This document shows positions 1 to 64,000 of a DNA stretch of 64,000 nt, in pieces. This stretch comes from Delftia sp. PS-11 (lineage in GTDB: Bacteria; Pseudomonadota; Gammaproteobacteria; Burkholderiales; Burkholderiaceae_C), in NCBI RefSeq assembly GCF_029870285.1, contig NZ_JACSYA010000002.1, positions 186,001 to 250,000 on the forward strand, read 5' to 3'. The position numbers were made by a program, and so were the translations under genes. A model generated the notes under the pieces. That model saw only the letters and a program-made list of their open reading frames with translations. It made no database searches and was not told the DNA's origin. Within the stretch, counting starts at the first letter, position 1; the number at the start of each line of letters is the position of its first letter.

Positions 1-114
1 CGCGGCCAGGGCTGCGACGGCGTGCATGTCGAGGAGGCGTCCCGCCTGGCCGATGTGCTGTCGGCGGCGCTGGCCAATCCCCGCCCCACCGTGGTCGAGG
101 TCGAGGTCGCCTGA
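1..114 (+). CDS. C-terminal end of a thiamine-diphosphate-dependent enzyme (partial)
   Basis: An open frame enters from the left edge and stops at TGA 112-114, giving 37 residues. It ends with the pattern 'ADVLSAALANPRPTVVEVEV', which is typical of the C-terminus of acetolactate synthase/benzoylformate decarboxylase-like ThDP enzymes: a last helix setting out active-site residues, then a 'P-x-V-[IV]-E-V' strand. Only the tail is visible, so the substrate cannot be named. It lies 30 bases upstream of the ketopantoate-reductase-like gene on the same strand and may share its operon. Confidence 0.55.
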   Translation, partial: RGQGCDGVHVEEASRLADVLSAALANPRPTVVEVEVA

Positions 115-144
115 GGCGCGGTCATGCACTGCGAGGACACGGAA

Positions 145-1083
145 ATGAGCATGGAAAACACGATAGGCATCCTGGGCGCGGGCGCCATGGGCACTTTGTT
201 CGCAGCCCGGCTGGCCCGCATCGGGCTGGATGTGACGATGGTCGATGTCAACGACGAGCTGCTGCAAGCGCTGCGCCGCGACGGCGCGCGCTGCCACGCC
301 GACGAAGGCCTGCTGCAGGCCCCGGTCCGGGCTGCGCGCGCAGAGCAGCTGGAGGCGGGCCCGGCGCTGTGGCTGGTCTTCACCAAGTCGGCCCATACGC
401 GCTCTGCACTGCAGGGCATTGCCCACCTGATTGGGCCGGACACGCATTTCCTGAGCCTGCAAAACGGCATCGGCCATGCCGATGTGCTGCGCGAGCTGGT
501 GCCTGCGCAGCGTGTGGCCGTGGGCGTGACGACCTGGCCTGCGCGCGTGATATCGCCGGGCGAAGTCAGCTCGCTGGGGCAGGGGGGCATCCGCTTCATG
601 CCGCTCGATGGCGTGCCGGGGGCGGTCTTCGAGCGGCTGGCCAGCGATCTCAACCGCGCCGGCATGCATTGCCGCATCGATCCGCAGGTGCAGGAAGCCA
701 TCTGGGAGAAGCTGGCCTTCAATGCGGCTTTCAACGGCGTGTGCGCATTGACGCGCCAGCCCGTGGATGGCCTGGCCACTCCCATGGGCGAAGGCCTGCT
801 GCAGCGTGTGCTGGCCGAGGTGCTGGCCGTGGCCCATGCCCATGGCGTGGCAGCCAGCGCCGAGCGTGTGAATGCGGCCGTGCGCGATGCGCTGGCGCAC
901 CACCGTGGCCATCAGCCTTCGATGCTGCAGGACCTGCTGGCAGGCCGGGCCACAGAAACCGGCGCCATCCATGGCGCCGTGCTGCAGGTAGCCGACCGCC
1001 TGGGCATTGCGGTGCCCGTGACCCGCACGCTCTATGAACTGGTCAGCCTGTCCGGCCATGCCGGTGCCATAGCGCCGCGCTGA
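145..1083 (+). CDS. 2-dehydropantoate 2-reductase family protein (ApbA/PanE-like)
   Basis: A 312-residue NAD(P)-dependent reductase of the ketopantoate reductase family. The N-terminus carries the Rossmann dinucleotide fold 'GILGAGAMG' right after the start, and the C-terminal helical domain has 'WEKLAFNAAFNGVCALT', which holds the family's catalytic lysine. I chose the ATG at 145 because GAGG lies about 8 bases upstream; an ATG at 124 would add seven residues. The family reduces ketopantoate to pantoate in CoA synthesis, but many beta-proteobacterial copies sit in catabolic loci. Here the neighbours are a ThDP enzyme and two Bug receptors, so a catabolic 2-oxo/2-hydroxy acid substrate is equally likely. 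Confidence 0.8.
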   Translation: MSMENTIGILGAGAMGTLFAARLARIGLDVTMVDVNDELLQALRRDGARCHADEGLLQAPVRAARAEQLEAGPALWLVFTKSAHTRSALQGIAHLIGPDTHFLSLQNGIGHADVLRELVPAQRVAVGVTTWPARVISPGEVSSLGQGGIRFMPLDGVPGAVFERLASDLNRAGMHCRIDPQVQEAIWEKLAFNAAFNGVCALTRQPVDGLATPMGEGLLQRVLAEVLAVAHAHGVAASAERVNAAVRDALAHHRGHQPSMLQDLLAGRATETGAIHGAVLQVADRLGIAVPVTRTLYELVSLSGHAGAIAPR

Positions 1084-1151
1084 CGATGAAGGCCGCGGCC
1101 CGCCACGGCAGGCTGCGGCATGTGAACCACAAGACAGTACGAGGAGACACA

Positions 1152-2126
1152 ATGCAGAGAAGACACGCGCTCAAGGCGGGGCTGGCCGCAGGCATGCAGC
1201 CGCTGCTGGGCATGGGGGCGGCCATGGCCCAGTCTGGCAAGCCGATCGAATGGGTGGTGGGGTTTGCCGCAGGCGGCGGCTCGGATGCCGTGGCGCGCAG
1301 CGTGGCCGAGGTCTGGGGCAGGTCCCTGGGCCGCACGGTGGTCGTGATGAACAAACCGGGGGCGGGCACCAATATCGCCGCAGAGTATGCGGCGCGCACA
1401 CGCGAGCTGGGCAATCTGGTGTTCACCGCAGACTTTGCCACGCTGGCCGCCAACCCGCACCTGTTCCGCAAGCTGTCCTACAACGCTGAAAAGGACTTCG
1501 TGCCCATCGGCCTGCTGGCGCGCTTTCCGCTGTTTCTGGTGGTCGGCAACCAGCTGCCCGTGCACAACCTGCAGGAGTTCTCGGCCTGGGCCCGGTCGCA
1601 GTCCTCGGCCATCAGCTACGGCAGCCCCGGCCTTGGCACGCCCCACCACCTGGCGACGGAACTGCTGTCGCAGCGCATGGGCGTCAAGATGGTGCATGTG
1701 CCTTACCGCGGCGCGGGGCCGGCACTGATCGACGTGATCGGCGGGCAGCTGCCCTTCATGCTGGCCGACAGCGCAGCGGCTGCCCAGCATATCGCGGCCG
1801 GCAAGGTCCGGGCCATCGGCGTGGCCAGCGCGCAGCGGCTCAAGAGCCATCCGGAGGTGCCGACGCTGGCCGAGCAGGGCCTCAAGGATTTCGAGGCCCA
1901 TGCATGGCAGGGGCTGGTGGCGCCAGCGGGCACCGATGAGGCCACGGTGCATGCCTGGTCCGAGGCGCTGCAGCAGGCGCTGCGCTCGCCCGCCGTGCAG
2001 GCGCGCTTCGAGGCGCTGGCACTGGAGCCGCTGCCAGGAACGCCCGCGCAGATGCGCGAATACTGGCGCAGCGAAAGCCGCCGATGGGGCCAGGTCATCG
2101 CATCGGCGGGCATACGCCTGGACTGA
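1152..2126 (+). CDS. Bug/TctC-family tripartite tricarboxylate receptor
   Basis: A 324-residue periplasmic solute-binding protein. A signal peptide covers about residues 1-26, with 'RR' near the start and an 'AMAQS' cleavage region. The Bug hallmarks follow: 'VVGFAAGGGSDAVAR', 'VVMNKPGAGTNIAAEYAA', 'ISYGSPGLGTPHHLA' and 'VPYRGAGPALIDVIGGQL'. The start at 1152 has GAGGAG 5-6 bases upstream; an in-frame ATG at 1086 would spoil the signal peptide. No TctA/TctB membrane subunits are visible, which is usual for the expanded Bug families of Burkholderiales. The ligand is unknown, probably a carboxylate linked to the upstream enzymes. Confidence 0.88.
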   Translation: MQRRHALKAGLAAGMQPLLGMGAAMAQSGKPIEWVVGFAAGGGSDAVARSVAEVWGRSLGRTVVVMNKPGAGTNIAAEYAARTRELGNLVFTADFATLAANPHLFRKLSYNAEKDFVPIGLLARFPLFLVVGNQLPVHNLQEFSAWARSQSSAISYGSPGLGTPHHLATELLSQRMGVKMVHVPYRGAGPALIDVIGGQLPFMLADSAAAAQHIAAGKVRAIGVASAQRLKSHPEVPTLAEQGLKDFEAHAWQGLVAPAGTDEATVHAWSEALQQALRSPAVQARFEALALEPLPGTPAQMREYWRSESRRWGQVIASAGIRLD

Positions 2127-2186
2127 TGGGACCCCGGGTGCGCTACAGGCCGCCTGCATATTTCATTACCGAAGGAGACATTCGAC

Positions 2187-3185
2187 ATGCACAAGACAAC
2201 CCCCTTCAGCCGCTGGCGCCGTCTGGGCCTGCTGGCCCTGCTGGGCGCCGCCGCCTCGGCGCCGGCGCTGGCACAGAAGGCTGGTGACAAATGGCCCGAG
2301 CGCCCGGTGCGCCTGGTGGTGAACTTTGCGCCCGGCGGCGCGGCCGATGTGCTGGCGCGGGCCATCTCGCCAACCCTGACCCAGGTGCTGGGCCAGTCGG
2401 TGGTGGTGGACAACAAGCCGGGTGCGGGCGGCAATATCGGCATCAGCGAGACGGTGCGCGCGCCCAAGGACGGCTATACGCTGCTGCTGAGCTCGGGCGG
2501 CGCCATCACCATCAATCCGCTGATCTACAGCAAGCTGGCCTTCAATCCCGAAAAGGACCTGACGCCCGTGGCCGCCGTGGCGCGCGTGCATGTCTTCCTG
2601 GAAACCCATCCCGGCGTGCCCGCTGCCAGCGTGGGCGAGTTCATCAGGTACCTGAAGGCCAACCCCGGCAAGCTGTCCTATGGTTCGCCGGGGCAGGGCA
2701 GCTCGCCCCATCTGGCGGGCGAGATGTTCAAGCGCATGGCCGGTGCCGATGCGGTGCATGTGCCCTACAAGGGCGCGGGCCCGGCGCTCAGCGATGTGCT
2801 CAGCGGCCAGTTGCAGTTCTGGTTCGATCCGGGACCGGGCCTCAGGCAGGTCGAGGCCGGCAAGCTGCGCCTGCTGGCCATCGGCAGCCCGCAGCGCTCG
2901 CCCCAGTACCCCAATGTGCCCACGCTGGCCGAAAGCGGGCTGCCGGGCTTTGATGCGGACTCGCTGTTCGGCATCTACGCGCCTGCCGGCACGCCCGATA
3001 CGGTGGTCGAGGCCGTGCGCGCCGCCGTGGCCCAGGCGCTGGAGCAAAAGAGCGTCATCGACGTCATCAACACCCTGGGCGCCACGCCCGCCCCCATGGG
3101 CCGCCAGGCCTTCATCGATCACCATGCGGCCGAGCGCGCGCGCTTTGGCGATCTGGTCAAGTCCATCGGACTGCGCGTGGACTGA
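2187..3185 (+). CDS. Bug/TctC-family tripartite tricarboxylate receptor
   Basis: A 332-residue secreted solute-binding protein with a cleavable signal (hydrophobic stretch about residues 12-30, ending 'APALAQK'). Family motifs are 'RLVVNFAPGGAADVLAR', 'VVVDNKPGAGGNIGISE', 'LSYGSPGQGSSPHLAGE' and 'VPYKGAGPALSDVLSGQL'. A GAAGGAGA ribosome-binding site lies 8-9 bases before the ATG. It is the second Bug receptor in tandem, 60 bases after the first. The two sequences differ too much to be a recent duplication, so the ligands are probably different. A hairpin followed by T residues lies just downstream, so this is probably the last gene of the unit. Confidence 0.88.
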   Translation: MHKTTPFSRWRRLGLLALLGAAASAPALAQKAGDKWPERPVRLVVNFAPGGAADVLARAISPTLTQVLGQSVVVDNKPGAGGNIGISETVRAPKDGYTLLLSSGGAITINPLIYSKLAFNPEKDLTPVAAVARVHVFLETHPGVPAASVGEFIRYLKANPGKLSYGSPGQGSSPHLAGEMFKRMAGADAVHVPYKGAGPALSDVLSGQLQFWFDPGPGLRQVEAGKLRLLAIGSPQRSPQYPNVPTLAESGLPGFDADSLFGIYAPAGTPDTVVEAVRAAVAQALEQKSVIDVINTLGATPAPMGRQAFIDHHAAERARFGDLVKSIGLRVD

Positions 3186-3212
3186 TCTGACCCGCCTGCC
3201 TGTCTGATCCGC

Positions 3213-3243
3213 AAGCCGCCGGCACCGCGCCTGCGGCTTTTTC
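3213..3243 (+). terminator. Rho-independent terminator after the second Bug gene
   Basis: AAGCCGC (3213-3219) can pair with GCGGCTT (3233-3239), and the stem is followed by TTTTCTTT. It starts 28 bases past the stop of the receptor gene. Confidence 0.65.
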
Positions 3244-3304
3244 TTTGGCTGCTCCCTCAGAGGGCTGCCATGCATGCCGCTGTGCGTGCCGCCATGTGTG
3301 TCGC

Positions 3305-3342
3305 TATACCAAGGTATATGCGGCATCGACCAATGGCCATTG
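3305..3342. promoter_or_regulatory. Two inverted repeats upstream of the RND efflux operon
   Basis: The non-coding stretch 3186-3531 (346 bases) holds the terminator at its left end and two inverted repeats: TATACC-AA-GGTATA (3305-3318), and CAATGGCCATTG (3331-3342), a perfect 12-base palindrome. They lie about 190-225 bases upstream of the adaptor gene. They could be operator sites for control of the efflux operon, but I see no confident -35/-10 pair and no known metal-regulator consensus. No other gene is seen in this gap. Confidence 0.35.
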
Positions 3343-3531
3343 CCACCATTCCAAACTTGGCTGGCCGCCAGCCTTGGGCGCTTTGATAATGGCCGGCGCC
3401 GGTCCCAGGGACTGCGGCAGGTGCGCAAGCACCTTTACCCATATTTGCTGATCTGCCCGGTCCGGGAGGGAGTCTGTGATTGCCTGAACGGTGCGCGGCT
3501 TGCACGGGCCCTGGCAGCCGGAGACCTCAGG

Positions 3532-4740
3532 ATGACCGTATTTTTCCCCAACAGCTGGCGCCCCCGCCAGTCCCTGGCCACCTGGCCCGTCTGCGGGCTG
3601 CTGTTCAGCCTGTCCCTGTCCGCCTGCAACGGCCCGGCCGAGCCTGCCGCCTCCACGGCTGCTGCTCCTTCGGCAGCAGCGCCCGCACCCGCAGCGCCCG
3701 CACCCGCAGCGCCCGCACCCGCAGCGGCCGTGCACCGCGAAGGCGCGCTGGTTGTGGTGCCCGAAGGGTCGCCGGTGCGCGAGCGGCTGCAGATCACCGA
3801 GATCGTGCCCCAGGACCTGCAGGCCAGCCTGTCTGCGCCCGCAACCATCGAGGCCGAACCCGAGAAGCTGGTGCGCATCACGCCGCCCGTGGCCGGCCGC
3901 CTGGTGCGCCTGCACCACCAGCTGGGCGATGCCGTGCGCGCCGGCGAGCCGCTGATCACCATGGATTCTTCCGAAATCTCGGGCGTGCGCGCCGAGCATA
4001 CCAAGGCCCAGGCGGCGCTGATACGCGCACGCCAGGAATACGAGCGCCAGAAGCTGCTGTACGACGCCGAGATCGCTGCCCGCAAGGACTATGAGGCCGC
4101 GCAGCAGTCGCTGGCTTCCGCCAGCGCCGATGCACGCGCCGCTGCCGATCATCTGGCCCAGCTGGGCGCGGACGTGCAGGCCAGCTCGCGCGGCAGCTAT
4201 GTGGTGAAGTCGCCCATCAATGGCCGCGTGGTCGAGATGGCGGGCTCGCAGGGCGGCTACTGGAACGATGTCAACGCCTCAGTGATGACCGTGGCCGATC
4301 TGCGCAAGGTCTGGCTCAGCGCCAGCGTGCCCGAGCGCGATCTGGCCCATGTGGATGTGGGCCAGCCGGCACACATCGTGCTGGCCGCCTATCCCGACCT
4401 GCGGCTCGAAGGCCGCGTGCAGTATGTGGGCGAGATCGTGGATACGGCCACGCGCAGCGTCAAGGTGCGGGTATCGGTGGACAACCCGCAGGGCCGCCTG
4501 CGTCCGGGCATGTTTGCGCGCGTGGCCTTCGACGGCCCGGCCCGCCAGGCCATGATGGTGCCGGTCTCGGCCCTGCTGCAGGGCCAGGTGAGCACGCGGG
4601 TGTTCGTGGACAAGGGCGGCTGGCGCTTCGAGCCGCGCGATGTGCAGGTCGGCGTGCAGCAGGACGGGCGCGCCGAAATCGTCTCGGGCCTGGCGGCCGG
4701 CGAGCGCGTGGTAGCCAACGGCGGAGTGCTGCTGCAATGA
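3532..4740 (+). CDS. RND efflux periplasmic adaptor (membrane fusion protein), CusB/CzcB type
   Basis: A 402-residue lipoprotein adaptor that links the inner-membrane pump to the outer-membrane channel. The signal peptide ends in the lipobox 'LSLSAC' (Cys about residue 29). An Ala/Pro linker with 'APAPA' repeats follows (9-base tandem codon repeats at about 3683-3722), then the first lipoyl half ('PPVAGRLVRLHHQLGDAVRAGE'), a coiled-coil hairpin rich in A/Q/R, the second lipoyl half ('VVKSPINGRVVEMAGSQGGY') and beta-barrel domains. The start at 3532 is the only in-frame ATG that gives a lipoprotein signal. It overlaps the pump gene by 4 bases (ATGA), so the two are translationally coupled. I see no His/Met-rich metal-binding tail. 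Confidence 0.85.
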   Translation: MTVFFPNSWRPRQSLATWPVCGLLFSLSLSACNGPAEPAASTAAAPSAAAPAPAAPAPAAPAPAAAVHREGALVVVPEGSPVRERLQITEIVPQDLQASLSAPATIEAEPEKLVRITPPVAGRLVRLHHQLGDAVRAGEPLITMDSSEISGVRAEHTKAQAALIRARQEYERQKLLYDAEIAARKDYEAAQQSLASASADARAAADHLAQLGADVQASSRGSYVVKSPINGRVVEMAGSQGGYWNDVNASVMTVADLRKVWLSASVPERDLAHVDVGQPAHIVLAAYPDLRLEGRVQYVGEIVDTATRSVKVRVSVDNPQGRLRPGMFARVAFDGPARQAMMVPVSALLQGQVSTRVFVDKGGWRFEPRDVQVGVQQDGRAEIVSGLAAGERVVANGGVLLQ

Positions 4741-7700
4741 TCGAGCGCCTCGTCAACCTCTGCTTCACGCGCCGCGGCGTGGTCTGGCTGGTCTTCGTCT
4801 TCGCGGCTCTGTACGGCGTTTTCAGCTGGAAGCAGCTGCCGCTGGAGGCCTATCCCGACATTGCCGACGTGACATCGCAGATCGTCACCCAGGTGCCGGG
4901 CCTTGCGGCCGAGGAGGTGGAGCAGCAGATCACCATCCCGCTGGAGCGTGCGCTGCTGGCCACGCCCGGCATGCATGTGCTGCGTTCGCGCAGCCTGTTC
5001 GCGCTGTCGCTGATCACCGTGGTCTTCGAGGACGGCGTCGATGGCTACTGGGCGCGCCAGCGCCTGAAGGAGCGCATGGACGAAGTGACGCTGCCCTATG
5101 GCGCGCGCGCCGGGCTCGATCCCTACAGCTCGCCCACGGGCGAGGTCTACCGCTATACGCTGGAGAGCCCCGTGCGCAGCCTGCGCGAGCTGTCCGAACT
5201 GCAGCGCTGGGTGGTGATACCACGCCTGAAGAAGGCGCAGTCCGTGGTGGACGTGACCAACTTCGGCGGCCTGACCACGCAGTTCATGCTGGAGCTTGAC
5301 CCCGCGCGCCTGCTGCAATACGGGCTGACGCTGCCCCAGGTGATCGATGCCATCAACGCCAACAATGCCAGCGGCGGCGGCAGCGTCATCGACCGGGGCG
5401 ATGTCTCCTATGTGGTGCGCGGCGTGGGCCTGCTGGGCTCGCTGGACGATATGGGCAACGTGGTCGTCAAGACCACGGACAGCGGCACGCCCGTGGTGGT
5501 CAAGGACCTGGGGCGCCTGACCTACGGCAACGTGGAGCGGCGCGGCATTCTGGGCAAGGACGGCAACTCCGACACCCTGCAGGGCATCGTGCTGCTGCTC
5601 AAGGGCTCCAATCCCTCGCAGGCGCTGGAGGGCATCCATGCCGCCGTCGAGGAGCTCAACAGCAAGCTGCTGCCCGCCGATGTCAAGGTCGTGCCCTATC
5701 TGGACCGCACCACGCTGATCGAGCGCACCACGCACACCGTGGGCAAGACCCTGGCCGAAGGCCTGATCGTCGTGACCCTGGTGCTGCTGGTCTTTCTGGG
5801 CAGCCCGCGCGCGGCGCTGATCGTGGCGCTGACCATTCCGATGGCGCTGCTGATGGCCTTCATCTTCATGCACCATGCCAGGATTCCGGCCAACCTGCTG
5901 TCGCTGGGCGCCATCGACTTCGGCATCCTCGTCGATGGCGCCGTGGTGGTGGTCGAGAACATCCTGCGCCGGCGCGAGGCCGAGCAGGACCGGCCCCTGA
6001 CGCCGCGCGACGCCATCACGGCCACGCTGCAGGTGGCGCGGCCCATCTTCTTCGGCATGTGCGTGATCGCGGCGGCCTACCTGCCGCTGTTCGCCTTCGA
6101 GCGCATCGAGTACAAGCTGTTCTCCCCGATGGCCAGTGCCGTGGGCGCGGCCCTGGTAGGCGCGCTGGCCGTGGCCCTGCTGCTCACGCCCGCGCTGGCG
6201 TGGCTGGCTTTCCGCCGGCCGCGCAAAATCTTCCACAACCCTGTGCTGCACCGGCTCAGCGAAGGCTATGACCGCTTCCTGGGCGCTGCCGTCGGGCGCA
6301 TGCGCTGGCTGGCGGGCGCGGTGGCGGCCTCGCTGCTGGCCCTGTTCGTGCTGGCGGGCACCATGGGGCGCGATTTTCTGCCCTATCTGGACGAAGGCTC
6401 CATCTGGCTGCAGGTGCAGATGCCTGCGGGCATCACCCTGGAAAAGGCGCGCGATATGGCCGATGCGCTGCGCAGTGCGGCGCTGGAGTTTCCCGAGGTC
6501 TCCTACATCGTCACCCAGACCGGCCGCAATGACGACGGCACCGACTACTGGACGCCTTCCCACATCGAGGCCAGCGTGGGCCTGCACCCCTATGACAGCT
6601 GGAAATCCGGGCTGACCAAGCAGCAGCTGATCGCAAAGATGGGGGCGCGCTTTGACCAGCTGCCCGGCTATACCGTGGGCTTCATGCAGCCCATGATCGA
6701 TGGCGTGCAGGACAAGCTGTCAGGCGCGCACAGCGACCTGACCGTGAAGGTCTTCGGTCAGGATCTGGCCGAAGACCGGCGCGTGGCCGATGCGCTCGTC
6801 GCCATCCTCGAAAAAGTGCCTGGCGCTGCCGATGTGGCCGTGGACGTGGAGCCGCCGCTGCCCAATCTGCGCATCGCCCTGGACCGCGCAGCCGCTGCGC
6901 GCTACGGCATCAATGCCGCCGACGTGGCGCAGCTGATCTCCACCGGGGTGGGGGGCGCCTCCATCGGCCAGCTCTACGTGGGTGAGCGCAGCTACGACAT
7001 GGCCGTGCGCTTCAAGCCCGAAACCCGTGGCAGCCCCGAGACCATCGGCGCACTGCGCCTGCCGGCTGCCAACGGCGCCCAGGTACCGCTGGCCGACGTG
7101 GCGCGCATCAGCACCACGGTGGGCCAGAGCGTGATCGTGCGCGAGGGCGGCGAGCGCCATATCCTGGTCAAGCTCAATGTGCGCGGGCGCGACCTGGCGG
7201 GCTTTTTGCAGGACGCGCACGCCGCACTCGATGCCCGGCTCGAATACGACCGCCAGAAGATCCATATCGAGTGGGGCGGCCAGTTCGAGAACCTGCAGCG
7301 CGCCGAGGCGCGGCTGCTGATGATCCTGCCGCTGACGCTGGGCATCATGCTGGTGCTGCTGTTCGGCGAGTTCGGCAATCTGCGCCAGCCGCTGCTGGTG
7401 CTGGGCGTGGTGCCGCTGGCCATGATCGGCGGCTTCGCGGGCCTGCACCTGCGCGGCATGACGCTCAATGTCTCCAGCGCCGTGGGTTTCATCGCGCTGT
7501 TTGGCGTGGCCGTTCTTTCGGGCGTGCTCATGGTCTCGCAGATCAACCGGCTGCGCCGCGAGGAGGGCATGGGCCTGCGCGAGGCGGTGCTCGAAGGCGC
7601 CTCCAGCCGGATGCGGCCCGTGCTGATGACCGCCACGGTCGCGGCCTTCGGCCTGACGCCCGCCATGCTGGCCACGGGCCTGGGCAGCGATGTGCAGCGG

Positions 7701-7871
7701 CCCCTGGCCACGGTGGTGGTCTGCGGCCTGTTCAGCGCCACCTTGCTGACCCTGCTGCTGCTGCCCAACCTCTACTACGTGATCGAGCAGCGCGCCGAGC
7801 GCGCGGCCGAGCGCCGCCAGCGCCGCGCTGCCGAACTGCCGGGCGAGGATGCCGATGCCGCTGCGCCCTGA
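4737..7871 (+). CDS. Heavy-metal efflux RND pump, CzcA/CusA family
   Basis: A 1044-residue inner-membrane proton antiporter, the usual size for the family. The TM4 signature 'DFGILVDGAVVVVEN' carries the acidic residues (two Asp and one Glu) that define the heavy-metal (HME) branch of RND pumps, as opposed to the drug (HAE) branch. The two-fold repeated layout is visible: an N-terminal TM segment, a large periplasmic loop, TM2-6, a second loop, and TM8-12 near residues 860-1020. The metal cannot be read with confidence; the CusA methionine pattern is not obvious, so divalent Zn/Co/Ni/Cd or Cu/Ag all remain open. It overlaps the adaptor by 4 bases and the channel gene starts 10 bases later. 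Confidence 0.88.
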   Translation: MIERLVNLCFTRRGVVWLVFVFAALYGVFSWKQLPLEAYPDIADVTSQIVTQVPGLAAEEVEQQITIPLERALLATPGMHVLRSRSLFALSLITVVFEDGVDGYWARQRLKERMDEVTLPYGARAGLDPYSSPTGEVYRYTLESPVRSLRELSELQRWVVIPRLKKAQSVVDVTNFGGLTTQFMLELDPARLLQYGLTLPQVIDAINANNASGGGSVIDRGDVSYVVRGVGLLGSLDDMGNVVVKTTDSGTPVVVKDLGRLTYGNVERRGILGKDGNSDTLQGIVLLLKGSNPSQALEGIHAAVEELNSKLLPADVKVVPYLDRTTLIERTTHTVGKTLAEGLIVVTLVLLVFLGSPRAALIVALTIPMALLMAFIFMHHARIPANLLSLGAIDFGILVDGAVVVVENILRRREAEQDRPLTPRDAITATLQVARPIFFGMCVIAAAYLPLFAFERIEYKLFSPMASAVGAALVGALAVALLLTPALAWLAFRRPRKIFHNPVLHRLSEGYDRFLGAAVGRMRWLAGAVAASLLALFVLAGTMGRDFLPYLDEGSIWLQVQMPAGITLEKARDMADALRSAALEFPEVSYIVTQTGRNDDGTDYWTPSHIEASVGLHPYDSWKSGLTKQQLIAKMGARFDQLPGYTVGFMQPMIDGVQDKLSGAHSDLTVKVFGQDLAEDRRVADALVAILEKVPGAADVAVDVEPPLPNLRIALDRAAAARYGINAADVAQLISTGVGGASIGQLYVGERSYDMAVRFKPETRGSPETIGALRLPAANGAQVPLADVARISTTVGQSVIVREGGERHILVKLNVRGRDLAGFLQDAHAALDARLEYDRQKIHIEWGGQFENLQRAEARLLMILPLTLGIMLVLLFGEFGNLRQPLLVLGVVPLAMIGGFAGLHLRGMTLNVSSAVGFIALFGVAVLSGVLMVSQINRLRREEGMGLREAVLEGASSRMRPVLMTATVAAFGLTPAMLATGLGSDVQRPLATVVVCGLFSATLLTLLLLPNLYYVIEQRAERAAERRQRRAAELPGEDADAAAP

Positions 7872-7881
7872 AGGAATCGCC

Positions 7882-9219
7882 ATGCCTTTTTCTCCCCGCT
7901 TTCCCGGCCGCTGCCGCCTCCTGGCCGCTCTGGTGGCCCTGTGCCTTTCGACCGCTGTGCAAGCTCAGCAGGCACAGCCTGCACAGCAGGCCGCAGCACC
8001 CGCCGGCCTGCGCTTTGCCGACTATCTGGACGCCGTCGAGCGCTACAGCCCCCTGCTGGGATCGGAGCAGCAGAACGTGGCTTCGGCCCAGGCCGGCATA
8101 GGCATTGCCGGCCTGCGGCCCGATCCCCAGCTGTCCGTGGGCGCCTCGCGCGAGCAGGTGCGCACGGGCCAGCCGCGGCCCACCACGCGCAACTACCAGA
8201 TCAGCGTGGAGCTGGAAACCGGCGGCAAGCGCGCCGCGCGCATCCAGGCGGCGCGCAGCCAGGTGCGGCTGGCCCAAGCCGGTGTCGAGGGCCTGCGCAC
8301 CCAGCTGTTTTCCGAGGCCGCCCAGGATTTCACCCAGGCCTGCCGCGACAGCCGTGCGCTGGAGCGGCGCCAGCAGACCCTCAAGGCCCTGACCGACGTG
8401 GTGCAGGCCAACGAGGTGCGCCGCCGTGCAGGCGACATCGGCGGCGTGGAGCTGCTGCAGTCGCGCGTGGAGCGCGACCGCTTCCAGGCCGAAGTCGCGC
8501 AGGCGCGCGCCGATGCCCAGACCTCGCGGCTGGCCCTGGCCGTGCCGCTGGGCCGGCGGCTGGGCGAAGTGTTCACTGCCGACACGCTGCAGTGCGAGTT
8601 CCAGTCCCAGGACGCCAGCGTGAATGCCGAAGATGCCGAGGCCCTGGTGGCGCGCGCGCTGGAGGTGCGCAGCGATGTGCGCGCTGCCCAGGCCGCGCTG
8701 GAGCATGCGCGTGACAGCGCGGGCGTGGTCCAGGCCAACCGCTGGGTCAACCCCACGGTGGCCGTGGGGGTGGCGGCCATCCCGGCCACGGGCGGCGGCG
8801 AAGGCCAGGACGCCAGTGGCCGCTCGCGCACGCTGTCGGTCTCGGTCAGCATGCCGCTGCCGCTGTCGCGGCTGGACCGGGGCGATCTGCTGCAGGCCGA
8901 GGCGGCCGTGACCCAGGCCATGCTGGCATTGCAGCAGGCTCAGAACAAGGCCGAGGCCGATGTGCGCTCGGCGCGTTTCCGCTTTCTGGCGGCCCGAGAG
9001 AATCTGGAGCACTACCGCGAAGGCGTGCTGCGCGACGCGCAGCGCGTGCTCGACGGCATCCGCCTGTCCTACCGGCAGGGTCAGGCTTCGCTGCTGGAGC
9101 TGCTGGCGGCCCAGCGCGCCGCCGATGACGCCTATCTGGGGTCACTGGAAGCCGAAACGGACCTGGCCAAGGCCACGGTCGAGCTGCAATTGAGCCTGGG
9201 CCATCGGCCGGCACTCTGA
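7882..9219 (+). CDS. Outer-membrane efflux channel, TolC/CzcC family
   Basis: A 445-residue outer-membrane factor that completes the tripartite pump. It has an N-terminal signal peptide (ends near 'TAVQAQQ') and two halves of heptad-rich helices with typical family segments: 'ISVELETGGKRAARIQAARSQ' in the first half, 'LSVSVSMPLPLSRLDRGDL' and 'SYRQGQASLLELLAAQRA' in the second. The start at 7882 has AAGGAA 6-7 bases upstream; an in-frame ATG at 7849 lies inside the pump gene. A histidine-kinase gene follows on the same strand. Confidence 0.87.
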   Translation: MPFSPRFPGRCRLLAALVALCLSTAVQAQQAQPAQQAAAPAGLRFADYLDAVERYSPLLGSEQQNVASAQAGIGIAGLRPDPQLSVGASREQVRTGQPRPTTRNYQISVELETGGKRAARIQAARSQVRLAQAGVEGLRTQLFSEAAQDFTQACRDSRALERRQQTLKALTDVVQANEVRRRAGDIGGVELLQSRVERDRFQAEVAQARADAQTSRLALAVPLGRRLGEVFTADTLQCEFQSQDASVNAEDAEALVARALEVRSDVRAAQAALEHARDSAGVVQANRWVNPTVAVGVAAIPATGGGEGQDASGRSRTLSVSVSMPLPLSRLDRGDLLQAEAAVTQAMLALQQAQNKAEADVRSARFRFLAARENLEHYREGVLRDAQRVLDGIRLSYRQGQASLLELLAAQRAADDAYLGSLEAETDLAKATVELQLSLGHRPAL

Positions 9220-9283
9220 ACAGGGCGGCATCTTGCGACACAATCGGGGCGCCTTTACCGTGCACCTCCCTGTCCTGCATGCC

Positions 9284-10381
9284 ATGACCGCCGCATTGAG
9301 CCGCCTTTCACACTGGCCCCGGGCCCTGACCCTGGCAGCCATGCTGGGCGCCATGGCCGCGATTTTTGCGCTGGACACGCTGACCGAATACGCGGTGGCG
9401 GCCGCTGTCTTTCACACGGCCGTCATCCTGGTGGCCGTGCGCTGGTTCAGTCCCCGCCTGGTGATTGCCATCACGGGCCTGTGCATCGCGCTGACGCTGG
9501 GCAGCTTCGCGCTGACGCCGGCCGGCGCCTACCGCACAGGGCTGATCAACACCGTCATCAGCATCCTGGCCATCGTCATCACCGCCTACCAGGGCCTGAA
9601 GATGGTGGCGGCCCAGAATGCGGCCCATGCGGCCCGCACCCAGCTGATGCGTCTGGCACAGGCCACGAGCCTGGGCCAACTGACCGCCTCCATCGCCCAT
9701 GAGGTCAACCAGCCTCTGGCGGCCATTGTCACCAGCGGCAGTGCCTGCCAGCGCTGGCTGGCCCAGCAGCCTCCCAATCTCGCCAAGGCCGGGCAGGCGC
9801 TGGAGCGCATCCAGGGCGACGCGCAGCGTGCCAGCGAGGTCATTGCGCGCATCCGGGGCATGGCGCGCGGAGAGGCGCCGCACAAGCAGCGGTTCGATCT
9901 CAATGAGGCCGTTCGGGAAATGGCCCGGCTGTCCGAAGCCGACCTCGACCGCCGTGGCATCGCGCTGGACCTGCTGCTGGCGCCCGGCCTGCGCCCGGCC
10001 TGGGCCGACCGGGTGCAATTGCAGCAGGTGCTGGGCAACTTGCTGCTCAATGCCATGGATGCCATGGACGGCATCAAGCCCACTGCCGCCGCACCACGGC
10101 GCATTGCCGTGGCGACCCAGGCGCTGGGCCAGCAGCTGGTGCTGACCGTTACCGACGCGGGCGCAGGCCTGTCGCCCCAGGCCAGGAGCCATCTGTTCGA
10201 CGCCTTCTGGACCACCAAGCCCAATGGCATGGGCCTGGGCCTGAACATCTGCCGCCACATGGCCGAGGCCAATGGCGGCCGCATCTGGGCCACGGACCGC
10301 GAGGATGGCCGCAGCGGCGCGGTGTTCCATGTCACCCTGGCCGCCGCAGGCGACACAGCCGCAGGAGTACTTCATGGCTGA
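9284..10381 (+). CDS. Membrane-bound sensor histidine kinase (FixL/DctB-like kinase core)
   Basis: About 365 residues. The first 110 form some four transmembrane segments with no evident periplasmic sensor domain. The kinase core follows: H-box 'SIAHEVNQPLAAI' (His139), N-box 'NLLLNAMDAM', G1 'VTDAGAGLS', F-box 'LFDAFWTTKPNGMG' and G2 'GLGLNICRHMAEANGG'. The 'HEVNQPL' H-box is typical of the FixL/DctB class (HPK4). The ATG at 9284 begins the first membrane segment; 9233 is an alternative. It overlaps the FixJ-like regulator by 8 bases. The position just behind a metal pump suggests membrane or metal stress sensing, but that is inference from context. Confidence 0.83.
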   Translation: MTAALSRLSHWPRALTLAAMLGAMAAIFALDTLTEYAVAAAVFHTAVILVAVRWFSPRLVIAITGLCIALTLGSFALTPAGAYRTGLINTVISILAIVITAYQGLKMVAAQNAAHAARTQLMRLAQATSLGQLTASIAHEVNQPLAAIVTSGSACQRWLAQQPPNLAKAGQALERIQGDAQRASEVIARIRGMARGEAPHKQRFDLNEAVREMARLSEADLDRRGIALDLLLAPGLRPAWADRVQLQQVLGNLLLNAMDAMDGIKPTAAAPRRIAVATQALGQQLVLTVTDAGAGLSPQARSHLFDAFWTTKPNGMGLGLNICRHMAEANGGRIWATDREDGRSGAVFHVTLAAAGDTAAGVLHG

Positions 10382-11012
10382 GCCGTACACCGACGAAGCT
10401 CCCGCTCTGGTCTATGTCGTCGATGACGATGCCTCGGTGCGTGCTGCCGTCGAGGATCTGCTCGCATCGGTGGGCCTGTGCGTGGCGGCCTTCGGCGCCA
10501 CGCGCGACTTTCTCGCGCACTTCGAAAGCAGCCCGCCCCAGGGGCCGGCCTGCCTGGTGCTGGACATCCGCATGCCCGGCCAAAGCGGCATGGATTTCCG
10601 CCGCCAGATGCTGGAGCAGGACCTGCGCCTGCCCACGATCTTTGTCACCGGCCATGGGGACATCCCCATGAGCGTGGAGGCCATGAAGACCGGCGCCATC
10701 GAATTCCTGACCAAGCCTTTCCGCGACCAGGACCTGCTCGATGCCATCCAGCAGGGCATCGCGCTGGACCGCCAGCGGCGCGAGCGCGATGCTGCCGGAC
10801 AGGCGCTGCGCGAGCGCTGGCAGTCCCTGTCGCGCGGCGAACAGGATGTGGTCATCGGCGTGGTGCGTGGCCAGCTCAACAAGCAGATTGCCGCCGACCT
10901 CGATGTCAGCGAAATCACGGTCAAGGTGCGCCGCGCCCAGGCCATGCGCAAGATGCAGGTGCGCACCCTGGCCGATCTGGTCAGGGCGCTGGAGCGGCTG
11001 GAAATCCGCTGA
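10374..11012 (+). CDS. FixJ-family response regulator (receiver plus LuxR-type HTH)
   Basis: A 212-residue partner of the preceding kinase. The receiver has 'YVVDDDASVR', the phospho-acceptor Asp64 in 'LVLDIRMPGQSG', a Thr in 'FVTGHGD' and Lys in 'FLTKPF'. The C-terminal LuxR-type HTH is 'LNKQIAADLDVSEITVKVRR'. The ATG at 10374 has GGAG 6-7 bases upstream and overlaps the kinase stop, so the two are co-translated. FixJ-type regulators activate promoters once phosphorylated. The targets are unknown; the adjacent RND operon is an obvious candidate. Confidence 0.85.
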   Translation: MAEPYTDEAPALVYVVDDDASVRAAVEDLLASVGLCVAAFGATRDFLAHFESSPPQGPACLVLDIRMPGQSGMDFRRQMLEQDLRLPTIFVTGHGDIPMSVEAMKTGAIEFLTKPFRDQDLLDAIQQGIALDRQRRERDAAGQALRERWQSLSRGEQDVVIGVVRGQLNKQIAADLDVSEITVKVRRAQAMRKMQVRTLADLVRALERLEIR

Positions 11013-11015
11013 GCC

Positions 11016-11552
11016 TCACAGCTGCCATGACGCCGGAATCAGCTGCAGGATCACGGACGTCATCACCAGATAGCGCAGGAACTTGCCGACGGCCATGTAG
11101 AACACGCAGGGCCAGAAGGGCAGCCGCATCCAGCCGGCCACCGCGCACAGCGGATCGCCCACCACAGGCAGCCAGCTCAGCAGGCAGGCCCTGGCGCCCA
11201 TGCGGCGCAGCCAGATGCGCGCGCGGCGCTCGTGGCGCGACAGGTGCCTGGCCGGGCGGGTCCGCGCATCGGCCGGCAGGCCGGCGCGCCGCCGCTCGCG
11301 CGCCGCATGCCAGGCCTTGCGCGCACCCAGGCCCATCCACCAGCTGATGGCGCCGCCCAGCGTATTGCCGGCAGTGGCCACGCCAATCGTCTGCCAGAAC
11401 AGTTCGGGCCGCAGCTGCAGCAGCCCGACCACGGCCGGCTCCGAGCCCAGCGGTAGCAGCGTGGCCGATACCAGGGCGATGACGAAGACCGTGCTCAGTC
11501 CGAATTGCGGCAGGGCCAGCCAGCCCAGCAGCTGATGCATCCAGATTTCCAT
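11016..11552 (-). CDS. YqaA-family (DedA/SNARE-associated-like) membrane protein
   Basis: A 178-residue inner-membrane protein. It has the 'SATLLPLGSEPAVVGLLQL' N-terminal re-entrant region, 'TAGNTLGGAISWWMGLGAR', a basic cytoplasmic insert and 'LSWLPVVGDPLCAVAGWMRL' followed by a final TM helix, a pattern shared with YqaA and the DedA/VTT superfamily. I chose the ATG at 11552. The open frame runs on upstream only because the minus strand of the (CAGCATCCG) repeat encodes a spurious M-L-R repeat. Its stop lies 3 bases from the stop of the convergent FixJ-like gene. VTT proteins are linked to lipid flipping and membrane homeostasis. Confidence 0.78.
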   Translation of the reverse strand: MEIWMHQLLGWLALPQFGLSTVFVIALVSATLLPLGSEPAVVGLLQLRPELFWQTIGVATAGNTLGGAISWWMGLGARKAWHAARERRRAGLPADARTRPARHLSRHERRARIWLRRMGARACLLSWLPVVGDPLCAVAGWMRLPFWPCVFYMAVGKFLRYLVMTSVILQLIPASWQL

Positions 11553-11657
11553 AGAGCCGCGTGTTGTGCAAGATGGCGCAAGTGTAGGTCTGCACCGGCT
11601 GACGCCTGGCCGTCCTGGCGCTATCTTGGGGTTTTGTTCCGTGCAAAGGATCGCAAC

Positions 11658-12200
11658 ATGGCGCAATGGCAGATGGGCAAATGGACGATGGCGCTGGCCA
11701 TCGCGGTGGCGCTGGCAGGCTGTGCTGCGCCGCAGCATCCGCAGCATCCGCAGCATCCGCAGCATCCGCAGCATCCGCAGCATCCGCAGCAAGCGGCAGA
11801 GCCCGCACAGTCCTGGGCGCAGGCTGGGCAGGACTGCGCGCCGCCATCCATCTCACTGTCCGACAGGATGGAGCTTTTGCAGCGCGAACTCGAACCCCTG
11901 GGGCTGCAGGCACGCATTGCCGGCTGCACCACCCCGCCGCAGCCGGCCCAGGGCGTGCAGGCGCTGCTGATCGACGCCTGGGTGCTCGATGGCCGCAAGG
12001 CCCGTGCCGTGGTGCGCGGCCCGTTGGCCGACGGTGAGCCGCTGGATCTGGGCCTGATGCCGACAGGCGCCAAGGCCCTGTCTGAGGAGGCAGTCTCGCC
12101 CGACGTGCGCTTCAACCGCCGCTGGTGGCATGAGCGCCTGCATGCCTATGGGCTCAGCGCCGTGGCGGGCCAGGTGCGCGTCTTCGTTCCTACACCATGA
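11658..12200 (+). CDS. Putative lipoprotein with a (QHP)6 repeat, unknown function
   Basis: A 180-residue protein with a lipoprotein signal, 'MALAIAVALAGCAAP'. Right after the lipobox comes a run of six Gln-His-Pro triplets encoded by a 9-base tandem repeat, then a globular domain of about 140 residues with two cysteines ('GQDCAPPS', 'IAGCTTPP') and the C-terminal segment 'FNRRWWHERLHAYGLSAV'. I do not recognise the family. The start at 11658 is the ATG that gives the signal peptide, with AAGGA about 8 bases upstream. It is divergent from the YqaA-type gene. The His-rich stretch near the membrane anchor could bind metal, but nothing else supports that. Confidence 0.65.
   Translation: MAQWQMGKWTMALAIAVALAGCAAPQHPQHPQHPQHPQHPQHPQQAAEPAQSWAQAGQDCAPPSISLSDRMELLQRELEPLGLQARIAGCTTPPQPAQGVQALLIDAWVLDGRKARAVVRGPLADGEPLDLGLMPTGAKALSEEAVSPDVRFNRRWWHERLHAYGLSAVAGQVRVFVPTP
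11733..11786 (+). repeat. Six perfect 9-base tandem repeats (CAGCATCCG)
   Basis: Six identical copies of CAGCATCCG, in frame, encode (QHP)6 just after the lipidated cysteine of the lipoprotein. A seventh, partial copy (CAGCAAGCG) follows. Because the unit is 9 bases, slippage would change the length without breaking the frame. Confidence 0.95.
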
Positions 12201-12351
12201 AACCGCCAGCCTGTCCGGCCGCCTTGGCTTGGCCGCCCCGGCGCACAGGTATTCGTGCTTTTTGTGCTGCTGAAAAATTGGGCAGGTACAATTCTGGTCC
12301 TTTGTTTGCCACCCATGCCGTGACCTGTGCATGGGCCAGCCAGCCCTATCC

Positions 12352-13422
12352 ATGTCCCGTCCGCCCCTGACCATCGGCCCCCATGCACTGGCCAACCGCC
12401 TGTTCGTCGCCCCCATGGCCGGGGTGACGGACCGGCCGTTCCGCCAGCTGTGCAAGGCCCTGGGCGCAGGCTACGCGGTCAGCGAGATGGTCACATCCCG
12501 CAAGGATCTGTGGAACAGCCTCAAGACCTCGCGCCGGGCCAACCATGAAGGCGAGCCCGGCCCCATCGCCGTGCAGATTGCGGGCACGGACGCCGCGATG
12601 ATGGCCGAAGCCGCGCGCTACAACGTGGACCGTGGCGCCCAGATCATCGACATCAACATGGGCTGCCCGGCCAAGAAGGTCTGCAACAAATGGGCCGGTT
12701 CGGCCCTGATGCAGAACGAGGCCCTGGCCGTGGAAATCGCCGAGGCCGTGGTCCAGGCCTGCGCGCCGCACGGCGTGCCCGTGACGCTGAAAATGCGCAC
12801 AGGCTGGTGCGAAGCGCACCGCAACGCCGTGGTGCTGGCCCGGCGCTTCGAGCAAGTGGGCATCCAGATGCTCACCGTCCATGGCCGCACGCGCGAGCAG
12901 GGCTACAAAGGCTTTGCCGAGTACGACACCATCGCGGCCGTCAAGGCGGCCGTGCGCGTGCCCGTGGTGGCCAACGGCGACATCACCAGCCCGGAAAAGG
13001 CGCGCGACGTGCTGGCCTATACCGGCGCCGATGCCATCATGATCGGCCGTGCGGCCCAGGGCCGGCCCTGGATCTTCCGTGAGATCGGCCACTTCCTGGC
13101 CACCGGCGAGCACATGGCGCCACCGCTGGTGGCCGAGCTGCGCCGGCTGCTGCTGGACCACCTGCAGGACCACTACCGCCTGTATGGCGAGGGCACGGGC
13201 GTGCGCAGCGCGCGCAAGCACATCGCCTGGTATGTGCGCAGCCTGCCGGGCGGCGAGCCATTGAGACAACACATCAACACTATCGAGGACTGCGCGGTGC
13301 AATGGCAGGCCGTTGCCGACTATCTGGATGCGCTGGGCAGCCAGATGGACCGGCTGCCGGCCGCCATCGGGACCGGCGCCACAGGCGCCGGTCTTGCACA
13401 GCCCGCAGGAATGACTGCATGA
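12352..13422 (+). CDS. dusB: tRNA-dihydrouridine synthase B
   Basis: A 356-residue FMN-dependent enzyme that reduces uridine to dihydrouridine in tRNA. Motifs are 'NRLFVAPMAGVTDRPFR' (FMN-binding N-terminus), 'DINMGCPAKKVCNKWAGSAL' (with the catalytic Cys), 'TLKMRTGW', 'TVHGRTREQGYKG' and 'ANGDI...GADAIMIGRAAQGRPW'. The start is uncertain: ATG 12331 would add seven residues and neither ATG has a clear ribosome-binding site; 12352 fits usual family length better. It overlaps fis by 4 bases. The dusB-fis pairing is conserved across proteobacteria. A TACAAT at 12287-12292 may be the -10 box. Confidence 0.93.
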   Translation: MSRPPLTIGPHALANRLFVAPMAGVTDRPFRQLCKALGAGYAVSEMVTSRKDLWNSLKTSRRANHEGEPGPIAVQIAGTDAAMMAEAARYNVDRGAQIIDINMGCPAKKVCNKWAGSALMQNEALAVEIAEAVVQACAPHGVPVTLKMRTGWCEAHRNAVVLARRFEQVGIQMLTVHGRTREQGYKGFAEYDTIAAVKAAVRVPVVANGDITSPEKARDVLAYTGADAIMIGRAAQGRPWIFREIGHFLATGEHMAPPLVAELRRLLLDHLQDHYRLYGEGTGVRSARKHIAWYVRSLPGGEPLRQHINTIEDCAVQWQAVADYLDALGSQMDRLPAAIGTGATGAGLAQPAGMTA

Positions 13423-13652
13423 GCAACCAGAACATCGAACAATGCGTGCGTGAAAGCCTGGAGGGGTATTTCCGCGATCTCGACGGCGAAAAGCCCAATG
13501 GCATGTACGACATGCTGATCCGCCTGGTCGAAAAGCCGCTGCTGGAAGTGGTGATGAGCCAGGCCGACAACAACCAGTCGCGCGCCGCCGACTGGCTGGG
13601 GCTCAACCGCAACACCCTGCGCAAGAAGCTGATCGAGCACCACATGCTCTGA
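13419..13652 (+). CDS. fis: Fis-family DNA-binding protein
   Basis: A 77-residue nucleoid-associated/regulatory protein. The C-terminal HTH '[21 protein letters not shown]' is the Fis motif, preceded by two helices ('[20 protein letters not shown]'). The ATG overlaps the dusB stop (ATGA), a sign of coupled translation. The short form is typical of beta-proteobacterial Fis. purH follows 82 bases later. Confidence 0.92.
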
Positions 13653-13734
13653 ACCACGCATACCCCACCCATGGCCGTGCAAGCCACTCCCGCCCGATGC
13701 GCGGCCTGTTTTTTCAAACTCCGTACTGACGCCC

Positions 13735-15342
13735 ATGAAAGCCCTGCTCTCCGTCTCTGACAAGACCGGTATCGTCGAATTCGCCCAAGGCCTGCACGCC
13801 CTGGGCATCCAACTGCTGTCCACCGGTGGCACCGCCAAGCTGCTGGCCGATGCCGGCCTGCCCGTGACCGAGGTGGCCGAAGTCACCCAGTTCCCCGAAA
13901 TGCTCGACGGCCGCGTCAAGACCCTGCACCCCAAGGTCCACGGCGGCCTGCTGGCGCGCCGCGAACTGCCGGCCCACATGGCCGCGCTCAAGGAGCATGG
14001 CATCGAGACCATCGACCTGCTGGTCGTGAACCTGTACCCATTCGAGGCCACCGTGGCCAAGGCCGGCTGCACGCTGGCCGACGCCATCGAGAACATCGAC
14101 ATCGGCGGCCCGGCCATGGTGCGCTCTGCGGCCAAGAACTGGGCCGATGTGGGCGTGGTCACCGACGCCGGCCAGTACGAGGCCGTGCTGGGCGAGCTCA
14201 AGTCCCAGGGCAAGCTCTCCGACAAGCTGCGTTTTTCCCTGTCCGTAGCCGCCTTCAACCGCATCGCCCAGTACGACGGCGCCATCAGCGACTACCTGTC
14301 CAGCGTGAAGTTCGAGGACGACAAGCTGTCCGAAGACTATGTGCCCGAGCGCAGCCTGTTCCCCGGCCAGAGCAACGGCCAGTTCATCAAGGTGCAGGAC
14401 CTGCGCTACGGCGAAAACAGCCACCAGCAGGCGGCCCTGTACCGTGACCTGCATCCTGCCCCCGGCTCCCTGGTCACGGGCGAGCAACTGCAGGGCAAGG
14501 AGCTGTCCTACAACAACATTGCCGATGCCGACGCGGCCTGGGAATGCGTCAAGAGCTTCGAGCTGCCCGCCTGCGTGATCGTCAAGCACGCCAACCCCTG
14601 CGGCGTGGCCGTGGGCAAGGATGCGCACGAGGCCTATGCCAAGGCCTTCCAGACCGATCCCACCAGCGCCTTCGGCGGCATCATCGCCTTCAACCGCACG
14701 GTGGACAAGGCGGCTGCCGAGGCCGTGGTCAAGCAGTTCGTCGAAGTGCTCATGGCCCCCGACTTCACGCCCGAAGCGCTGGAAATCTTCAAGCCCAAGG
14801 TCAATGTGCGCCTGATGAAGATCGCGCTGCCGAACACCACGGCTGCGTCCGCCACCGCCTGGGAGCAGGGCCGCAACGCAGTGGACACCAAGCGCGTGGG
14901 CTCGGGCCTGCTGCTGCAGACCGCCGACAACCATGAGCTGGCCCTGGCCGACCTCAAGGTCGTCACCGTCAAGCAGCCCACGCCCGAGGAACTGCAGGAC
15001 CTGCTGTTCGCCTGGAAGGTTGCCAAGTACGTCAAGAGCAATGCCATCGTGTTCTGCAAGAACGGCATGACCATGGGCGTGGGCGCAGGCCAGATGAGCC
15101 GCCTGGATTCGGCGCGCATCGCCTCCATCAAGGCCGAAGCCGCCAAGCTCAGCCTGCAGGGCACGGTCGTGGCCAGCGACGCCTTCTTCCCGTTCCGTGA
15201 CGGCCTGGATGTGGTCGTCGATGCCGGCGCCACCTGCGTGGCCCAGCCCGGCGGATCCATGCGCGACCAGGAAGTCATCGACGCCGCCAACGAGCGCGGC
15301 GTCGCCATGGTCTTCACGGGCGTGCGCCACTTCCGCCACTGA
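13735..15342 (+). CDS. purH: Bifunctional AICAR transformylase / IMP cyclohydrolase
   Basis: A 535-residue enzyme that performs the last two steps of de novo IMP synthesis. The N-terminal cyclohydrolase (MGS-like) domain opens with '[18 protein letters not shown]' and has '[18 protein letters not shown]'. The transformylase part has '[16 protein letters not shown]', '[12 protein letters not shown]', '[14 protein letters not shown]' and '[20 protein letters not shown]'. Length and motifs are complete. It follows dusB-fis in the order common to Burkholderiales. Confidence 0.96.
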
Positions 15343-15363
15343 GGCACGAAGGAGTCCGCGTCC

Positions 15364-15807
15364 ATGGACCGTAATCCCTACGAGGATGAGGACGCGGCCC
15401 CGGCCCGGCCGCGCTGGCTGGGCTGGGCGCTGGTGGTGTTCATGCTGATGGTGGCGCTGGGCGTGCTGCACATCGGCTGGCGCATCATGCAGCCCACGCC
15501 ATCGGCCGCCGCTGCGCCTGCCGGCAACCAGCTGGCCGCCGGCAAGGCGCTGGTCGAAGGCAGCGACTGCATGCGCTGCCATGGCCTGGCCCGCAACTAT
15601 GTGGGCCCGGCCTTCGAGCAGGTCGCACAACGCTACCGCGACCGCGCCGATGCCGCCGCCTACCTGGCACGCCGTATCCGCGAAGGCGGGGCCGGCGAAT
15701 GGGGCCGTGCCATCATGCCGCGCCACCCCCAGATCACCGAGGAGCAATCGCTGCTCATGGCCGGCTGGCTGCTGTCGCTGCCTGCCACTGCTGCCGCCCA
15801 GCCCTGA
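15364..15807 (+). CDS. Membrane-anchored c-type cytochrome
   Basis: A 147-residue protein with an N-terminal membrane anchor (about residues 20-40, after an acidic cytoplasmic start), a Pro/Ala linker and a class I cytochrome c fold. The haem motif is 'CMRCH' (69-73) and the likely axial Met is in 'RAIMPRHP' (about 118). GAAGGAG lies about 10 bases before the ATG. It probably works as a small periplasmic electron carrier, similar to cytochrome c551/552 types. It begins 21 bases after purH but has no obvious functional link to it. Confidence 0.85.
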   Translation: MDRNPYEDEDAAPARPRWLGWALVVFMLMVALGVLHIGWRIMQPTPSAAAAPAGNQLAAGKALVEGSDCMRCHGLARNYVGPAFEQVAQRYRDRADAAAYLARRIREGGAGEWGRAIMPRHPQITEEQSLLMAGWLLSLPATAAAQP

Positions 15808-15843
15808 TTCCCCGCGGTTTCTGCCCTGTTGCGGGCTTATTTT

Positions 15844-15858
15844 TGAGAATGGTTATCA
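15844..15858 (+). promoter_or_regulatory. Fur box upstream of the MFS exporter gene
   Basis: TGAGAATGGTTATCA matches 12 of the 14 fixed positions of the 7-1-7 Fur consensus TGATAATnATTATCA. It lies 26 bases before the ATG at 15885, in an AT-rich patch that contrasts with the GC-rich surroundings. This suggests repression by Fe(II)-Fur. Confidence 0.7.
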
Positions 15859-15884
15859 TTACATTTTCATCAAGGAGCAGCGCC

Positions 15885-17111
15885 ATGCGGCCAGAAACAG
15901 GGTCAGTTCCACTGCAAGACAGCGGCACCGGTGTGCCGCCCGCCGCACCTGCCGGTCACTTCAGCCTGCGGCCGCTGCTCGCTGCCAATCTGGCCTGCAC
16001 CCTGTCCATGATGGCTTTCGTGGCGCTGGTCGGGCCGATTGCGCGGCTGCTGGGGCTGGCGCCCTGGCAGGCCGGTGCCTCGGTGACGGTGGGCGGCCTG
16101 CTGTGGATGCTGCTGGCGCGTGTCTGGGGCGCGGCCAGCGACCGGCATGGACGCCGGCCCGTGCTGCTGGCCGGCGCGGCGGGCTTTGCGCTGGCTTACT
16201 GGGCCATGGTGGGTGTGATCGATGCGTCGCTGCATTGGCGGCCAGCGCCGCTGTGGGTCTTTGCGGGGCTGGTGCTCACGCGCGGTGCCATTGGCGCCTT
16301 TTATGCAGCCGTGCCATCGGTGGGGCAGGCCCTGGTGGCCGACCATGTGCCGTCCGAGCGGCGTGCTGCATCCCTGGCGGCACTGGGTGCAGCCAGCGCC
16401 GTGGGCATGGTGGCTGGGCCTGCGCTGGCCGCCACGCTGGCGCCGCAGGGCCTGAGCCTGCCGCTGCATGCCACGGGGCTGCTGCCGCTGCTGGCGCTGG
16501 CCGTGCTGTGGCGTACGCTGCCGCGCGGCCCGCGCCGCGAGGGCATGGTGTCCGGCGCACTGGCGCTGTCCGATCCCCGGATGCGCCGCTGCATGTGCGT
16601 GGCTTTCGCCGCCATGTTCAGCGTGGCCGTGGCCCAGAGCACGGTGGGTTTTTTTGCGCTGGACCGCCTGGCCCTGCCACCCGCCGAGGCCGCGCGCACG
16701 GCGGGCCTGGCGCTGACCTGTGTGGGCGTGGCCCTGATCGCGGTGCAGGTCATGGCCACGCGCCTGGGCTGGACGCCGCAGCGGATGATCCGCACCGGCG
16801 CCCTGGTGGCTGCCGCTGGCGGCGCGGGCATGTGGTTCGTCAGTGGCGCCGTGCCGCTGTACATCGCCTTCGCCACGATGGCTGCCGGCATGGGCTGGGT
16901 CTTTCCCGCCTTCCAGGCGATGGCGGCCAACGCCGTACAGGCGCACGAGCAGGGCGCGGCAGCGGGCGCCATCGGCGCTGCCCAGGGGCTGGGCATGGTC
17001 AGTGGCCCGCTGGTGGGCACGCTGCTGCATGGGCTGGCACCTGTGGTGCCGTATGCCCTGCTGGCGCTGCTGATGGGGGCTGTGGCGCTGTGGCCGGCAC
17101 GCCGGCCATAG
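15885..17111 (+). CDS. MFS transporter, likely Fur-regulated
   Basis: A 408-residue major facilitator superfamily protein with about 12 transmembrane helices. It has the loop 2-3 signature 'GAASDRHGRRPVLLAGA' and the helix 5 'GAASAVGMVAGPALAATLAP' glycine-rich motif typical of TetA/EntS-like drug:H+ antiporters (DHA1). AAGGAG lies about 8 bases before the ATG. The Fur box directly upstream suggests expression under iron limitation, so export of a siderophore or an iron-linked metabolite is a reasonable guess. No siderophore synthesis or receptor gene is visible nearby. Confidence 0.83.
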   Translation: MRPETGSVPLQDSGTGVPPAAPAGHFSLRPLLAANLACTLSMMAFVALVGPIARLLGLAPWQAGASVTVGGLLWMLLARVWGAASDRHGRRPVLLAGAAGFALAYWAMVGVIDASLHWRPAPLWVFAGLVLTRGAIGAFYAAVPSVGQALVADHVPSERRAASLAALGAASAVGMVAGPALAATLAPQGLSLPLHATGLLPLLALAVLWRTLPRGPRREGMVSGALALSDPRMRRCMCVAFAAMFSVAVAQSTVGFFALDRLALPPAEAARTAGLALTCVGVALIAVQVMATRLGWTPQRMIRTGALVAAAGGAGMWFVSGAVPLYIAFATMAAGMGWVFPAFQAMAANAVQAHEQGAAAGAIGAAQGLGMVSGPLVGTLLHGLAPVVPYALLALLMGAVALWPARRP

Positions 17112-17143
17112 CGAAAGCGTGCGTTCGGTTATTCTTGCAGGCC

Positions 17144-17761
17144 ATGCCAGAACTCTTCATCGCGCCCGACGGGCGCGCACGCTGCCACTGGTGCGCAGCC
17201 ACGCCCGGCTACCAGGCCTACCATGACCATGAATGGGGCTTTCCCGTGGCCGATGACCGGCGGCTGTTCGAAAAGCTCAGTCTCGAGGGCTTCCAGTCCG
17301 GCCTGAGCTGGCTGACCATTCTCAACAAGCGCGAGAACTTCCGCGCGGCCTTTGCCGGGTTCGACTTTGGCGCGGTGGCACGCTTTACCGAAGAGGATGT
17401 GCTGCGCCTGCTGGGCGATGCGGGCATCGTGCGCCATCGCGGCAAGATCGAGGCCGTGATCCACAATGCGCAGCGTGCGCTGGAGATGGTCGAACGCGAG
17501 GGGTCGCTGGCCGCTTTCTTCTGGCGCCATGCGCCCGCTCCCGCGCAGGTGGCAGGCCCCGCAGGCCCCACAGGCCCCGTCTCCCAGACCGACGAGTCCC
17601 GCGCCCTGTCCAGGGAACTGAAAAAGCGCGGCTGGAAGTTCGTCGGGCCCACCACGGTGTACTCGTTCATGCAGGCCATGGGGCTGGTCAACGACCATGC
17701 GCCCGGCTGCGCGGTGCGCGATGAGGTGGAACAGGCGCGCCGCAGCTTTCGCCGTCCCTGA
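17144..17761 (+). CDS. tag: DNA-3-methyladenine glycosylase I
   Basis: A 205-residue base-excision repair enzyme that removes 3-methyladenine. Motifs are 'RCHWC' and 'YHDHEWGFPVADDR' at the N-terminus, 'LSLEGFQSGLSWLTILNKRE', 'GDAGIVRHRGKIEAVIHNA', and 'KFVGPTTVYSFMQAMGLVND' with 'HAPGC', whose His and Cys complete the zinc site seen in E. coli Tag. A Gly-Pro-Ala insert ('GPAGPTGPV') lies at about residues 143-151. The frame stays open far upstream through the MFS gene, but the only sensible start is ATG 17144, 33 bases after the MFS stop. Confidence 0.93.
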   Translation: MPELFIAPDGRARCHWCAATPGYQAYHDHEWGFPVADDRRLFEKLSLEGFQSGLSWLTILNKRENFRAAFAGFDFGAVARFTEEDVLRLLGDAGIVRHRGKIEAVIHNAQRALEMVEREGSLAAFFWRHAPAPAQVAGPAGPTGPVSQTDESRALSRELKKRGWKFVGPTTVYSFMQAMGLVNDHAPGCAVRDEVEQARRSFRRP

Positions 17762-17767
17762 CATGCA

Positions 17768-17795
17768 AAAGGCCTGCCAGCCAGGGCAGGCCTTT
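17768..17795. terminator. Bidirectional terminator between tag and hemL
   Basis: A perfect 11-base stem: AAAGGCCTGCC (17768-17778) pairs with GGCAGGCCTTT (17785-17795) across a 6-base loop. A/T runs on both flanks let it serve the convergent tag (+) and hemL (-) genes. Confidence 0.85.
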
Positions 17796-17819
17796 GCGTG
17801 TAGACCGGGAGCAGGTTCC

Positions 17820-19124
17820 TCAGAGCGTCTTGAAGACTTCGCGGGCGGCCTCGACGGTCCTGTCGATGTCCGCATCCGTGTGCGCGGCGCTCACGAAGCC
17901 GGCTTCGTACAGCGCGGGTGCGAAGTAGTGGCCGCGCTCCAGCATGCCGTGGAAGAAGCGGTTGAACAGCGCGCCATCGGTCTTCATGACCTCGGCCCAG
18001 GTGGCGGGCAGCGCAGGCAGCAGGTAAAAGCCGAACAGGCCGCCCTGGTGGTCCACGCTGAAGGGCACGCCTGCGGCATCGGCCTCGGCCTTGAGGCCGG
18101 CCATCAGGCGGCCGGTCTTGGCGTGCAGCGCCTCGTGAAAGCCGGGCTGGCTGATCAGCTCCAGCGTCTTGAGGCCGCAGGCCGTGGCGATGGGGTTGCC
18201 TGACAGCGTGCCGGCCTGGTAGACCGGACCCAGCGGCGAGAGCTTTTGCATGATCTCGCGCCGTGCGCCGAAGGCCGCCATGGGCATGCCACCGCCGATG
18301 ACCTTGCCCAGCACCGTGATGTCGGGCGCAAAGCCTTCGATCTGCTGCGCATACAGGCTTTGCGCGCCGCCCAGGGCCACGCGAAAGCCGGTCATCACCT
18401 CGTCGTAAACCATGAGCGCGCCATGCTCGCGCGTGAGTTCGCGGATGCGGCGCGTGAACTCCACGCTGGCACGCACGAAGTTCATGTTGCCCGCGATGGG
18501 CTCCAGCATCACGCAGGCGATCTCGCCGCCGAACTGGGCGAATGCCTCTTCGAGCTGGCCGACATCGTTGTATTCCAGCACCACCGTGTCCTTGACCACG
18601 TCCTGGGGCACGCCGGCCGAGGACGACGTGCCGAAGGTGGCCAGGCCCGAGCCGGCCTTGACCAGCAGCGCGTCCGCGTGGCCGTGGTAGCAGCCATTGA
18701 ACTTGATGATCTTGTTGCGGCCCGTGAAGCCGCGCGCCAGGCGCAGCGCGCTCATGCCGGCCTCTGTGCCCGAGCTGACCATGCGCACCATGTCCATGGA
18801 AGGCATGAGCGACAAAATCTTTTCAGCCAGCACCACTTCGCGCTCGGTGGGCGCGCCGAACGAGAAGCCTTCGAGCGCTGCGGCCTGCACGGCGGCCAGC
18901 ACCTCGGGATGGCCATGGCCCAGGATCATCGGCCCCCAGGAGCCGATGTAGTCCGTGAACTGCTGCGCATTCTCATCCCAGAAATAGGGGCCCTGCGCAC
19001 GGCGCACGAAGCGCGGCGTGCCGCCGACCGCATTGAAGGCGCGCACGGGCGAGTTCACGCCGCCGGGAATCACGGCCTTGGCGCGCTCGAAAAGGGGAAG
19101 GTTCAGGTCAGTGCTTTGTGTCAT
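17820..19124 (-). CDS. hemL: Glutamate-1-semialdehyde 2,1-aminomutase
   Basis: A 434-residue PLP enzyme that makes 5-aminolevulinate in the C5 tetrapyrrole pathway. Motifs are '[19 protein letters not shown]' near the start, '[18 protein letters not shown]', '[17 protein letters not shown]', '[14 protein letters not shown]' and '[19 protein letters not shown]' with the PLP-binding lysine. Length is standard. Its start overlaps the end of thiD by 17 bases, so the two are read as one unit. Confidence 0.96.
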
Positions 19125-20067
19125 GGGGTGGCATCACGAAGCCTTCAATAGGCTTGGCGTCTGAATCGGTGTCTGCGGCTGGCGCGGATGCGGCGTCCGC
19201 CTCCTCATCCTCAGGCTCGGGCTGGGCCCAGAACATGCGGTCGGGGATGAAATGGCCCATGCCGGGGCGAAAGCCGCTGTCCAGGCTGCGGTCCAGGTAT
19301 TCGAGGGCCTCCTGCGTGGCCAGTCCGAGGTCGTTGCCGCTGGCCACCAGGGCCGTGAGCGCGGCCGACAGCGTGTCGCCAGCCCCGGTGAAGCTGGCGT
19401 CGAACATCTCGTACTTGCTGCTGCCCAGCACGGACTGGGCTGTGGCCAGCACGTTGTCCACGAACTGATCGGGCAGGGGCATGCCGGTGACCAGCACATA
19501 GGGCACCTCCAGCGCCTCTGCCGCCATGGCGATATCGCGCGCCGTGGGACTGCGGCTGCTGCTCCAGTCCGGCAGCAGCCAGCGCCACAGCGTGCTGTGG
19601 CTTCCTACCAACACCGAGGTTTGCGGCAGCACAAGTTCCTTGAAGGCATCCTGGTACTGCTCCAGCGCGTCTTCTTCCCACCACGACAGGTCAGGCATGT
19701 AGCTGACGATGGGGATGTCGGGATAGTCGGAGGCGATCTCTGCAATCGTGGCCAGATTGCCCGCGCTGCCCGCAAATCCCACCTTGATGGCGGCCACGGG
19801 AACATCTTCCAGGGCTGCCCGGGCCTGCTCTGCGACCGCCTCGTCATCGAAGGGGAAATGCTCGAAGATCCGTGCAGTATCGCGCGCGTACGCACCCGTG
19901 ACCACGGGCAGCGGATGGCCCCCCACGGAGGCAATGGTGGCGATGTCTGCAGACAGTCCGCTGGCGCCGCTGGGGTCGCTGGCGTTGAATACCATGACGC
20001 AGACCGGAGCGGTCTCGTCGGCGGCTTCGGTGTCGGGGCCTGGGGAGTTGGAGGGATTCAATGCCAT
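19108..20067 (-). CDS. thiD: Hydroxymethylpyrimidine/phosphomethylpyrimidine kinase
   Basis: A 319-residue ribokinase-fold enzyme that phosphorylates HMP and HMP-P in thiamine synthesis. Motifs are '[20 protein letters not shown]' near the start and '[19 protein letters not shown]', the PfkB anion-hole with the catalytic Asp. The C-terminus has an extra acidic Asp/Glu/Ala-rich tail of about 50 residues. The ATG at 20067 is preferred; a TTG/ATG-type extension to 20133 would add 22 unlikely residues. It is divergent from the rubredoxin gene and overlaps hemL. Confidence 0.85.
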
Positions 20068-20161
20068 GGCTCGGCCCAGTTTGCGCCCTGCCGGCACAGG
20101 CCGGTCCAGGGGGTTGTGACTAGATACAATCATTGCATTCTATGTGAAGGCCCTTTAAGCT

Positions 20162-20335
20162 GTGACCGACCATCAAACTTGGATGTGCTTGATTTGCGGA
20201 TGGATCTACGATGAGGCTCAGGGCTGCCCGGAGCATGGGATCGCACCCGGCACGCGCTGGGCAGACGTTCCCATGAACTGGACCTGTCCCGAATGTGGAG
20301 CGCGCAAGGACGACTTCGAGATGGTCGAAATCTAA
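20162..20335 (+). CDS. Rubredoxin
   Basis: A 57-residue iron-sulfur protein starting with GTG. The two knuckles 'CLICGWIYDEAQG' and 'CPECGARKDDFE' supply the four cysteines for one Fe, separated by the family's conserved 'PGTRWADVPMNW'. It carries single electrons. In many beta- and gamma-proteobacteria it sits between thiD/hemL and the pilG operon, exactly as here (54 bases before pilG). An in-frame ATG at 20183 would cut the N-terminus too close to the first Cys. Confidence 0.93.
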   Translation: MTDHQTWMCLICGWIYDEAQGCPEHGIAPGTRWADVPMNWTCPECGARKDDFEMVEI

Positions 20336-20389
20336 GCGTCAGAGCGCGGGACCACCTGCGCCGGCAATTGAATTCCTGGGAGGCTCACA

Positions 20390-20788
20390 GTGACGACAAC
20401 GGGTAAACCCTTGCGGGTGCTGGTGGTGGACGACAGCAACACCATCCGGCGCAGCGCGGAAATCTTTCTCAAGCAGGGCGGACACGAGGTGTTGCTGGCA
20501 GACGACGGCTTCGATGCGCTGTCCAAGGTCAACGACTACCAGCCCCAGCTGATCTTCTGCGACATCCTGATGCCCAAGCTCGACGGGTACCAGACCTGCG
20601 CCATCATCAAGCGCAACGCACGGTTCGCCGAGACCCCTGTTGTCATGCTTTCCTCCAAGGATGGTGTCTTCGACAAGGCGCGCGGGCGCATGGTGGGCTG
20701 CCAGGACTATCTCACCAAACCCTTCACCAAAGACCAGCTGCTGCAGGCCGTGGAGCAGTTTGGCAAGCAAACCATAGGAGCGCTTTGA
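20390..20788 (+). CDS. pilG: Type IV pilus response regulator PilG
   Basis: A 132-residue single-domain receiver, CheY-like, with a GTG start preceded by GGGAGG about 10 bases upstream. It has acidic pocket 'VVDDSNTIRRSAEIFL', phospho-acceptor Asp58 in 'FCDILMPKLDGYQ', 'MLSSKDGVFDKARG' and Lys in 'YLTKPFTKDQL'. The 'RGRMVGCQDYLTKPF' stretch is characteristic of PilG. It is the first gene of the Chp operon. In Pseudomonas, PilG promotes pilus extension through ATPase control. Confidence 0.92.
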   Translation: MTTTGKPLRVLVVDDSNTIRRSAEIFLKQGGHEVLLADDGFDALSKVNDYQPQLIFCDILMPKLDGYQTCAIIKRNARFAETPVVMLSSKDGVFDKARGRMVGCQDYLTKPFTKDQLLQAVEQFGKQTIGAL

Positions 20789-21153
20789 TGCCCATCCGCA
20801 AAGTCCTGGTCGTGGATGACTCCAAGACCGAACTGATGTTCCTGTCCGACCTGCTGCACAAGCAGGGCCTGCAGGTGCGTACAGCCGAGAATGGCGAAGA
20901 GGCGCTGCGCAGCCTCGCCGAGGACCGCCCCGACCTCATCCTGATGGATGTGGTGATGCCCGGCCAGAACGGCTTTCAGCTCACGCGCGCCATCACGCGC
21001 GATCCGCAGTATGCGGACCTGCCCATCATCATGTGCACCAGCAAGAACCAGGAAACCGACCGTGTGTGGGGCATGCGCCAGGGAGCGCGCGACTACATCA
21101 CCAAGCCGGTCGATGCGGGCGAGCTGCAGGCCAAGATCGCAGCCCTGAGCTGA
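20788..21153 (+). CDS. pilH: Type IV pilus response regulator PilH
   Basis: A 121-residue CheY-like receiver. It has 'VVDDSKTELMFLSDLL', phospho-acceptor Asp54 in 'LMDVVMPGQNGFQLTRA', 'MCTSKNQETDRVWGMRQGA' and Lys in 'YITKPVDAGEL'. The ATG shares its A with the pilG stop (1-base overlap). PilH is the second, usually antagonistic or phosphate-sink, output regulator of the Chp system. Confidence 0.92.
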   Translation: MPIRKVLVVDDSKTELMFLSDLLHKQGLQVRTAENGEEALRSLAEDRPDLILMDVVMPGQNGFQLTRAITRDPQYADLPIIMCTSKNQETDRVWGMRQGARDYITKPVDAGELQAKIAALS

Positions 21154-21168
21154 CGCGGCACGCTTTTC

Positions 21169-21696
21169 ATGGCGAACCGTGAAGCATTGCGGGACCTGCA
21201 GTCCCGCCTGGCAGACCGTCTGCAGGCGGCGCGCAGCGAAGGTGTCAAGGTGGCCGCCTGGCTGGCCGTGCAGGCCGGCGGCCGAGGCTACCTGCTGCCG
21301 CTGAGCCAGTCCGGCGAGATCTTTCCGTGGACAGGCGTGCAGCCCGTTCCTTACACCAAGCCCTGGTTCCTGGGGATTGCCAACCTGCGCGGCACGCTGG
21401 CGGGCGTGGTCGATCTGGCGGCCATGCTGGGCCATGGCGTCGCCCGCAGCGAGCCCGCGCTGGCCGAGTCCAGCCTGCTGGCCCTGCATGCGGCGCTGGA
21501 AGTCAATGCTGCCCTGCTGGTGGATCGCCTGCAGGGGCTGCGCGGCACCGAAGCATTTGTGGGCACCGAAGCACCGCCTGCCGATGCGCCCGTGTTCTTC
21601 GGCCCCGTGCATATCGATCCGTCCGGCAACCGCTGGCAGGAGCTGCAGCTGCAGCGCCTGTCCCAAACCTCCGAGTTTCTGAGTATTCGTGCTTGA
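21169..21696 (+). CDS. pilI: CheW-like adaptor PilI
   Basis: A 175-residue CheW-domain protein that couples the receptor PilJ to the kinase ChpA. The CheW fold shows in 'GGRGYLLPLSQSGEIFPW', 'VPYTKPWFLGIANLRGTLAGVVDLAAMLG' and the C-terminal 'LQRLSQTSEFLSI'. It follows pilH after 15 bases and precedes pilJ by 18. Confidence 0.88.
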   Translation: MANREALRDLQSRLADRLQAARSEGVKVAAWLAVQAGGRGYLLPLSQSGEIFPWTGVQPVPYTKPWFLGIANLRGTLAGVVDLAAMLGHGVARSEPALAESSLLALHAALEVNAALLVDRLQGLRGTEAFVGTEAPPADAPVFFGPVHIDPSGNRWQELQLQRLSQTSEFLSIRA

Positions 21697-21714
21697 GTCC
21701 CTGAAGGCCGTGTC

Positions 21715-23943
21715 ATGTCATTTGCGCAACGTTTTGCAAATTGGTTCCAACGCAAGCCGGCCGACTCTGGTGCTGGCGACGACAGCATGCTGGGAGACAC
21801 CATCTCCCAGGAGTATGCGGTAGCGCCTGCCCCTGGCGGCGTCCATGGCGCCAAGCGCGAGGCCGGTGCCGATCACGACCAGGTGACGCTGCCGCTGCTG
21901 GGTACGGCGCCCGCCGCGCACCATCAGCGCAAGCTGTCCACCATGCTGGGCGTGCTGGTGCTGCTGCTGGTGCTTGCCTCCGCCTGGGCGCTGCGCCTGG
22001 CCGACGGCACGGCGCAGCAGCTGGCGGCCACGGGCCAGGCCCTGATGCAGTCGCAGCGCCTTGCCAAGTCCGTCTCCATGGCGCTGACCGGCGCGGCGCC
22101 GGCGTTTGCCGACGTGCAGGACAGCTCAGGCGTGCTGGCCCGCAACGTGCGTGCCGTCGCCTCGGGCGACGACACCATGGACGTGCGCGCGCTGGGCGAG
22201 GCCTATGCCGATGAGATGGGCAAGATCTCGCCGCTGGTGGACCGCGCCGAGCAAAGCGCCAAGGTGGTCATGGAGCAAAAGCAGATCCTGACCCAGGTCG
22301 GCGATGCGCTTCGCACCATCAATCGCCAGTCCTCGGAACTGCTGGAAATCGCGGAAACCATCTCCTCGCTCAAGCTGCAGCAGGGGGCCAGTCCGGCAGA
22401 GATTTCCGCTGCCGGCCAACTGGTGATGCTGACCCAGCGTATCGGCAAGTCGGCCAACGAATTCCAGACGGCCGAGGGTGTGAGCCCGGAGGCGGTGTTC
22501 CTGCTGGGCAAGGACTTGAACTCCTTCAAGGAACTCTCCGAAAGCCTGCTCGCTGGCAACAGCGAACTGCGCCTGCCGGCCACCCGCGATGCGCAGACCC
22601 GTGAGCAGATCGAGTCGCTGATCAAGCTCTATGAGGAAACCCGCACCCAGGCCAGCGCCATTCTGGGCAACCTGCAGGGCCTGGTGTCCGCCCGCGAAGC
22701 CCAGACGACGATCAATGCCGACAGCGAACCGCTGCGCCGCTACCTTGAAGAACTGCAGGGCAAGCTGCAGGCCGGCGCCGGCATCGGCGCGCTGCAGATG
22801 GGCCTGCTGGCCCTGGTGATTGCGCTGGTGCTGCTGTGCGGTATCGGCCTGTCGCGTGTCCAGCTGCTCGACAGCCGTGCCCGCCAGGAAGCGGCCGAAA
22901 GCCGCCAGGCAGAGGCGCGCGCGCTCGAACAGGAAGCCAAACGCATCAACGACGCCAACCAGGCGGCCATCTTGCGGCTCATGAACGAGCTGCAGTCGGT
23001 GGCTGAAGGCGACCTGACCCAGGAAGCCACGGTGACCGAGGACATCACGGGCGCCATTGCCGACTCGGTGAACTACACCGTGGAAGAGCTGCGTGCCCTG
23101 GTGGGCAGCGTGCAGAACACGGCCACCCGCGTGGCCCAGACCACGTCCCAGGTGGATGCCAACTCGACCGAGCTGCTGGCGGCATCGACCGAGCAGCTGC
23201 GCGAGATCCGTGAAACCGGCCGCTCGGTGCTGGACATGGCCGGCCGCATCAACGAGGTCTCCTCGCAGGCGCAGGAATCGGCCCAGGTGGCGCGCCAGTC
23301 GCTGCAGGCGGCCGACTCGGGCCTGAAGGCCGTGCAGGACGCCATCGGCGGCATGAACTCCATCCGCGACCAGATCCAGGAAACTTCCAAGCGCATCAAG
23401 CGACTGGGCGAATCCTCGCAGGAGATCGGCGAAATCACCGAGCTGATCTCCGACATTACCGAACAGACCAACGTGCTGGCGCTCAACGCGGCCATCCAGG
23501 CCGCATCGGCTGGCGAGGCGGGCCGCGGCTTCTCCGTGGTGGCTGAAGAAGTGCAGCGCCTGGCCGAGCGCTCGGCCGATGCGACGCGCCAGATCGCGGC
23601 GCTCGTGAAGGCCATTCAGACCGATACCCAGGATGCGGTGGCCGCCATGGAGCGTTCCACCCAGGGTGTGGTCGAGGGTGCGCGCCTGTCCGACTCCGCC
23701 GGCACGGCGCTGACCGAGATCGACACGGTGTCGCGCCGCCTGGCCGAACTGATCGAGCAGATCTCTGCATCCACCTCGAACGAAGCCGAACTGGCCAACG
23801 ATGTGGCCGAGAACATCCAGCATATTTTCGCGGTGACGGAACAGACCGGCGAGGGCACGCGCACCACGGCGCAGCAGGTGCGCGAGCTGTCCCACATGGC
23901 TGAGGAGCTGCGCCAGTCGGTGGCGCGTTTCAAGATTGCCTGA
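21715..23943 (+). CDS. pilJ: Methyl-accepting chemotaxis protein PilJ
   Basis: A 742-residue chemoreceptor for the pilus system. It has a cytoplasmic N-terminus of about 75 residues, TM1 (about 79-97), a periplasmic domain with PilJ-type helical repeats ('[19 protein letters not shown]' and '[19 protein letters not shown]'), TM2 (about 362-382), a HAMP-like linker and the MCP hairpin with tip '[21 protein letters not shown]'. The repeated 'QRI/LAKS' motif is diagnostic of PilJ. The signal it senses may be surface contact or pilus retraction. Confidence 0.92.
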
Positions 23944-23999
23944 TCCGGCCCACCGCCTATCTACCTACGCACAGGCCCGCAGGGCTTGGGGAACTGCCC

Positions 24000-30524
<6,525 letters not shown>

Positions 30525-30552
30525 GTGCCTGTCGCCGGCGGCGTCACCCTGA

Positions 30553-30580
30553 AAAAGAGCAGCCGCCGTGCTGCTCTTTT
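30553..30580 (+). terminator. Rho-independent terminator between chpA and the photolyase gene
   Basis: AAAAGAGCAGC (30553-30563) pairs perfectly with GCTGCTCTTTT (30570-30580), with a 6-base loop. A and T runs on both sides suit the convergent chpA (+) and photolyase (-) genes. Confidence 0.88.
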
Positions 30581-30584
30581 CCTT

Positions 30585-32066
30585 TCAGCCGGCCTGCTTG
30601 ACCACGCCGTAGCGCGCCAGCGTGCGTTCGCGTGCAGCGGCATGGTCCACGACCGGCTCGGGGTAGTGCGTGCCCAGGGCCACGCCGGCCTCGGCCCGCT
30701 CCAACGGCCGGGCCTGCCAGGGCGCGTGGCGCAGCGCGGGCGCCAGCCGGGCCAGCTCGGGCACATAGCGTGCGATGAAGCGGCCATCGGGATCGAACTT
30801 CTGGCTTTGCGTGACCGGGTTGAAGATGCGAAACCACGGCTGTGCATCGCAGCCCGTGGAGGCCGCCCATTGCCAGCCGCCGTTGTTCGCTGCCAGGTCG
30901 AAGTCATTGAGCTGGCGAGCGAACCAGGCCTCGCCCCTGCGCCAGTCGATGCCCAGATCCTTGACCAGGAAGCTGGCGGCCACCATGCGCAGGCGGTTGT
31001 GCATATAGCCTGTGGCATTGAGCTGGCGCATGGCGGCATCGACCAGCGGATAGCCAGTGCGGCCCTCGCACCAGGCGGCAAACAGCGCGTCCGCCTCGGG
31101 GCCTGTCTCCCAGACAATCGCGTCGAAGGCAGGCTTGAAGCTGGCGTTCACCACATGCGGGTGGTGGGCCAGAATCTGGAAATAGAAATCGCGCCAGATC
31201 AGTTCGGACAGCCAGGTGGCGGCGCCTTCGCAGTCCTGGGGCTGCTGCTGCATCTGCTCCCAGGCCAGCCGCGCCAGGCGCCGGATGGAGACCGTGCCGA
31301 AGCGCAGGTGCACGCTCAGGTAGCTGGGGCCCTTGACGGCGGGGAAGTCGCGCGCCTGCTTGTAGCGCGGCAGGCGCGGCAGGAAATCGGCCAGCAGTTC
31401 TTCGGCGCCTTGCATGCCTGTGGGAATGCGCAGGCCGTCCAGCGTGCCAGCCGCAAAGCCCAGCTCGGCCGCTGTGGGCACGGCGCGGCGCTCGCCTTCG
31501 GGGCGCGGCGCCAGGCCCTCGGGCAGGCCGCGTTCGCTGGGGTAGGCAGACAGGAAGAACGGCGTGATCCGGCGCAGCCAGGCGTTCTTGTAGGGCGTGA
31601 AGACCGAAAAGGGCGCGCCGGCCTGGGTCAGCACCTCGCCGCGTGCGAAGACCATGTGGTCCTTGAAGCTGTGCAGCGCCGTGCCGCTGCCGGCCAGGGC
31701 CTGGCGCACGCGCGCGTCGCGCTCCAGCGCGCCGGGCTCGTCGTCCCAGTTGCAAAATACGGCCTGGGCGCCGAGCTGGCGCGCCAGCGCCGGAATCTGC
31801 TCCACGGCCCGGCCCCGGCGCACGATCAGCCCGGTATCCGCGCGGCCCGAGGCCTGGCGCAGCGCCTGATCGAGTTCGGCCAGGCTCTGGCAGATGAACT
31901 CCACGCGGCGGTCTGCACGCGGCAGCGGCTCCAGGATGTCGTCGTCGAAAATGAAGGCGCAATGCACCAGCCGGCATTGGCGCAGCGCATGGTAGAGGGC
32001 GGCATGGTCGGCCAGGCGCAGATCGCGCCGCAGCCACACCAAGCCCACAGGGTAAGAAGAAGGCAT
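30585..32066 (-). CDS. phr: Deoxyribodipyrimidine photolyase
   Basis: A 493-residue cryptochrome/photolyase-family flavoprotein that repairs UV pyrimidine dimers using light. The N-terminal antenna-binding domain begins 'GLVWLRRDLRLADHAALYHA'. The FAD/DNA domain has 'LSVHLRFGTVSIRRLAR', 'WLSELIWRDFYFQIL', 'GRTGYPLVDAAMRQLNATGYMHNR' and 'AANNGGWQWAASTGCDAQPW'. These match class I CPD photolyases. It is divergent from algH, with 23 bases between the starts. Confidence 0.93.
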   Translation of the reverse strand: MPSSYPVGLVWLRRDLRLADHAALYHALRQCRLVHCAFIFDDDILEPLPRADRRVEFICQSLAELDQALRQASGRADTGLIVRRGRAVEQIPALARQLGAQAVFCNWDDEPGALERDARVRQALAGSGTALHSFKDHMVFARGEVLTQAGAPFSVFTPYKNAWLRRITPFFLSAYPSERGLPEGLAPRPEGERRAVPTAAELGFAAGTLDGLRIPTGMQGAEELLADFLPRLPRYKQARDFPAVKGPSYLSVHLRFGTVSIRRLARLAWEQMQQQPQDCEGAATWLSELIWRDFYFQILAHHPHVVNASFKPAFDAIVWETGPEADALFAAWCEGRTGYPLVDAAMRQLNATGYMHNRLRMVAASFLVKDLGIDWRRGEAWFARQLNDFDLAANNGGWQWAASTGCDAQPWFRIFNPVTQSQKFDPDGRFIARYVPELARLAPALRHAPWQARPLERAEAGVALGTHYPEPVVDHAAARERTLARYGVVKQAG

Positions 32067-32089
32067 GGATCGCCAGTAAAATCGATGAT

Positions 32090-32689
32090 ATGTCTGCTGA
32101 AACTGCGCCTATCAACCTGACGCACCACTTCCTGATCGCCATGCCGGGACTGGAAGACGAAGCGTTCTCGCGCAGTGTGGTCTACCTGTGCGAACACAGC
32201 GAGCGCGGAGCGCTCGGCCTGATTATCAACAAACCTTCCCCCCTCTCGCTCGAAGGGCTGCTGCGCAAGGTGGACCTGGCGCTGGGCCGGGAAGACCTGC
32301 GCGGAGACCCTGTCTACCATGGCGGCCCCGTGCAGACCGACCGGGGCTTCGTGCTGCATGACCCCATGGTCATCGAAGGCGCTGCCAGCGACGAGTCGGC
32401 CTATGCCTCGACCATGACGATTCCCGGAGGCCTGGAGATGACCACCTCCAAGGATGTGCTGGAGGCCCTGTCCGATGGCGCCGGCCCCCGGCGCCTGCTG
32501 GTCACCCTGGGCTATGCCTCCTGGGGCGAGGGCCAGCTCGAATCGGAGCTGGCCGAGAATGCCTGGCTGACCGTGGGCGCCGATGCCAGCGTGATCTTCG
32601 ACACGCCGGTCAACGACCGCTACGACCGCGCCCTGTCCCTGCTGGGCCTGCAGCGCTGGATGCTTTCGCCCGAAGCGGGGCGCGCATGA
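32090..32689 (+). CDS. algH: AlgH/YqgE family protein (UPF0301)
   Basis: A 199-residue member of a family of unclear biochemical role that is widespread in proteobacteria. Motifs are 'LTHHFLIAMPGLEDEAFSRS', 'VVYLCEHSERGALGLIINKP', 'VYHGGPVQTDRGFVLH' and 'LGYASWGEGQLESELAENAW'. It overlaps ruvX by 4 bases, in the conserved yqgE-yqgF order. A TAAAAT at 32077-32082 may be a -10 box, which would make the leader very short. Confidence 0.92.
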   Translation: MSAETAPINLTHHFLIAMPGLEDEAFSRSVVYLCEHSERGALGLIINKPSPLSLEGLLRKVDLALGREDLRGDPVYHGGPVQTDRGFVLHDPMVIEGAASDESAYASTMTIPGGLEMTTSKDVLEALSDGAGPRRLLVTLGYASWGEGQLESELAENAWLTVGADASVIFDTPVNDRYDRALSLLGLQRWMLSPEAGRA

Positions 32690-33144
32690 GCGGGCAGACT
32701 CCCGCTTCCCCGGCAGCAGCCGCGGCCGGCACTGCCGTGCCGCCCGAGGTTCCCTCCCATTTTCAGAGCTTCGTGGCCTTCGACTTCGGCGCCAAGCGCA
32801 CGGGCTGCGCCGTAGGCACGCGCATGCTGCGCTCTGCCAACCCGTTGCCGACGATACGCGCCGAGGCCGGCGAGGCCCGCCTGGTGCAGGCGGGCGAGCG
32901 CATCAAGGCGTGGCAGCCCGATGCCCTGGTCATCGGCGTGCCCTACCACCCCGACGGCGCGGCGCACGAAAACACGGCGCGCGCGAAGAAGTTCGGCCGC
33001 CAGCTCAAAAGCCGCTTCGGCCTGCCTGTCTATGAGGTGGACGAGCGCTACAGCACCACCGAGGCCCTGTCCGGTGGCGCATCGGATGCCGATGCGGCCT
33101 CGGCCTGCATCATTCTTGAACAGTTTTTGAGGAGTCTTCCATGA
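32686..33144 (+). CDS. ruvX: Holliday-junction resolvase-like / pre-16S rRNA nuclease YqgF (RuvX)
   Basis: A 152-residue RNase H-fold protein with 'VAFDFGAKRTGCAVG' (first catalytic Asp), 'DALVIGVPYHPDGAAHENTARAKKF', 'YEVDERYSTTEA' and 'ASDADAASACIILEQFL'. The conserved Asp/Glu residues are intact. YqgF is essential in E. coli for 16S rRNA 5'-end processing. There is an Ala/Pro-rich N-terminal extension of about 25 residues. ATGA overlaps occur on both sides. Confidence 0.92.
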   Translation: MSGQTPASPAAAAAGTAVPPEVPSHFQSFVAFDFGAKRTGCAVGTRMLRSANPLPTIRAEAGEARLVQAGERIKAWQPDALVIGVPYHPDGAAHENTARAKKFGRQLKSRFGLPVYEVDERYSTTEALSGGASDADAASACIILEQFLRSLP

Positions 33145-33659
33145 GTGAAACCATTGCGGGAAGCGGCAGCCTGGTGCTGGACGCCGAGGCGCTTTACCGC
33201 GAACTGCTGCGCGGCGTGCGCAGCCTCATGGGGCCCGAGACCCGTCTGGCCGGCATCACCTCGGGCGGCGCCTGGCTGGTCGAGCGCCTGCACAAGGACC
33301 TGAACCTGCCCGGCAGCCCCAGCGTGCTGTCCTCGGCCCTGCACCGCGACGACTTCGCGCAGCGCGGCATGGCCACCACTGCCCAGACCCAGATCGACTT
33401 CGAGGTCGATGGCGCCGACATCCTCGTGCTCGACGATGTGCTCTACACAGGCCGCACCGTGCGCGCCGTGCTCAACGAACTCTATGACTACGGCCGCCCG
33501 GCCTGCGTGCGCCTGGCGGTGCTGGTGGACCGTGGCGGGCGCGAACTGCCCATCCAGGCCGACTTTGCCGCCGCGCGCGTGGCGCTGCCGGCCGGCCGCC
33601 TGCTGTCGCTGGCACGCGACGACGCTGGCGCCTTCCAATTCCGCATCCAAGAGGCCTGA
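33141..33659 (+). CDS. pyrR: PyrR bifunctional pyr regulator / uracil phosphoribosyltransferase
   Basis: A 172-residue PRTase-fold protein with the PRPP loop '[21 protein letters not shown]', '[18 protein letters not shown]' and '[13 protein letters not shown]'. In Gram-positive bacteria PyrR binds the pyr mRNA. In beta-proteobacteria the gene sits just before pyrB, as here (2-base gap), but its RNA-binding role there is less certain. I see no clear attenuator in the tight upstream spacing. Confidence 0.92.
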
Positions 33660-33661
33660 CC

Positions 33662-34624
33662 GTGCTGTACAAGCGCAATCCCCAGCTCAACAAGAACGGC
33701 GAACTGATCCACCTGCTGTCCACCGAGGGACTGTCCAAGGACATCCTGACCCACATCCTGGACACGGCGGCCAACTTCGTCAGCGTCAACGACCGCGAAG
33801 TCAAGAAGCTGCCGCTGCTGCGCGGCAAGAGCGTGTTCAACCTGTTCTTCGAGAACAGCACGCGCACGCGCACCACCTTCGAGATCGCGGCCAAGCGGCT
33901 GTCGGCCGACGTGTTCAACCTGGACATCGCGCGCAGCTCGGCCAGCAAGGGCGAGTCGCTGCTGGACACCATCGCCAACCTCTCGGCCATGGCCGCCGAT
34001 ATCTTTGTCGTTCGCCACAGCGAATCGGGTGCACCCTACCTGATCGCCCAGCATGTGGCGCCCCATGTCCACGTGGTCAACGCCGGTGACGGCCGCCACG
34101 CCCACCCCACGCAGGGGCTGCTGGACATGTACACCATCCGCCACTACAAAAAGGACTTCGCCAACCTGCGCGTGGCCATCGTCGGCGATGTGCTGCATTC
34201 GCGCGTGGCGCGCTCGGACATCCATGCGCTGACCACGCTGGGCGCGGCCGAGGTGCGCGTGGTCGGGCCACGCACCCTGGTGCCGTCGGACCTGTCGCAA
34301 ATGGGCGTGCGCGTCTTTCACACGCTGGAGGAAGGCATCAAGGACTGCGACGTCATCATCATGCTGCGCCTGCAAAACGAGCGCATGAGCGGCGCGCTGC
34401 TGCCGTCCAGCCAGGAATACTTCAAGAGCTTCGGCCTGACGGCCGAGAAGCTGCGCCTGGCCAGGCCCGATGCCATCGTCATGCACCCGGGCCCGATCAA
34501 CCGTGGCGTGGAAATCGACTCCGAAGTGGTCGATGGCCCGCAGGCCGTGATCCTGTCGCAGGTGTCCTTCGGCATTGCCGTGCGCATGGCTGTCATGTCC
34601 ATCGTCGCCGGCAACGAGGCTTGA
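33662..34624 (+). CDS. pyrB: Aspartate carbamoyltransferase catalytic chain
   Basis: A 320-residue enzyme that condenses carbamoyl phosphate and aspartate in pyrimidine synthesis. Motifs are '[16 protein letters not shown]' (carbamoyl-phosphate loop), '[12 protein letters not shown]', '[16 protein letters not shown]' and '[12 protein letters not shown]'. The start is GTG at 33662, 2 bases after pyrR. No regulatory pyrI is present; the PyrX-like protein downstream fits the class A ATCase pattern known from Pseudomonas. Confidence 0.95.
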
Positions 34625-34700
34625 GCCCTCGCACGCCTATGTTTTTGATTGCCGCAGGCCGCAGTCCATGCGCCGCCTGTGGCCTATGGGGTAGCAAACC

Positions 34701-35996
34701 ATGAAGATACTCATACGCAATGGCCGGGTGATGGATCCGGCGCGCGGCTTCGACCAGCAGGCTGATGTGGCCATCGAGGATGGCAAGGTGCTGGCCATTG
34801 GCACGGCACCCGCAGGCTTTGCCGCCGAGCGCGAAATCGATGCCGCCGGCTGCTGGGTGCTGCCGGGCCTGGTCGATCTGGCCGTGCGCCTGCGCGAGCC
34901 TGGCCATGAGCACGAAGGCATGCTGCAGTCCGAGATGGCTGCGGCGATGGCCGGCGGCGTGACCAGCCTCGTGTGCCCGCCCGACACCGATCCCGTGCTC
35001 GACGAGCAGGGCCTGGTCGAGATGCTCAAGTTCCGCGCCGAGAAGCTGCACCAGTCGCGCCTGTTTCCCCTGGGCGCGCTGACGCAGGGCCTCAAGGGCG
35101 AGGTGCTGACCGAAATGGCCGAACTGACCGAGTCGGGCTGCGTGGGCTTCAGCCAGGCTGAAGTGCCGCTGACCAGCACCCAGACCCTGCAGCGCGCGCT
35201 GGCGTATGCGGCCACCTACGGCTACACCGTGTGGCTGCGTCCGCAGGAGCTGTACCTGGGCAAGGGCGTGGCCGCCAGCGGCCCGCTGGCCACGCGCATG
35301 GGCCTGTCCGGCGTGCCCGTGGCAGCCGAAACGATTGCCCTGCACACCATTTTTGAGCTGATCCGAGGCACCAAGGTGCGCGTGCACCTGTGCCGCCTGT
35401 CCAGCGCTGCCGGCGTGGAGCTGGTGCGCCGCGCCAAGGCCGAGGGCCTGCAGATCACGGCCGACGTGTCCATCAACTCGCTGCACCTGACCGATACCGA
35501 CATCGGATACTTCGACAGCAGCGCGCGCCTGACGCCGCCGCTGCGCCAGCAGCGTGACCGCGATGCGCTGTCCGCAGCCCTGGCCGATGGCACCATCGAT
35601 GCCCTGGTCTCCGACCACACGCCGGTCGACGAGGACGCCAAGGTGCTGCCCTTTGCCGAGGCCGAGCCCGGTGCCACGGGCGTGGAGCTGCTGCTGTCGC
35701 TGGCTGTCAAGTGGTCGCAGGATGGCAAGGCGCCGCTGTCGCGCGCGCTGGAGGCCATCACGGCGGCACCCGTGCGTGTGCTGGGGCCGGCTCTGGGCGG
35801 GCTGCAGGACCGGATCGGCCGCCTGACGGAAGGCGGCGTGGCCGACCTGTGCATCGTCGATCCGCAGGCTGCATGGACCGTGCAGCCCCAGGCCCTGGTC
35901 AGCCAGGGTAAGAGCACGCCGTTTGGCGGCTACGAGCTGCCTGCCCGCGTGCGCTGCACGCTGGTGGCTGGCCGCGTGGCATTCGAGCGCCACTGA
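34701..35996 (+). CDS. pyrX: Dihydroorotase-like protein lacking metal ligands (PyrX / PyrC' type)
   Basis: A 431-residue amidohydrolase-fold protein of the dihydroorotase family. The canonical metal motif D-x-H-x-H-L-R-[DE]-P-G reads 'DLAVRLREPG', so both histidines are replaced (Ala, Arg), and a later His is also lost ('VHLCRLSSA'). 'SDHTPVDEDAKVLPFAEAEPG' is kept. The same loss is known in the Pseudomonas PyrC'/PyrX pseudo-dihydroorotase, which scaffolds ATCase. Its position right after pyrB supports that role; a true PyrC should be encoded elsewhere. Automated annotation would probably call this an active dihydroorotase. Confidence 0.82.
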   Translation: MKILIRNGRVMDPARGFDQQADVAIEDGKVLAIGTAPAGFAAEREIDAAGCWVLPGLVDLAVRLREPGHEHEGMLQSEMAAAMAGGVTSLVCPPDTDPVLDEQGLVEMLKFRAEKLHQSRLFPLGALTQGLKGEVLTEMAELTESGCVGFSQAEVPLTSTQTLQRALAYAATYGYTVWLRPQELYLGKGVAASGPLATRMGLSGVPVAAETIALHTIFELIRGTKVRVHLCRLSSAAGVELVRRAKAEGLQITADVSINSLHLTDTDIGYFDSSARLTPPLRQQRDRDALSAALADGTIDALVSDHTPVDEDAKVLPFAEAEPGATGVELLLSLAVKWSQDGKAPLSRALEAITAAPVRVLGPALGGLQDRIGRLTEGGVADLCIVDPQAAWTVQPQALVSQGKSTPFGGYELPARVRCTLVAGRVAFERH

Positions 35997-35999
35997 AGC

Positions 36000-36776
36000 A
36001 TGAAGCTGCGCAGGGGTGCGCGTGCCGCCTTGCGCGCCATGCGCCTGATCGGCCATCTGTGCAAGGGCCTGTGGATCGTGGCCCTGCAGTTTCCCCGGCT
36101 CTCCGAGGAACGCCAGCATGCCCATGTCCAGGCATGGTCCGCGCAGCTGCTGGCCCATGCGGGCGTGCGCCTGCAGATCCAGGGCCAGCCCCCTGTGCAG
36201 GGGCCTTTGCTGCTGGTCAGCAACCACATCTCCTGGCTCGACATCCCCGTGCTGCATGCAGCACGCCACTGCCGCTTCATCTCCAAGTCCGACGTCAAGG
36301 GCTGGCCGCTGATCGGGGCGCTGGCCACGGCAGCCGGCACGCTGTATATCGAGCGCAACTCGCGCCGCGATGCACGGCGCATGGTGGAGAGCATGCAGCA
36401 GGCGCTGGAGCGCCGCGAGATTCTGGCGGTCTTTCCCGAGGGCACGACAGGCGATGGCCGCAGGCTGCTGCCCTTCCATGCCAATCTGCTGCAGGCAGCT
36501 GTGCAGGCCGATGCGCCTGTGCTGCCGGTGGGCCTGCGCTTTGTGGATGGCAAAACAGGACAGATCAGCCATGCGCCCAGCTACGAGGGCGATGAAACCC
36601 TGGTGGGCTCGATCTGGCGCACGCTATGCGCCGATGAACTGGTCGCTGCTGTCCACTACGGCGCACCGCAGACGGCCGCCGGCCGTGACCGCCGCATCTG
36701 GTCCCAGGACCTGCATGCCGAGGTGGACCGGCTGCGCCAGGCCGGGCCGCGCCAGGCCGGGCCGCGCGAGGTTTGA
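36000..36776 (+). CDS. plsC: 1-acylglycerol-3-phosphate acyltransferase family protein
   Basis: A 258-residue membrane-associated acyltransferase for phospholipid synthesis. The HX4D catalytic motif is 'NHISWLD' (His76, Asp81), followed by 'FISKSDVKGWPLIG', 'LYIERNSRRDARRM' and 'VFPEGTTGDGRRLLPFH'. The C-terminus ends in a short duplicated segment (RQAGP twice) from a 15-base tandem repeat. It starts 3 bases after the pyrX-like stop and is convergent with the ABC ATPase gene. Confidence 0.88.
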   Translation: MKLRRGARAALRAMRLIGHLCKGLWIVALQFPRLSEERQHAHVQAWSAQLLAHAGVRLQIQGQPPVQGPLLLVSNHISWLDIPVLHAARHCRFISKSDVKGWPLIGALATAAGTLYIERNSRRDARRMVESMQQALERREILAVFPEGTTGDGRRLLPFHANLLQAAVQADAPVLPVGLRFVDGKTGQISHAPSYEGDETLVGSIWRTLCADELVAAVHYGAPQTAAGRDRRIWSQDLHAEVDRLRQAGPRQAGPREV

Positions 36777-36798
36777 GTCTGGCAGCGCGCCTGTCCGC

Positions 36799-37878
36799 TC
36801 AGGCTGCGCCGGCCTGCCGCTCGAAGGCCACCACGTGGTTCATGTCCAGGCGGATGCCTACCCATTCGCCCACGGCATGGTCATGGTGGCTGGGCACGTG
36901 GGCCATCACGCTGTGTCCGCTGGCCAGCTCCAGCGTATAGAGAAACTCCGAACCCCTAAAGGCCTTGCGCACGATGCGGGCCTGCACGGGCGAGCGGTCG
37001 TCATGCACCACATCGTCGGCGCGCAGCAGCACATCGCATGCACCGCCGGGGAACTGCGCTGGCAGCGGGCAGGTGGCCGGATCGACCAGATCGCCCAGCG
37101 CCGTGCGCGCCACCACGCCGCCAGCCGCCGTGCGCGCCAGCGTGGCCGGCACAAAGACGCCATGGCCGATGAAGTCGGCCACGAAGCGCGTGGCCGGGCG
37201 GTGGTAGAGCGAATAGGCATCGTCCCACTGCTGCAGCTGCCCCTGGTGGACCACGCCGATCATGTCGCCGATGGCGAAGGCCTCCAGCTGGTCGTGCGTC
37301 ACGAACAGGGCTGTGGCGCCAGCGGCCTTGAGAATGCCGCGCACCTCGTGGGCCAGCCGCTCTCGCAGGTCCACATCGAGGTTGGAAAACGGCTCGTCCA
37401 GCAGCATCAGCTGCGGGCTGGGCGCCAGCGCCCGCGCCAGCGCCACGCGCTGTTGCTGCCCACCCGACAGCTCATGCGGAAAACGCGCGGCGCTGCCGGC
37501 CAGACCCACCAGCTCCAGCACCTCGGCCACACGCTCTGCCTGGCGCGCCTTGGGCAGGTGGTGGATGCCGAAGGCCACGTTGCGGCCCACGTTCAGGTGC
37601 GGAAACAGTGCATAGTCCTGAAAGACCATGCCGATGCGCCGCTGCTCGGGCGCCAGCGAGAAGCTGGCGCTGCCCACCAGTTGTCCCGCGATGCGGATCT
37701 CCCCGCCGCTGACAGGCTCCAGCCCGGCCACCGTGCGCAGCAGCGTGGTCTTGCCGCAGCCCGAGGGCCCGATGAGCACGCCGATATCCCCGGCGGCCAG
37801 ATTCAGCGAAACGCCTTGCACCGCAGGCTTGTCACGGCCCGCGTAGCGCACCTCAAGTTGGGAGACGGTCAAAAACAT
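36799..37878 (-). CDS. ABC transporter ATP-binding protein, Fe(III)/FbpC-like
   Basis: A 359-residue ATPase of the Fbp/Pot (CUT1-like) type. It has Walker A 'GPSGCGKTTLL', Q-loop 'VFQDYALFPHLNV', signature 'ELSGGQQQRVALARALA', Walker B 'LMLLDEPFSNLD' and H-loop 'FVTHDQLEA', then a C-terminal TOBE-like domain ('CDVLLRADDVVHDD', 'RKAFRGSEFLYTLEL'). The start is ATG 37878, which is divergent from the permease gene with 58 bases between starts. 'VFQDYALFPHLNV' and the long C-terminus fit ferric-iron importers. No periplasmic binding protein gene is adjacent. Confidence 0.87.
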   Translation of the reverse strand: MFLTVSQLEVRYAGRDKPAVQGVSLNLAAGDIGVLIGPSGCGKTTLLRTVAGLEPVSGGEIRIAGQLVGSASFSLAPEQRRIGMVFQDYALFPHLNVGRNVAFGIHHLPKARQAERVAEVLELVGLAGSAARFPHELSGGQQQRVALARALAPSPQLMLLDEPFSNLDVDLRERLAHEVRGILKAAGATALFVTHDQLEAFAIGDMIGVVHQGQLQQWDDAYSLYHRPATRFVADFIGHGVFVPATLARTAAGGVVARTALGDLVDPATCPLPAQFPGGACDVLLRADDVVHDDRSPVQARIVRKAFRGSEFLYTLELASGHSVMAHVPSHHDHAVGEWVGIRLDMNHVVAFERQAGAA

Positions 37879-37898
37879 GCAGGAGATTGTAGAACTTC

Positions 37899-37923
37899 GC
37901 AAATGAATAGAATTCGCATTTGC
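37899..37923. promoter_or_regulatory. Inverted repeat in the divergent ABC control region (possible Fur-like operator)
   Basis: GCAAATG (37899-37905) and CATTTGC (37917-37923) form a perfect 7-base inverted repeat with an 11-base spacer, in the AT-rich 58-base region between the divergent ATPase and permease starts. A TAGAAT inside it could be the permease -10 box. Only a moderate match to Fur (about 9 of 14 positions), so the regulator is uncertain. Confidence 0.45.
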
Positions 37924-37936
37924 ATTGGAGGCATAC

Positions 37937-39634
37937 GTGCATACTGATCCAAGCGTCCGCCCGTCCATCTTCCTGCATTTTTCCGAGCCTGCTGCCTTGC
38001 GCCGACTGCCGTCCGTACTCCGATCCCTGCCCCTGCTGCTGCTGGCCACGGTGCTGATGCTGCCCGTGCTGGCCGTGCTGGGCGCCTGGCTGCCCTGGGG
38101 GCAGGGCGATGCCCAGGCCGGCTCCATCCTGCGCGAGATGGCCGCCACTGTGCTGCCCGGCTACTTGTGGACCACCATCTGGCTGGGCCTGCTGGTGGCT
38201 CTGGGCGCGGCCATCGTCGGCACGGCCACGGCGGCGGCCGTGACGCTGTTCGACTTCCGTGGCCGGCGCCAGCTGGAGTGGCTGCTGCTGCTGCCCCTGG
38301 CCATGCCGGCCTATGTGACGGCCTATGCCTATACCGATTTCCTGCAGTTCAGCGGCCCGCTGCAGACCTGGCTGCGCGACACCTACGGCCTGGAGGGCCG
38401 CCTGCTGCCCGAGGTGCGCAGCCTGGGGGGCGCAGTCTGGGTCTTCATCTTCTCGCTCTACCCCTATGTCTACCTGCTGGCGCGCACGGCGCTGGGCGAG
38501 CGCGCTGCCCACCTGATGGAGGCCGCGCGCCTCATGGGCGCGCCGCTGGCGCGGCGCGTGTGGTCAGTGGCGCTGCCGCTGGCACGCCCGGCCGTGGCCG
38601 CTGGCGTGGCCCTGGTGGTGATGGAGACGCTGGCCGACTTCGGCGTCGTCAGCTACTTCGGCATACAGACCTTCACCACGGGCATCTACAAGGCCTGGCT
38701 GTCCATGGACAACCGCATTGCAGCCGCGCAGCTGGCCACCTTTTTGCTGATACTCGTCGTGCTTTTGCTGCAGCTGGAGCTGCGCGCGCAGCGCCGCATG
38801 CGCTTCGTCACCGGCAGCACGGGCCGCGCGGGGTCGGCCGAAGCGCAGCCGGTGCGCCTGCGTGGCTGGCGTGGCGCGCTGGCCGCGCTGGTATGCCTGC
38901 TGCCCGTGCTCATGGGCTTTGCCGCGCCCGTGCTGTTCATGCTGCGGCCGCTGGCCGCCGACTGGTCGGTCCTGCCCTGGGGGCGCTTTCTGGAGTGGGC
39001 GATGCACAGCGTGCGCCTGGGCGCCATCACCGCCGTGCTGGCCGTGGCCGTCGCCCTGGCCCTGGCCTTTGCCGTGCGGCGCAACCGGCAATCGGCCATC
39101 ACGCGCGGCGTGGTCCAGCTGGCCAGCCTGGGCTACGCGGTGCCGGGCGCCGTCATCGTCGTCGGCCTGCTGCTGCCCGTGGGCTGGCTCCAGCAGGCAC
39201 GGCCCGAGTGGGGCTTCGCGGGGCTGGTCACGGCCACGGCGGCGGGCATCGTCTGGGCCTATCTGGTGCGCTTTTGCGCCGTGGCGCTGCAGTCCATGCA
39301 AAGCGGCTATGCGCGCATTCCCGCCAGCCTGGATGACTCGGCGCGCATGCTGGGCACGGGCGCCTGGGGCATGCTGGCGCGCGTGCACTGGCCGCTGCTG
39401 CGGCGGTCCACGGCGGCAGCAGCGCTGCTGGTCTTCGTGGACGTGATGAAGGAGCTGCCCGCCACCATGGTGCTTCGCCCCTTCAACAGCGACACCCTGG
39501 CCGTCGTCGCCTACCAGCTCGCGCGCGACGAACGCCTGGGCGAGGCGGCCCTGCCGTCGCTGGCCCTGGTGCTCGTCGGCCTGGTGCCCGTGATCATGCT
39601 CAGCCGCACGCTGCGCGCCGGGGCCGCGCGCTGA
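37937..39634 (+). CDS. ABC transporter permease, Fe(III)/FbpB-like (two fused halves)
   Basis: A 565-residue inner-membrane permease with about 12 helices and two binding-protein-dependent transport (EAA) loops: 'AARLMGAPLARRVWSVALPLARP' and 'SARMLGTGAWGMLARVHWPLLRRS'. This duplicated layout is typical of FbpB/ThiP/PotB-fused iron permeases. The GTG at 37937 is preferred because GGAGG (37927-37931) lies 5 bases upstream; TTG 37925 is less likely. It pairs with the divergent ATPase. The missing piece is the substrate-binding protein. Confidence 0.87.
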   Translation: MHTDPSVRPSIFLHFSEPAALRRLPSVLRSLPLLLLATVLMLPVLAVLGAWLPWGQGDAQAGSILREMAATVLPGYLWTTIWLGLLVALGAAIVGTATAAAVTLFDFRGRRQLEWLLLLPLAMPAYVTAYAYTDFLQFSGPLQTWLRDTYGLEGRLLPEVRSLGGAVWVFIFSLYPYVYLLARTALGERAAHLMEAARLMGAPLARRVWSVALPLARPAVAAGVALVVMETLADFGVVSYFGIQTFTTGIYKAWLSMDNRIAAAQLATFLLILVVLLLQLELRAQRRMRFVTGSTGRAGSAEAQPVRLRGWRGALAALVCLLPVLMGFAAPVLFMLRPLAADWSVLPWGRFLEWAMHSVRLGAITAVLAVAVALALAFAVRRNRQSAITRGVVQLASLGYAVPGAVIVVGLLLPVGWLQQARPEWGFAGLVTATAAGIVWAYLVRFCAVALQSMQSGYARIPASLDDSARMLGTGAWGMLARVHWPLLRRSTAAAALLVFVDVMKELPATMVLRPFNSDTLAVVAYQLARDERLGEAALPSLALVLVGLVPVIMLSRTLRAGAAR

Positions 39635-39679
39635 ACGCCTGGCCCGGCAGGCCGCTCCAAAGCCGGTTACGCTGCGCGC

Positions 39680-40588
39680 ATGCACGCCAGAGTTCTGCGC
39701 TATCTTGATGAAGTGGTCCGCCGCGGCTCCATCCGCAAGGCGGCCGAACACCTGCATGTGGCGCCGACGGCCGTCAACCGCCAGATCCTCGACCTGGAGG
39801 CCGAGCTGGGCATGGCGCTGTTCGAGCGCATCCAAAGGCGCCTGCGCCTGACGCCTGCGGGCGAGATGGTGCTGGCCCATGTGCGCGCCACGCTGCGCGA
39901 GCATGCGGCACTGCGCGAGCGCATTGCCGAACTGCAGGGCGCGCGCAGCGGCGAGATCACGGTAGCCGCGACCACGGGACTGGCGGGCTCGCTGCTACCC
40001 TCGCTGGTGCATGAATTCCGCCAGCGCCATCCGGGCATTGCGGTGCGTGTCATCGACCTGCCCGTGGCCGGCATCGAAGCAGCGGTGGAAGGCGGCGATG
40101 CCGACCTGGGCCTGGCCTACGACCTGCCCGCGCGCCCCGCGCTGCGCGCGCTGGCTGCCAGCGAATGGCAGATCGGCGCCATCGTGCCGCCCCGGCATGC
40201 GCTGGCCCGCCAGTCTTCCGTGCTGCTGGGCGACTGCATCGGCCATCCGCTCATCCTGCCATCGCCGCCGCTGTCCATCCGCGCCCTGCTGGACGAGGCT
40301 TTCTCGCGCAATGCCATCGAAGTCACGCCGGTGGCCGAGTCCACCTCGGTGGCCCTGATCCAGCGGCTGGTGATGCTGGGCGAGGGCATTGCCCTGCTCA
40401 ATCCGCTGGATGTGATGGAAGAGCGCAGCCGCAACGCGCTGGCCTTTGTGCCGCTGCGCGACGCGCATCTGCGGCGCCAGACCCTGGTGCTGGCAGCGCG
40501 GGCCCGGGGGCAACTGAGCGCAGCGGCGCAGCTCATGGCCGACAGCATCGGCGAGGCGCTGGCGCGCCTGTTCGCCAAAGGCTGCTGA
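39680..40588 (+). CDS. LysR-family transcriptional regulator
   Basis: A 302-residue regulator with the N-terminal winged HTH 'GSIRKAAEHLHVAPTAVNRQILDLE' and the effector domain ('EITVAATTGLAGSLLPSLVHEF', 'AIVPPRHALA', 'GEGIALLNPLDVMEE'). It lies upstream of, and on the same strand as, the 8-oxoguanine-deaminase-like gene, 114 bases away, with an inverted repeat between them. It may control that gene or the ABC permease before it; the effector is unknown. Confidence 0.88.
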   Translation: MHARVLRYLDEVVRRGSIRKAAEHLHVAPTAVNRQILDLEAELGMALFERIQRRLRLTPAGEMVLAHVRATLREHAALRERIAELQGARSGEITVAATTGLAGSLLPSLVHEFRQRHPGIAVRVIDLPVAGIEAAVEGGDADLGLAYDLPARPALRALAASEWQIGAIVPPRHALARQSSVLLGDCIGHPLILPSPPLSIRALLDEAFSRNAIEVTPVAESTSVALIQRLVMLGEGIALLNPLDVMEERSRNALAFVPLRDAHLRRQTLVLAARARGQLSAAAQLMADSIGEALARLFAKGC

Positions 40589-40600
40589 AGCAACTTTCAG

Positions 40601-40621
40601 GTGTCCACTTTTTGTGGACAC
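40601..40621. promoter_or_regulatory. Perfect inverted repeat between the LysR gene and the deaminase gene
   Basis: GTGTCCAC (40601-40608) and GTGGACAC (40614-40621) form an 8-base stem with a TTTTT loop, 81 bases before the deaminase ATG. It contains a symmetric T-N11-A pattern and so could be a LysR operator. As there is no trailing T run, a terminator is less likely. A TAGACT at about 40663 may be the -10 box. Confidence 0.45.
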
Positions 40622-40702
40622 ATCAAGCGAAATTAAGTGCTATCGGCAAGGGCTTGAGCTTCCTAGACTGGCGGCTTTCCATCCATCGAAGAAGACCTCG
40701 CC

Positions 40703-42088
40703 ATGACCCTGATTGCCCTGAACGCTGACGTACTTGTGACCATGGACGCGCAGCGCCGCGAGATCCGCGATGGCGCCCTGGTGGCCGAAGGACCTGCCGT
40801 GCAATGGGTGGGCGCGACGGCCGACCTGCCGCCGCAGTACCGCCGCCTGCTCGATGAGGGCAGGGCCCGTGTGCTGGACATGCGCGGGCACGTGGTGATG
40901 CCGGGCCTGGTCAACACCCACCACCACATGTACCAGAGCCTCACCCGCGCCGTGCCGGCTGCGCAGGATGCCGAGCTGTTTTCGTGGCTCACCCACCTGT
41001 ACATGCTGTGGTCGCATCTCACGCCCGAGATGATCCATGTCTCCACCCAGACCGCCATGGCCGAGCTGATGCTGTCGGGCTGCACCACGACCAGCGACCA
41101 CCTGTACCTGTACCCGAATGGCGCCCGTCTCGATGATGCGATTGCCGCCGCGCAGCAGATGGGCATGCGCTTTCATGCCGCGCGCGGCTCGATGAGCCTG
41201 GGGCGCAGCAAGGGCGGGCTGCCGCCCGATGCCGTGGTCGAGCAGGAAGAGGCCATCCTGCGCGACAGCCTGCGCCTGATCCAGCAATACCACGACAGCG
41301 CGCGCCACTCCATGCTGCGCGTGGTGCTGGCGCCATGCTCGCCGTTTTCGGTGACGCGCGAGCTGATGCGCGAGTCCGCCGTGCTGGCGCGTGCCCATGG
41401 CGTGTCCCTGCACACCCATCTGGCCGAAAACGACAACGACGTGGCCTTCTCGCGCGAGAAATTCGGACTGACGCCTGCGCAGTATGCGGACAGCCTGGGC
41501 TGGGTCGGCCCCGATGTCTGGCATGCCCACTGCGTCAAGCTCGATGCCGAAGGCATTGCGCTGTTCGCACGCACGGGCACGGGCGTGGCCCATTGCCCCT
41601 GCTCGAACATGCGCCTGGCCTCGGGCATCGCCCCCGTGCGCACCATGCGCGATGCCGGCGTGGCCGTGGGCCTGGGCGTGGACGGCAGCGCCTCCAACGA
41701 TGGCGCCCATATGCTGGGCGAGGCGCGCCAGGCCCTGCTGCTGCAGCGCGTTGGCCATGGCCCGGCCGCACTGAGCGCCCGCGAGGCGCTGGAGATCGCC
41801 ACCCTGGGCGGCGCACGCGTGCTGGCACGCGACGACATTGGCGCGCTGGCGCCGGGCATGTCGGCCGACTTCGTGGCCTTTGACCTGTCCGGCGTGGGCC
41901 ATGCCGGAGCAGGCCACGATCCCGTGGCTGCACTGGTGTTCTGCACGCCCGCCAATGTGCAGACGAGCGTCATCAACGGCCGTGTCGTGGTCGAGGACGG
42001 CCGTCTGCTCACAGCCGATCTGCCCCTGGTGCTGGAGCGCCACCGCACGCTGGCGCGCACGCTGTTCGAGCGCGCCGCAGGACACTGA
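40703..42088 (+). CDS. 8-oxoguanine deaminase / AtzB-TrzN-type amidohydrolase
   Basis: A 461-residue cyclic-amidine hydrolase. The metal site is complete: 'NTHHHMYQSLTRAVPAAQDAE' (HxH), 'HTHLAENDND', 'HAHCVKLDAEGIALFA', and 'LGVDGSASNDGAHM' with the catalytic Asp. 'MYQ-LTRA-PAAQ-AELF' is typical of the 8-oxoguanine deaminase branch, which turns 8-oxoguanine to urate; related enzymes hydrolyse s-triazines and guanine. The exact substrate cannot be fixed from sequence alone. The gene stands between a LysR regulator and a broken arsC. Confidence 0.83.
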   Translation: MTLIALNADVLVTMDAQRREIRDGALVAEGPAVQWVGATADLPPQYRRLLDEGRARVLDMRGHVVMPGLVNTHHHMYQSLTRAVPAAQDAELFSWLTHLYMLWSHLTPEMIHVSTQTAMAELMLSGCTTTSDHLYLYPNGARLDDAIAAAQQMGMRFHAARGSMSLGRSKGGLPPDAVVEQEEAILRDSLRLIQQYHDSARHSMLRVVLAPCSPFSVTRELMRESAVLARAHGVSLHTHLAENDNDVAFSREKFGLTPAQYADSLGWVGPDVWHAHCVKLDAEGIALFARTGTGVAHCPCSNMRLASGIAPVRTMRDAGVAVGLGVDGSASNDGAHMLGEARQALLLQRVGHGPAALSAREALEIATLGGARVLARDDIGALAPGMSADFVAFDLSGVGHAGAGHDPVAALVFCTPANVQTSVINGRVVVEDGRLLTADLPLVLERHRTLARTLFERAAGH

Positions 42089-42116
42089 GGCTTTCCCGGC
42101 GCCTACACTGCGGGCC

Positions 42117-42485
42117 ATGAACACGACCGCACCCCGCACCGACATCACCATCTACCACAACAGCCGCTGCAGCAACTCGCGCGGCGCGCTGGCCCTGCTG
42201 CGCGAACATGGCATCGAGCCCGCCATCGTGGACTAAATCGCCTCTCCCCTGGACGCCCCGCAGCTGCGGGCGCTGGTGGCGCAACTGGGCGTGCCCGTGT
42301 CCGATCTGCTGCGCAGCAAGGAAGCCATCTTTGCCGAACTGAACCTGGGCGATGCAGCCGTCACCGACGCACAGCGCATCGACGCCGTGGCCGCGCACCC
42401 CGTGCTGCTCAACCGCCCCATCGTGGTCACACCCAAGGGCGCAGCCCTGTGCCGGCCGCCGGAAAAGGTGCTGGCGCTGATTTGA
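42117..42485 (+). pseudogene. arsC: arsC-family reductase gene broken by one in-frame stop
   Basis: Read through a single TAA at 42234-42236, the frame gives a complete 122-codon ArsC/YffB-family protein. It has 'YHNSRCSNSRGALALL' (catalytic Cys18), 'DLLRSKEAIFAELNL' and 'HPVLLNRPIVVTPKGAALC'. Related proteins usually have Tyr at the stop position ('VDY' or 'VEY'), so one base change (TAC/TAT to TAA) explains the break. The rest of the frame is intact and keeps normal codon use, so the change is recent or a sequencing error. The upstream fragment alone (39 residues) would be inactive. Arsenate reductase is the family name; many such genes have other thiol-redox roles. Confidence 0.82.
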
Positions 42486-42671
42486 GATCATGAACAGGTT
42501 CTGAGGCTCCGGTGCCAGTCGTTGCCTGACATGGCGGATGTCCCTGGTGCAGCGCGAATGGCGGGTGCATCCGCCGTTGTGCCTACCCATTCCGATGGAT
42601 AGCAAAAATCAGCGACGCTGTCCTTATCTGACAGCAAGTCTTTCTGGACAAAGTGACAAGTGGTGACTACC

Positions 42672-42687
42672 ATTGATATATACCAAT
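42672..42687. promoter_or_regulatory. Likely VapB operator palindrome
   Basis: ATTGATATATACCAAT reads almost the same on both strands (14 of 16 positions), ends 13 bases before the antitoxin ATG and lies in a local AT-rich patch. It fits autoregulation by a VapB/AbrB-type antitoxin. I see no gene in the rest of the gap 42486-42700. Confidence 0.6.
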
Positions 42688-42700
42688 CAGGGAGCCCGCC

Positions 42701-42934
42701 ATGGACACCGCACGCCTTTTCCAATCTGGCCGCAGCCAAGCCGTACGGCTGCCCAAGGAATACCGTTTCACCGGCACCGAAGTGGTGGTGAAACACTTTG
42801 GCAATGGCGTACTGCTGCTGCCCGCAGACGACCCCTGGCAAACGCTGCAAGCCGGGCTGGCCGCCTTTGAGCCCGGCTTTGTGCTCACCCGCCAGCAGCC
42901 TGATGCCCAGCAGCGCGACGAGATCACACCATGA
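42701..42934 (+). CDS. vapB: VapB-family antitoxin (AbrB/SpoVT fold)
   Basis: A 77-residue protein with the swapped-hairpin N-terminal DNA-binding fold 'ARLFQSGRSQAVRLPKEYRF', the family hallmark, and a C-terminal segment that should wrap the toxin. The ATG overlaps into vapC (ATGA), as usual in toxin-antitoxin operons. It probably neutralises the PIN toxin and represses the operon through the palindrome just upstream. Confidence 0.9.
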   Translation: MDTARLFQSGRSQAVRLPKEYRFTGTEVVVKHFGNGVLLLPADDPWQTLQAGLAAFEPGFVLTRQQPDAQQRDEITP

Positions 42935-43332
42935 TCCTGCTGGACACCAACATCTGCATCTACATCATCAACGCCAAGCCTCCAGCCGTTTTAGCGCGCT
43001 TCCAGCAATACCGCATGGGCGAGGTAGGGCTGTGCAGCGTGGTGGCCGCCGAGCTGGCCTTTGGCGTAGCCAAAAGTGGGTCGGCGCGCAACCGTCAGGC
43101 GCTGGAGATGTTTCTGGCACCGCTCACCATCCTGCCGTTTGACGAGGCTGCCTTGTGGGCCTATGGCGACCTGCGTGCCGACCTGGAGCGTCGCGGCACT
43201 CCCATTGGCGCACTCGACACCATGATCGCCGCCCACGCCCTGAGTCAGCAGGCCATGCTAGTCACCAACAACACTCGCGAATTCGCCAAAGTGCATGGCC
43301 TGCAGTTGGACAACTGGGCCACTGCCGTCTGA
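42931..43332 (+). CDS. vapC: VapC-family PIN-domain ribonuclease toxin
   Basis: A 133-residue PIN nuclease. The acidic metal-binding residues are visible in 'MILLDTNICIYII' (Asp5), 'VVAAELAFGV' (Glu), and 'GALDTMIAAHAL' (Asp), with 'LVTNNTREFAKVHGL' at the end. VapC toxins cut tRNA or rRNA when free of antitoxin. No mobile element flanks the pair. Confidence 0.92.
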   Translation: MILLDTNICIYIINAKPPAVLARFQQYRMGEVGLCSVVAAELAFGVAKSGSARNRQALEMFLAPLTILPFDEAALWAYGDLRADLERRGTPIGALDTMIAAHALSQQAMLVTNNTREFAKVHGLQLDNWATAV

Positions 43333-43347
43333 TGGTTCAGGGCCTGT

Positions 43348-43376
43348 GCCTCGCCTAAGCCTCGCCTAAGTCTCGC
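43348..43376 (+). repeat. Tandem 11-base direct repeats upstream of the DegP-like gene
   Basis: GCCTCGCCTAA occurs twice in tandem (43348-43358, 43359-43369), with a partial third copy (GTCTCGC, 43370-43376). It lies 56-84 bases before the protease ATG. The 11-base period matches the spacing of OmpR/PhoB-family response-regulator sites, so it may be a regulator-binding site. Confidence 0.55.
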
Positions 43377-43431
43377 TGCGCAGACTTTCCCCATCGCAGC
43401 ACCAAACGCTGCTTTCGAGGAAAGGTCTGCC

Positions 43432-44970
43432 ATGAACAACATTCTGTCCACCCCCCGCCGTCTGGTCCTGGCCCTGGTGGCCGCAGGTGCCATCGGCGCC
43501 CTGGGCGCCACGGGCGCCGGTCTGGTTGGCGCAGTCCACGGCGATGCGCGTGCGACCACGGCGCTGGCGGCGCCTGCGGCCCAGCCCGCCTCGCAGTTCT
43601 CGCCGGCAGGCGCCGTCGCGGCGCCCAACTTTGCCGACATCACGGCGCGCAATGGCGCGGCCGTGGTCAATATCAGCGTGGTCGGCAGTGCGCGCGCCAT
43701 GGGCGAGGAGGGCGAAGAGGCTGCTGCGCGCCAGGGCCAGCAGGGCGTGCCCGGCATGGACCCCAGCGATCCTTTCTATGAATTCTTCCGCCGCTTCGGT
43801 GTGCCCGGCATGCCGGGGGCGGGCCAGCCCCAGCGCGATACGCCGGTGCGCGGCGAAGGCTCTGGCTTCATTGTCTCCAGCGATGGCCTGATCCTGACCA
43901 ATGCGCATGTGGTGCGCGGCGCTCGGGAAGTTACCGTCAAACTCAATGATCGGCGCGAATTCAGCGCCAAGGTGCTAGGCGCGGACCCCAAGACCGATGT
44001 GGCCGTGCTGCGCATCAACGCCAGAGACCTGCCCACCGTCACGCTGGGCAAGACCGCCGATCTGCGCGTGGGCGACTGGGTACTGGCCATCGGCTCGCCC
44101 TTTGGCTTCGAGAGCAGCGTCACGGCTGGCGTGGTCAGCGCCAAGGGCCGCAGCCTGCCCGAGGATTCCTTCGTCCCCTTCCTGCAGACCGATGTGGCCA
44201 TCAATCCGGGCAACTCCGGCGGGCCGCTGTTCAACGCGCGTGGCGAGGTCATCGGCATCAACAGCCAGATCTACACCCGCTCGGGTGGTTACCAGGGCGT
44301 GTCCTTCGCCATTCCCATCGAGGTCGCCACGCATGTGCAGCAGCAGATCGTGGCCACCGGCAAGGCGCAGCATGCCCGGCTGGGCGTGGCGGTGCAGGAG
44401 GTCAATCAGGCGTTTGCCGACTCCTTCAAGCTGGACCGGCCCGAAGGCGCTCTGGTGGCCAGCGTGGACAAGAACGGCCCTGCCGCCAAGGCGGGTCTGG
44501 AGCCTGGCGATGTGGTGCGCAGGATCGACGGCCAGCCCATCATCGGCTCGGGCGATCTGCCGGCCTATGTAGGCCAGGCACTGCCGGGCCAGAAGGTCAC
44601 GCTGGAGGTCTGGCGCAATGGCGAGGCCCGCACGCTGTCTGCCGTGCTGGGGGATGCGGGCGACAAGACCGCCAAGGTGGCCCAGGATACGCCCGATGCA
44701 GGCAAGGGCCGGCTGGGCCTGGCCTTGCGGCCCCTGCAGCCCGACGAAAAGCAGCAGGTCGGCGTGCAGGCCGGCATGGTCGTGGCCGATGCGGCCGGGC
44801 CTGCCGCCGAAGCGGGCATCGCCCAGGGCGATGTGCTGCTGTCCATCAACGGCGCGCCTGCCGCTGACATCCAGGCCGTGCGTGCGGCCATGGACAAGGC
44901 TGGCAAGACTGTCGCCGTGCTGATCTGGCGCGATGGCAACCGGATTTTCGTGCCCGTGCGTCTGGGCTGA
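43432..44970 (+). CDS. DegP/HtrA (Do)-family periplasmic serine protease
   Basis: A 512-residue protease with an N-terminal signal or anchor (about residues 10-35), the trypsin-like domain with catalytic triad His159 ('LTNAHVV'), Asp189 ('KTDVAVL') and Ser262 ('NPGNSGGPLF'), and two PDZ domains (about 305-395 and 420-505). The Q-linker 'GEEGEEAAARQGQQGVPGMD' precedes the 'DPFYEFFRRFG' LA loop. It degrades misfolded envelope proteins. GAGGAAAGG lies about 9 bases upstream. The DegP/MucD distinction cannot be made safely here. Confidence 0.93.
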   Translation: MNNILSTPRRLVLALVAAGAIGALGATGAGLVGAVHGDARATTALAAPAAQPASQFSPAGAVAAPNFADITARNGAAVVNISVVGSARAMGEEGEEAAARQGQQGVPGMDPSDPFYEFFRRFGVPGMPGAGQPQRDTPVRGEGSGFIVSSDGLILTNAHVVRGAREVTVKLNDRREFSAKVLGADPKTDVAVLRINARDLPTVTLGKTADLRVGDWVLAIGSPFGFESSVTAGVVSAKGRSLPEDSFVPFLQTDVAINPGNSGGPLFNARGEVIGINSQIYTRSGGYQGVSFAIPIEVATHVQQQIVATGKAQHARLGVAVQEVNQAFADSFKLDRPEGALVASVDKNGPAAKAGLEPGDVVRRIDGQPIIGSGDLPAYVGQALPGQKVTLEVWRNGEARTLSAVLGDAGDKTAKVAQDTPDAGKGRLGLALRPLQPDEKQQVGVQAGMVVADAAGPAAEAGIAQGDVLLSINGAPAADIQAVRAAMDKAGKTVAVLIWRDGNRIFVPVRLG

Positions 44971-45028
44971 GTGCGGCCAGCCCTGGCGCTCCGGCGCCCG
45001 GGCTGCTGCCTGCAGAGCCATGAACGCA

Positions 45029-45107
45029 CGCAGGCAGCACGCCTGCGGACTGTCGCGTGTTCTCCAATTCAGACCATTCTTATGCCTTGCCTCAGAATGA
45101 TCTGAAT
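45029..45107. promoter_or_regulatory. Two hairpins between the protease gene and the roadblock cassette
   Basis: The non-coding gap 44971-45297 (327 bases) contains a small hairpin CGCAGGC-AGCAC-GCCTGCG (45029-45047) and a long inverted repeat. In the latter, ATTCAGACCATTCT (45067-45080) matches the reverse complement of AGAATGATCTGAAT (45094-45107) at 13 of 14 positions, with a 13-base loop. Neither is followed by a T run. The long one may be an operator or processing site for the roadblock genes. A TAGACT at about 45155 could be a -10 box. No gene is seen. Confidence 0.5.
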
Positions 45108-45297
45108 CCCGTGTGAATTTGTGAATGCCTGTTCCTGCATGAGGCCGCCACGCCTAGACTGCGCCACTTGCCTGGCGTTAAGGGCAGGTCCTTGGTGCAT
45201 TTCCTTGCAGCAAGGAGGCATAGGGCAGGCAAGCGGTTTGCGGCGTCGTGCCGTGCCCGCTGAAGCATCGATTCACAGGCAAAAAGGGAGAACTGCG

Positions 45298-45702
45298 ATG
45301 AGCTTGGAAAACACTCTGGGGCAAATAGTGGGCACCGTGCCCGAATGCGTGGCCATCGGATATGTCGATGCTGCCTCGGGAATGCTGCTGGGCATGCGCA
45401 CGGTGGATTCCCACCCGCGCGAGGTGATTGATCTGGTGGCTGCTGCCACAGCCGACCTGTTCAACGGCCCGAATGTGTCGATGATCGAAAGCCTGTTCAA
45501 AAGGGCCAGGGGCCTGCAAAGCGATGGGCACCACTACTTTCAGGAGCTGATTGTCAACAGCGACAACCTGATCCATGTGTTTTTGCGTGGCAAGCAGACT
45601 CCCGACTACATTGCCGTCTTTGTGTGCCGCCGCACCGCCAATCTGGGCATGGCGTTGACCAAGGCGCGCATGGCAATGCCCCAGATCGAAGCGGCCGTCT
45701 GA
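45298..45702 (+). CDS. Roadblock/LC7-like protein, copy 1
   Basis: A 134-residue soluble protein. The order of strands and helices ('ECVAIGYVDAASGMLLGMRT', helix 'VIDLVAAATADLFNG', strand 'LIVNSDNLIHVFLRG', strand 'YIAVFVCRRTANLGM', final helix) fits a Roadblock/LC7 domain, the fold of MglB-type partners of small GTPases. This assignment is from pattern, not a search. AAAAGGGAG lies 7-8 bases before the ATG. An 88%-identical paralogue lies at 47474-47878, and an ABC ATPase/phosphatase fusion lies between. No small GTPase gene is visible nearby. Confidence 0.72.
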   Translation: MSLENTLGQIVGTVPECVAIGYVDAASGMLLGMRTVDSHPREVIDLVAAATADLFNGPNVSMIESLFKRARGLQSDGHHYFQELIVNSDNLIHVFLRGKQTPDYIAVFVCRRTANLGMALTKARMAMPQIEAAV

Positions 45703-45961
45703 TGGCATGGCGCTATGGCTCTGGCCGCGCCGTGGCGATCGCATTCCGGGCTGCAAACACCCGCCGCAATGTGGCCTTGGAAGCTATTCGAGACGGCTTA
45801 CGTTAAAGCAACACCCATTTGCGATAGTAGTGTTTCTTTTTGTGACGATTTGATCTAGGGCAAACCGCTTAGACTGCCGGCCCGTCAAGCCTGCGCTGGC
45901 TGTCTCGGGTTCACCCATGAACAAGCGGTCCTGGAGGGCCACATATCGCATCACAGGAGGC

Positions 45962-47440
45962 ATGGCATTGAAGCACGACTACAGCTTGCAGGTGGCAGGT
46001 TTGGGCGCCTCGTTTGGTGCGCGCGTCATTCTGGCAGAGGCGGATTTCACGCTGCCTGCGCGTGGCATCACGGCGCTGCTGGGGCCTTCCGGATCGGGCA
46101 AGTCCACGCTGCTGCGCACGCTGGCCGATCTCAATGCCGCCAATCCGCGTTTTCGCCGCTGGGGCAGTGTGCGCTATGCGGGCCAGCCGTGGAGCCGTGG
46201 CATGCCTGCGCCGCGCCTGGTGCAGCAGCAGGCCCGGCTGATGCTGGCCAGCACCTTCGACGCCATCGTGGAGCTGGCCAGGCCCCGGCTCAAGCTGGTG
46301 CCGCATGCGCTGCGGGACTGGTGCCAGGAACAGCTGCAGGCCTTCGGCTTTCCGGAGCTTGGGTCGGTGCTGGACCGGCCTGCACTGGAGCTGTCTGCCG
46401 TGCAGCAGCGTGCCGTGGCGATATTGCGCGAGGCGCTGGCCGAGCCCGCCCTGCTGATGGTGGATGAGCCCACGGCGGAGTTGCAGGGCTACGATGCCTT
46501 TGTGCTGCTGGAGTTGCTGAGCCAGGTGGCCCAGCGCACGGCCGTGCTGATGAGTACGCACCAGCAGCAGCATGCCCAGGCCGTGGCGCAGGACATGCTG
46601 CTGCTCGCAGGGGGCCGCATTGCCGAGGCGCAGTCCATGGAGGCTTTCTTGCATGCGCCGCTGTCGCTGGCAGGCCAGCAATTCGTGCGCACCGGCAGCT
46701 GCTGCGTGCCTTCCCCGGATGCACGGGCCGAGGACCTGGAGGAGGGCATGCCTTTGCCGCCCCCCCTGCCAGCAGCGGCGCTGGCGGCCATCTCTGAATT
46801 CCAGGCAGACGGGCAGGCTTCGCAGGCCTTGGCCGCTTCGCCTGCCGCACCCGCCATGCCAGAGCCTGTGGCAACCCCTGCCGCTGCGCCGCTGCCGCGT
46901 CCTGTCAAGCCTGCCGTGCTCGCGGACTGGGCGCCGCTGGCCGCCGATCCCCAGGCCGTGCCCGCCAGCCGTGGCCCCGGCGGCTTCGCCTGGCTGGTGC
47001 CTGGCCGGCTGGCAGGCACGCCCCTGCCCGGCGTCGTGCATTCCGTGGATACCGATCTGCAGGCGCTGCGCCGCTGCGGCGTCACCATGCTGATCACCCT
47101 GACCGAGAAAGACCTGCCCCAGGAGCCTCTGCTGCGCCACGGCCTGCGCAATCTGTACCTGCCGGTGCGCGACCAGGAGCCGCCCACGGTGGCGCAGATC
47201 CAGATGCTGCTGGCACGCATGTCGGCCATGCTGCGCGCCGGCGAAGTGCTGGCCGTGCATTGCCTGGCGGGGCTGGGGCGCACAGGCACGGTGCTGGCCG
47301 CCTGGCTGGTGCGTGAGGGCCTCACCGCCCAGGAAGCGCTGCGGCGCGTGCGCCTGATCGATGCCCAGTATGTGCAGTCGCAGGCACAGGAAGACTTGCT
47401 TCACGCCTACGAGGCAGCCTTGCTGCAGAAGATGGGCTGA
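45962..47440 (+). CDS. PstB-like ABC ATPase fused to a dual-specificity/tyrosine phosphatase
   Basis: About 492 residues. N-terminal ATPase (about 1-230): Walker A 'GPSGSGKSTLL' (41-49), Q-loop region 'VQQQARLMLAS', degenerate signature 'ELSAVQQRAVAIL' in place of LSGGQ, Walker B 'LLMVDEPTA' (Asp168, Glu169) and H-loop 'STHQQQH'. A Pro/Ala linker follows (about 245-330). The C-terminal phosphatase has the P-loop 'VHCLAGLGRTGTVLAAW' (Cys434, Arg440) and a likely acid Asp in 'LPVRDQEPPT'. No membrane segments. Start uncertain: AGGAGG (45955-45960) is 1 base from ATG 45962 but 7 bases from an in-frame TTG 45968; ATG 45917 is also possible. I know of no described system with this fusion. Confidence 0.85.
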   Translation: MALKHDYSLQVAGLGASFGARVILAEADFTLPARGITALLGPSGSGKSTLLRTLADLNAANPRFRRWGSVRYAGQPWSRGMPAPRLVQQQARLMLASTFDAIVELARPRLKLVPHALRDWCQEQLQAFGFPELGSVLDRPALELSAVQQRAVAILREALAEPALLMVDEPTAELQGYDAFVLLELLSQVAQRTAVLMSTHQQQHAQAVAQDMLLLAGGRIAEAQSMEAFLHAPLSLAGQQFVRTGSCCVPSPDARAEDLEEGMPLPPPLPAAALAAISEFQADGQASQALAASPAAPAMPEPVATPAAAPLPRPVKPAVLADWAPLAADPQAVPASRGPGGFAWLVPGRLAGTPLPGVVHSVDTDLQALRRCGVTMLITLTEKDLPQEPLLRHGLRNLYLPVRDQEPPTVAQIQMLLARMSAMLRAGEVLAVHCLAGLGRTGTVLAAWLVREGLTAQEALRRVRLIDAQYVQSQAQEDLLHAYEAALLQKMG

Positions 47441-47473
47441 CCGGATATTTCAAAACTACAAAGGAAAGTATCG

Positions 47474-47878
47474 ATGAGTTTGGACAACGTTCTGAGCGAA
47501 GTGGTGGGCTCGGTGCCCGAGTGCCTGGCCATTGGCTATGTGGATGCGGCCTCCGGCATGCTGCTGGCCATGCGCACCGTGGACTCCCATCCGCGCGAGG
47601 TCATCGACCTCGTGGCGGCTGCCACTGCCGACCTGTTCAACGGACCGAATGTGTCCATGATCGAACGCCTGTTCAAGAAGTCGCGCGGCCTGCAGGACGA
47701 TGGCCACCATTACTTCCAGGAGATGATCGTCAACAGCGACAACCTGATCCATGTTTTCCTGCGCGGCAAGCAGATGCCGGACTATGTGGCGGTTTTCGTC
47801 TGCCGCCGCACGGCCAATCTGGGCATGGCGCTGACCAAGGCGCGCATGGCGATGCCAAAAATCGAGGCGGCGGTGTAA
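47474..47878 (+). CDS. Roadblock/LC7-like protein, copy 2
   Basis: A 134-residue paralogue of copy 1, with 118 of 134 residues identical. The differences cluster in the first 18 residues and at scattered surface-like sites. The DNA differs at many third positions, so the copies are not a recent duplication and the protein is under strong constraint. It begins 33 bases after the ATPase/phosphatase stop, preceded by AAAGGAAA, and ends 34 bases before the OmpR-type regulator. Co-transcription with both is likely. Confidence 0.72.
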   Translation: MSLDNVLSEVVGSVPECLAIGYVDAASGMLLAMRTVDSHPREVIDLVAAATADLFNGPNVSMIERLFKKSRGLQDDGHHYFQEMIVNSDNLIHVFLRGKQMPDYVAVFVCRRTANLGMALTKARMAMPKIEAAV

Positions 47879-47912
47879 CTGCTGCAGCCGAACAGCAGGC
47901 TATGCTTATTGC

Positions 47913-48587
47913 ATGCGGTTATTGCTGGTTGAAGACGATGCCATGATCGGCGAGGCCGTGCACACGCTGCTGCGCGGCGAAGGCCATGTGGTGGACTGGG
48001 TGCGCGATGGCCTGCAGGCCGATGCAGCCCTGCGCGCAGGCCCCGGGCAGGGCCATGGCTATGACCTGGTGCTGCTGGACCTGGGCCTGCCGGGGCAGGA
48101 CGGGCTGCAGGTGCTGCGCCAGCTGCGTGCGCGCCGCGACCGCACGCCGGTGCTGGTGGCCACGGCCCGCGATGCCGTGCGCGACCGCATTGCCGGCCTG
48201 GATGCCGGGGCGGACGACTACGTGGTCAAGCCCTACGACCTGGACGAGCTGCTCGCTCGGCTGCGCGCGCTGGCGCGCCGCGCATCAGGTGCCGTGGAGC
48301 CGCTGTACGAGCGCGGCGGCGTGCGCCTGAACCCCGCCACGCGCGAGGCCAGTGTCGATGGCTGCGGTGTCGTGCTGTCCGGCCGCGAGTGGGCGGTGCT
48401 GCAGGCGCTGCTGGCGCGGCCCGGCAGCACGCTGTCGCGCCAGCAGATCGAGGACAAACTCTATGGCTGGGGCGACGAGGTCAGCAGCAACGCCATCGAG
48501 GTCTACATTCATGGCCTGCGCAAGAAGCTGGGTGCCGGGCTGATCCTCAATGTGCGCGGCGTGGGCTACATGGTGCCCAAGCCATGA
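47913..48587 (+). CDS. OmpR-family response regulator (QseB/PmrA-like)
   Basis: A 224-residue regulator. The receiver has 'LLVEDDAMIGEAVHTLL', phospho-Asp in 'LVLLDLGLPGQDG', 'VATARDAVRDRIAGLDAGADDY' and Lys in 'VVKPYDLDELLAR'. The winged-helix output domain has 'LSGREWAVLQALLARPG' and 'SSNAIEVYIHGLRKKLG', ending 'NVRGVGYMVPK'. The kinase ATG overlaps its stop (ATGA). It is the likely transcriptional output of the following sensor, whose targets are unknown; the roadblock cassette directly upstream is one candidate. Confidence 0.9.
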   Translation: MRLLLVEDDAMIGEAVHTLLRGEGHVVDWVRDGLQADAALRAGPGQGHGYDLVLLDLGLPGQDGLQVLRQLRARRDRTPVLVATARDAVRDRIAGLDAGADDYVVKPYDLDELLARLRALARRASGAVEPLYERGGVRLNPATREASVDGCGVVLSGREWAVLQALLARPGSTLSRQQIEDKLYGWGDEVSSNAIEVYIHGLRKKLGAGLILNVRGVGYMVPKP

Positions 48588-49984
48588 AGGCCCTGCCTGA
48601 CCGACTGGCCTCCTGGATGCGCGAGCGCCTGCCCGGGGCCCTGGGGGCAAGGCTGCTGCTGTTCATTGGCGCTGCCATCGTGTTCACGGCCCTGCTGCAG
48701 GGGCTGCTGACCTACCGCAACGCCCTGCTGCAGACCGATATTCTGTTTGACTACCAGATGCAGCAGACCGCTTTCGCGCTGCGTGCCGGGCTGCCGGTGG
48801 ATGCGCGCGGCCATCCCGAAGGCACGCCCCCCGAGGATGAAAACCATGACTTCATCGTCCAGGTCTGGACCAATGAAGGGCTGCGCATCTTCGAGTCGGC
48901 CCTGGGCGCGGCCCTGCCGCAGATGGCCGTGCTGGGCTTTGCCGATGTGCCTGCGCGCGGCACGGTCTACCGCGTGTTTTCGCTGCAGACACGCTCCCAG
49001 GTGATCCAGGTCGCCCAGGACATGCGCGTGCGCCGCGCGCTGGCGCGCGATGCCGCATGGCATGGCCTGCTGCCGATTGCGCTGCTGGCCCCCGTGCTGG
49101 CGCTGGCGGTCTGGTGGGGTGTGCGCCATTCGCTGGCGCCCGTGCAGCGCGTGCGCCGCGAGCTGGCCGTGCGCCAGCCCACCGATCTGGCGCCCGTGCC
49201 CGCCGATGGCCTGCCAGACGAAGTGCGCCCGCTGGTGGCCGAGTTCAATGCGCTGCTGCAGCGCGTGGCACAGGCCTTCGAGGCCCAGCAGCATTTCGTG
49301 GCCGATGCCGCGCATGAGCTGCGCTCTCCGCTGGCTGCCTTGAATCTTCAGCTGCAGACCTTGCGCCGCGCACCGGACGATGCAGCCCGTGAAGACGCCG
49401 TGCAGCGCCTGGCCCAGGGGCTGGAGCGCGCCACGCGCCTGGTCGAGCAATTGCTGGCACTGGCGCGGCAGGAAGCCCGGCAGGCGGCTGCACAGACGCT
49501 GCCCCTGGTGGATCTGGGCGATGTCGTCACCCAGGCCCTTGCCGACACGGCGGTGGCCGCGCAGCAGCGCGGCCTGGACATGGGCATCAGCGAGTCGCCC
49601 GCGCTGCAGCAGCCGTTTGCCGTGCCCGGCGATGCCCATGCCCTGCAGATGCTGGTGCGCAACCTGCTCGACAACGCCATCAAGTATGTGCCCGAGGGCG
49701 GCCGCGTCGATGTGGGCTGGCGCAGCGATGCGGCAGGCCGGGCCCTGATCGTGGAAGACTCGGGGCCCGGTATTCCCCAGGAGCAGCGCCCGCAGGTGCT
49801 GCGGCGCTTCGTGCGGGGACCGTCCGCCAGCCAGCAGGCCGGCGGCAGCGGCCTGGGCCTGGCCATCGTGCAGACCATTGCCGAACGCCATGGCGCCCGC
49901 CTGCTGCTGGACCGCTCCCCCTCGCTGGCGGGGCTGCGGGTGCAGATTGTCTGGCAGGCGGCTGTCACTGTAGCAGGCGAATAA
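48584..49984 (+). CDS. Sensor histidine kinase (QseC/PmrB-like)
   Basis: A 466-residue kinase with TM1 (about 20-42), a periplasmic domain of about 110 residues that includes the acidic 'PPEDENHD', TM2 (about 160-180), a HAMP linker, H-box 'FVADAAHELRSPLAAL', N-box 'NLLDNAIKYVPEGG', G1 'VEDSGPGIPQEQR' and G2 'GGSGLGLAIVQTIAERHG'. The ATG at 48584 overlaps the regulator stop. The acidic periplasmic patch might sense cations, as in PmrB, but this is only a suggestion. Confidence 0.9.
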   Translation: MKALPDRLASWMRERLPGALGARLLLFIGAAIVFTALLQGLLTYRNALLQTDILFDYQMQQTAFALRAGLPVDARGHPEGTPPEDENHDFIVQVWTNEGLRIFESALGAALPQMAVLGFADVPARGTVYRVFSLQTRSQVIQVAQDMRVRRALARDAAWHGLLPIALLAPVLALAVWWGVRHSLAPVQRVRRELAVRQPTDLAPVPADGLPDEVRPLVAEFNALLQRVAQAFEAQQHFVADAAHELRSPLAALNLQLQTLRRAPDDAAREDAVQRLAQGLERATRLVEQLLALARQEARQAAAQTLPLVDLGDVVTQALADTAVAAQQRGLDMGISESPALQQPFAVPGDAHALQMLVRNLLDNAIKYVPEGGRVDVGWRSDAAGRALIVEDSGPGIPQEQRPQVLRRFVRGPSASQQAGGSGLGLAIVQTIAERHGARLLLDRSPSLAGLRVQIVWQAAVTVAGE

Positions 49985-50099
49985 CAACCATCGCCCAGGC
50001 ATTACCGTGTCCGGTACACAATGCTCACAGCGCGCTATTTCCCCGCGTGGCGTGCGCAATCACCCCTGCCGTTTTCAGAAATCACAAGAGGTCCTTGCC

Positions 50100-51131
50100 A
50101 TGGAGTCCGTTGTTCAGCGCCTGTCCCAGTCCCTGGCCCAGGCGCAATCGCTGGAAGAACTCACGCGCCCGATGCTGCAGATGCTGGAGGAAGCCACGCA
50201 GCTGGCCTCTACCTACCTGACCACGGTCGATGAGGCAAAGGGTGTCCAGCAGGTGCTGTTCGCGCGCAATGCGCAGCAGATGCAGATTCCCGAAGGTCTG
50301 GTCGTCCCCTGGGGCGATACGCTGTGCAAACGGGCCATTGACGAGGGCCGCATGTACACGCCCGATGTCGGCCAGTGCTGGGGTGACTCCGAAGCCGCGC
50401 GCGAGCTGGGCATACGCACCTATGCGAGTGCGCCTGTGCGCTTTTCCGATGGCCGGCTCTACGGCACGCTGTGTGCCGCCAGCGACAAGCCCATGCCCGT
50501 GGGCCTGGAAGCGCAAAGCATGCTGAGCCTGTTTGCCAAGATACTTTCCGAGCGCCTGGAGCGCGAGCAGCTCATCGTCACGCTGAAGCAGCGCAACCAG
50601 GAACTGGCGGCCATGGCCCTGCTCGACCCGCTCACAGGCGTGCCCAACCGCCGCTGCCTGACCGAAGAGCTGCAGCGCCTGATCGCCCGGTGCGCGCGCA
50701 GCCAGGAGTGGGTGGTGGTCGGCTTCGTGGACATGGACCATTTCAAGCGGGTCAACGACGTATATGGCCATGATGCTGGCGATGCGCTGCTGTGCGCGAT
50801 GAGCGAGCGGCTGACTGCCAGCGTGCGCAGCAGTGACATGCTGGCGCGTTTCGGCGGTGACGAGTTCGTGCTCATCGGCGTCGGGCCGCTGCTCGGCGAC
50901 GATGCTGACGCGGTTGCGTGCGACCTGCAGCAGCGCCTGACGGCCGCATCGGCATTCCAGCTCGACCTGCCCGATGGCCGCTCGCTGGACTACAGCGGCG
51001 CCAGTGTCGGCGTGGTGTGCCTGCGCGCCGATGCCACAGATGCCGGCGATGCCCTGCAAAAAGCCGACGCCGCCATGTACCGCGTGAAGCTGGCGCGCAC
51101 AGGCGCCAAGGGGCAGTCGGCCCTGCACTGA
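50100..51131 (+). CDS. Diguanylate cyclase with N-terminal GAF domain
   Basis: A 343-residue cytoplasmic enzyme that makes cyclic di-GMP. The GAF-type sensor occupies about 1-165 ('PWGDTLCKRAIDEGRMYT', 'ASAPVRFSDGRLYGTLCA'). A short coiled coil leads to the GGDEF domain: 'DPLTGVPNRRCLTEEL', 'FVDMDHFKRVNDVYGHDAGD' and the active loop 'RFGGDEFVLIG'. The catalytic residues are intact. The typical inhibitory RxxD site 5 residues before GGDEF is not seen. The start at 50100 has AGAGG about 9 bases upstream. It could connect to the pilus and signalling genes nearby. Confidence 0.9.
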   Translation: MESVVQRLSQSLAQAQSLEELTRPMLQMLEEATQLASTYLTTVDEAKGVQQVLFARNAQQMQIPEGLVVPWGDTLCKRAIDEGRMYTPDVGQCWGDSEAARELGIRTYASAPVRFSDGRLYGTLCAASDKPMPVGLEAQSMLSLFAKILSERLEREQLIVTLKQRNQELAAMALLDPLTGVPNRRCLTEELQRLIARCARSQEWVVVGFVDMDHFKRVNDVYGHDAGDALLCAMSERLTASVRSSDMLARFGGDEFVLIGVGPLLGDDADAVACDLQQRLTAASAFQLDLPDGRSLDYSGASVGVVCLRADATDAGDALQKADAAMYRVKLARTGAKGQSALH

Positions 51132-51138
51132 GCGCGCC

Positions 51139-51402
51139 TCAGCCCTGGTGCAGCCTTTTCATCAGGCCGCGCCGGGCCATGCGCAGGGCGCGCGCATCGG
51201 CATCGGCGCGGCTGCCGCAGGGCTCGTCGTCGGAGACGGCATCGAGCGCAGTGCCTGTGGCGGCATCCTCCAGCCGTGCGCAGGGCATCCACTGGCCAGG
51301 CTGTGACGGGTTTTCAAAGGAGTCTGGCGTGATGCGCACGCCCATGTAGAGATGGCTTTGCATGGCTGTACATGCTACCCCTATGGTAGTGCGCACCTGC
51401 AT
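51139..51402 (-). CDS. Small hypothetical protein
   Basis: An 87-residue frame from ATG 51402 (or 49 to 75 residues from inner ATGs such as 51363). It contains 'GVRITPDSFENPSQPGQW' and a basic C-terminus 'RALRMARRGLMKRLHQG'. Codon use is like the neighbours and the gap has no better candidate. I do not recognise the family. It ends 7 bases past the convergent cyclase stop. Moderate support only. Confidence 0.5.
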   Translation of the reverse strand: MQVRTTIGVACTAMQSHLYMGVRITPDSFENPSQPGQWMPCARLEDAATGTALDAVSDDEPCGSRADADARALRMARRGLMKRLHQG

Positions 51403-51473
51403 CTCCAGCCAGTCTGTGGCGTTGCAGCAGAACCAGCCTCTGTCCCGTTGGCGCCGGGCGGCCTGTGCACGGA

Positions 51474-52490
51474 TCAGGCGGCTGCCGTGAAGGGCACGCG
51501 GCCCTCGACGGGATGCCCAGGGTCGGTGAAGCCCGGCGTGGAGGGGTGGCCGGCGGCCACCAGGCGGTCCACCAGGGCTTCGTCCTCGGCGGTGAAGCGG
51601 TATTCCAGCGCTTTCACATAGCCTTCCCACTGCTCGGGCGTGCGCGGCCCTGCGATGGCCGAGGTCACCAGCCGGTTGTTGAGCACCCAGGCCACGGCGA
51701 AGTCGGTGGTGCTGATGCCGCGCTCGGCCGTGTGGCGGCGGATCTGCTCGGCGATGTCCAGCGATTCGGGGCGCCATTCGGTCTCCAGCAGGCGCTTGTC
51801 CTTGCGCGCCGCGCGCGAGCCGGCTTCTGGCTCGGCGCCTGCGGGGTACTTGGCGGTCAGCACGCCGCGCGCCAGCGGGCTGTAGGAGACCACGCCCAAT
51901 CCATAGGCTGCTGCTGCGGGCAGCTGCTCTGCCTCTGCCGTGCGGTTGACGATGTTGTAGAGCGGCTGGCTTGCGATGGGGCGGTCGATGCCTTCAGCAT
52001 CGGCCAGATGGGAGACTTGCGCGATGCGCCAGCCACGGAAGTTGGAGACGCCGAAGTAGCGCAGCTTGCCTGCGCGGATCAGGTCCCCGATGGCGCGCAC
52101 GGCCTCTTCCAGCGGCGCATCGAAGTCTGCGCGGTGAAAGTACAGCAGATCAATGTAGTCTGTGCCCAGGCGGCGCAGGCTGGCTTCCACGGACTCGATG
52201 ATCCACTTGCGCGAGGTGCCCCGGCGGTTGGGGCCTTCGCCCAGCGGATTGCCGAACTTGGTGGCCAGCACCCAGTCGTCGCGGTGGGCCCGGATGCCCC
52301 GGCCCACGACTTCCTCGGTCACGCCTTTCTGGTAGACATCGGCCGTATCGATGAAGTTGATGCCCTGGCTGCGCGCGCGCGCGATGATGGCGTGGGACGT
52401 GGCCTCATCGGTGGGGCCTCCGAACATCATGGTGCCCAGTGCGAGGCGGGAGACTTTCAGGCCGCTGCGGCCCAGGTAACGGTAGCTCAT
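51474..52490 (-). CDS. Aldo/keto reductase
   Basis: A 338-residue NADPH-dependent oxidoreductase of the AKR superfamily (YajO/Tas-like). The tetrad residues lie in 'GINFIDTADVYQKGVTEE' (Asp, Tyr), 'WVLATKFGNP' (Lys) and 'IDLLYFHRADF' (His). The C-terminal 'TSAIAGPRTPEQWEGYVKAL' binds cofactor. The start is ATG 52490, 4 bases after the stop of the ABC ATPase remnant. The substrate is not predictable. Confidence 0.9.
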   Translation of the reverse strand: MSYRYLGRSGLKVSRLALGTMMFGGPTDEATSHAIIARARSQGINFIDTADVYQKGVTEEVVGRGIRAHRDDWVLATKFGNPLGEGPNRRGTSRKWIIESVEASLRRLGTDYIDLLYFHRADFDAPLEEAVRAIGDLIRAGKLRYFGVSNFRGWRIAQVSHLADAEGIDRPIASQPLYNIVNRTAEAEQLPAAAAYGLGVVSYSPLARGVLTAKYPAGAEPEAGSRAARKDKRLLETEWRPESLDIAEQIRRHTAERGISTTDFAVAWVLNNRLVTSAIAGPRTPEQWEGYVKALEYRFTAEDEALVDRLVAAGHPSTPGFTDPGHPVEGRVPFTAAA

Positions 52491-52494
52491 GGAG

Positions 52495-52650
52495 TCAGCT
52501 TTCTGCTTGCGTGGCGGTGAAGGGGACAGGGGTGCGCGCTGGCACACGGGCGGGCGCCTGCACCACCGCCTCCTCGGGGTGGTGGCAGGCCACGAAGTGG
52601 CCGTCTGCCGCGCGCTCCAGGGCTGGCTTCTGCGCAGTCCCCCGGGCACT
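52495..52650 (-). pseudogene. C-terminal stub of an oligopeptide/dipeptide ABC ATPase
   Basis: On the minus strand, in the frame ending at TGA 52497-52495, the sequence reads 'PALERAADGHFVACHHPEE' and then a Val/Ala/Pro-rich tail ending 'FTATQAES'. The 'G-x-x-V-A-C-H-x-P' ending is typical of OppD/OppF/DppD/F ATPases. The rest of the ATPase (Walker motifs, signature) is missing upstream; a different small gene begins on the other strand at 52728. This looks like a deletion remnant that left the aldo/keto reductase without its former operon. The left edge of homology is approximate. Confidence 0.6.
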
Positions 52651-52727
52651 TTATCCGTCCAAAGTGCGCAAGGCGCTGCACCGCCTCATGTACGATGCCA
52701 GGATCAATAATCTGAAAGGGAGAGGCA

Positions 52728-52961
52728 ATGCCCGGAACGACGATCTTTGAACCTGGCTCGCAAACGGACTGCGCGGCATTTCTGTCGTCGGCGACAGAGC
52801 CCGTGTTCCAGGTGGGAGACGTGATTTATGTGGGCAGCGGCTCCAGGCGCCTGCGTGTCAAGTCGGTGGAGTATGTGCTGATGGTCACCCGCAGCCCGAC
52901 CGGCCCCAATGGCGACGTTGCGGGACGGATGATCCATACGCAGGAAGCGCCAGCGCCCTGA
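52728..52961 (+). CDS. Small hypothetical protein
   Basis: A 77-residue protein with a good ribosome-binding site (AAGGGAGAGG, about 6 bases before the ATG). The pattern of short beta strands ('PVFQVGDVIYVGSGSRRLRV', 'VEYVLMVTRSP') suggests a small barrel. I do not recognise it. It lies just beyond the ABC ATPase breakpoint and is convergent with the nitronate monooxygenase-like gene. Confidence 0.6.
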   Translation: MPGTTIFEPGSQTDCAAFLSSATEPVFQVGDVIYVGSGSRRLRVKSVEYVLMVTRSPTGPNGDVAGRMIHTQEAPAP

Positions 52962-52975
52962 CAGTCGCGGGCGTT

Positions 52976-53920
52976 TCAGGCTCCGCCCGCGTATTCACGT
53001 GCCAACTGCGCCACCAGCGTGGCCACGGTCGGGGCCTCGCGCACACCCGACACCGAGTGGCCGGCGCTCCAGATGTCAGTCCAGCGCTGGTTGGGTGCGG
53101 GGTCTGCTCCGCCGCCATAGCGGCGCCGCGCCTCCTGCACGGTGACATTCTCGTCCAGCGTCGCTACATCGATGCCCAGCCGCTCGGCCGATGGGCGCAG
53201 AAAGCTGGCCGGCAAGCCGGTGAAGGCGCGTGTCAGCAGCACGTCGTCCAGGCTGCTGTCGATCAGCATCTGCCGATAGGCGTCGCTGGCCAGGCTCTCG
53301 CGTGCCGCGATGAACCGTGTGCCCATGGACCCCAGGTCGCAGCCCAGCGTGCGGGCTGCGCGCAATGCCACGCCGTCGGACATGCCGCCAGCCAGCACCA
53401 GGGGCCCATCGAATACATCGCGCACTGCGCGCACGAAGGCGAAAGGATTGGCCCAGCCCGTATGGCCACCGGCGCCGGCGGTCAGCAGCACCAGTCCGTC
53501 CACGCCCGAATCGATCGCGCGCAGCGCATGGTGCAGCGATGCTACGTCGGCAAATACACGGCAGCCCGCTGCATGCAGCTTCGGCACCACGGCTGCGGGC
53601 GAGCCGACGCTGGTGATGACCATCTGCGCGTTGTGCCGCGCGATCACTTCGACTTCGGCCATCACCTGCGCCGGATCGCGCCGCATGATGAGGTTGGGGC
53701 AATAGGGGGCTGTGCTGCCGAGGGCTGCGCCAGCCTCCTCATCCAGCCGCGTCAGCCAGGCATCGAACTCTTCGAGTGTGCGGCAATTGGCGGTGGGGAA
53801 GGCGCCGATCACGCCTGCAGCGCATGCGGCCGACACCAGTTCAATGCCGGAGATGCGCAGCATCGGCGCAGCGATCACGGGCAGTGCCAGACGGTCCAGG
53901 AAGGCAAGGGATGTGCTCAT
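52976..53920 (-). CDS. Nitronate monooxygenase-family FMN enzyme
   Basis: A 314-residue TIM-barrel flavoprotein (2-nitropropane dioxygenase family). It has 'LPVIAAPMLRISGIELVSA' near the start, 'VITSVGSPAAVVPKLHAAG', the FMN-site 'LLTAGAGGHTGW' with the family's catalytic His, and 'LVLAGGMSDGVALRAARTLG' and 'MGTRFIAARES'. The start is ATG 53920; an upstream in-frame ATG (53968) adds an unlikely extension. It is the last gene of the IclR-led minus-strand operon. Members often act as flavin oxidases or enoyl reductases in catabolic clusters, so a nitro substrate should not be assumed. Confidence 0.85.
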   Translation of the reverse strand: MSTSLAFLDRLALPVIAAPMLRISGIELVSAACAAGVIGAFPTANCRTLEEFDAWLTRLDEEAGAALGSTAPYCPNLIMRRDPAQVMAEVEVIARHNAQMVITSVGSPAAVVPKLHAAGCRVFADVASLHHALRAIDSGVDGLVLLTAGAGGHTGWANPFAFVRAVRDVFDGPLVLAGGMSDGVALRAARTLGCDLGSMGTRFIAARESLASDAYRQMLIDSSLDDVLLTRAFTGLPASFLRPSAERLGIDVATLDENVTVQEARRRYGGGADPAPNQRWTDIWSAGHSVSGVREAPTVATLVAQLAREYAGGA

Positions 53921-53997
53921 GGCAGAGTTTCTGTGGGTAAGAAAGAGGGCGGTGATGCCGTGCACCACCGTCCGGCCGCCGTGTCAGGCGGGGGAAC

Positions 53998-55107
53998 TCA
54001 CCATCGCTGGTGGCGCGCATTGTCCAGCGCTGGTGCTTCGGCCTCGGCCTGCTGGTCCATGCCGGCCAGGTCCACGGGGTACCGCACCAGCGACAGCGGC
54101 TTGTCGCCCACAAAACGTCCTCGCTGCACGAACTGCGGCAGTGCAGCCAGGTCTGCGGGCGCAACCACTGGCGCGACCGGCAAATCGTGGTGCGACAGGC
54201 GCTCGAAAGCCTCGCCGGCATCCTCGCTGGCGAGCTGCTCGCCGATGCGGGCATTGATCGCCTGCGCTTGCGCCTTGCGCGCGCGCAAATGGCGATAAGC
54301 CTCCCCGGCAAAGACCCCCATGTCCAGCACCTGGCAAAGCCGCGCCCAGAAGTGATCTTCCAGCGCCGCGAGCGAAAGGTATTGCCCGTCGCGGCAGCGG
54401 AAGGCGCCATAGGCCGGCTTGAGCAGCGCAGCCTGGCGCTGCGCGTCCAGATCAAAAGCCTCTTCGGCGCGGTAGGCCCCCAGCCGCGGGTTCATCCAGT
54501 GCAGCGCGCAGTCGGCCAGAGCCACATCCAGATGCTGGCCCTGGCCGCTCGACTGGCGCTGCAGCAGTGCGGCCAGCGTCGAAGACAGGGCATACATGCC
54601 GCCGCACAGATCGGCCACCGGCAGGCCGAAGTTCAGGGCCGGCGGCCCCTCGGGCTCGCCTGAAACGCCAAGCACGCCTGCCGCCGCCAGATAGTTGATG
54701 TCATGGCCGGGCAGACCGGCCCATGGGCCATCCTGCCCGTAGCCGCTCAGGGACACGTAGACCAATCGCGGGCAGCTCTCGCGCAGGCTGGCATAGTCCA
54801 GCCCCAGGCGGACCATGACACCTGGGCGGTAGGACTCGACCAGTACATCGGCCTCGGCCACCAGTGTGCGGATGCGCGCGCGCTGCTCCTCGTCCTTGAG
54901 GTCGGCCAGCAGGCTGAGCTTGCCACGGTTGACTGCATCGAATCCGCCCGGTCCCATGCGGCGCGCGTTGTCGCCATGGGGAGGCCGCTCGATCTTGAGG
55001 ACACGCGCCCCCATCTGCGCAAGACTTTGCGTGAAAAAGGGGCCGGGGAGCAGTTCACTGAAATCGATGACCTTGATGCCGGCCAGCGGAGGCGCTACGG
55101 CGCTCAT
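53998..55107 (-). CDS. CaiB/BaiF (class III) CoA-transferase family, AMACR-like
   Basis: A 369-residue enzyme. 'LPGPFFTQSLAQMGARVLKIE' begins the CoA-binding fold, and 'LSGYGQDGPWAGLPGHDINYLA' carries the active-site Asp. The 'GHDINYLA' form is that of alpha-methylacyl-CoA racemases (AMACR/Mcr), where His and Asp shuttle the alpha proton. So racemisation of a 2-methyl-branched acyl-CoA is as likely as CoA transfer. The ATG overlaps the ligase stop (4 bases). Confidence 0.87.
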   Translation of the reverse strand: MSAVAPPLAGIKVIDFSELLPGPFFTQSLAQMGARVLKIERPPHGDNARRMGPGGFDAVNRGKLSLLADLKDEEQRARIRTLVAEADVLVESYRPGVMVRLGLDYASLRESCPRLVYVSLSGYGQDGPWAGLPGHDINYLAAAGVLGVSGEPEGPPALNFGLPVADLCGGMYALSSTLAALLQRQSSGQGQHLDVALADCALHWMNPRLGAYRAEEAFDLDAQRQAALLKPAYGAFRCRDGQYLSLAALEDHFWARLCQVLDMGVFAGEAYRHLRARKAQAQAINARIGEQLASEDAGEAFERLSHHDLPVAPVVAPADLAALPQFVQRGRFVGDKPLSLVRYPVDLAGMDQQAEAEAPALDNARHQRW

Positions 55108-57248
55108 GCGTGGCTCCTCTCCAGAATCACCGCGTCCAGGGGCAAAGCGCCCTGGCCCTCGGCTCCGACCCAGATCGGGTTCAGATCCATCTCCTCCAGG
55201 GTGGCGGCATGCGCCATCACGAAATCCGACACGGCCAGCAGCAACTGCTGCAGCGCCGCGATGTCGGCCGGGGACCGGCCCCGTGCGCCGGTCAGCAGGG
55301 GCAGGCAGCGCATCTCGTGCACCATGTCGGCCGCATCCTGCGGCGTGAGCGGCAGCAGCCGCCGCGTGACATCGCGCAGGATTTCGACATAAATGCCGCC
55401 CAGCCCGAAGGTCATGACATGGCCGAATACCGGGTCGCGCGTGACACCGGCCATGAGCTCGATGCCGCCGCGCGGTGCCATCTTCTCGATGAGCAGCCCG
55501 TCAATGGCCGCATCCGGCTTATGGTGCGCCACCGACGCCATGATCTGGTCCCAGGCCGCCTCCACGCTGGCGCCATCCTCCAGGCCCACGCGCACGCCTC
55601 CGATATCGGATTTGTGGACGATATCGGCGCTTGCGATCTTGGCGACCACCGGGTAGCCCATGGCATCTGCCAGCCGGCGCGCCTGTTCACGGCTGCTGGC
55701 CACATCTGCGGGCAGCAGCGCGATGCCTGCCTGCCGAAGGCGCCGCTTGGCCTCGAACTCGGGCAGGCTCTCGATGCGTGCCGTGGCCTGCACGGCAGCG
55801 GCTGCGGCGGCTGCTGGCGGGCGGCGCAGTGCCGTGCCTGCATGGCTGCGCTGCCAGCGGCCCCACTGCACCCAGCGGCGGATCGCTGCGACAGCCTTGC
55901 CCACCGATCGCGGCGGCGCAAAGCCGCCAGCGACCAGCATGCGGTAGCCTTCGCCCAGGCGGTCGCTCATCCAGATCGGCACGATCGGCGTGGTGCAGCG
56001 CTGCTGCGCTGCAATGATGGTCTGCGCCATGCGGATGGTGGTTTCCCCATATTCCAGCGCAATCGGTGCGATGACACAGCCCAGATGGGGATCTGCGGCC
56101 ACCGTGCCCAGCGTCTGCTCGATCAGCTGTGCATCGCTGAGGATGGCGGCCGTGGTGTCCACCGGGTTGCCGATGGCCGCGTAATCGGGCAGCCGCTCGC
56201 GCAGCACCTGGGTGGTCTCAGGGGCGAATTCAGCCAGCGTCAGGCCGGCCGTGCCCACGGCATCGGCGGTCAAGGCCGCCGTGCCGCCCGAGGAGCAGTA
56301 AATGCCGATACCCTCCTGCGTGCCCGGCAGTGCGCGGGCGAACAGCCATGCGGTGTCCACCAGCTCATCGATATCGTCCACCTCGATCACGCCGTACTGG
56401 CGGAACACGGCGCTGTTGACCTCGGCCGAACCGGTGAGCGATGCCGTGTGCGACTGCGCGGCTCGCCGGCCATACTCCGACTTGCCCACCTTCAGCGCAA
56501 TCACCGGCTTGCCGTTTTCCGCCGCGCAGCGCAGCGCGGCCAGAAAGCGCGGGCCGTCCTTGATGCCTTCGAGCAAGGTGACGATGACCTTGATGTCAGG
56601 CGCTGTCGCCATGTACTGAATGAAATCGGCCACCTGCAGGTCCACCTCATTGCCGGTGGATGCCCACAAGCCAATGCCGATGCCGCGCTCCATGGCCTGC
56701 ATCACATTGCGCCCCAGGCCGCCACCCTGCGTGGCCAGCCCGATGGGGCCCTTGACCAGATCGTGCGGGAACGAGGGCGAGAAGGTCATGCCCAGCCCTT
56801 GGTTGACGTTGGTCAGCCCGGGGCAGTTGGGGCCGTAGATGCGCATGCCGGAGGCTGCGGCGATTTCCTTGAGCTGCGCTTCGGCGCGCTCGCCCTCGGC
56901 ACCGGCTTCGCCGAAGCCGGAGGTCAGGATGATGGCGAAGGGCACACGCCGCGCCGCGCACTCCTGCACCACGCTCAGGGCATTGGCCGCCGGCACGGCA
57001 ATCACGGCCACATCGGGTGTTTCGGGCAGACTGGCAACGCTGGGCCAGCAGCGCCGGCCGCGCAGTTCGGTCTTGGTCGGGTTGACGAGGTAGAGCTCGC
57101 CACTGAGCGTCGAGTGATCGATCAGGTTGGAGAGTGTGCGTCCGCCGATGCTCTGGGGCCGGTCGGAGGCGCCCACCAGGGCGATGAAGCGGGGATGGAT
57201 CAGGCGCGACAGGTCGCTGTGGGCCATGCTGGGGGTGGTGGTTGGCAT
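55104..57248 (-). CDS. NDP-forming acyl-CoA synthetase (acetate-CoA ligase, ADP-forming type)
   Basis: A 714-residue fused ligase. The N-terminal CoA-binding domain is 'FIALVGASDRPQSIGGRTLSNL', the flavodoxin-like domains hold the phospho-His region 'SHTASLTGSAEVNSAVF', and the C-terminal ATP-grasp part holds 'KRRLRQAGIALLP', 'GYPVVAKIASADIVHKSDIGG' and 'FGHVMTFGLGGIYVEIL'. It would activate a carboxylic acid to its CoA thioester, with ADP and phosphate. The ATG at 57248 is chosen because the upstream frame shadows the dehydrogenase gene. It lies between the dehydrogenase and CoA-transferase genes. Confidence 0.9.
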   Translation of the reverse strand: MPTTTPSMAHSDLSRLIHPRFIALVGASDRPQSIGGRTLSNLIDHSTLSGELYLVNPTKTELRGRRCWPSVASLPETPDVAVIAVPAANALSVVQECAARRVPFAIILTSGFGEAGAEGERAEAQLKEIAAASGMRIYGPNCPGLTNVNQGLGMTFSPSFPHDLVKGPIGLATQGGGLGRNVMQAMERGIGIGLWASTGNEVDLQVADFIQYMATAPDIKVIVTLLEGIKDGPRFLAALRCAAENGKPVIALKVGKSEYGRRAAQSHTASLTGSAEVNSAVFRQYGVIEVDDIDELVDTAWLFARALPGTQEGIGIYCSSGGTAALTADAVGTAGLTLAEFAPETTQVLRERLPDYAAIGNPVDTTAAILSDAQLIEQTLGTVAADPHLGCVIAPIALEYGETTIRMAQTIIAAQQRCTTPIVPIWMSDRLGEGYRMLVAGGFAPPRSVGKAVAAIRRWVQWGRWQRSHAGTALRRPPAAAAAAAVQATARIESLPEFEAKRRLRQAGIALLPADVASSREQARRLADAMGYPVVAKIASADIVHKSDIGGVRVGLEDGASVEAAWDQIMASVAHHKPDAAIDGLLIEKMAPRGGIELMAGVTRDPVFGHVMTFGLGGIYVEILRDVTRRLLPLTPQDAADMVHEMRCLPLLTGARGRSPADIAALQQLLLAVSDFVMAHAATLEEMDLNPIWVGAEGQGALPLDAVILERSHA

Positions 57249-57277
57249 GTGGGCACTTTCCCGTGGTTGCTCGGGGC

Positions 57278-58423
57278 TCAGGCGATGGCCGAGATGCCCA
57301 GGATTTCGCGGCCGACGATCAGCGTCTGCACCTCCGTCGTGCCCTCCGGAATGGTGCCGCCACGGGTGTCGCGGAAGATGCGCTCGATGGGGTAGTCCGT
57401 GGCATAGCCCAGGCCGCCATGCACCTGCAGTGCCATGCTGGCCACCTCGTGTGCGGCCTCCGTCGCGTAGAGCTTGGCGATGGAGGCTGCGGTGCGCGCA
57501 TCCTTGCCCGAATCGAGCGCGGCGGCGGCGCGCAGGCCCAGCGCACGTGCCGCCTCGACGCGGATCGTCATATCCACGATGAGCTTTTGCACCAGCTGGA
57601 AACTGCCGATCGGCTTGCCGAACTGGGTGCGCGTGCGCGCATAGTCGATGGACAGATCCAGCGCCGATTGCGCAGCACCCACGGCACCCATGGCGATGTT
57701 CACGCGCGCGCTGTCCAGGCCCATGAGCATCTTCTTGAGCGCGCCGCCTTCCTCGCCCAGCAGGTTCTCGCGCGGGACCCTGACGTTGTCGAAACCCAGC
57801 TCGGCCGTGCCCGTGCTGCGCAGCACCATGGTATCCACGCGGCGCATCTCGTAGGGCGAGACATCGCGCTCGACCAGGAAAGTGGACAACTGGCCCTGGC
57901 AGTTCGGGCTGAAAGTGCGCGCCACCACGATGCCGAAGTCGCCGAAGGCGCCGTTGGTGATCCACAGCTTGCGGCCATTGAGCACATAGTGATCGCCCTG
58001 CAGATCGGCGCGGGTCTGTACCTGGGCAATGTTCGAGCCCGTGCCCGGCTCGCTGATGGCGCTGAAGCATTTGCGTTCATTGGCCAGCAGGGGCTTGAGA
58101 AAACGCTCCTTCTGCGCTGGCGTGGCCTCGGCGGCGAGCTTGTGAATGGCTGCGTTGGTGATGTTGAGCATGGTGCGCAGCGACAGCCACGTGTAGCCCG
58201 CTTCCTCCATCAGCAGCGCCCAGGTGAGCTGGTCCAGTCCCATGCCGCCTTCCTCCTCGGACAGGCGCCCGCCCAGGTAGCCGAACTCCGACAGCGGCTT
58301 GAGCAGCTCGAACGGGAAGGTATGCGCCTGGTCATGCTGAGCAACCACAGGAGCGACATGCTCCTTCATGAAGCGGCGGATGTTGTCGCGCAGCAGCTCC
58401 TGGTCGGCGGTGGGAATATGCAT
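57278..58423 (-). CDS. Acyl-CoA dehydrogenase
   Basis: A 381-residue FAD enzyme that introduces the alpha,beta double bond. Motifs are 'CFSAISEPGTGSNIAQVQT' (FAD/substrate region), 'LWITNGAFGDFGIVVAR', 'YARTRTQFGKPIGSFQLVQ' and the C-terminal 'GGTIPEGTTEVQTLIVGREI', whose Glu (PEGTTE) is in the usual catalytic-base position. The start at 58423 has AGGAGA 6-7 bases upstream. It is the first enzyme gene after iclR, 36 bases away. Confidence 0.92.
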   Translation of the reverse strand: MHIPTADQELLRDNIRRFMKEHVAPVVAQHDQAHTFPFELLKPLSEFGYLGGRLSEEEGGMGLDQLTWALLMEEAGYTWLSLRTMLNITNAAIHKLAAEATPAQKERFLKPLLANERKCFSAISEPGTGSNIAQVQTRADLQGDHYVLNGRKLWITNGAFGDFGIVVARTFSPNCQGQLSTFLVERDVSPYEMRRVDTMVLRSTGTAELGFDNVRVPRENLLGEEGGALKKMLMGLDSARVNIAMGAVGAAQSALDLSIDYARTRTQFGKPIGSFQLVQKLIVDMTIRVEAARALGLRAAAALDSGKDARTAASIAKLYATEAAHEVASMALQVHGGLGYATDYPIERIFRDTRGGTIPEGTTEVQTLIVGREILGISAIA

Positions 58424-58459
58424 GGAATGTCTCCTGATGTATGAATGGAAAAGCAAGCC

Positions 58460-59281
58460 CTACGAGGTAGAGGCGGGTGTCTTGCGGCCGCTGCGCCGCG
58501 GATGGCCGGCGCCTGCAGGCGGCTCGGCCGGTGATTCGTCCTTGCGCAGGCGGAACACCAGGGCCTGCACCTCCTGCAGCGCCTGCAGGCAATGCGCGCG
58601 CTGGGTCCGCATGCGGTCGGTTGGGCCGGCAACCGAAATGGCCAGAGGTTCGCCCCCGACCAGCCCCGCCACTGCCAGGGCGCTGAGCCCTTCGCTGCCC
58701 TCGTTTTCAACCCAGATCCAGCCTTGCTCGCGCGCCTGCGCCACCTGCGCCTCCAGCGCGGCCAGATCGGTGATCGTGCCGCTGGCCAGCGGGCGCAGCG
58801 GCTTGAGCCGCAGTTGTCGGGCAGCCTCCTCGGGCGTGCCCAGTGCCAGCACGGCCTTGCCCAGTGCCGAGACGTGCAGCGCCAGCTTGTCGCCCACGTT
58901 CTGCATGTAGCGCAAAGGGTGGCGCCCCTCGGTGAATGCCAGCACCTTGACCACGCCGTTCTCCAGCCGGCCGCACAACCCTGTCTCGCCCGTCTTGTCA
59001 CGCAGCAGTTCACAGGCCTCCGCGCCCACGGCATAGAGCGGGTCGCTGGCGGAAATCTCCTTGGCCACGGCCAGCAGACGGGCCGTCGGATAGAAGCGCC
59101 GGCTGCGCGCTGTGCGCAGCAGATACCCCAGCTCGTGCAGGGTATGCAAAAGGTCCGAACAACTGCTTTCGGGCAGGTCCATGAGCCGTGCCAGGTCCGA
59201 GTTGGACAGCTCACGCTTTTCACGGGCGAACACTTCGAGCAGGGTCATGGTGCGGGCAGCTGCAGGAACGATAGTTGGCAT
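58460..59281 (-). CDS. IclR-family transcriptional regulator
   Basis: A 273-residue regulator with the N-terminal winged HTH ('ELSNSDLARLMDLPESSCSDLL') and the GAF-like effector domain ('LCGRLENGVVKVLAFTEG', 'LHVSALGKAVLALGTPEE', 'AVAGLVGGEPLAISVAGP'). The start is ATG 59281, preceded by GGAG. The C-terminal tail is Pro/Arg-rich. It heads the minus-strand catabolic operon and sits divergent from the plus-strand one, so it probably senses a pathway intermediate and controls both. Confidence 0.9.
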   Translation of the reverse strand: MPTIVPAAARTMTLLEVFAREKRELSNSDLARLMDLPESSCSDLLHTLHELGYLLRTARSRRFYPTARLLAVAKEISASDPLYAVGAEACELLRDKTGETGLCGRLENGVVKVLAFTEGRHPLRYMQNVGDKLALHVSALGKAVLALGTPEEAARQLRLKPLRPLASGTITDLAALEAQVAQAREQGWIWVENEGSEGLSALAVAGLVGGEPLAISVAGPTDRMRTQRAHCLQALQEVQALVFRLRKDESPAEPPAGAGHPRRSGRKTPASTS

Positions 59282-59286
59282 GTGAT

Positions 59287-59447
59287 CTCCGATATTTCGT
59301 AGTAACAGATCCATCATATCGGAGCTTCCATGCAGCAATCTTTCTGATGAATTAAAGCATTTATGCCTGATGTTAGAGGGGATTGAATCAGGTTTTGTTG
59401 GGGTTGCAGGTCTGCGATATTTTGAAGTAGTCTACGGTAAATCGTAG
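59287..59447. promoter_or_regulatory. Divergent control region with inverted repeats (candidate IclR operators)
   Basis: Between iclR and the Bug gene (59282-59492) lie CTCCGATAT (59287-59295) paired with ATATCGGAG (59316-59324), a perfect 9-base repeat with a 20-base spacer that overlaps the iclR ribosome-binding site, and CTACG-GTAAAT-CGTAG (59432-59447). CGATATTT occurs at 59290 and again at 59415, with GTAG shortly after in both. The AT-rich region is the only non-coding DNA between the two operons. Confidence 0.6.
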
Positions 59448-59492
59448 AAATTTCAAGCAAGACATTTTCATAACCACCCCGGAGACAAGCCT

Positions 59493-60479
59493 GTGAAGCC
59501 CTTTTGGAAACCCATTGCCTTCAGTGCGCTGGCACTGCTGGCCGCAGGCGCTGCCTGTGCGGCGGGCGATACCGACAACTGGCCGGCCAGGCCCTTGACC
59601 TTTGTCGTTCCTTTCACCCCTGGCGGCATCACCGACGGCACCTCCCGCCTGATTGCGCAAAAGCTGGGGGACAGACTCGGCCAGCCGGTGGTGGTGGACA
59701 ACCGGCCCGGCGCAGGCGGCTCCATTGGCGTGGACTACGCCGTGCGCCAGCCTGCCGATGGATACACCCTCATCTACGGCACGCAGGGCACCCAGGCGGC
59801 CAACCTGGCGCTGTACAAAAACCTGCGCTACGACCCTGTCAAAGACTTCATCGCCGTGCATGGCATGTCGGAGGCGCCGCTGGTGCTGGCCATCCATCCC
59901 AAACGCTCCTTCAAAACCGTGCCGGAGCTGGTGGCCTACGCCAAGGCCCACCCCGGCGGCCTGAACTTCGGCTCGGCAGGGCCGGGCACCGGCACGCACC
60001 TGACGGCCGAACTGTTCCAGTCCACGACCGGCACCAAAATGACCCATGTGCCCTACAAAGGCAGCAGCCCGGCACTCACCGACCTGATCGCAGGCAACCT
60101 GGACCTGGTTTTTGACTACGCGGCCGTGGTCATGCCGCTGGTGCAGGCGGGCAAGCTCAAGGCGCTGGCCGTGACCGGCAAGGCGAGATTGGCCAGCGCG
60201 CCCGACCTGCCCACCGTGGTCGAGCTGGGCTACCCCGGTGCCGAGTCCGTGGCCTGGAGTGCCGTCTTCGTTGCTGCCAATACGCCAGCGCCCATCGTCA
60301 AGCGCCTGGCCGATGCCCTGGGCGAAGTCATCGTGGAGCCCGATGTCCTTGCCCTGACTGACAGGAACGGCAGCACCCCCATGCGCGGCATGCGCGGCGA
60401 CAAGCTCAACGCCTTTGTGAAGTCCGAAGTGACGCGCTGGCGCGAGGTGGTGCAGCGCTCGGGTGCCAAGCTCGACTAG
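59493..60479 (+). CDS. Bug/TctC-family tripartite tricarboxylate receptor
   Basis: A 328-residue periplasmic binding protein starting with GTG, with GGAGA about 8 bases upstream. The signal peptide ends near 'GAACAAGD'. Motifs are 'FVVPFTPGGITDGTSRLIAQ', 'VVVDNRPGAGGSIGVDYAV', 'NFGSAGPGTGTHLTAELF' and 'VPYKGSSPALTDLIAGNL'. It is the first gene of the plus-strand catabolic operon, so its ligand is probably the pathway's carboxylic acid substrate. Confidence 0.9.
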   Translation: MKPFWKPIAFSALALLAAGAACAAGDTDNWPARPLTFVVPFTPGGITDGTSRLIAQKLGDRLGQPVVVDNRPGAGGSIGVDYAVRQPADGYTLIYGTQGTQAANLALYKNLRYDPVKDFIAVHGMSEAPLVLAIHPKRSFKTVPELVAYAKAHPGGLNFGSAGPGTGTHLTAELFQSTTGTKMTHVPYKGSSPALTDLIAGNLDLVFDYAAVVMPLVQAGKLKALAVTGKARLASAPDLPTVVELGYPGAESVAWSAVFVAANTPAPIVKRLADALGEVIVEPDVLALTDRNGSTPMRGMRGDKLNAFVKSEVTRWREVVQRSGAKLD

Positions 60480-60526
60480 ACCTGTCCGCCGGCACGCCTT
60501 CCATACAGCTTTCCAAGGAGAACAAC

Positions 60527-60958
60527 ATGACTGACGACTTGCGCGGCTTGCGCCCGCAGCACCCCAGCCTCTACCAACTGGCAGCGGATGGCCATTCGCT
60601 GGAATTCCTGTACGCGCAATGCCCGTCCTGCGGCAGGCTCGCATTTCCGGCCAATGTTCCCGGCTGCGGGCACTGTGGCGACCCTTTGCAGCAAGCCCGC
60701 ATCGTGGCCCGGCCCGGCAGCGCAACGCTGCTGGAGTTCGTGACCTTGCACGTGCCTTTGCTGCCCGGCCTGGAGACGCCGCGCATTGCGGGGGACATCC
60801 GCATCGCCGACGGCGTGGTCGAAGAAGGGGTGATCGCCGTTTCCGACGAATCACAGCTGCATGCAGGCATGGAGCTTTGCGCTGTGGCGGTGCCCCTGCC
60901 ATCGGGCGAGGAATTCACGTGCCGCTTCGTGCCGGCCCTGCAAGGAGGTGCGGCATGA
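60527..60958 (+). CDS. Zn-ribbon/OB-fold (DUF35) acyl-CoA-binding partner protein
   Basis: A 143-residue protein with the rubredoxin-like zinc ribbon 'CPSCGRLAFPANVPGCGHC' (four Cys), then an OB fold ending 'GEEFTCRFVPAL'. DUF35 proteins form complexes with thiolase-like partners; in steroid side-chain degradation they pair with Ltp2-type aldolases. Its stop overlaps the thiolase start by 4 bases, which strongly supports a two-subunit enzyme. Confidence 0.88.
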   Translation: MTDDLRGLRPQHPSLYQLAADGHSLEFLYAQCPSCGRLAFPANVPGCGHCGDPLQQARIVARPGSATLLEFVTLHVPLLPGLETPRIAGDIRIADGVVEEGVIAVSDESQLHAGMELCAVAVPLPSGEEFTCRFVPALQGGAA

Positions 60959-62109
60959 GCGGCTGGATGGATCACAACGACGGCGTGTATGTGGCCGGCA
61001 TCGGCATGCACCCCTACCAATTTCCCAGCGAGACGCCCTACACCCATCTGGGCCTGACGGCCGTGCGCGCCGCGCTGGCCGATGCCGGCCTGTCCTGGCC
61101 TCAGGTGCAAAGCGCCTACGTGGGGACGACCTCGATCGGCATGGCCGCCGGGCGCGTCATGTTCCGGCACCTGGGCGCCACGGGACTGGCGGTCACGCAG
61201 GTGGAGAACGCGTCCGCTTCCGGCTCGTTCGCCTTTCGCCAGGCCTGCCTGGAAATCGCCTCCGGCGCCAGCGACGTGGTGCTGGCCGTCGGCGTGGACA
61301 AGCACGGCGACGGCCGCCGCGCCGCCGACAAGGAAGGCCTGCAGCGGCTGAGCGAGACGGCCACCATCCCAGCCGTGAAATTCGCCATGATGGCGCGCAG
61401 CTACCTGCGCGAGCGCGGGGCAGATGCCGCCTCCATGGCCCGCGTGGCCGTCAAAAACCACGGCAACGCATCGCTCAACCCGTTTGCGCAATACCGCAAG
61501 CCGCGCACGCTGGAGCAGGTGCTGGCATCGCCCAAAGTGGCCGGTGACCTGACGGTGCAGCAGTGCTGCCCGCGTGGCGAGGGCGCCGCAGCGGTCTTGC
61601 TGGTGTCGGGCCGCGCGCGGCACCGGCTGGGCCTGGATCTGGCGCGCTGCGTGCGCGTGCGCGCCTCCGCCGCGTGCAGTGAAACCGAGGAAACCGCCTA
61701 CGGCGCCGCTGCGGTGGACCTCGTGCGCCTCAGTGCCCAGGCGGCACTGGCGCAGGCCGGCATCTCGGCCCAAACCCTGGACCTGCTGGAGCTGCACGAT
61801 GCCTTCTCCGTGGAAGAACTGCTCTACAGCGAAGCCATCGGTGTGTGCGAGCCCGGCGAGGGCGCTGCCTACCTGGAGCGCGGCGACTCGCGCATCGGCG
61901 GACGCTGCGCCATCAATGCCTCGGGCGGTCTCATCGGCATGGGCCATCCGCTGGGCCCCACCGGCATCGGCCAAATCGCCGAGATCACCCGCCAGCTGCG
62001 CAGCGAAGCCGGTGAACGCCAGCACACACATGCCCGCTGGGGCATGGCACACATGATCGGCCTGGGCTCCGTGGCCATCGCCCACGTTCTCTCTGCACCC
62101 GGTGCCTGA
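60955..62109 (+). CDS. Thiolase-fold protein lacking the catalytic Cys (SCP2/Ltp type)
   Basis: A 384-residue thiolase-superfamily enzyme. At the nucleophile position the usual N-x-C-x-S-G reads 'ENASASGS', giving Ser87 in place of Cys. The later 'LLELHDAFSVEELLYSEA' and 'GGLIGMGHPLGPTGIGQ' motifs are kept. Loss of the Cys rules out normal thiolytic cleavage and resembles Ltp2-type retro-aldolases, which also need a DUF35 partner. The start is ATG 60955 (ATGA overlap with the DUF35 gene). Whether it cleaves a beta-hydroxyacyl-CoA or makes a C-C bond is open. Confidence 0.85.
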   Translation: MSGWMDHNDGVYVAGIGMHPYQFPSETPYTHLGLTAVRAALADAGLSWPQVQSAYVGTTSIGMAAGRVMFRHLGATGLAVTQVENASASGSFAFRQACLEIASGASDVVLAVGVDKHGDGRRAADKEGLQRLSETATIPAVKFAMMARSYLRERGADAASMARVAVKNHGNASLNPFAQYRKPRTLEQVLASPKVAGDLTVQQCCPRGEGAAAVLLVSGRARHRLGLDLARCVRVRASAACSETEETAYGAAAVDLVRLSAQAALAQAGISAQTLDLLELHDAFSVEELLYSEAIGVCEPGEGAAYLERGDSRIGGRCAINASGGLIGMGHPLGPTGIGQIAEITRQLRSEAGERQHTHARWGMAHMIGLGSVAIAHVLSAPGA

Positions 62110-62126
62110 ATCACAAGGAGATATGC

Positions 62127-62948
62127 ATGACAGCAAGCAATAGCCGCCCTGACCGGGTCGAACTGCCGACACTGATTTACGAAGTGCAGGGCAGGGTGGC
62201 CACCATCACCTTGAACCGTCCCGACCGCATGAACACCATCGGCTCCAGCATGAAGCCGGACCTGGCCCGCGCCTTCTTCGAGCTGGCGCGTGCGGATGAG
62301 CGTGTGCGAGCCGTTGTACTGACAGGGGCCGGAGACCGAGCCTTCTGCGCAGGCGCCGACATCAAAGAGCGTGCGGACCACCAAGTCTGCGCCACTGAGT
62401 TCTTTATGACCCAGAAGGCCACGCACGAGCTATGCCGCAACATCGAAGAGTTTGAAAAACCCGTGGTGGCTGCCATCAACGGCGTGGCGCTGGGCGGAGG
62501 ACTGGAGCTGGCGCTGTGCTGCGATCTGCGGCTGGCCTCCTCGTCCGCCCGGCTGGGCCTGCCTGAAGTCCGCCTCGGCGTGATCCCCGCTGCGGGCGGA
62601 ACGCAGCGGCTGCCCCGCCTCATCGGCGAAGCCCGTGCCAAGGCCCTGATGCTCACGGCGGCCCAGATCGATGCCGGGCAGGCGCTGCAATACGGCCTGG
62701 TCACCCAGGTCCTGGCGCCTGAGGCACTCATGCCCGCTGCGCTGGAGCTGGCAGCGCAGATCGCCGAAATGCCGCCGCTGGCCGTGTGCTTTGCCAAGCG
62801 AGCCGTCAATCGCGGCATGCAGACGGATATGGACAGCGGGCTCGAATTCGAACGGTACGCGGCAGCGCTGCTGGTGGACACAGAAGACCGCAAAGAAGGC
62901 ATGCGCGCCTTCGTTGAAAAGCGCAAACCCGTCTTCCAGGGCCGCTGA
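62127..62948 (+). CDS. Enoyl-CoA hydratase/isomerase family protein
   Basis: A 273-residue crotonase-fold enzyme. It has the oxyanion-hole segments 'RAFCAGADIKERAD' and 'NGVALGGGLELALCCDLRLA', then 'LGLPEVRLGVIPAAGGTQRLPRLIG' with the catalytic Glu. It would hydrate the enoyl-CoA made by the dehydrogenase of the divergent operon. AAGGAGATA lies about 5 bases upstream. Confidence 0.92.
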   Translation: MTASNSRPDRVELPTLIYEVQGRVATITLNRPDRMNTIGSSMKPDLARAFFELARADERVRAVVLTGAGDRAFCAGADIKERADHQVCATEFFMTQKATHELCRNIEEFEKPVVAAINGVALGGGLELALCCDLRLASSSARLGLPEVRLGVIPAAGGTQRLPRLIGEARAKALMLTAAQIDAGQALQYGLVTQVLAPEALMPAALELAAQIAEMPPLAVCFAKRAVNRGMQTDMDSGLEFERYAAALLVDTEDRKEGMRAFVEKRKPVFQGR

Positions 62949-63030
62949 AGAACCAGGGCGTGCCCTCACCGATGCATGGCACGTCCTTCACACCACCCCA
63001 TCCACATATTCATACCCAAGGACAAATTTC

Positions 63031-63846
63031 ATGAAACTCGGACTTGACTCCCAGGTAGCGCTGGTCACTGGCGGAGGCCAGGGCGTGGGCCGGCAAATCT
63101 GCCTTGAGCTGGCACGCGAAGGCGCACGCGTGATCGTCAATGACCTGTTTGCCGAACGCGCGCAGGCCGTTGCCCGCGAAATCGAAGCGCAGGCAGGCCA
63201 GGCACTGGCCATTGCCGCCGACATCACCCAGGCCGATCAGGTCCAGCACATGGTCGATACCGCCATGCGCCACTACGGCGCCCCTGTGCAGATACTGGTC
63301 AACAACGCAGGCATCATTCCCGAGCGGCGTGAAAAAGGCGGCCGCACGCCAGCGTTCCTGGATATGCCTGTGGCCGACTGGGCCAAAATCGTCAATCTGA
63401 ACGTCTATGGAACCATGCACTGCTGCCTGGCCACCCTGCCTGGCATGGTGGACAGGAAAAGCGGGCGCATCGTCAACATCATCTCCGAAGCCGGGCGCAT
63501 CGGCGAGGCCAACATGGCGGTCTACTCCGGCGCCAAAGCGGCCATCGCCGGCTTTGGCAAGGCCTTGGCCCGCGAACACGGCCGCCATGCCATCACGGTC
63601 AACTCCATCGCGCTGGGCGCGGTGTCGCACGAAGGCATCAAGGACGGTCCGCTGCACATCGATGCCACAGTGCAAAACAACGACCTGCTGGCCAAGATGG
63701 TCAACCTGTACCCCATCTCCAAGGGCGTAGGCAGACTCTCGCGTCCGGACGACATCTCGGGCCTGGTGGCTTTTCTGGCCTCCGAGCGGGCGTTGTTCAT
63801 CACCGGCCAGACCATCGGCGCTTCGGGAGGATTCACCATGGTGTGA
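63031..63846 (+). CDS. Short-chain dehydrogenase/reductase
   Basis: A 271-residue NAD(P)-binding SDR with 'VALVTGGGQGVGRQICLELA' (cofactor loop), 'LVNNAGIIPERREK', catalytic Ser in 'IVNIISEAGRIGEAN', Tyr/Lys in 'AVYSGAKAAIAGFGKAL' and the C-terminal 'SERALFITGQTIGASGGFTM'. It may oxidise the 3-hydroxyacyl-CoA, or act on a product of the aldolase step. AAGGACAA lies about 9 bases before the ATG. It is the last visible gene of the plus-strand operon. Confidence 0.9.
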   Translation: MKLGLDSQVALVTGGGQGVGRQICLELAREGARVIVNDLFAERAQAVAREIEAQAGQALAIAADITQADQVQHMVDTAMRHYGAPVQILVNNAGIIPERREKGGRTPAFLDMPVADWAKIVNLNVYGTMHCCLATLPGMVDRKSGRIVNIISEAGRIGEANMAVYSGAKAAIAGFGKALAREHGRHAITVNSIALGAVSHEGIKDGPLHIDATVQNNDLLAKMVNLYPISKGVGRLSRPDDISGLVAFLASERALFITGQTIGASGGFTMV

Positions 63847-63890
63847 CCGGCGGTATCCGCAGGCCCGCCACGGCACCTGCCGCGCCCCCA

Positions 63891-64000
63891 TCACGCCCGT
63901 CCCGCCCGCTCCACCGTCACCCCGCCCAGCCAACGGCACTCGCGCCATGGCATGTCCGGGCTGTCCACCGTGCAGCGGCCGCTGGGGTCTATCTGCACGC
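63891..64000 (-). CDS. C-terminal part of an unidentified protein (partial)
   Basis: A minus-strand frame enters from the right edge and stops at TGA (63893-63891), giving about 36 residues, including 'VDSPDMPWRECRWLGGVTVE'. The codons are GC-ending and no better plus-strand frame exists. I cannot name it from so short a tail. It would be convergent with the SDR gene. Confidence 0.4.
   Translation of the reverse strand, partial: VQIDPSGRCTVDSPDMPWRECRWLGGVTVERAGRA

Follow-up and report, generated by a model that had tools for sequence, protein, structure and literature searches.

What partner, and what output, might a pair of nearly identical small proteins have when their genes enclose a gene for an ATPase joined to a phosphatase? 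This is the question raised by one locus in the window, by which the whole analysed stretch of 64,000 nucleotides is meant. In bacteria, the best-known task of Roadblock proteins is the regulation of MglA-like GTPases. The original prediction, made from the letters of the window, took both small proteins for Roadblock proteins and the three genes for a cassette, with the ATPase standing in the place of the GTPase and the kinase pair and GGDEF gene downstream as its output. The genes concerned, and the evidence on which each was named, are given below.

45298..45702, + strand: RbA, predicted Roadblock-fold protein of 134 aa, the upstream and extra copy (predicted fold)
45917..47440, + strand: fusion of an ABC-type ATPase and a DSP-type phosphatase, read as 507 aa (Pfam)
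45980..46696, + strand: ABC nucleotide-binding domain of the fusion, residues about 22-260 (motif alignment)
46697..46972, + strand: linker with a low-confidence Pro/Ala-rich stretch (predicted model)
46973..47437, + strand: putative Cys-based DSP/PTP phosphatase domain, residues about 353-507 (sequence)
47474..47878, + strand: RbB, predicted Roadblock-fold protein of 134 aa (predicted fold, tree)
47913..48587, + strand: OmpR-type response regulator, local synteny, outside the conserved unit (Pfam)
48584..49984, + strand: histidine kinase, local synteny, start read as ATG 48584 (Pfam)
50100..51131, + strand: GAF-GGDEF protein, local synteny, start read as ATG 50100 (Pfam)

The coordinates predicted for RbA, the fusion and RbB were correct, all three on the + strand. 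Alignment and reading-frame positions also agree with the description of two 134-residue proteins that flank one gene in the same direction, with 118 of 134 residues and 83% of bases identical between RbA and RbB. With a dN of 0.072 against a dS of 0.83 between them, both copies appear to be constrained as proteins.

At E<1, neither RbA nor RbB matched anything in Pfam or NCBIfam, and a comparison with the Pfam Roadblock family (PF03259, Robl_LC7; limit E 10, HMMER filters on) gave no match to it or to any other Pfam family. A PDB sequence search with Rb returned weak matches (best E 0.59 and 0.078) with no Roadblock entry among them. The predicted structure of Rb matches solved Roadblock structures, the model showing the Roadblock/LC7 fold, and in structure alignments Rb is 22-24% identical to MglC. 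Rb as a Roadblock-fold protein, invisible by sequence, is supported by this predicted fold; the structure prediction proposed as a check came out in favour of the Roadblock claim, without a Pfam sequence match.

The fusion was described as a P-loop ABC-type ATPase joined to a Cys-based phosphatase, and its Pfam domains bear this out, with matches to ABC_tran (3e-16), PTP-SAK (2.6e-20), Tc-R-P (7.5e-20) and DSPc (1.4e-8). Its start is uncertain; in our reading, the alternatives are an ATG at 45962 and a TTG at 45968, the latter just 3' of an AGGAGG. Among 30 aligned relatives, the Walker A Gly-Lys-Ser and the Walker B with its catalytic Glu (Asp-Glu) are present in all, the switch His in 29 and the glycines of the LSGGQ signature in none. 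Judged by these motifs, the ABC domain is shown to have kept its putative catalytic residues and lost the signature motif. A conserved F[VL]RTGSC-like motif (residues 256-262) precedes the Pro/Ala-rich stretch of the linker, where the model falls below a pLDDT of 50 at residues 313-316 and 318-342. The C-terminal part is assigned by sequence as a Cys-based DSP/PTP phosphatase. Its HCxxGxGRTG motif (HCx5R[ST] loop) and Asp419 are invariant in 30/30 aligned relatives, and from its invariance and position Asp419 is probably the general acid. A defence-system label for the fusion was rejected, the PADLOC matches being confined to the ATPase part. One Myxococcales MAG (L157, 6325-9903) encodes a fusion whose phosphatase is preceded by two ABC stretches, in an open frame of 1192 aa with an uncertain start.

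The co-occurrence of Rb and the fusion was followed at increasing distance from the window. In the genus sample, Rb was found in 32 of 53 genomes and the fusion matched in the same 32; one incomplete and fragmented genome of this set (G028) has the ABC half only, on a contig other than that of Rb. The genes lie 37-192 bp apart, with a median of 54 (31 tabulated pairs, 30 genomes). In the family sample of 200 genomes, 16 had a strong Rb match, 16 the fusion and 15 both (Fisher p 1.7e-20, with genomes counted as independent and descent uncorrected), so the pairing is not due to chance. Left out of these counts were seven weak matches to Rb in long reading frames (E 8.8e-4 to 8.3e-3) and G169, whose fusion match covers the ABC part only. 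The two exceptions are G173, with Rb and no fusion, and G118, with a fusion and no match to Rb. The fusion copy of G118, a genome of the same family, lies at L184, 7858-9033.

A pattern scan of named genomes yielded 293 relatives, the best 80 of which were kept for study. The fusion adjoins Rb in 72 of these best 80 of 293, and a cut part of it does so in five more (L107, L112, L136, L147, L162). The order is fusion-Rb in 55 of the 80 and Rb-fusion in 17, with no readable fusion in 8, and the two genes are co-oriented in 72/72 loci with a median gap of 60 bp. The fusion is split over two reading frames in L093 and L161; Rb stands at a contig end in L090 and L149, and without any fusion in L144. 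Across the 398 genomes of the phylum sample, a full-length fusion was found in four, each with Rb next door. That search scored the three best candidates per genome, and 54 of the 58 genomes matching the profile at 1e-40 were left out, as they matched in the ABC part only. The pair was found in Burkholderiales and other beta-type families, in Stenotrophomonas and other Gammaproteobacteria and in Myxococcales MAGs. The neighbourhood survey that had been proposed thus found conserved co-occurrence in 72 of the best 80 of 293 loci, other genera included. Rb plus fusion, seen together in searches that began from either of the two, is confirmed as a conserved gene pair in either order.

Plasmids gave no fusion match at E 1e-40 and five distant Rb matches, all in Ruegeria; viral contigs gave three weak single-domain matches. 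The Ruegeria relatives are 34-37% identical to Rb and stand among four dynamin-family genes and a protein kinase. Two of them, at L191 7001-7402 and L192 7001-7402 (NZ_CP065362.1 and NZ_CP081104.1), are annotated as hypothetical protein.

The surroundings of the pair are less constant. The Rb-fusion-Rb sandwich was present in one of the 32 Rb-positive genomes of the genus and was rejected as a conserved unit; what is conserved is one Rb with the fusion, and the proposed three-gene cassette is not. One other genus genome (G041) has two Rb genes, in separate places and each with its own fusion, and tandem Rb genes occur in two Nitrosomonadales loci (L150 and L161). In a tree of 64 rows, 45 of them from the best 80 of 293 loci and 12 of them distant rows picked by us, RbB grouped with the Rb that occurs singly in Delftia (96% identity) and RbA, weakly (support 89/82), with the Rb of Comamonas composti.

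Downstream of RbB, the kinase pair and the GGDEF gene are present in the window as claimed, the response regulator starting after a spacing of 34 bp and followed by the histidine kinase and the GAF-GGDEF gene. As a conserved output they had to be rejected. A response regulator and histidine kinase follow Rb in 15, and a GGDEF gene in 13, of the best 80 of 293 loci, all of which belong to Delftia, Comamonas, Diaphorobacter, Acidovorax or one Burkholderiaceae MAG, and the arrangement is local synteny. L118 has weaker response regulator and histidine kinase matches some 6-7 kb before Rb. Upstream of RbA, the window carries a Do-family (DegP/HtrA) serine protease gene (43432-44970), which keeps this position in 12 of the best 80 of 293 loci (Delftia, Comamonas, one Burkholderiaceae MAG). 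In loci L109 and L113 the DegP/HtrA gene lies between Rb and the response regulator and histidine kinase genes.

Rb copies with no phosphatase nearby were seen at L144, L186, L187 and L188. The first (L144, 10452-15243) comes from a Gallionella MAG, where it adjoins two cyanophycin-synthetase-like genes; Rb-fusion pairs are present elsewhere in that MAG (L138, L143). The Rb of G173 (L186) has an oxidoreductase and an MlaE permease as neighbours, the second copy of G070 (L187) has no long gene directly after it, and the second copy of G178 (L188, 5982-12130) is placed between two autotransporter genes. Dynamins as neighbours of these four copies were rejected on these surroundings.

The reading to which we give a little better than an even chance is that dimeric Rb serves as dedicated partner to a soluble enzyme made up of an ABC-type nucleotide-binding domain and a Cys-based phosphatase. 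Rb would form a homodimer, or in the window possibly an RbA-RbB heterodimer, which would bind the nucleotide-binding domain and so gate the phosphatase, and the phosphatase would dephosphorylate a partner protein. In species with an MglA-like GTPase, Rb could pass on the nucleotide state of that GTPase or the input of its MglB partner; in the lineage of the window, the GTPase cassette would be encoded elsewhere or take no part. Rb would then act as a dimeric adaptor between a nucleotide-binding domain and a phosphatase, open to further input from a GTPase cassette or a globin. From binding onward, every step is inferred. Against a dedicated partnership stand the fusion without Rb in G118, the Rb without fusion in G173, the Rb copies with no phosphatase nearby, the 4 of 15 distant-Rb loci described below that lack one too, and the Ruegeria relatives among dynamin-family genes and a kinase.

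What role a GTPase may have can be judged from its distribution. Of the best 80 of 293 loci, 12 have a small GTPase close to the pair and 68 do not. In 11 of the 12 a DUF gene comes first, then the GTPase, directly upstream of the fusion; the GTPase of L149 instead follows Rb by about 4.6 kb. A Robl_LC7-like gene accompanies it in 10 of the 12, with a Pfam match of 2e-14 in L146, where this was checked. The G1 P-loop GxGK[ST]T, the PGQ of G3 and the Asp and Arg of G5 (D-x-R) are each present in 15/15 aligned rows, and G4 is without NKxD in 14/15, the exception being L142 with NKFD. In the part of the literature source used here (PMC4316618), Groups 2 and 3 of MglA are described as having a G4 that deviates from [NT]KxD and a D-x-R in G5, and Group 3 MglA of beta/gamma-Proteobacteria as encoded with a conserved unknown protein and one or two MglB. 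A comparable cassette was found in the genome of the window itself:

contig C23 (L170), 7209-9211: DUF - GTPase - Robl_LC7 - 119-aa protein

Its Robl_LC7 protein matches Pfam at 1.5e-7, and the DUF has a weak C-terminal winged-helix match below the cut-off. The 119-aa protein may be Roadblock-like, in our reading, on weak cross-matches with Rb relatives. By motif traits and gene layout, both the neighbouring GTPases and that of the own genome are classed as putative Group-3 MglA-type. The statement that no GTPase is nearby stands for the window, where none adjoins Rb, but the same genome has a GTPase-Roadblock cassette on contig C23. In view of this cassette and of the 12 loci, among the best 80 of 293, with a GTPase close by, a simple replacement of the GTPase by the ATPase is not supported. 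Taken as a whole, the original prediction was partly borne out, with support for the Roadblock fold, the conserved pairing and the lack of an adjacent GTPase, and none for the sandwich as the unit, the GTPase replacement or a conserved kinase/GGDEF output.

The same distribution bears on a rather unlikely alternative, that of a reduced MglA/MglB-type polarity module in which Rb is an MglC/MglB-like regulator of a Group-3 MglA encoded in trans, while the ABC-phosphatase, as an accessory output, would return a phosphorylated polarity protein to its initial state. It would account for the GTPases near the pair, for the cassette on C23 and for the identity between Rb and MglC in structure alignments. 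It would also fit the genus, where the GTPase occurs in 29 of 53 genomes, all 29 among the 32 with Rb and none among the 21 without, in counts that are uncorrected for descent and may mirror one clade. Elsewhere the pattern breaks down: the family sample has the GTPase in 25/200 genomes, including 9 of the 16 with Rb, but 7 of the 16 are without it. From the 68 loci with no GTPase nearby, 36 genomes of our choice were searched (several of them MAGs, perhaps incomplete; that of L163, with its GTPase beside the pair, is not counted); a GTPase was absent from 22 and matched in 14, one of the matches (G269) being a 40-residue fragment. With such a GTPase missing altogether from 22 of these 36 pair genomes, the GTPase is optional, the pair can stand alone and GTPase input cannot be a general feature. 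On this count, and despite the 29/29 of the genus, the idea of a GTPase always needed in trans was rejected. As to the gene coupling with mglA that marks an MglB, there is no GTPase beside Rb in the window.

A second recurrent neighbour is a ferredoxin-globin gene, found near the pair in 19 of the best 80 of 293 loci, in some cases with flavin-reductase domains; a globin domain was present in 11/11 of the proteins tested. In L146, L150, L164 and others, a ferredoxin-(FAD/NAD reductase)-truncated globin gene lies about 1 kb after Rb. A redox- or gas-responsive unit, with ferredoxin-(flavin reductase)-globin as input and Rb and the ATPase-phosphatase as output, would explain these genes and the globin gene of L220, a locus of the metallophosphatase type treated below. 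It is improbable, since ferredoxin/globin was undetected in 61 of the best 80 of 293 loci, some of them cut by contig ends, and does not occur among the scanned genes of the window (43.4 to 51.1 kb). A transport-related function, with the ATPase serving an importer as its nucleotide-binding subunit (its score is PstB-like) and the phosphatase and Rb as regulators, is highly improbable, though a permease may be encoded in trans, as the clusters examined beside the pair (part of those common to at least 5 of the best 80 of 293 loci) are GTPase, DUF, Robl_LC7 and ferredoxin-globin with no permease, and the LSGGQ glycines are missing from all 30 aligned relatives.

The partnership of Rb with an ATPase-phosphatase can also be set beside more distant Rb proteins. 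A phylum search with the Rb profile was positive in 35/398 genomes, and a single family (f39), belonging to another class, accounts for 27 of these. From 42 listed places we picked 17 stretches, of which 15 had a distant Rb and two the near type (L229 with the fusion; L230 with a GTPase and no fusion). In the tree, a 100/100 branch parts the 12 distant rows from the other 52. A gene of about 510 aa with a calcineurin-like phosphoesterase domain was present in 11 of the 15 distant-Rb loci fetched and missing from 4. The domain was checked by Pfam in L223 (3e-15) and L225 (8e-12), all 11 proteins align, and their profile matches PDB entry 3rqz at 8e-55. This gene directly adjoins Rb in nine loci, is separated from it by one gene in L232 and lies about 5 kb off in L220. 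In 8 of the 9 direct-neighbour loci the two genes converge and so are not co-transcribed, which, like the 4 loci without the gene, speaks against a simple picture. The GTPase profile matched in 9 of the 15 loci (a cut 86-aa fragment in L224) and the Robl_LC7-type profile in 11; a globin gene was also observed in L220. In the N-terminal part of the metallophosphoesterase, K54, D146, N151 and D163-D165 are invariant in the alignment of 11, and from this motif order we would read the domain as kinase-like; a PDB sequence search with it gave no match.

Since the sister Rb clade lies near a calcineurin-type phosphatase, the association of Roadblock and phosphatase recurs with two unrelated folds. 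A wider reading, possible and rated somewhat short of even, is that Rb relays nucleotide state to dephosphorylation, an arrangement that would have arisen at least twice with unrelated phosphatases, one DSP-type on a signature-less ABC ATPase and one calcineurin-type behind a domain with kinase-like motifs. With the GTPase cassette and heme-globin sensor added in some lineages, this would make a GTPase-Roadblock-phosphatase relay.

If the proposed partnership is true, a widely conserved Rb with a near-constant ATPase-phosphatase neighbour would mean that Roadblock proteins also control dephosphorylation, and Rb and the fusion would offer a simple two-protein system for test-tube study of such control. 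The pairing with one ATP-using/phosphatase enzyme in distant bacteria points to a little-known signalling unit that may in some species include a Ras-like GTPase. Among the titles and abstract openings listed in searches of an open-access library, none dealt with the pair. Mutation of an orphan Roadblock gene in a Group 3 mgl system is inferred to alter type IV pilus motility in Snodgrassella, according to the part of the report consulted (PMC11112851); by analogy, Roadblock proteins can matter in such bacteria, the gene there being different from Rb.

Among known systems, the phosphatase part resembles the PTP-SAK and Tc-R-P phosphatases of the DSP type (PF22784, PF22785), with domain scores above both cut-offs; unlike these, it is fused behind an ABC domain, and the Pfam list of the fusion holds no toxin domain. 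From MglB and MglC of Myxococcus xanthus, as portrayed in the portion of PMC7949163 used, Rb differs in having no adjacent mglA, in its place beside an ATPase-phosphatase and in the absence of a Pfam Robl_LC7 match. The actinobacterial conservons CvnABCD, as far as the excerpts of PMC4316618 and PMC13343842 go, are likewise small conserved operons for signalling that include a Roadblock protein, and some Rb relatives here have an MglA-type GTPase; the conserved Rb unit differs from them in having an ATPase-phosphatase instead of the histidine kinase-CvnC set. With the Group 3 MglA systems (PMC4316618) the loci share Roadblock proteins and a GTPase with Group 2/3 motifs, found close to the pair in 12 of the best 80 of 293 loci and on another contig in the own genome, where a DUF gene and either one or two genes for Roadblock proteins accompany it. 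They part from those systems in that most pairs (68 of the best 80 of 293 loci) stand without a GTPase, which 22 of the 36 genomes searched lack entirely, and in the partner of Rb, an ABC ATPase-phosphatase of a kind that the consulted sections of that source do not name.
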